This document shows, piece after piece, positions 1-20,997 of a DNA stretch of 20,997 bases. The translations under genes were made by a program, and so were the position numbers. The DNA is from a bacterium (GTDB lineage Bacteria; Actinomycetota; Acidimicrobiia; UBA5794; ZC4RG35). The stretch lies in the NCBI GenBank assembly GCA_028819835.1, contig JAPPKR010000092.1, positions 1 to 20,997 of the forward strand, in the 5' to 3' direction. Positions within the stretch are counted from its first letter, which is position 1; every line of letters begins with the position of its first letter. The notes beneath the pieces are model-generated. The model saw only the letters and a list, made by a program, of their open reading frames with translations. It was not told the origin of the DNA and searched no databases.

Positions 1-126
1 AAGTGGGTCGGCATCCTGTACATCTGGCCTGGTTCAAAATCGTATGGCACGGGTGCCTCCCCTCAATGTAGGGCGCAGGACCCTCGTCCCGCTATTCAGT
101 CTTCGTAAGACCCTACCGCGGCCCTG
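1..126. other. Non-coding left edge, with a small hairpin downstream of the peptidase gene
   Basis: No convincing reading frame is seen here. A 5-bp perfect stem with a 3-nt loop (99-103 with 107-111) lies inside a wider inverted pair GTAGGG/CCCTAC (68-73 with 111-116; the two overlap at one base). It sits just past the stop codon of the leftward S9 peptidase gene, so it could form part of a 3' end structure. There is no clear run of T on the minus strand after the stem, so a terminator call is not justified. Confidence 0.3.
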
Positions 127-2421
127 CTACGGGGCGGCCACCTGGTATCCCCGGGGTGGTTGTTCACCCATGAGATGCTCGACGAAGTAATCCCAGCGGC
201 GGCGGGTGAAATAGGGATCCTCGTTCCAGGTGCCCCAGGTTCCGGCGAAATCGTGATTGCGGTTGGGAAGCACTAACAGATCGAAGTCCCGGTTGGCCGC
301 CACCAGGGCGTCGACCAGTTGCATGGTTGCGGCGGGGTTGACGTTGTCGTCCATGTCGCCTGTCACCAGCAGGAGCTTTCCTTGGAGCTTGTGAGCCAGG
401 GTCCGGTTGGCCTGGGTGTCCCAGCCGGGTCCAGGGAGGGGCCCGATCCAGCGTTCCCCCCAGGTGACGTTGGTGAGTGCCTGGTCGTGGTTTCCCGCCG
501 AGGCGACGCCCACCCGGTACACCTCGGGGTATTCCAGCATGGCCCTGACCGCCGCGTACCCGCCCGCCGAATGACCGTAGATGCCGACCCGGTCGAGGTC
601 GAGGTACGGCCTCTCCTCGGCCAACTGGGTGAGCACCGCCACGTGATCGGCCAGGACTCTCGCCTCCCCGGACCTACCGTATCCAGCGTCCAGAAAGGCC
701 TTGGACCTACCGGGCGTGCCACGCCCGTCGACGGTGAACACCACGAATCCCATCTCGGCGAGGCAGCGGGTGCTCTCACCCACCACATCTGTGAAGGCGC
801 GGGGAGTCCTGGTGGCCTGCGGACCCGGATAGATACTCTCGATCACCGGACACTTGAGGGCGGGATCGAAGTCATGGGGCAGGACGATCATCCCCCACAG
901 GTCAGTCTCGCCGTCGCTTGCCCTTGCCGTGAACCGCTCAGGGTATCTCCACCCGGTGGCCAAGAGTCGGGAGACGTCGGTTTCGGCCACCTGCGCCACC
1001 AACTTGCCGGTAGACCTGCGCAGCACCGTCCTGGGCGGCTGGTCGATCCGGGAATAGCGGTCCACAAAGTATTGACCGTCGGGCGAGAAGTCCACGAAGG
1101 GAGGCCACTCGCCATGCTCGGCGTCCTCGGGAGTGAGGAGGACCGGGTCTCCCCCGTCGAGGCTCACCGAATAGAGGTGGTGGTAGTAAGGGTCACGGAA
1201 TGGCTCTCTTCCGGTGCCCATGAAGAACGCCGTCCGGGTCTCTTCATCGACTTTAACCAGGTCGGTGACCACCCACTCCCCGCCGGTCAACTGGCGGATG
1301 GGACCACCGCTGCCGTCCAAAAGGTAGAGGTGACCCCAGCCGCTTCTGGTCGAGTACCAGATGATCTCCTGGCGATCTCTCGCCACCCAGACGTTGGGAG
1401 GGCCGTAGTACACGGCGTTGAGGTCGATGGGGGTATCGCTCCTTTCCTCCACCAGCACCGTGCACTCGCCCGTCGACGGATCGGCCGAGACCAAACGGAC
1501 CGAGCGTCGGTCCCGGTCCCAGTCGAGGAAGAAGACGTTGTCTGAGCCGGAGGCCCACCAGACGTGATTCAGCTCGATTGGAGTGAGGAACGGCGACGCG
1601 AGCGGTCGCCACCCAAGGTCGGTGCGCCCAGCCGTCTCCACATCGAACACCACCAGTTGCGCCAGCGGCAACTCGGCATCGCCCGGCAAGGCCTGGCGGT
1701 AGGAGTGGACCCGGGGGCGCAGCGATCCTTCGGGAGCGCCCTGGAAGAGGTGCAACATCTCGACCCGTCGCTCGTCGAGGCGGTGGGAAAGGAGGTAGCG
1801 CTCGTCGGGAGACCACAACACCCGGGGGGGAACCTTGCGCCCTCGGAGTCGGTCGCTGACCTCCGAGTTGCGGCCCTCCGGCGACGACCCGTAGCCGTAG
1901 GATGGCTGGGCGTCGTTGGTTAGGGCCGTGGAGGAACCTTTGGCGCGGTCGACCAGCACCAGGTTGCCGGCGTCGATCCTTGCCTCGTACCTTCCCGATG
2001 GAGAGAGACTCCCCTGCGCATCTGTCGGCGCGGAATCGGGCAGGGCCGTCAACTCGGAACCGTCGCGCCCACATTCCCACCTCCGACCGTCGACCCCGAA
2101 GCGCATGCGGGAGCCTCCGGAAGTGAACTCGAAGGACTGGAAAGGGAGGCCGGACGGGCGGATCTCCTTTCCCATGGCTTCCGTGAGAGCCTGTGCCACC
2201 CCCCGGTGATCGAACGCCTCCTGTTGGCGGCCGGTCGGTGCGTCTACCAACATGAGCCGCTGACCCGAGGCCGACTCGGAGCGGTACCAGAAGGAACTGG
2301 AATCAGGGAACCAATGCACCGGCGTCTCCAGGTTGTACACCAGCGACCTGACGTTGCGGTGGAGCATTTGCTCGGCACGCCGGTAGCGCTCCCGCATGCC
2401 GGGCTCGGGTTCCGAGTTCAC
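127..2421 (-). CDS. S9-family (prolyl oligopeptidase / DPP IV-like) serine peptidase
   Basis: This 764-residue protein has the layout of S9 peptidases: an N-terminal beta-propeller-like half (to about residue 480) and a C-terminal alpha/beta-hydrolase half. Ser618 sits in GHSAGG, an acidic pair DDNV at 691-694 supplies the probable catalytic Asp691, and His723 lies in RNHDF, giving the family triad. The segment DGRGTPGR (565-572) is also typical of DPP IV-like enzymes. Members cleave short peptides, often after Pro or Ala; the specificity here is unknown. There is no signal peptide or membrane segment, so it is probably cytoplasmic and would act on imported peptides. The start is GTG, overlapping the upstream PLP-enzyme stop by 4 nt (GTGA), which implies translational coupling. 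The family call is firm; the substrate is not known. Confidence 0.93.
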   Translation of the reverse strand: MNSEPEPGMRERYRRAEQMLHRNVRSLVYNLETPVHWFPDSSSFWYRSESASGQRLMLVDAPTGRQQEAFDHRGVAQALTEAMGKEIRPSGLPFQSFEFTSGGSRMRFGVDGRRWECGRDGSELTALPDSAPTDAQGSLSPSGRYEARIDAGNLVLVDRAKGSSTALTNDAQPSYGYGSSPEGRNSEVSDRLRGRKVPPRVLWSPDERYLLSHRLDERRVEMLHLFQGAPEGSLRPRVHSYRQALPGDAELPLAQLVVFDVETAGRTDLGWRPLASPFLTPIELNHVWWASGSDNVFFLDWDRDRRSVRLVSADPSTGECTVLVEERSDTPIDLNAVYYGPPNVWVARDRQEIIWYSTRSGWGHLYLLDGSGGPIRQLTGGEWVVTDLVKVDEETRTAFFMGTGREPFRDPYYHHLYSVSLDGGDPVLLTPEDAEHGEWPPFVDFSPDGQYFVDRYSRIDQPPRTVLRRSTGKLVAQVAETDVSRLLATGWRYPERFTARASDGETDLWGMIVLPHDFDPALKCPVIESIYPGPQATRTPRAFTDVVGESTRCLAEMGFVVFTVDGRGTPGRSKAFLDAGYGRSGEARVLADHVAVLTQLAEERPYLDLDRVGIYGHSAGGYAAVRAMLEYPEVYRVGVASAGNHDQALTNVTWGERWIGPLPGPGWDTQANRTLAHKLQGKLLLVTGDMDDNVNPAATMQLVDALVAANRDFDLLVLPNRNHDFAGTWGTWNEDPYFTRRRWDYFVEHLMGEQPPRGYQVAAP

Positions 2422-3593
2422 CGGTCTCGGTCCTCCAGGATCTCAGCCAGGCGCTCGGCGATGATCATCTCCTGGCCGTCCTGGAGAGTGGAGACCCTGA
2501 TGTCCATGTAGTCGCGGTCGGGGTCGACCCACTGGTAGTGGGGACGGAGGATGATGCACGGCTTCCCCTGGTGCAACTCCCTCACCACCTCCGCCAGGGT
2601 CTTGGGCGAGCGGGAGCGGTCGAAGGTGATCCGGAGGGAATCGGGCGGCTTCGGCTCGGACGTAACAGAGCCGTCAGCGTAGGTGAAGCTCAGGAACGAG
2701 AATCCCTCAAGGCGGGTGCGCATGTTGTCCAGCAGCCTCCGGTAACGGCGGAAGCGTTCGGCGTGGTCCATCTCCAGCCATTGTTTCAGAGCCGCGTAGG
2801 CGGCCACTATCTCGCTCCGCCCCACTTTCATGTGCCTCCCGAACGCCAGTGCGTTTGGACCCTCGAAGGCCAGGTAGCTGTTCTTTCGTGCAGCAGCTAT
2901 CCCCTCGGCGGTGCCGGTGAGGATGCCCGCCATTGATCCGGCGCCGAAGAACTTGCCGCTGTAGGTCGCGAAGTCGGCGCCGGCCCGGACGTACTTGCTG
3001 AAATTCTCGAGGGGATAGACCTGCTCGGCGGCGTCGACAATAAGGGGCAGGTCGCGGCCCTTGGCTATCCCGAGAACTTGTTCAAAGGAGACCGTTTCGG
3101 GTGCTCCCGGTGCGTAGTAGAAGATCCCGGCGGTCCGCTCTGTGATGCAGCGTTCGATGTCCGAGGCGGTGGTGGAACCGACCTCTCCGGCCAGTACGAT
3201 CCTCCCGCCGGCGCCTTCCAGGCTGCGGTCGTAGAAGGTCCTCCGGTCGGCGGGGACCACGAACTCGGAGGCCATCCCCGTGGTGTCCGGGATCCGCGCC
3301 ACCAGGTCGTCTCTTCCTCCTGTGATGCAGGCGGCGGTGGCCAGCACCGCTCCGGCGGCGGCGCCCGGCGTGACCAGGGCCGCCTCGATTCCCAACATCT
3401 CGGCGATCGCCTCCCCGGCCGCGTCCGAGAGGCTCTCGACCTCGATGAATGCCTGGTTGGCGGCCGCGATCGCCTCTAGTACCGGTCCTCGGGGAAGGCT
3501 CCCGCCCAGGCCGGTGAGGTCGTTGTGAGCGTTGATCACCGGACCGATCCCCAGGTCGGACAGGACCGTGCGACCGCTCCATGCTCCGCTCAT
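2418..3593 (-). CDS. SelA-like PLP-dependent enzyme (aminotransferase class V fold)
   Basis: The 391-residue product resembles the SelA / D-glucosaminate-6-phosphate ammonia-lyase branch of fold-type I PLP enzymes. The PLP-contacting Asp187 is in LIVDAA, and the probable Schiff-base Lys214 is in YSGKFFGAG. The N-terminal GPVINAHNDLTGLGGSLP matches the 'VINA.G....GGS' opening of this group. True SelA makes selenocysteinyl-tRNA, but no selenium genes are visible here and many SelA-like proteins are lyases or racemase-like enzymes on amino acids or amino sugars, so no substrate is assigned. I chose the ATG at 3593, which has a GGGGGA stretch about 10 nt upstream. An in-frame GTG at 3617 would add 8 residues but has no visible ribosome site. 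The stop overlaps the peptidase start by 4 nt. The gap from the ATPase stop is 60 nt, so it may belong to the iron operon. Confidence 0.85.
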   Translation of the reverse strand: MSGAWSGRTVLSDLGIGPVINAHNDLTGLGGSLPRGPVLEAIAAANQAFIEVESLSDAAGEAIAEMLGIEAALVTPGAAAGAVLATAACITGGRDDLVARIPDTTGMASEFVVPADRRTFYDRSLEGAGGRIVLAGEVGSTTASDIERCITERTAGIFYYAPGAPETVSFEQVLGIAKGRDLPLIVDAAEQVYPLENFSKYVRAGADFATYSGKFFGAGSMAGILTGTAEGIAAARKNSYLAFEGPNALAFGRHMKVGRSEIVAAYAALKQWLEMDHAERFRRYRRLLDNMRTRLEGFSFLSFTYADGSVTSEPKPPDSLRITFDRSRSPKTLAEVVRELHQGKPCIILRPHYQWVDPDRDYMDIRVSTLQDGQEMIIAERLAEILEDRDR

Positions 3594-3653
3594 CGCCGGG
3601 CCATCCCCCAAGGTCACCGACGGAGCCTGCGAGGGATGTCCGTTCTCATGGCT

Positions 3654-4496
3654 TCACCCGTTCGCCGCATTCTCCCGGTCTTCGGAGAATACCGGCGAGT
3701 GGGGTATGCACATGGGCGAGCCGGTGTTCGGGTCGGTGGCCACCGACGCCTCGACGCCGAAGCAGTCCCGCAGGAGCCGGGGAGTCAGGACCTGTGCGGG
3801 AGGGCCGTCGGCCACCACGTCGCCGCCGGACAGGGCGACCATGCGATCGGAGAACCGCGCCGCATGGTTGAGGTCGTGGAGCACCATCACGATGGTCACC
3901 CCCCGGTCGCGGTTCAGGCCTGACACCAGTTCCAGCAGATCCAGTTGGTGTCCGACGTCGAGGAAGGTGGTGGGTTCGTCGAGTAGAAGGATGTCGGTCT
4001 GCTGGGAGAGAGCCAGCGCCATCCAGGCGCGCTGGCGTTCCCCGCCCGACAGGGTGTCGATGGGACGGTGGATGAACTCGGAGAGCCGGGTCATCCGGAT
4101 TGCGTCCTGGATCGCTTCGTCGTCCCGGCGCCGCAGCATCCCCAGCGCCCCCACATGGGGAAAGCGACCCTGCTCGACCAACTCCATGACGGTGAGTTCG
4201 GCCGGGACCTCGTGGACCTGGGGCAGGATGGCCATCTGTCGGGCGACCTGGCGGGTGGGGAGGCGGTTTATGTCCTGGCCGGACAGGTAGACGGCGCCCC
4301 GGAGCGGCGCGATGAGGCGCGCCAGGGTCTTGAGGGTGGTGCTCTTCCCCGACCCGTTGGGACCCACCAGGGCGGTCCTGGTCCCGTGCTCGATGGTGAT
4401 GCTGAGCCGGTGGGACACCACGTGGCTCCCGTAGCCGGTGGAGATCTGGTCGGTGGTGAAGGCGGGATCTGACTTCATGGGCTGTTTCTCCGTCAT
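3654..4496 (-). CDS. Iron-siderophore-type ABC transporter ATP-binding protein (FepC/FhuC family)
   Basis: A 280-residue ATPase that would power the two FecCD permeases encoded just upstream. Walker A is GPNGSGKST (45-53), the signature is LSGGERQ (149-155), Walker B is ILLLDEP (169-175) with catalytic Glu174, and the switch His is H207 in VLHDLNHA. The VLHDLNHA(A)R pattern and the overall length are typical of siderophore/cobalamin/heme ATPases. The ATG start overlaps the permease stop by 4 nt (ATGA). The same frame stays open far upstream, but that extension runs antisense-like across the permease gene and is not coding. The C-terminal tail after the core fold contains SPMCIPHSP, usual for this family. 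Transported ligand is inferred as Fe(III)-siderophore from the Fur box and binding protein; heme or cobalamin are alternatives. Confidence 0.95.
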   Translation of the reverse strand: MTEKQPMKSDPAFTTDQISTGYGSHVVSHRLSITIEHGTRTALVGPNGSGKSTTLKTLARLIAPLRGAVYLSGQDINRLPTRQVARQMAILPQVHEVPAELTVMELVEQGRFPHVGALGMLRRRDDEAIQDAIRMTRLSEFIHRPIDTLSGGERQRAWMALALSQQTDILLLDEPTTFLDVGHQLDLLELVSGLNRDRGVTIVMVLHDLNHAARFSDRMVALSGGDVVADGPPAQVLTPRLLRDCFGVEASVATDPNTGSPMCIPHSPVFSEDRENAANG

Positions 4497-5581
4497 CGCA
4501 TTCGCTCTCTCATCAGGTACAGGAAGAAGGGCGCCCCCACCAGGGCGGTGAAGGCACCTACGGGCACGCGGCTGCCGCTCTCGGTCTGGATCTCCCAGAA
4601 GGGAATCCAGTCGAGCGAGAACACCCGCGCCAGGAGGTCGGCGCTCACCAGGATGATGGCGCCCACCAGCGCCGAACAGACCAAGAGCCGCCGGAGGTCG
4701 GACCCCACCAGGGTGCGCGCCAGGTGCGGGGCGATCAGACCCAGGAAGGCGATGCCTCCCACCACCGATATCGATCCGGCGGCCAGCACCACCGCGGTCA
4801 TGAGGATGATCCCGCGGGCCACCTCGGTCCGAAGGCCCAGGCTCACCGAGGTGGCGTCTCCCAGTTGCAGGGCGTTGGCGAGGGGGATGACCATCACCAC
4901 CAGGGGGAGGATCAGCACCGCCACCGGGACCAGGAAGATGAGGTGGTCCCAGGTCCTGGTGCCGAGCGACCCGACCAGCCATCTGACGATCGAGTCGATG
5001 GTGCTGCCCGAGACCAGGACAATGAAGGAGGTGACCGAGGAGACCGCGGCGGCCACGATCACCCCGGTGAGGATCAGCCGGATGGGGTCGGTGCCGGCCC
5101 GGCGGTAGCTCAGCACGTAGACGAGACCGCCGGCGATCAGGCCCCCGGCGATGGCCGCCATCGGCACGAAGGCGTTGAGGTCGTCCATTGCTCCCTCGGT
5201 TCCGTAGCTGATGGCCAGAGCCAGGACCGCTCCCAGGACGGCGCCTTGGGTGACCCCCACGGTGGCGGGAGCGGCGAGGGGATTGCGGAGGACCGACTGG
5301 AGGAACGCACCCGAGCAAGCCAGCATGGCGCCCGCCAGCGCGGCGATCAACACGCGGGGCACCCGCACCTCCCACACCGAGATGCGGTGAAAGACTTCGT
5401 CGGCCTGGTTGATAAGTGCCTTCCAGACCTGATCGGGACCGAAGATGACAGGTCCCAGCATCACGTAGGCGCACATCACCGCCAGGAGCAGCGCTCCCAG
5501 GGTCACCAGGACCCACCGGGCGCGGACCGCCGGGTTCACCGCGGCGTCCCGGCGGCGAGTGCCGAGCGAGGTGGCGGTCAC
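4493..5581 (-). CDS. FecCD-family ABC permease (second of two)
   Basis: A 362-residue multi-pass membrane protein with about ten hydrophobic segments. It carries the FecCD hallmarks: RVPRVLIAALAGAMLACSGAFLQSVLRNPLAAP near residues 73-105, and GGIAFLGLIAPHLARTLVGSD in the C-terminal third, which forms the coupling region contacting the ATPase. It would pair with the product of the preceding gene as a heterodimeric channel for a siderophore-type ligand. The start is GTG, and GTGA overlaps the previous permease stop by 4 nt; the downstream ATPase overlaps by ATGA. These tight junctions support one translation-coupled unit. The N-terminal 20 residues are polar and Arg-rich, as expected for a cytoplasmic lead-in. 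Confidence 0.95.
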   Translation of the reverse strand: MTATSLGTRRRDAAVNPAVRARWVLVTLGALLLAVMCAYVMLGPVIFGPDQVWKALINQADEVFHRISVWEVRVPRVLIAALAGAMLACSGAFLQSVLRNPLAAPATVGVTQGAVLGAVLALAISYGTEGAMDDLNAFVPMAAIAGGLIAGGLVYVLSYRRAGTDPIRLILTGVIVAAAVSSVTSFIVLVSGSTIDSIVRWLVGSLGTRTWDHLIFLVPVAVLILPLVVMVIPLANALQLGDATSVSLGLRTEVARGIILMTAVVLAAGSISVVGGIAFLGLIAPHLARTLVGSDLRRLLVCSALVGAIILVSADLLARVFSLDWIPFWEIQTESGSRVPVGAFTALVGAPFFLYLMRERMR

Positions 5582-6609
5582 GAGAGAGCCCGCCTGCGCA
5601 GGAGCCCGCGCTGCATGAGCACCAGGAGCGCCGGCGCGCCCAGCACCACCGTCCAGAGGCCCACCGCGATCTCGTGGGGATGGAGCGCCAGTCGGGCGGC
5701 CATGTCGGCCGAGAGGACCAGGATCGCCCCCATCACGGCCGAGAGCGGCACCACGATCCGGGCGTCGGAGGTCCTAAGCAGCCTGCGGACGATGTGCGGC
5801 GACACCAGCGCTATGAAGCCGATCGGCCCGGCGATGGCGATCACCGGCGCCACCAGGAGGACCGCTCCTGCGAACAGCACCGCCCTGGTCCGCCGGACGC
5901 CGACGCCGAGACCCTCGGCAACCTCGTCACCCAGCTTCAGAATGTTCAACGGCCGTCCCGCCAGGAGGAATATGGCGAGGAGGGTAACCGTCCAGGGCGC
6001 CACCAGGCGGACCTCCTCCCATTGGACGTCGGAGAGACTCCCCACCAGGAAGCGGTAGATAACCGAGACGCCCCCGAAATTGGGCGCCAGCGTGATCACC
6101 GCGATCACCAGGGCGTTGAGCAGAGCGGTGAAGGCCGCACCCACCAGGAGCATCCGCATGGGGTTGGACTTGAGGCTCACCAGCGACAGGATCACCGTTC
6201 CGGTAGCCAGTCCGGCCAGGAGGGCGGCGATCGGCAGGGCGATTCCCGGGAAGGGGAGGCGGAAGGCGATGATGGTGGCCACTGCCAGGGAGGCGCCGGC
6301 GGAGACGCCGATCAACTCCGGCCCCGCCAGGGGGTTGCGGAGGGTGTCCTGCATCACCGCTCCCGAGGCGCCCAGCATGGCGCCGGCCACCACTGCGCCG
6401 ACCACCCGGGGAAGGCGGAGGTTGCGGACGATGAACTGGCGGTTCCCCTCCGACTCCGAACCGAACAACGCCTCCAGAACCTCCCCGACCGACAGATCGG
6501 GTGTTCCCTGCATGAGCGACACCACGGCCACCAGCGCGCAAAGGGAGGCGATAGCGGCCACCACCCCGGTTGCCCGCATCCATCGGTTGCGGTATAGAGA
6601 GTCTCTCAC
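5578..6609 (-). CDS. FecCD-family ABC permease (first of two)
   Basis: This second FecCD permease shows LRLPRVVGAVVAGAMLGASGAVMQDTLRNPLAGP and GPIGFIALVSPHIVRRLL, the conserved blocks of the family, and about ten membrane segments. The open frame reaches 6756, but the extra 49 codons read through two stable hairpins and overlap the binding-protein gene, and encode a Cys/Arg-rich stretch unlike permeases. I therefore place the start at the GTG at 6609, giving 343 residues, a usual length. An ATG at 6579 is the main alternative (333 residues). Neither has a strong ribosome-binding site, so expression may be lower than that of the binding protein. Its stop overlaps the next permease start by 4 nt. 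Confidence 0.92.
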   Translation of the reverse strand: MRDSLYRNRWMRATGVVAAIASLCALVAVVSLMQGTPDLSVGEVLEALFGSESEGNRQFIVRNLRLPRVVGAVVAGAMLGASGAVMQDTLRNPLAGPELIGVSAGASLAVATIIAFRLPFPGIALPIAALLAGLATGTVILSLVSLKSNPMRMLLVGAAFTALLNALVIAVITLAPNFGGVSVIYRFLVGSLSDVQWEEVRLVAPWTVTLLAIFLLAGRPLNILKLGDEVAEGLGVGVRRTRAVLFAGAVLLVAPVIAIAGPIGFIALVSPHIVRRLLRTSDARIVVPLSAVMGAILVLSADMAARLALHPHEIAVGLWTVVLGAPALLVLMQRGLLRRRALS

Positions 6610-6622
6610 CTTCTGGGAGGAG

Positions 6623-6696
6623 GAGGGCCGCAGGAACCGGCGGCCCTCTCGCCTCGGATGAAGGAGGGCTGCGAGCGAAGGAAGACAGCCCTCCTT
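6623..6696 (-). terminator. Two tandem hairpins between binding-protein and permease genes (attenuator or mRNA-stabilising element)
   Basis: Reading on the minus strand, the first hairpin is a perfect 11-bp stem (6686-6696 with 6661-6671, arm AAGGAGGGCTG) with a 14-nt loop. The second is a perfect 9-bp stem (6640-6648 with 6623-6631, arm GAGGGCCGC) with an 8-nt loop. Neither is followed by a proper T run, so full termination is doubtful. Hairpins after the first gene of an ABC importer operon commonly protect the binding-protein mRNA and reduce permease expression; that role is inferred here. Confidence 0.55.
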
Positions 6697-6712
6697 ACAT
6701 TTACGTGGTCTG

Positions 6713-8488
6713 CTATCGGCCCGCCGGCAACCACACCGACAGGTCGCCCGGGGCATCGTAGAGGTCGGGCCATCCGGCGTTCAGGTAACACTGGTACGCC
6801 CACTGGAGCATCAGCAGTCCGTGACCGAAGGAACCGGCCGAGTCCTCCTCGCACACCCTGCCTTCGCGATGAGCGGTGGTCTGCAGCCAGACCTCGGCGG
6901 TGACGGTGTCCTTGCGAGCACTCCCGGGCCAGGTGATCATCACCCACACCTCGGGATCGACCTCCAGTATGAACTCCCAAGAGAATTCGCTGTCGGGAGA
7001 ACCCCACTCGGAGACGCCCTGGTCGGGGAAGACACACGTCCCGGCGCCCTCGGCATTGAGGAACCGACAGAACGAGGAGGAGTCCCAGATCATCCAGTTG
7101 GTGTCGCCGAACCCGACGGCCACCCTTGTCTCGACCGCTCCGGCGGGGAGGCGGGCCGCCAGGCCCCCGACGTTGGCCTCGAAGCGGGCGACGGCCGCCG
7201 CCGCCTCCGCTTGTCTACCGGTGAGGAGGCCGACATCGATCCATCCCTCCTTGAGGGTCTCGACGCCGCCTATGTCCACCAGGTACACCGGGGCAACGAT
7301 CTCGAGGGCATCGCGCACCTCTTCCTCGCCGACCCGGCCGATGATCAGATCAGGTTCATACTGGGCGACTTCCTCCACCGACATGCGATCGCCGAGCACG
7401 GGGATCGCCGCGGCACCTTCGCCGTAGTAAGCGGCGAAACTCCCCCAGCCATCGCCACGGTGCATGGCGACCGGGACGATTCCCAGGTCGGAGGTGAGGT
7501 CGGTGCAGTTGTCCTGCACGCACAGGATCCGCTCAGCAGGAGCATCCAACGTGATCTCACGCCCGCTCCCATCGGTAACCGTCAAGCTCACCGGCGCATC
7601 GGTATTGAATGCCTCAGCGGTCCCCGGCAGCCAGACTGACAGGTCGCCCGGGTGGTTGTAGAGGTCCGGCCATCCGGCGTTGAGGTAACACTGGTAAGCC
7701 CACTGGAGCATCAGCAGTCCGTGACCGAAGGAGCCGGCCGAGTCCTCTTCACACACCCGGCCATCACGATGGGCGGTGGTCTGGAGCCAGACCTCCGCGG
7801 TGACGGTGTCCTTGCGAGCACTCCCGGGCCAGGTGATCATCACCCACACCTCGGGATCGACCTCCAGTATGAACTCCCAAGAGAATTCGCTGTCGGGAGA
7901 ACCCCACTCGGAGACGCCCTGGTCGGGGAAGACACACGTCCCGGCGCCCTCGGCGTTGAGGAACCGGCAGAACGACGAGGAGTCCCAGATCATCCAGTTG
8001 GTGTCACCGAACCCGACCGCCACCCTGGTATCAACCGCACCAGCAGGCAGACCGGCCGACAAAGCCCCCACATTGGCGTCGAAGCGGGCAATCGCAGCAG
8101 CAGCCTCGTCCTCTCTACCCGTCAACAGACCCACATCGACCCATCCCTCCTTGAGGGTCTCAACACCACCAATATCCACGAGATACACCGGAGCAACAAC
8201 CTCCAACGCGTCCCGTACTTCTTCCTCTCCAACCCGACCGATGATCAGATCAGGCGAGTACTGCGCAACTTCCTCCACCGACATACGATCGCCGAGCACG
8301 GGAATCGCCGCGGCGCCTTCGCCGTAATAGGCAGCAGCGCTACCCCAGCCATCACCCCGATGCATAGCAACCGGCACAATGCCCAGATCCGACGTCAAAT
8401 CAGTGCAGTTGTCCTGCACACATAGGATCCGCTCAGCAGGAGCATCCAACGTGATCTCACGCCCGCTCCCATCGGTAACCGTCAAACT
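6713..8488 (-). repeat. 900-bp tandem coding repeat inside the binding-protein gene
   Basis: The two domain-coding units lie at a constant 900-nt offset without indels over most of their length. Identity is uneven. Positions 6897-7054 match 7797-7954 over 158 nt with no difference, and about 60 nt at 7524-7585 match 8424-8485 exactly. The stretch 7081-7480 versus 7981-8380 instead carries many silent changes (roughly a quarter of bases in the block at 7261-7320). Confidence 0.95.
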
Positions 8489-8746
8489 GGGCGGCGCCTC
8501 AGTCGTAACCGGGTCCTCAGTCGTCGCCGGTTCCTCAGTCGTAACCGGGTCCTCGGTCGTCGCCGGTTCGTCGTCGACTGACGGAGCAGCAGTCGTGGTC
8601 GTTTCAGCGGGAGTCGTCGCGGCCGCCTCCGTAGTGTCGCTGGTGTCATCCCCACAGGCTGACACCACCAACAGCAGTGCCGCCAGCGCAGCAATCACCC
8701 GAATGCTCCCAAGCGGAACCGACTTGGAAACTCTCAGATTGGTCAT
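6713..8746 (-). CDS. Siderophore-type substrate-binding lipoprotein with two tandem fused binding domains
   Basis: A 677-residue surface lipoprotein that should capture a ferric-siderophore-like ligand for the downstream FecCD importer. A signal peptide ends in a lipobox VSAC, with Cys31 as lipid anchor, followed by a Thr/Glu/Pro linker containing a duplicated PATTEDPVTTE unit. Two Peripla_BP_2-like domains then follow, each opening SLTVTDGSGREITLDAPAER, spaced exactly 300 codons apart (domain 1 encoded 8488-7589, domain 2 7588-6716). By eye they differ at about 15 of 285 residues. Each has six Cys in equivalent places. Usual family members have one domain of about 300 residues. I chose the ATG at 8746 because AGGAAAGGAA lies 10 nt upstream and the signal peptide follows directly; an ATG at 8788 is in frame but lacks these. 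It is preceded by a Fur-box promoter. Confidence 0.93.
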   Translation of the reverse strand: MTNLRVSKSVPLGSIRVIAALAALLLVVSACGDDTSDTTEAAATTPAETTTTAAPSVDDEPATTEDPVTTEEPATTEDPVTTEAPPSLTVTDGSGREITLDAPAERILCVQDNCTDLTSDLGIVPVAMHRGDGWGSAAAYYGEGAAAIPVLGDRMSVEEVAQYSPDLIIGRVGEEEVRDALEVVAPVYLVDIGGVETLKEGWVDVGLLTGREDEAAAAIARFDANVGALSAGLPAGAVDTRVAVGFGDTNWMIWDSSSFCRFLNAEGAGTCVFPDQGVSEWGSPDSEFSWEFILEVDPEVWVMITWPGSARKDTVTAEVWLQTTAHRDGRVCEEDSAGSFGHGLLMLQWAYQCYLNAGWPDLYNHPGDLSVWLPGTAEAFNTDAPVSLTVTDGSGREITLDAPAERILCVQDNCTDLTSDLGIVPVAMHRGDGWGSFAAYYGEGAAAIPVLGDRMSVEEVAQYEPDLIIGRVGEEEVRDALEIVAPVYLVDIGGVETLKEGWIDVGLLTGRQAEAAAAVARFEANVGGLAARLPAGAVETRVAVGFGDTNWMIWDSSSFCRFLNAEGAGTCVFPDQGVSEWGSPDSEFSWEFILEVDPEVWVMITWPGSARKDTVTAEVWLQTTAHREGRVCEEDSAGSFGHGLLMLQWAYQCYLNAGWPDLYDAPGDLSVWLPAGR
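8497..8568 (-). repeat. 36-bp tandem repeat (two copies) encoding the lipoprotein linker
   Basis: Two adjacent 36-nt units (8497-8532 and 8533-8568) differ at one base and encode two copies of a 12-residue Pro/Ala/Thr/Glu linker segment. It lengthens the tether between the lipid anchor and the first binding domain. Confidence 0.9.
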
Positions 8747-8756
8747 ATGAAACAGA

Positions 8757-8766
8757 TTCCTTTCCT
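8757..8766 (-). promoter_or_regulatory. Ribosome-binding site deciding the binding-protein start
   Basis: On the minus strand AGGAAAGGAA lies 10 nt upstream of the ATG at 8746 and immediately precedes a clean lipoprotein signal peptide, favouring this start over the in-frame ATG at 8788. Confidence 0.7.
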
Positions 8767-8790
8767 TAGGTAGCCTTGACTTTCCCAAAT

Positions 8791-8809
8791 GAGAATGATA
8801 ATCATTATC
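8791..8809 (-). promoter_or_regulatory. Fur box (iron-responsive operator)
   Basis: The plus-strand sequence GAGAATGATAATCATTATC matches the classical 19-bp Fur consensus (GATAATGATAATCATTATC) at 18 of 19 positions and contains the palindrome AATGATAATCATT. It covers the predicted -10 of the binding-protein promoter, so Fur-family repressor binding in iron-replete cells would block transcription of the uptake operon. The match is directly visible; which regulator (Fur, Zur or another Fur-family protein) binds is inferred. Confidence 0.88.
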
Positions 8810-8832
8810 GCTCCCTCGATGTAATCCCTCAA
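8804..8832 (-). promoter_or_regulatory. Sigma-70-type promoter of the iron-uptake operon
   Basis: Reading leftward, TTGAGG (8832-8827) and GATAAT (8809-8804) are separated by 17 bp. The start of transcription would fall near 8797, about 50 nt before the ATG. The -10 is inside the Fur box. Confidence 0.65.
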
Positions 8833-8841
8833 CAGTTGAGG
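8827..8841. promoter_or_regulatory. 15-bp palindrome over the -35 element
   Basis: CCTCAAC-A-GTTGAGG is a perfect 7-bp inverted repeat around one base, overlapping the -35 hexamer of the iron operon promoter. It could be a second regulator site. No known box is recognised. Confidence 0.5.
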
Positions 8842-8848
8842 CTACCGG

Positions 8849-8878
8849 AAAAACCAGGGGCGGGGAGGCTGAGGCCCC
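8849..8878 (-). terminator. Possible weak terminator of the cupin-hydrolase unit
   Basis: On the minus strand, GGGGC (8878-8874) can pair with GCCCC (8861-8857), followed after 3 nt by five T (8853-8849). The stem is only 5 bp with a 12-nt loop. The position, between the hydrolase stop and the iron operon promoter, is right for a terminator. Confidence 0.35.
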
Positions 8879-8982
8879 AACTTTCTGCTACCTGCAGAGC
8901 GCAGGCTCCGAAGTTGCCCAACATCGTCCACAACACCTGCCGGGGGAGGCGCCCGTCGTGGCGAGCGAGACTCCGGGAGGTC

Positions 8983-9020
8983 TAATGACCCGTCTGCAGG
9001 GATAATGACCCGTCTGCAGG
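8983..9020. repeat. Short direct repeat, 18 nt twice with 2-nt spacer
   Basis: TAATGACCCGTCTGCAGG occurs at 8983-9000 and again at 9003-9020, just past the stop of the leftward hydrolase gene. Function unknown; it may be a simple slippage duplication in the 3' untranslated region. Confidence 0.9.
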
Positions 9021-9024
9021 TGGA

Positions 9025-10005
9025 TCAGGTGAGTCTTCGCGCCAGGTAGTCGATGACGACGGCCGGGTAGAGCGGATCGAACGGGCGGGCGAAGTTCTCC
9101 ATAGTGATCTTCTCCTGTACCCGGGTCTCGTAGTCTTCGGCGTCGAACTGGAAGGAATGGTTGCCGCCCGGGAGAATCCGCAGTTCGACATCGCGATTGC
9201 CAGCGGCCCACAGGGCTGCGACGGTGTCGAAAGCGTCCTCCACCGGGACGTTCAGGTCCTCCGAGGAGTGGAGCACCAGGGTGGGAGCCGTAAGCAGGCG
9301 GAACTGGTCCTCGGGAGGTAGATCCAAGTCGTATCTGAGGCTGGAGAGGTCACGGGTGATCGGCTCGCCGTCGACCTCGGCTTCGACAATCGCGTCGCCA
9401 CCCTCAATGGCGGCAACCAAGGCGTCCATCATCAGCGCGTCCTCATAGGCCTTGGGACAGTGATCCCTGACCCATGCCGCCTGCTCCTCCCCTAGCTGGA
9501 TGTAATCGAGCACCAGGCTGTAGTTGTACCTGAGCAGTTCGGCGATCGACCGGTACAGGGCGCCCTGCAGTACCGCCGCGTCCGGTTGCCCGACTTCCAG
9601 CGCCACGCGGCACAGGACATAGGCGCCCGCGCTGTGGCCCAACATCGCGGCCTTGCCGTTGCACTCTGGCAAGGCCCTGACCCAGCGCCACACCGCGCCC
9701 GCGTCGGCGACTTCCTGGGCGCGCTCCACTCCGAACTCACCGGTGCTCTCACCAGCGCCCCTGCGGTCGAAGCGGTAGGAGGCAATCCCCACTTCCGCCA
9801 ACCCGTGGGCAAGGATCTTGTACATGCCCCGCTTGGGCACTCCCTCGCGACGCTTGGGGTCCACATCCGCGTCCCGGAGGTCGGAGAAGGTCCCGCCCAG
9901 GAGGAGGGTCATCGGCCACGGTCCGTCGGTGTCGGGAACCGTCAGGGTTCCGGCCAGGGTTGCCCCGTCGACCTCGACGGACCGGTCCTCCTCGCGGAAA
10001 TTCAT
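9025..10005 (-). CDS. Alpha/beta-hydrolase (serine esterase/peptidase-like)
   Basis: A 326-residue protein with the alpha/beta-hydrolase triad: nucleophile Ser125 in GHSAGA, acid Asp250 in SSEDLNVP, and His283 in GGNHSF. The strand-turn YRFDRRGAGESTG (77-89) is the usual motif that precedes the nucleophile in the 'alpha/beta hydrolase/bem46/lysophospholipase' set. An insertion of about 85 residues (150-235) between the nucleophile and the acid forms the probable lid. No signal peptide, so cytoplasmic. The open frame extends to 10104, but the ATG at 10005 (MNFREEDRSVEVDG) starts the recognisable fold. The extension is Arg/Trp-rich and overlaps the cupin stop. The gene follows the cupin by 58 nt on the same strand, so the two are probably co-transcribed. 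The substrate is unknown. Confidence 0.88.
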   Translation of the reverse strand: MNFREEDRSVEVDGATLAGTLTVPDTDGPWPMTLLLGGTFSDLRDADVDPKRREGVPKRGMYKILAHGLAEVGIASYRFDRRGAGESTGEFGVERAQEVADAGAVWRWVRALPECNGKAAMLGHSAGAYVLCRVALEVGQPDAAVLQGALYRSIAELLRYNYSLVLDYIQLGEEQAAWVRDHCPKAYEDALMMDALVAAIEGGDAIVEAEVDGEPITRDLSSLRYDLDLPPEDQFRLLTAPTLVLHSSEDLNVPVEDAFDTVAALWAAGNRDVELRILPGGNHSFQFDAEDYETRVQEKITMENFARPFDPLYPAVVIDYLARRLT

Positions 10006-10063
10006 GGCGAGACGGGGGCGTTCCCAACGGTCGAGTGACCGGGCGCGCCGACCGTCATGGCGC

Positions 10064-10501
10064 CTATCGGGGGAAGGTGACCGGGCCCACCACGTCCTCG
10101 ACATCGGCGGCTTCGATCACGTTCCGGCCCCGTTCGATGGCCTGCGCCTTCATCTTCTCAAGGTCCACCCCGGGCGGCGGCGGTGCGAAGCTGAGCACGA
10201 AGGAGACCGTGTCCGAACCCCGGTTCTCCACTCCGAAGGGCATCCCCCTGGGGATGTGCAGCGCGTCCCCCGGCGCCAGGGCGATCCGGTCGGTGTCGAG
10301 GATCCCGTCGAGATTCCCCTCCAGCATGAACAGCGAGAGCTCGAACAGTTCGGCCTCCTCGGCGTCGGGCGGCATGTAACCGCCGGCGGGCACGTGCGCC
10401 ACATAGGAGAACAGTTCCTTTCCCGCCACCAGCGGCCGGTAGTAGTAGCCGTCATCGGCGTGCTGGTAGGCCTCGACTTCGGTGAACCTTCGGATGGTCA
10501 T
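10064..10501 (-). CDS. Single-domain cupin protein lacking the usual metal histidines
   Basis: A 145-residue protein with the double-psi cupin pattern: AHVPAGGYMPPDAEEAELFE (motif 1 region) and GDALHIPRGMPFGVENRG (motif 2). In standard cupins motif 1 holds HxH...E and motif 2 a His, all binding metal. Here the motif 1 histidines are absent (Tyr/Met/Pro occupy the area) and the motif 2 His position is Phe. It may therefore bind a ligand without metal, or act as a sensor or isomerase-like protein. The C-terminal tail (about 35 residues, FAPPPPGVDLEKMKAQAIERG...) is helical-looking. I chose the ATG at 10501, which has AGGGGG 6 nt upstream. The frame runs open to 10909, but that part is GC-skewed non-coding leader. 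The hydrolase gene follows. Confidence 0.8.
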   Translation of the reverse strand: MTIRRFTEVEAYQHADDGYYYRPLVAGKELFSYVAHVPAGGYMPPDAEEAELFELSLFMLEGNLDGILDTDRIALAPGDALHIPRGMPFGVENRGSDTVSFVLSFAPPPPGVDLEKMKAQAIERGRNVIEAADVEDVVGPVTFPR

Positions 10502-10532
10502 GGCTACCCCCTGGGGAAATCTCTGGTCGCCG

Positions 10533-10580
10533 CCCGCGGCCTCTTGCCGCGGGTTGTTCGGGTCGGCGAGGTCTCCGACC
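10533..10580 (-). promoter_or_regulatory. Hairpin pair in the cupin leader
   Basis: On the minus strand a 6-bp stem (10575-10580 with 10561-10566, GGTCGG/CCGACC) is followed by an 8-bp perfect stem with 5-nt loop (10546-10553 with 10533-10540, CCCGCGGC/GCCGCGGG). They end about 32 nt before the cupin ATG. They could be an attenuator or a protein-binding leader. There is no T run, so this is not a standard terminator. Confidence 0.5.
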
Positions 10581-10639
10581 CATCCTACCGAGTGCCCGGC
10601 ATGGCTGAGAGTGAGGGCGATCAATGGGTTCACGGCCAG

Positions 10640-10881
10640 CGTGATCTTTGTCCCAAGAGGTGGTGGAGGTGATGGAAAAAAGGAGCCCATCCCCCAGGAG
10701 CGCCCTTTCCCAACTGGTTTGTTCCCCCGGCCCAACAAACCTGTGAGGAAAGGCCCCCCGGGGGGCGGAAGACCACGTAGGGTATTAGGTGTTGGCCCCT
10801 TCGCAAGACGGGTTGGCTTAGTTAATTCCGCGTTGGGTTCCCACGGCTTGGGCCCCACCTCAAGAAAGGATCTGGTCAGAA
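10640..10881. other. Structured, homopolymer-rich non-coding region
   Basis: This stretch sits between the divergent cupin and membrane-protein genes and has no supportable gene. It differs in texture from the rest: long runs such as CCCCCCGGGGGG (10755-10766), AAAAAA and CCCCC. It can form a roughly 50-nt hairpin: 10704-10710 pairs with 10747-10753 (CCTTTCC/GGAAAGG), and 10716-10723 with 10734-10741 (GGTTTGTT/AACAAACC), loop CCCCCGGCCC. It may hold a structured RNA or leader for the rightward gene, or reflect poor consensus in homopolymers. Confidence 0.5.
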
Positions 10882-11538
10882 GTGTCTGACTTTGTCGAAG
10901 GTATATCAAGCGGCCTGGAGGCGGCTTGGCAGGACGTGATCACCTTCCTGCCCAAGCTGCTCGGGACCGTTGTCATCCTGCTCGCCGGCTGGTTGGTAGC
11001 CCGCCTCATCTACCGGGCGGTCGCCCGCCTGCTCCAAGGCATCAGCCTCGACGGGCTCCTGGAGAGAGCCGGGCTCGGCGAACGCATGAAAGACGCAGGT
11101 ATGAGCGCCACGGAGGTGGTGGCCCGGGCGGTTTACTGGATCATGTTGCTGGTGGTCCTGCTACTCGCCGCCCAGACCCTGGAGATCGAGCACCTGAGCG
11201 ATCTGCTTAGCGCCCTCATTTCCTACCTGCCGCTGGTAGTGGTAGCGATCATCGTCGTGATCGTCGCCGCCGCAGTTGGCGCCTTCCTGGCGGAGGTCTC
11301 CACGCCGTGGTCCCAGGAGCACGGCGTCAGCTGGCTACCCGCGGTGGCCCGGTGGATGGTCATAGGCTTCGGAGCTCTAGCCGCGCTGAACACCCTGAAC
11401 ATCGCCGAGGAGATCGTGAACACGCTGTTCATGGGCGTGGTAGGCACGGTCGGAGTCACCCTGGCCATCGCCTTCGGCGTAGGAGGCATACCTGTGGCTC
11501 GAAAGTGGTGGGAGCGCATTCTCCCCGACAAAGACTGA
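10882..11538 (+). CDS. MscS-related 'conserved TM helix' membrane protein
   Basis: A 218-residue protein with about five hydrophobic segments (near 24-44, 80-100, 112-136, 151-171, 178-202). It resembles the small proteins annotated as mechanosensitive-channel-related, with the repeated 'conserved TM helix' module: LPKLLGTVVILLAGWLVARLIYRAVARLL at the N-terminus and VGTVGVTLAIAFGVGGIPVARKWWERIL at the C-terminus, a Gly-rich helix similar to MscS TM3. The cytoplasmic beta and vestibule domains of MscS are absent. Start is GTG with AAAGGA about 11 nt upstream. It is transcribed divergently from the cupin. A role as a stretch-activated or osmotic channel is inferred from family resemblance only. 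Confidence 0.75.
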   Translation: MSDFVEGISSGLEAAWQDVITFLPKLLGTVVILLAGWLVARLIYRAVARLLQGISLDGLLERAGLGERMKDAGMSATEVVARAVYWIMLLVVLLLAAQTLEIEHLSDLLSALISYLPLVVVAIIVVIVAAAVGAFLAEVSTPWSQEHGVSWLPAVARWMVIGFGALAALNTLNIAEEIVNTLFMGVVGTVGVTLAIAFGVGGIPVARKWWERILPDKD

Positions 11539-11708
11539 GAACCTGCCCAACCAGAGGAAGGCTCTTTCAGAAAAACCCAGGACCCCCTGCACCTAAGCCG
11601 GAGGGAGTGTGCAACCTCCCTTACGCTCCCTCACAGGCATCACAGCGGTTGTCGGATAGATCCGTCACTTGCGGTGACCCGACAGGCGTCGTGGACGGGT
11701 GACCGGGG
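11539..11708. other. Intergenic spacer, one weak hairpin
   Basis: No gene is supported. GAGGGAGTG can pair with a later CGCTCCCTC (about 11600-11635) in a 9-bp stem with one wobble pair. There is no T run, so at most it is a weak 3' end of the membrane-protein transcript. Confidence 0.35.
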
Positions 11709-11738
11709 TTGGGCACGTGTCGCCGCCCGGTGCATAAT
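11709..11738 (+). promoter_or_regulatory. Candidate promoter of the nuclease / RNase H pair
   Basis: TTGGGC (11709-11714) and CATAAT (11733-11738) are separated by 18 bp. Transcription would begin near 11745, shortly before the ribosome site at 11751-11759. The hexamers fit sigma-70 consensus moderately. Confidence 0.45.
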
Positions 11739-11766
11739 GAATCTCAATTTAGGAAAGGACTCCGAC

Positions 11767-12867
11767 TTGGCTGTTGAAATGGCGATCTGGAGAATGACCG
11801 ACACCGGGCCGCGTCCCTTGCCGTCGTCGCCGCTCGATTTAGAGCAGAGTCTCGAGGACATGCTGGCTGAGGACCCTGGCATTACCGGAATAGACCTGCT
11901 TGTAGTTGGAAGACAGGTGCGAACCGGGCATGGAGGGTTTATAGATCTCCTGGCCGTAGATTCCGACGGTCGAGTCCATGTCCTCGAACTCAAGCGGGAT
12001 CGGACCCCTCGGGACGTCGTTGCCCAGACGCTCGACTACGGATCCTGGGCGCAGCATTTAGGCATCGAGGACCTTGAGCAGGTCTATCTCGACCAACATG
12101 GTGGCAAAACCAACCTCGGCGAGGCATTCGCTGAGCGTTTCGACAGTCCTCTGCCCGACGTCGTAAACACGGAACAGCAGTTCACGATCATCGCCTCTGA
12201 ACTAGATCCTACGTCTGATCGCATCGTTGAGTACCTGGCTGGGTCATACGGCGTGCCGATCAATGCAGTGTTCTTCCGGCACTTCCGCGACGAAGGTCGC
12301 GATTACTTGGCTCGGACATGGCTACTCGATCCGCAGGAGACAGAAGCTGCGGCCGGGCGACCGTCGCGTCGCAAGAGTCGACCATGGAACGGCCGGGACT
12401 TCTACACCGTCCTTGGCCGAGCCGGTGAGACTCACCGCTGGTTGGTAGCAAGAAAGTATGGATTCCTCAATGCCGGTGGTGGATCGCGGTACTGGAAGCC
12501 GTTCCAGAATCTCGAGCCGGGAAAGCGGGTATTCGCTCTTGTAGCCGGAGCTGGGTATGTAGGAATAGGCCGAGTCATGGGTGAGATGATTCCAGCCCGC
12601 GACGCCATGGTCGAGATCGAAGGAGAATCCCGGTCGCTTCTCGATCAACCGGAGCTAAGCGCGGACTGGTGGCAAAACGCTGCTTCGGACGACTCGGAAC
12701 TAACCGAGATGGTCGTGCCGGTTGAGTGGTGCGGCACACGGTCCATCGAGAAAGCCATCTGGCAGAAAGGACTCTTCGCCTCCCAACACATTGTTTGCAA
12801 GCTACGGGACGAGAACACTATAAAGACGGTCGAGTCGGCGTTCGGGCTTGATGCCGGAGTCGACTGA
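11767..12867 (+). CDS. NucS/RecB-type PD-(D/E)XK nuclease with a C-terminal PUA/EVE-like domain (putative)
   Basis: A 366-residue protein. The N-terminal domain has a textbook PD-(D/E)XK core: Glu30 helix, Asp60 in GGFIDLLAVD, then Glu74 and Lys76 in HVLELKRD, followed by Gln87-x3-Tyr91 (AQTLDY), the QxxxY feature of RecB-like nucleases. This layout resembles the C-terminal domain of NucS, a DNA endonuclease, but the NucS N-terminal DNA-binding domain is missing. The C-terminal half (about 222-345) begins WLVARKYGFLNAGGG and includes VFALVAGAGYVGIGRV, which looks like PUA/EVE-type folds that read modified bases; this second call is tentative. I chose the TTG at 11767 because AGGAAAGGA lies 7 nt upstream; the ATG at 11779 is too far from it. 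The next gene overlaps by 1 nt (TGATG), so the two products probably act together. Confidence 0.78.
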   Translation: MAVEMAIWRMTDTGPRPLPSSPLDLEQSLEDMLAEDPGITGIDLLVVGRQVRTGHGGFIDLLAVDSDGRVHVLELKRDRTPRDVVAQTLDYGSWAQHLGIEDLEQVYLDQHGGKTNLGEAFAERFDSPLPDVVNTEQQFTIIASELDPTSDRIVEYLAGSYGVPINAVFFRHFRDEGRDYLARTWLLDPQETEAAAGRPSRRKSRPWNGRDFYTVLGRAGETHRWLVARKYGFLNAGGGSRYWKPFQNLEPGKRVFALVAGAGYVGIGRVMGEMIPARDAMVEIEGESRSLLDQPELSADWWQNAASDDSELTEMVVPVEWCGTRSIEKAIWQKGLFASQHIVCKLRDENTIKTVESAFGLDAGVD

Positions 12868-13304
12868 TGTCGAGACTGGAGGCAGCCACGGACGGGTCTG
12901 CGGATAAACCCGGACCTGGGCCGGGCGGCTGGGCATGGGTCACCGGCGAGGGAAACTGGGCGTGGGGAAACTGTCCCCGAACGACCAACATCCGCATGGA
13001 GTTGGCTGCTGTCCTGATGCTGCTCAAGTCCCATCCCGACAGGCCGTTGCTGATCCAAGCGGAAAGCCCTGTGACGAACATCTTCACTGTTTGGCTCAAG
13101 AAGTGGCGAGAGAACGGAATGCGAAGAGCCAACGGTCGGAGACCCGAAAACGTCGACCTTATTGAACAGATCGATGCCCTCCTGAAGGTTAGAAACGTTA
13201 AGTGGGAACCGGTCAAAGCCCGCGACGGTCATCTCCTCAACGAATGCGCGGACCGGTTGGCCAGCTTCGCGAGATTGCAAGGAAAACTCGGACATTGGCG
13301 CTGA
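12867..13304 (+). CDS. RNase HI-like protein
   Basis: A 145-residue protein with the RNase H fold pattern: Asp9 in ATDGS, Glu45 in NIRMELAAVL, then IQAESPVTNIFTVWLKKW corresponding to the DSQYV...W segment of E. coli RNase HI, PENVDLIEQIDALL, His122 in DGHLLNE, and Asp129 in NECADRLA. These align with E. coli Asp10, Glu48, Asp70, His124 and Asp134, but the Asp70 position is Glu66 here. RNase H cleaves RNA in RNA-DNA hybrids; activity with this substitution is uncertain. Its ATG overlaps the nuclease stop (TGATG), a strong sign of translational coupling, so it is likely a dedicated partner and not the housekeeping enzyme. Confidence 0.82.
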   Translation: MSRLEAATDGSADKPGPGPGGWAWVTGEGNWAWGNCPRTTNIRMELAAVLMLLKSHPDRPLLIQAESPVTNIFTVWLKKWRENGMRRANGRRPENVDLIEQIDALLKVRNVKWEPVKARDGHLLNECADRLASFARLQGKLGHWR

Positions 13305-13416
13305 CCTAAAGTGCCTCCACCCGATTCGGGGTTTGGCCCTTCCTGACGGCGATGTAGATGTGTGCCTGAGCGGAGTCGCTGGGTGGCCGTGGCCTGGCTA
13401 GCCCGTCTGTGCAGGA

Positions 13417-13437
13417 GAAACGTTGGCGAAACGTTTC
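13417..13437. repeat. Inverted repeat GAAACGTT / AACGTTTC
   Basis: Perfect 8-bp arms (13417-13424 and 13430-13437) flank a 5-nt spacer, 19 nt past the toxin gene stop. It may be a 3' hairpin of the toxin-antitoxin transcript (no T run) or a protein-binding site. The rest of 13305-13455 shows no gene. Confidence 0.55.
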
Positions 13438-13455
13438 GGAAGTGCGGTCTCCGAC

Positions 13456-13803
13456 TCAGATGTCCAGATGAAGGCGGAGAGCCTCGTCCAGTTGGCCCAT
13501 GAGATCCAGCGGCATGTGACCGATCAGGTTGCCGACCCCTTCGACAGCGACCGATCTAACCTGCTCGGCCTGTGCCTTGGAATCGCGGTTGAGTCCCGTC
13601 TCGGAAGCTCCCAACAGGACCTGGAAGGAGTAAACCCGTTCCGTGTTCGACGTGATAGGCACCACGGTGACGACCCCACGTCCAAGCCGTGCCGCAGTCG
13701 TGTTGGCACCATCGTTGCTGACGATCACGGCCGGCCGGATCCGGGCCGCCTCGACCCCGACGACGTTGCCGAGATTCACGACGCGGATTTCTCCACGACG
13801 CAT
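13456..13803 (-). CDS. mazF: MazF-type endoribonuclease toxin
   Basis: A 115-residue MazF/PemK-family protein, which typically cuts mRNA at short sequences to arrest growth. Family blocks are in order: RRGEIRVVNLG at the N-terminus (2-12), RPAVIVSNDGAN (23-34), VVTVVPITSN (44-53), and DSKAQAEQVRSV (74-85), with FQVLL and TGL between. Length is typical. It starts with ATG at 13803, 6 nt after the antitoxin stop, in the usual antitoxin-then-toxin order. It adjoins the nuclease/RNase H pair, running convergently with it. Intact as far as visible. Confidence 0.92.
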   Translation of the reverse strand: MRRGEIRVVNLGNVVGVEAARIRPAVIVSNDGANTTAARLGRGVVTVVPITSNTERVYSFQVLLGASETGLNRDSKAQAEQVRSVAVEGVGNLIGHMPLDLMGQLDEALRLHLDI

Positions 13804-13809
13804 TAACGG

Positions 13810-14022
13810 CTACACCCCATCGGCAACTGTGGCATCCCACTCCTCGCCGTGGCCGTGGTCGGCCCACTCATCAAACGCCGCCGCGTAGTCCGATGACAAC
13901 TCGGACACGCGGAGAAGCCCTACAGCTCGCCGCACCGCGGCCGAACGGGATGCTTGGTGCACACGCGCATAGCTGTCGAGAAACGCGAGATCTTCGCTGG
14001 ACAGACTGATACTGATCTTCAT
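13810..14022 (-). CDS. Ribbon-helix-helix antitoxin of the MazF-type toxin
   Basis: A 70-residue protein whose N-terminus MKISISLSSEDLAFLDSYARVHQASRSAAVRRAV has the strand-helix-helix pattern of CopG-type ribbon-helix-helix DNA-binding proteins. The C-terminal part (EWADHGHGEEWDATVADGV) is acidic with two Trp, like tails that wrap the toxin in MazEF complexes. I chose the ATG at 14022, with AGGA 8 nt upstream; an ATG at 14028 would add two residues. A palindrome lies over the ribosome site, fitting autoregulation by the antitoxin-toxin complex. The toxin gene follows by 6 nt. Confidence 0.87.
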   Translation of the reverse strand: MKISISLSSEDLAFLDSYARVHQASRSAAVRRAVGLLRVSELSSDYAAAFDEWADHGHGEEWDATVADGV

Positions 14023-14030
14023 ACCCATGA

Positions 14031-14047
14031 TCCTACCAATAGTAGGA
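14031..14047. promoter_or_regulatory. Palindromic operator candidate of the toxin-antitoxin genes
   Basis: TCCTAC-caata-GTAGGA is a perfect 6-bp inverted repeat with a 5-nt spacer, ending 3 to 9 nt before the two possible antitoxin starts and covering the AGGA ribosome site. Ribbon-helix-helix antitoxins usually repress their own promoter through such repeats; direct binding is inferred. Confidence 0.6.
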
Positions 14048-14164
14048 ATCTGAGCAAGAAGACTTCCACATAACATTCATCGGACGGGACTAACGGAGAC
14101 CCGCATGCCGTCAAGCCGGCCCTCCCTTATCTGGTTCACTTATTTGCATCTCTCTCCCATTTAA

Positions 14165-14211
14165 AACCCTTCCTCCCCCGTAAGACCAGAAGTGGAGGGT
14201 TAGCCTTTTTT
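14165..14211 (+). terminator. Hairpin followed by six T, upstream of the peptide importer
   Basis: AACCCT (14165-14170) pairs with AGGGTT (14196-14201), extended by two more pairs (one wobble), and T6 follows at 14206-14211. It lies 24 nt before the lipoprotein start codon. It could be an intrinsic terminator insulating the importer or a leader attenuator. The stem is short with a long loop. No convincing promoter was identified in 14048-14235. Confidence 0.4.
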
Positions 14212-14235
14212 GGGAAGCAGACGGAAGGAGTTGTA

Positions 14236-15948
14236 GTGAGTTTGTTCAAGAAGAAAACAGCCCTAGGTATTTCATTGCTCTTGGTCCTGTCGCTGTTGGC
14301 GGCGGCCTGCGGTGACGACGCCGAGGAGGCGCCTGCCACCACGGCGGCCGCTGCGGTAACGACCACCGCTGCTCCCGCCACGACGGCCGCGCCTGCCGAA
14401 GAGGAGCCTGAGCCGGCCGACGACATGGACGACGAGGAGATGCCGGCCGAAGAAGACGACATGGCCGATGACGACATGATGGAAGAGGACCCGGACGGTC
14501 CCAAACGGGGCGGCGACCTAGTCTTCGCCCGCCACCGGGACAACACCGGCCTCGACCCCGGCGCGGCGGTGGAGACCGACACCATCTACGTGCTCGATCA
14601 CATCTTCGAGACCCTGTTCGCCACCAGCGCCGACGGGGCCTCGGTGGATCCCTGGCTGGCCAGCGGCTCCGAGGTCTCAGAGGACGGGAAGTCGTGGACC
14701 GTCACCCTGCGTGAAGGGGTGGAGTTCTCCAACGGCCAGCCGATGACCTCGGCCGACGTGAAATGGTCAATACAGAGGGCCATCGACGAGGCCGCATTCG
14801 GTTTCCTGCTGTCGGCCATCGAGTCGATCGAAACCCCCGACGACATGACGGTGGTGTTCAACACCAGCTTCCCGTGGGCGCCGTTCCTCGCCGACCTCTC
14901 GGTGTGGGCGGCCGCCATCATGCCCGCCGACTACGCAGGCATGAGCGCCGAGGAGTTCTTCGAGAACCCGATCGGCACCGGTCCCTTCCTCTTCGACGAG
15001 TGGGTCCCCGGCGAGTACATCCGGCTGGTGAGGAACGACAACTACTGGCAGGAGGGAAAGCCCTACGTGGACAGCGTCACCTGGACCCAGGTCCCGGACG
15101 ACAACACCCGCGTGCTCCAGTTGGAGGGCGGCCAGGCGCACATCGTCCAGAACGTGCCGCTCAACGTGTTGGACTCCCTCAACGAGAAGGACGGCATAAC
15201 CGCCACCACCTTCCCGGCCACCACGGTCTACTGGGTGAGCTTCAACACCACCATCGAGCCGTTCAACGACCGCCATGTGCGGCGGGCGATCGCCCACGCC
15301 ATCGACCAGGACGCCATAGCCAACGCCGCCCTGTTCGGACACGGCGGACCGGCGTGCTCGGTGATCTCCCCGGCGGTGCCGTTTCACGATCCGAATACGC
15401 CCTGCCTGGAGTCCAACATGGACCTGGCGCGGGCCGAACTGGCCCAGTCGAGCGTGCCGGACGGCTTCTCGGCCGAGTACCTGGTGGGCGACCAGTCACC
15501 GAACCTGCCGATCGTCGAGATCATCCAGGGCCAGTTGGCGCCGCTCGGCATCGACATCTCGATCCGGACCATAGATCCGGGACAGTTCTACTCCACCATC
15601 TTCGTGTTCGACTACGAGATAGCGTTCACCGGATGGACGATGGACATCCCCGACCCGGACCAGAAGATCTCCTTCATGTTCGATATTGAACTGGGCGGAG
15701 GCGACTCCTACAGCACCGGATATGACAACCCGGACATGGTCGAGTTGGTGAGAGCCGGCCAGACGACGTTCGACGACGCCACTCGGGCCCAGATCTACGC
15801 CGACATCCAGGCGCTCAACGCCGAAGAGGTGCCGTTCATCCCCCTGGTGGTGTTGGACGCGCCGTTCGCCTGGAGCGACAGCGTCAAGGGCCTGTGGGTC
15901 AACCCGGTCGGAAAGCGCCACCTGGAAGACGTTTGGTTGGACGAGTAA
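14236..15948 (+). CDS. Family 5 substrate-binding lipoprotein (peptide/nickel-type ABC importer)
   Basis: A 570-residue surface lipoprotein of the DppA/OppA class (SBP_bac_5) that would bind a peptide or similar ligand. The signal peptide KKKTALGISLLLVLSLLAAAC ends in lipobox LAAAC with anchor Cys25. A low-complexity Ala/Thr then Asp/Glu/Met-rich linker runs to about residue 92. The binding fold then opens with GGDLVFARHRDNTGLDPG and shows the family's SWTVTLREGVEFSNGQPMTSADVKWSIQRA, NPIGTGPFLFDEWVPGEYIRLVRNDNYW and HVRRAIAHAIDQDAI segments. The start is GTG with AAGGAG 6 nt upstream. It is first in a gene set with two permeases and two ATPases. The ligand is unknown; the nearby dipeptidase-like and S9 enzymes suggest peptides. 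Confidence 0.94.
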   Translation: MSLFKKKTALGISLLLVLSLLAAACGDDAEEAPATTAAAAVTTTAAPATTAAPAEEEPEPADDMDDEEMPAEEDDMADDDMMEEDPDGPKRGGDLVFARHRDNTGLDPGAAVETDTIYVLDHIFETLFATSADGASVDPWLASGSEVSEDGKSWTVTLREGVEFSNGQPMTSADVKWSIQRAIDEAAFGFLLSAIESIETPDDMTVVFNTSFPWAPFLADLSVWAAAIMPADYAGMSAEEFFENPIGTGPFLFDEWVPGEYIRLVRNDNYWQEGKPYVDSVTWTQVPDDNTRVLQLEGGQAHIVQNVPLNVLDSLNEKDGITATTFPATTVYWVSFNTTIEPFNDRHVRRAIAHAIDQDAIANAALFGHGGPACSVISPAVPFHDPNTPCLESNMDLARAELAQSSVPDGFSAEYLVGDQSPNLPIVEIIQGQLAPLGIDISIRTIDPGQFYSTIFVFDYEIAFTGWTMDIPDPDQKISFMFDIELGGGDSYSTGYDNPDMVELVRAGQTTFDDATRAQIYADIQALNAEEVPFIPLVVLDAPFAWSDSVKGLWVNPVGKRHLEDVWLDE

Positions 15949-15977
15949 AGACAGTCCTGTAGCAGGCGGCTCGGAAG

Positions 15978-16916
15978 ATGGCCCTCAGGTACTTCCTCCG
16001 CCGCCTGCTCAGGATGATCCCGGTGATCCTGGGGATGACGATCATCGTCTTCTTCATGATCCACCTGGTGCCCGGGGACCCGGCGCGCACGCTCCTGGGA
16101 CCCCGGGCGCCGGCCGAGGCGATCGAGGCGTTCAATCTCCGGTGGGGATTCGATCGTCCCCTGCATGAGCAGTTCCTCTCGTTCCTGGGCGGCCTCTTCC
16201 AAGGCGACCTGGGGACCTCCATGAGCTACAACGTCCCCACCACCGAACTGGTATCGGGCCGGTTCACGCCCACCCTGTTGCTGCTGGGGATCTCGGCGCT
16301 TTTCGCCATGATCATCTCCCTGCCGCTGGCGGTGGTGGCCGCCCTCCGGGAGGAGCGGACGCCCGACCATGTGGTGCGGGTGATCCCGATGGTGGGCCTC
16401 GGCCTGCCGGCCTTCTGGGTGGGGATCCTCCTTCTCACCTTCGTGGCCCTCAACGTGGACTGGCTCCCGGTCGGCGGGTACGGCGCCACCTGGCCCGACC
16501 GCCTGATCGCCATGATCCTCCCCGGCCTGACGGTGGCGATCGGGATCGCTCCCTTCACCATCCGGAGCCTCCGGTCGTCGCTGATCGAGGTGATGGAGGC
16601 CGACTACATAGCAACCGCCCGGGCGAAGGGCCTGGCCGGGGTCCGGGTGCTGTGGGCCCATGGGCTCCGCAATGCGGTGATTCCCACCGTGACGGTGCTG
16701 GGTGTCAACCTGGGGTGGCTGGTGGGGAACACCCTGATCGTGGAGAAGGTGTTCGCCCTTCCCGGCCTGGGTGCCCTGATGATCGACGCGGTCCTGGAAC
16801 GCGACTTCGCGGTCGTCCAGGGAATGGCGTTGATATTCGGGCTGCTGGTGGTGCTGGTGAACCTCCTGGCCGACGTGGTGCGGGCGTCGCTCGATCCCCG
16901 GGTCCAGTTGTCATGA
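15978..16916 (+). CDS. DppB-type ABC permease
   Basis: A 312-residue inner-membrane permease. The N-terminal helix FLRRLLRMIPVILGMTIIVFFMIHLVPGDP is diagnostic of DppB/OppB proteins. The EAA coupling loop is at about 208-232 (EADYIATARAKGLAGVRVLWAHGLRN), and the C-terminus VVRASLDPRV is typical. About six membrane segments. It starts 29 nt after the lipoprotein stop with GGAAG close to the ATG, and overlaps the next permease by 4 nt (ATGA). Confidence 0.95.
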   Translation: MALRYFLRRLLRMIPVILGMTIIVFFMIHLVPGDPARTLLGPRAPAEAIEAFNLRWGFDRPLHEQFLSFLGGLFQGDLGTSMSYNVPTTELVSGRFTPTLLLLGISALFAMIISLPLAVVAALREERTPDHVVRVIPMVGLGLPAFWVGILLLTFVALNVDWLPVGGYGATWPDRLIAMILPGLTVAIGIAPFTIRSLRSSLIEVMEADYIATARAKGLAGVRVLWAHGLRNAVIPTVTVLGVNLGWLVGNTLIVEKVFALPGLGALMIDAVLERDFAVVQGMALIFGLLVVLVNLLADVVRASLDPRVQLS

Positions 16917-17755
16917 CCGCGGTCTCGCGCTCCGCGTCCCCGAAAGCGGCCCGGGGCCGCCGTTCCTATTCGCTGGTGATCGGCGCCGGCCTGCTGGGAT
17001 TGATAGTTTTGCTCGCAATCCTGGCGCCCTGGATCACCCCCCACGATCCCCTCGCTCACAACCTGGAGTCGATCCTGGCGCCGCCCTCCTCGGACTACCT
17101 GCTGGGCACCGACCACCTGGGCCGGGACGTGTGGACCCGCCTTCTGTATGCGGCGCGACTCGACCTCCTGATCGGGGTGGGGGCGGTGATCACCCCGTTC
17201 GTGACCGGGACGCTGCTGGGGGCGGTGGCCGGCTACTACGGCGGGCGGATCGACCTGGCGGTCTCCGCCGCCACCGACATGCTGTTCGCCTTCCCCTACT
17301 ACGTGCTGATCATCGCCCTGGTGTTCTCGCTGGGTCCCGGCATCCCATCGATCTTCATCGCCATGGCCGTCGTCGCCTGGGTCTCCTATGCGCGGATCGT
17401 CCGGGGGGAGGTGCTGTCTGCCCGGGGCCAGCAGTACGTGATGGCGGCCAAGACCCTCGGATACTCGGATCTGCGCATCATCGTGCGCCACATCCTCCCC
17501 AACGTGATCACCCAGCCGGTCACCTACGCCATGTCGGACATCGTGGTGATCATCGTGGGAGTTGTCACCCTCAGCTACCTGGGCCTGGGGGTCCCTCCCC
17601 CCACCCCCGACTGGGGATCGATGATCGCCTCGGGACAGAGCTACCTCACCACCCAGTGGCAGTTGTCGACCATCCCCGGGATCGCGGTGGTGATCGTCGG
17701 ATTGGCCTTCTCCCTGATCGGAGACGGGTTGACCCACAGGCTGCGCCCCGAATGA
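16913..17755 (+). CDS. DppC-type ABC permease
   Basis: A 280-residue partner permease. It shows the DppC/OppC signature block HPHD-like ITPHDP near 41-46, GTDHLGRDVWTRLLYAAR (65-82) and the EAA loop around SARGQQYVMAAKTLGYSDLRIIVRHILPN (169-197), with GLGVPPPTPDWGSMIASGQ near the end. The reading frame is open far upstream inside the previous gene, but the ATG at 16913 matches the family N-terminus and gives the same ATGA overlap as the other junctions. It is followed by an ATPase with another 4-nt overlap. Confidence 0.95.
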   Translation: MTAVSRSASPKAARGRRSYSLVIGAGLLGLIVLLAILAPWITPHDPLAHNLESILAPPSSDYLLGTDHLGRDVWTRLLYAARLDLLIGVGAVITPFVTGTLLGAVAGYYGGRIDLAVSAATDMLFAFPYYVLIIALVFSLGPGIPSIFIAMAVVAWVSYARIVRGEVLSARGQQYVMAAKTLGYSDLRIIVRHILPNVITQPVTYAMSDIVVIIVGVVTLSYLGLGVPPPTPDWGSMIASGQSYLTTQWQLSTIPGIAVVIVGLAFSLIGDGLTHRLRPE

Positions 17756-18723
17756 GCGCGCCGGTTCTCCAGGTCCGCGACCTGCAGGTGCGGCTCTCCT
17801 CACCCCGGGGAGTGGTGCAGGCCGTGCGGGGGGTGTCCTTCGACGTGGAAGCCGGGCACACCCACGGCATCGTGGGCGAGTCGGGCAGCGGTAAGACCAC
17901 CCTGCTGCGCGCCATCCTGGGGCTCCTGCCCGGGAACGCCACCGCCGCCGGGGCCATCTCGGTCTCCGGCCGCCAGGTCCCCCTGACCGGGGGGCGCTCA
18001 AAAGCGGTGGACGGGGCCAGCATCGTGTTCCAGGAGCCGATGACCGCCCTCAACCCGGTGGTGAGGGTGGGCCATCAGATTTCGGAGGCGCCCAGGCACA
18101 AACTGGGCCTGGGGCGAAGGGCCGCCCGGGACCGGGCCCTGGAACTCATGCGCCAGGTGGGGATCCCCGACCCGGTGCGTCGCTTCGACGCCTACCCGCA
18201 CGAGCTTTCGGGAGGGCTGAGCCAACGGGTGCTGATCGCCATCGCCCTGTCGGCCGAACCCAAGATCATCCTCTGTGACGAGCCCACCACCGCCCTGGAC
18301 GTCACCGTGCAGGACCAGATCCTCAAGCTGTTCAGCCGGATCTCGGAAGAGACCGGGGTGGCGATCGTGTACGTCACCCACGACCTAGCGGTGGTGGCCC
18401 AGACCTGCCGTACCGTGTCTGTGATGTACGCCGGGCAGTTCCTCGAGTCCGGGACCATCGATGCTGTTTTCGGGCGATCCCGCCATCCCTACACCCTGGG
18501 GCTCCTGGGGGCGGTGCCCGACGTCAGCCGCGGGCGGACCCCGCTGGTGGCCATACCGGGATCGCCGCCCGACCTGGTCAATCCCGGCGAGGGCTGTCCG
18601 TTCGTGCCGCGCTGCTCCTACGCCCGGGATGAGTGCTCCCACGGGGTGTTCTCCCTCCGGAGCCTCAACCACAATCAGGCGACGGCGTGCATACGCTCCG
18701 ATGTCCTGGCGGGGGCGTCGTGA
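17752..18723 (+). CDS. DppD-type ABC transporter ATPase
   Basis: A 323-residue ATPase with Walker A GESGSGKT (42-49), signature LSGGLSQ (152-158), Walker B IILCDEP (172-178) and switch His210. The C-terminal oligopeptide/dipeptide extension is present, with Cys282, Cys288, Cys295 and Cys313 in GCPFVPRCSYARDEC...ATAC, the pattern that binds an iron-sulfur cluster in some DppD/OppD proteins. It pairs with the next ATPase as a heterodimer. ATG overlaps the permease stop by 4 nt; the frame is open upstream but runs antiparallel to permease coding sense and is not used. Confidence 0.95.
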   Translation: MSAPVLQVRDLQVRLSSPRGVVQAVRGVSFDVEAGHTHGIVGESGSGKTTLLRAILGLLPGNATAAGAISVSGRQVPLTGGRSKAVDGASIVFQEPMTALNPVVRVGHQISEAPRHKLGLGRRAARDRALELMRQVGIPDPVRRFDAYPHELSGGLSQRVLIAIALSAEPKIILCDEPTTALDVTVQDQILKLFSRISEETGVAIVYVTHDLAVVAQTCRTVSVMYAGQFLESGTIDAVFGRSRHPYTLGLLGAVPDVSRGRTPLVAIPGSPPDLVNPGEGCPFVPRCSYARDECSHGVFSLRSLNHNQATACIRSDVLAGAS

Positions 18724-19754
18724 CCGCCGGGCCCATCCTCGAGGCGCGCGGTTTGTCCAAGGCCTTCTCTTCGAGACGCTCGGTGGCAGATGCCATCTTC
18801 CGTCGGCCCACCGAGGAGTTGCAAGCGCTGGAGGACGTCAGCTTCCAGGTGGTGCGAGGGGAGAGCCTGGGGATCGTCGGCGAGTCGGGGTGCGGCAAGT
18901 CCACCCTGGCCCGCTGCCTGGTGGGCCTGTACCCGCCCACTTCGGGGCAGACCGTGTATGAGGGGGTGGAGTTCGAGGGGAAGCGGTCTTTCTCGGACCG
19001 CAAGAAGATCCAGATCGTGTTCCAGGACCCCTACTCGTCGCTGAATGCCCGGATGACCATCGGCCAGGCCCTGCGGGAGGTGCTCCGGGTGCACAAGGTG
19101 GTGGCTTCCGACCGGGTTGCCGCCCGGGCGGTGGAGTTGCTGGCGCTGGTGGGCCTCGACGCCGACATCGCCAACGTCTATCCCCGCCAGCTTTCGGGAG
19201 GCCAGCGACAGCGGGTGAACATCGCCCGCGCCCTGGCGGTGGAGCCCGAGGTGCTGATCGCCGACGAGCCGGTCTCCGCACTGGACGTCTCCATCCAGGC
19301 CACCGTCCTGAACCTGCTGGCCTCGCTCCGGGAACGGCTCGGCCTGACGCTCATCCTCATCGCCCACGACCTGAGCGTGGTGAGGTACTTGTGCGACCGG
19401 GTGGCGGTGATGTACATGGGCCGGATCGTGGAAATCGCCGCCACCGAAGAACTGTTCGAAGACCCCCGCCACCCTTACACCCAGGCGCTGCTGGCCGCCG
19501 CGCCCAGCCTGGAGAGAAAGAGCCGGGACGACGCGCGGTCGATCGGCGGGGACCCTCCCAGTCCGTTCGACCTGCCGGAGGGATGCCCCTTCCATCCCCG
19601 GTGCCCGCTGGCCACCGACCACTGCACCACGATCCGTCCTCCCCTGGAGGAGGGACCCGGCGACTCGGTCCACCGGGCCGCCTGCCACTATGCCTGGGAG
19701 CCGCCTGCCACCCACCACACCCCGTTGACCCGAGGAGAGGAGAACCTCCGATGA
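18720..19754 (+). CDS. DppF-type ABC transporter ATPase
   Basis: A 344-residue ATPase: Walker A GESGCGKST (54-62), signature LSGGQRQ (158-164), Walker B VLIADEP (178-184), His216, and a C-terminal Cys motif GCPFHPRCPLATDHC...HRAACHY like its partner. The N-terminal insertion of about 15 residues between LSKAF and the LEDVSF strand is common in DppF. The start is GTG at 18720, giving a GTGA overlap with the previous stop; the in-frame ATG at 18633 lies inside the previous gene and adds a Pro-rich non-family stretch. Confidence 0.94.
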   Translation: MTAGPILEARGLSKAFSSRRSVADAIFRRPTEELQALEDVSFQVVRGESLGIVGESGCGKSTLARCLVGLYPPTSGQTVYEGVEFEGKRSFSDRKKIQIVFQDPYSSLNARMTIGQALREVLRVHKVVASDRVAARAVELLALVGLDADIANVYPRQLSGGQRQRVNIARALAVEPEVLIADEPVSALDVSIQATVLNLLASLRERLGLTLILIAHDLSVVRYLCDRVAVMYMGRIVEIAATEELFEDPRHPYTQALLAAAPSLERKSRDDARSIGGDPPSPFDLPEGCPFHPRCPLATDHCTTIRPPLEEGPGDSVHRAACHYAWEPPATHHTPLTRGEENLR

Positions 19755-20947
19755 GCGTGACGATTCTGCAAGCAAGACAGGTCCTGACCGGCGGGGACCG
19801 CCCGCCCATTCACAACGGCGGTGTCCGCGTCAGGGAGTCGAAGATCGTGGCGGTGGGGCGGGCCGACGATATCCGAGAGCCCGACGACGAGGTCCTCGAC
19901 TTCGGAGAGGCAACGCTCCTGCCGGGGCTGATCGACTGCCACGAGCACCTCTCGGGGCACGACCGGTACGCGATCGGCGACCCGAGCGTGGTGGAGCCGG
20001 CCATGATGTACGCGCTGGTGGGCGTCTACCACACTCGCCGACTAGTGCGTATCGGGGTTACCACCGCCCGGATCCCCGGAGCGCCAGGGCACATCGACCT
20101 GATGATCCGACGGGCCATCCGGGAGGGTTACCTCCTGGGTCCCAAGATGGTGTGTGCGGGGGAGTTGATCGTCATGACCGGCGGGCACGGCTCGATGTGG
20201 GGAGCGGAGGTGGACGGTCCCTGGGAAGCCAAGAAGGCCGCCCGCGCCCAGCTCAAGGCCGGCGCAGACTTCGTGAAGATCGTCGCCTCCGGCGGAGTGG
20301 GGATCACCCGGGAGGGAGAGCTTCCCTCCCAGCCGGAGCTGTCGGTGGTGGAGATGGCCGCCGCCGCGGAGGCGGTGCATTCGGCCGACCGGCGGATCAC
20401 CGCCCATGCCGACGGCGTGCCCGGGATCTCCAACGCCCTGGAGGCGGGGGTTGACTGCATCGAACACGGCATCTACCTGAACGCCGACCACGCCAAGTTC
20501 ATGGCCGACAACGGAGTGGCGATGATCCCTACCCTCTCCACCATGCAGGGCATCTACCATCACGGGATCGAGTACGGGATGCCCGAGACCTGGATCCCGA
20601 TCGCCGAGGCGATCCTCGAGCCTCACCTCGAGTCCTTCCGCCATGCCCTCGAGGCGGGGGTCCACTTCGCGGCCGGCACCGACGGGTTCGGCGACATCGT
20701 GGACGAGATGATCATCTTCACCACCTTCGGGATCGACAACTACCGGGCCATCCAGTCGGCCACCCGGGACGCCGCGCTGGTCATATCGGCGCGTCCCGAC
20801 TTCGGGGTGCTGGAGGAGGGCAAGGCCGCCGACATCATCGCGGTGGACGGCGATCCCCTGGATGACCTCAATGTCCTGCGGTCGGTGGAGTTCGTGATGA
20901 TCGACGGAGAGGTGCTGGTCTCCGACGGTTCGGTAAGAGAGGAGTGA
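19751..20947 (+). CDS. Metal-dependent amidohydrolase (dipeptidase/imidazolonepropionase-like)
   Basis: A 398-residue amidohydrolase-superfamily enzyme. Metal ligands are visible: His64 and His66 in DCHEHL, the probable carboxylated Lys176 in FVKIVASGG, His219 in ITAHADG, His239 in IEHGIYL, and Asp311 in GTDGF. The VASGGVG and ITAHA segments fit the Xaa-Pro/Xaa-Arg dipeptidase group often labelled imidazolonepropionase-like. No signal peptide, so cytoplasmic: it would hydrolyse an imported dipeptide or acylated amino acid. The ATG overlaps the ATPase stop by 4 nt, with GAGGAGAGGAG just upstream, placing it in the importer operon. The exact substrate is unknown. Confidence 0.9.
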   Translation: MSVTILQARQVLTGGDRPPIHNGGVRVRESKIVAVGRADDIREPDDEVLDFGEATLLPGLIDCHEHLSGHDRYAIGDPSVVEPAMMYALVGVYHTRRLVRIGVTTARIPGAPGHIDLMIRRAIREGYLLGPKMVCAGELIVMTGGHGSMWGAEVDGPWEAKKAARAQLKAGADFVKIVASGGVGITREGELPSQPELSVVEMAAAAEAVHSADRRITAHADGVPGISNALEAGVDCIEHGIYLNADHAKFMADNGVAMIPTLSTMQGIYHHGIEYGMPETWIPIAEAILEPHLESFRHALEAGVHFAAGTDGFGDIVDEMIIFTTFGIDNYRAIQSATRDAALVISARPDFGVLEEGKAADIIAVDGDPLDDLNVLRSVEFVMIDGEVLVSDGSVREE

Positions 20948-20951
20948 GCTA

Positions 20952-20997
20952 ATGGATGTGGGATTTCCCGAGTTGTTCCAGGCCGCATTGGAATCGG
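20952..20997 (+). CDS. Start of a further operon gene (truncated by window end)
   Basis: An ATG at 20952, 4 nt past the amidohydrolase stop and with GGAG 7 nt upstream, opens a frame MDVGFPELFQAALES that runs off the window. Too short to identify; it is probably the next gene of the importer operon. Confidence 0.6.
   Translation, partial: MDVGFPELFQAALES

Follow-up and report, generated by a model that had tools for sequence, protein, structure and literature searches.

A candidate phage-defence nuclease adjoined by a lineage-specific, possibly non-catalytic RNase HI-like protein in Acidimicrobiia

The stretch of DNA analysed here (the window) comprises 20,997 nucleotides of contig JAPPKR010000092.1, from a bacterium of the Acidimicrobiia. 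A variable hotspot within it carries a gene for a two-domain nuclease and, overlapping its end, a gene for an RNase HI-like protein (together, the pair), with the following features:

10737..14158, no strand: variable hotspot between a cupin gene and an ABC solute-binding gene, holding an MscS-like gene, the pair and MazEF
10882-11538: MscS-like membrane protein, 218 aa, PF05552 conserved TM helix; an optional gene of the hotspot
11733..11738, forward strand: CATAAT, possible -10 box of a putative promoter, read from the sequence
11751..11759, forward strand: AGGAAAGGA, Shine-Dalgarno-like, before the TTG start of the nuclease gene
11767..12867 (stop codon included), forward strand: NucS-type PD-(D/E)XK / EVE-like nuclease, 366 aa, PADLOC PDC-S11
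11767..12336, forward strand: N-terminal nuclease domain, about residues 1-190, with D60, E74, K76 and Q87xxxY91
12376..12864, forward strand: domain of predicted EVE/YTH/PUA fold, residues 204-366, candidate modified-base reader (AF2 model, fold matches)
12867..13304, forward strand: RNase HI-fold protein, 145 aa, with Asp70 replaced by Glu66 and His124 by Arg119
13456..14076, reverse strand: MazF/PemK toxin and RHH antitoxin (Pfam), a neighbour independent of the pair

The nuclease and RNase H open reading frames overlap by 1 nt (TGATG), and the two frames, the RNase HI-like identity of the second and the overlap all stand as a sequence-only reading of this DNA had placed them. The GC content of both genes is 0.58-0.59, compared to 0.65 for the window. 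CATAAT or TATAAT is also found at the corresponding place upstream of the pair in two relatives (G003 and G006). No tRNA, tmRNA or Rfam match was found in the window.

Among relatives, the MscS-like gene, the pair and MazEF are each independently present or absent at the hotspot. The site in G001 has the MscS-like gene and lacks the pair and MazEF, that in G007 has MazEF and lacks the other two, and that in G006 has the pair alone. In G003 MazEF follows the cupin gene, and the pair is located ~13 kb away, at a second site, while a contig of G005 begins at the pair and runs through MazEF into the conserved flank. This mixed presence in G001, G003, G006 and G007 indicates that the pair acts as an accessory unit of the hotspot, independent of MazEF. 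The adjoining toxin-antitoxin locus had initially been taken as a sign of a defence island; MazEF does adjoin the pair, but since the two come and go independently this argument is weak.

The N-terminal domain of the nuclease has a NucS/EndoMS-type PD-(D/E)XK fold, as judged from its predicted structure with fold matches and from Pfam, where NucS_C was the sole match listed in a scan with E up to 1. The catalytic core first read from the sequence (Asp60, Glu74, Lys76 and QxxxY) was borne out, with D60, E74, K76 and Q87xxxY91 unchanged in 50 of 50 aligned relatives. Furthermore, the nuclease gene has a dN/dS of 0.12-0.16 in five pairwise comparisons that include the window copy and of 0.12-0.20 overall. 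The protein shares with NucS/EndoMS the fold and catalytic core of this domain; the resemblance is confined to this nuclease domain, which in the window protein forms the N-terminal part and is followed by an EVE-like domain. The nuclease missed both NucS equivalog cut-offs (34.3 of 216 bits and 15.5 of 252 bits), and G001 encodes a separate, true NucS (321 bits). On these two grounds mismatch repair was rejected as its function.

For the C-terminal domain, where the sequence had hinted at a PUA/EVE-like fold, the AlphaFold (AF2) model indeed predicts an EVE/YTH/PUA fold, with matches to 1wmm, 2p5d, 6yex and YTHs. Its pLDDT is mostly at least 84 in ten-residue blocks from residue 211 to 360, although the arrangement of the two domains relative to each other is uncertain in the model (pTM 0.55). 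The Pfam EVE model (PF01878) gave no match to the domain in the scan with E up to 1, and we therefore term it an EVE-like fold, not a member of EVE. Aligned by hhalign with a mixed set, the domain reached Prob 67 over 33 columns, and with each of the two sets alone 11-14; the register spans only those 33 columns, and the base-pocket residues of VcaM4I are W82, Y130 and Q128. As predicted folds, the protein has the layout of type IV-like enzymes, a nuclease domain together with a PUA-superfamily reader.

The pair had been described from its sequence as resembling no named system. The nuclease, however, is PDC-S11 of PADLOC over its full length (420.4 bits, E 1.4e-126, residues 3-362 of the translated stretch against positions 2-356 of the 358-position profile), although PDC-S11 is itself only a candidate; the PADLOC models PDLC04916 and PDLC04915 match it at 420 and 241 bits. 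In PADLOC, PDC-S11 is a single-gene phage-defence candidate, to which the window adds the RNase H, a protein matched by no PADLOC model. PDC-S11 is also broad: it covers the actinobacterial and Klebsiella plasmid relatives of the nuclease that were scanned, and includes a DUF4268 protein too. In P. aeruginosa it was found in 10 of 100 strains, of which 90% were phage-resistant, a correlation only (PMC10855318, in part); elsewhere in the literature, as far as the texts were available, it has been counted, and tied by co-occurrence to other systems in S. suis.

The nuclease family was detected in 7 of 396 genomes of the phylum (E up to 1e-20) and on 52 plasmid records, both bacterial and archaeal. 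One homologue bears the name Candidatus Spongiisocius, and sponges are a habitat of the host group. The family was absent from 50,697 phage records (E up to 1e-5), and two viral contigs carried relatives, at 39-42% identity and in one case beside restriction-modification (RM) genes; a phage origin of the nuclease was rejected on this basis.

In distant relatives the nuclease gene is repeatedly embedded in type I RM operons. The order hsdM-hsdS-nuclease-hsdR on one strand occurs at 11 of the 58 distant genome loci (L023-L080), namely L043, L052, L053, L059, L064, L065, L066, L070, L072, L073 and L078, compared to 0 of 10 controls, and at all 11 the nuclease starts 3-7 bases after the end of the hsdS open frame. 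PADLOC confirmed hsdM, hsdS and hsdR at L066. A type I-like methyltransferase lies in the fetched flank of 17 of the 58 distant loci, one of the 22 closest (L011) and none of the 10 controls; the fetched flanks of the remaining 41 distant and 21 close loci contained none, both flanks being whole at 37 of the 58 distant loci. These RM counts are lower bounds, because the seed proteins came from three plasmid loci only. Open reading frames (ORFs) were called with a simple script and not a gene finder. As an observation on the operons themselves, members of the nuclease family form a fourth gene, between hsdS and hsdR, of type I RM operons in several actinobacterial families. Fixed-word searches, with most subscription papers out of reach, found no publication that describes a NucS-type gene lying between hsdS and hsdR.

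A broader scan of neighbours against PADLOC (E up to 1e-20) gave matches to 115 families for 124 ORFs from 16 loci, many of these families being related models, compared to 5 families for 91 control ORFs around core NucS. One type I methyltransferase model was matched by 7 ORFs, specificity models by at most 5, and a restriction-subunit model by 4. The scan took 16 of the 37 loci with full flanks and 124 of 144 ORFs, mainly ORFs at locus ends being dropped, and the control set represents 10 of 14 core-NucS matches. Because the control loci are housekeeping loci, the enrichment holds relative to such loci. PADLOC candidates were reportedly found by guilt-by-embedding in other defence systems (PMC10855318, in part), and the RM embedding therefore confirms, but does not discover, the link of the nuclease to defence.

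Similar neighbourhoods were seen on plasmids, where type I RM-like, BREX, N-6 methylase or NACHT genes lie close to the nuclease at five of eight loci. Type I RM-like genes adjoin it on NZ_CP127859 and NZ_CP031163, BREX genes and a DUF4268 protein lie near it on NZ_CP135525, an N-6 DNA methylase on NZ_CP127860 and a NACHT protein on NZ_CP113801. On NZ_CP054255 a PDC-S26 nuclease lies near the PDC-S11 nuclease, NC_014298 and NZ_CP064273 have no annotated RM genes near it, and RNase H is annotated at none of the eight loci. The defence link originally suggested for the pair is thus upheld for the nuclease family, through its match to PDC-S11 and through the enrichment of its relatives in type I RM operons, whereas the window itself lacks RM neighbours: no type I-like methyltransferase or hsd gene was found among its Pfam-scanned neighbours. 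N6-type methyltransferase matches were present in all six genus genomes searched, weakly in G007, and none lay beside the pair.

At three loci without RNase H, in one clade, a second PDC-S11-like protein is encoded directly upstream of the nuclease (L001 3667-4725, L019 4782-5840, L002 ~4779-5842); the L019 copy scores 57.7 bits at residues 5-214. A tandem second nuclease was considered as a general partner and rejected, as genes closely related to the L019 upstream gene were found only at L001, L002 and L041. Weaker relatives occur at L049, L051 and L047. The neighbour in Klebsiella is from a different family, and relatives of the Halomontanus DUF4268 neighbour occur at L002, L006 and L062.

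We compared the nuclease with characterised or predicted systems that combine similar parts. TgvAB of Vibrio cholerae VPI-2 is a modification-dependent restriction system inside a type I RM cluster (PMC11411939, in part) and resembles the nuclease relatives in that hsd genes enclose an additional restriction function; it differs in being GmrSD-related and two-component, whereas the window protein is NucS-type plus EVE-like and its scanned neighbours included no hsd genes. BREX plus BrxU provides a precedent for such a pairing (PMC8565348, in part). The EVE-PD(D/E)XK proteins of Bell et al. 2020 (PMC7641849, in part), which are predicted to act in type IV restriction, have the fold pair and the predicted role of the window nuclease; a word search of the main text of that paper returned none of NucS, DUF91 and RNase H. 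VcaM4I, a modification-dependent endonuclease of EVE-HNH type, differs from the window nuclease in having HNH in place of PD-(D/E)XK, in its reversed domain order and in its ~12% identity. The presence of a reader fold together with a nuclease, and the insertion into type I operons, match the pattern of systems directed against phages that evade type I restriction by modifying their DNA, as far as TgvAB, BrxU and the EVE-PD(D/E)XK proteins are covered by the sources above.

The association with RNase H is much narrower than that with RM genes. An RNase H gene lies next to the nuclease at 3 of 80 genome loci (L003, L005 and L017, on contigs of G003, G006 and G005, respectively), all in one genus of Acidimicrobiia, and the window is a fourth such locus. 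At the other 77 loci none was detected beside the nuclease, including 4 of the 80 that end at most 415 bases past the nuclease, where an RNase H would not be visible. The pair had been proposed as a general module, and this does not hold: in the loci compared, RNase H is not a general partner of the nuclease but lineage-specific, and the commonest recurrent partner found elsewhere is the type I RM operon. Within the genus, the nuclease is present in three of the six genomes in the set, each time with an adjoining RNase H. G005 also has a broken second nuclease copy (C227), whose contig ends 339 bases further on, so that any partner would lie out of view. All four pair loci have the TGATG overlap.

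In a quick tree of 91 rows, built without the partial rows L020, L021, L022, L041, L057, L069 and L074, the four pair nucleases form one clade (SH-aLRT 92). A more careful tree, which kept five of these seven partial rows, broken rows included, and fewer distant rows, required two changes for the pair. Nucleases without RNase H (L001, L004 and L019) are equally similar to the window copy, at 77-78% identity. In metagenomes, 11 of the 59 top nuclease matches have a longest contig of exactly the same size as that of an RNase H match; one such contig, of 1,866 bases, would hold both genes close together if it is a single contig. Indirect as this evidence is, these are probable further cases of the pair. 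The RNase H nearest to the window (96%) is seemingly on a contig with a nuclease 74% identical, and the nuclease nearest to the window (88%) seemingly with an RNase H 67% identical (P0047/P0121, P0002/P0143), so that, judged from equal contig sizes only, allele exchange between pairs is possible.

The nuclease frame is broken in two of the four pair loci, both in draft assemblies, by a frame change in G005 and an internal TGA in G006, and the second codon of the G005 RNase H is TGA. These broken frames suggest that the pair is easily lost, or that the assemblies err. Broken frames also occur in close nuclease copies more generally (L005 2325-3416, L017 33-1122, L002 6001-7098, L109 3906-4695), which reflects either frequent decay or assembly error.

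The RNase H of the window is a clear member of its fold family: it matches PF00075 at 66.2 bits (cut-off 25.8) and E. coli RNase HI at E 2.5e-19, and its predicted structure is confident (pLDDT 91.8), with an intact fold that resembles E. coli RNase HI at a TM of ~0.85. However, two of its five catalytic positions are altered. Asp9, Glu45 and Asp129 are kept, whereas, as the main difference from E. coli RNase HI, the equivalents of Asp70 and His124 are Glu and Arg. In E. coli RNase HI the H124A exchange abolishes much of the activity and Asp70 holds a metal-bound water (PMC8900815, in part). The changes make an active hybrid-removing enzyme doubtful for the window copy, judging from its residues; we accordingly do not claim it as an active RNase HI, and the removal of RNA from hybrids, as first envisaged for it, is not sustained. 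Across the subfamily, counted in 48 of 68 rows (those with 57% identity or more across 60 or more columns; several are incomplete proteins), 28 rows, the window among them, have Glu at the position of Asp70 and 20 have Asp. A residue other than His stands at position 124 in nine Glu70 rows (eight Arg, one Ser) and in one Asp70 row (Pro, in G007). Among the rows with a residue aligned at the respective position, the equivalent of Asp10 is retained in 35 of 35, that of Glu48 in 46 of 46 and that of Asp134 in 46 of 47. Among the four pair copies, three have Glu at position 70, and the G003 copy keeps all five catalytic positions. RNase H genes have a dN/dS of 0.23-0.44, higher than the nuclease; since dS is near saturation in many nuclease pairs, we read the values as purifying selection that is weaker on RNase H.

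Further RNase H matches were found in all six genus genomes searched, and RNase H of the same subfamily occurs apart from the nuclease in G001, G006, G007 and, broken, G005. Solo copies (L102 12019-12459, L103 4035-4469, L104 3991-4455) share a recurrent neighbourhood, with genes that by eye are glyoxalase-like, amidohydrolase-like and aminopeptidase-like. In G006 the pair and a solo copy lie ~8 kb apart.

We favour a reading in which the nuclease is a single-protein, modification-dependent (type IV-like) enzyme and the RNase H an auxiliary, and give it as a whole a probability of about 0.55. The part concerning the nuclease family, modification dependence, stands slightly firmer, and for the part concerning RNase H, a functional partner and not a passenger, we consider the odds even. 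The EVE-like domain would probe DNA for a modified base, probably flipping the base into a pocket, and the NucS-type PD-(D/E)XK domain would cut nearby, so that phages modifying their DNA to evade ordinary restriction would be attacked. In other actinobacteria the nuclease may complement the type I RM system of its own operon. In this genus of Acidimicrobiia it would operate without RM genes alongside, and we infer that, probably in a single event, it acquired an RNase HI-like protein translated together with it. This protein most likely acts by binding, either to RNA-DNA hybrids or to the nuclease, and in copies like that of the window would hydrolyse little or nothing. The binding and regulation by RNase HI of the phage-defence RNase of RnlA-RnlB is a precedent for a partner role of this kind (PMC5308261, in part), although neither RnlA nor RnlB was found among the window neighbours scanned.

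The strongest rival, credible but in our view the less probable account of RNase H, is that it is an expanding, relaxed paralogue that landed once behind the nuclease gene and has since been carried along. Its subfamily members away from the nuclease in G001, G006, G007 and G005, the additional matches in every genus genome searched, its higher dN/dS, its varying catalytic positions and the existence of RNase H-less nucleases just as close to the window copy all fit such a history. Yet a passenger would not readily account for an overlap kept in four of four loci, for the presence of the pair as a unit at the second site in G003, or for the equal-sized metagenome contigs of 11 of the 59 top nuclease matches, and the dN/dS of RNase H is well under 1. 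In the original proposal both proteins were active enzymes, the nuclease cutting modified DNA and the RNase H digesting the RNA of phage R-loops or replication intermediates. The intact RNase H fold, the complete set of catalytic residues in the G003 pair copy and the near-invariance of the Asp10, Glu48 and Asp134 equivalents are compatible with this proposal, but it is unlikely given Glu and Arg at positions 70 and 124 in the window, Glu70 in three of four pair copies and the E. coli data on these two residues cited above.

A role in DNA repair, with the nuclease acting on mismatches or lesions in the manner of EndoMS/NucS and the RNase H removing ribonucleotides, draws on the NucS type of the nuclease domain and on the general role of RNase H in repair. 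We regard it as very improbable: the likeness to NucS ends with the nuclease domain and falls far below the equivalog cut-offs, a true NucS is encoded separately in G001, and a family that is rare (7 of 396 genomes) and partly lodged inside RM operons is unlike a repair gene. Returning to the type IV-like nuclease with an auxiliary RNase H, a more specific and speculative version, to which we give little weight, is that the RNase HI, remodelled by the exchange of Asp70 for Glu together with the loss of one residue and by the exchange of His124 for Arg, has become a sensor of RNA-DNA hybrids or a regulatory subunit and would thereby guide or license the nuclease at R-loops or replication forks of phages; if true, this restriction system would read base modification and hybrid structure together.

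Altogether, the locus is not categorically new: next to a nuclease already known as a defence candidate it holds an RNase H that is lineage-specific and possibly non-catalytic. It links a so far uncharacterised candidate for phage defence with a concrete proposed mechanism, an EVE-like reader coupled to a NucS-type nuclease and in some lineages incorporated into type I restriction operons, and reveals a lineage in which this nuclease instead has as its neighbour an RNase H with catalytic residues in the course of change. Should this RNase H be a partner without catalysis, restriction would have a new way of using RNA-DNA hybrids, for which the regulation of RnlA by RNase HI would be the nearest precedent.
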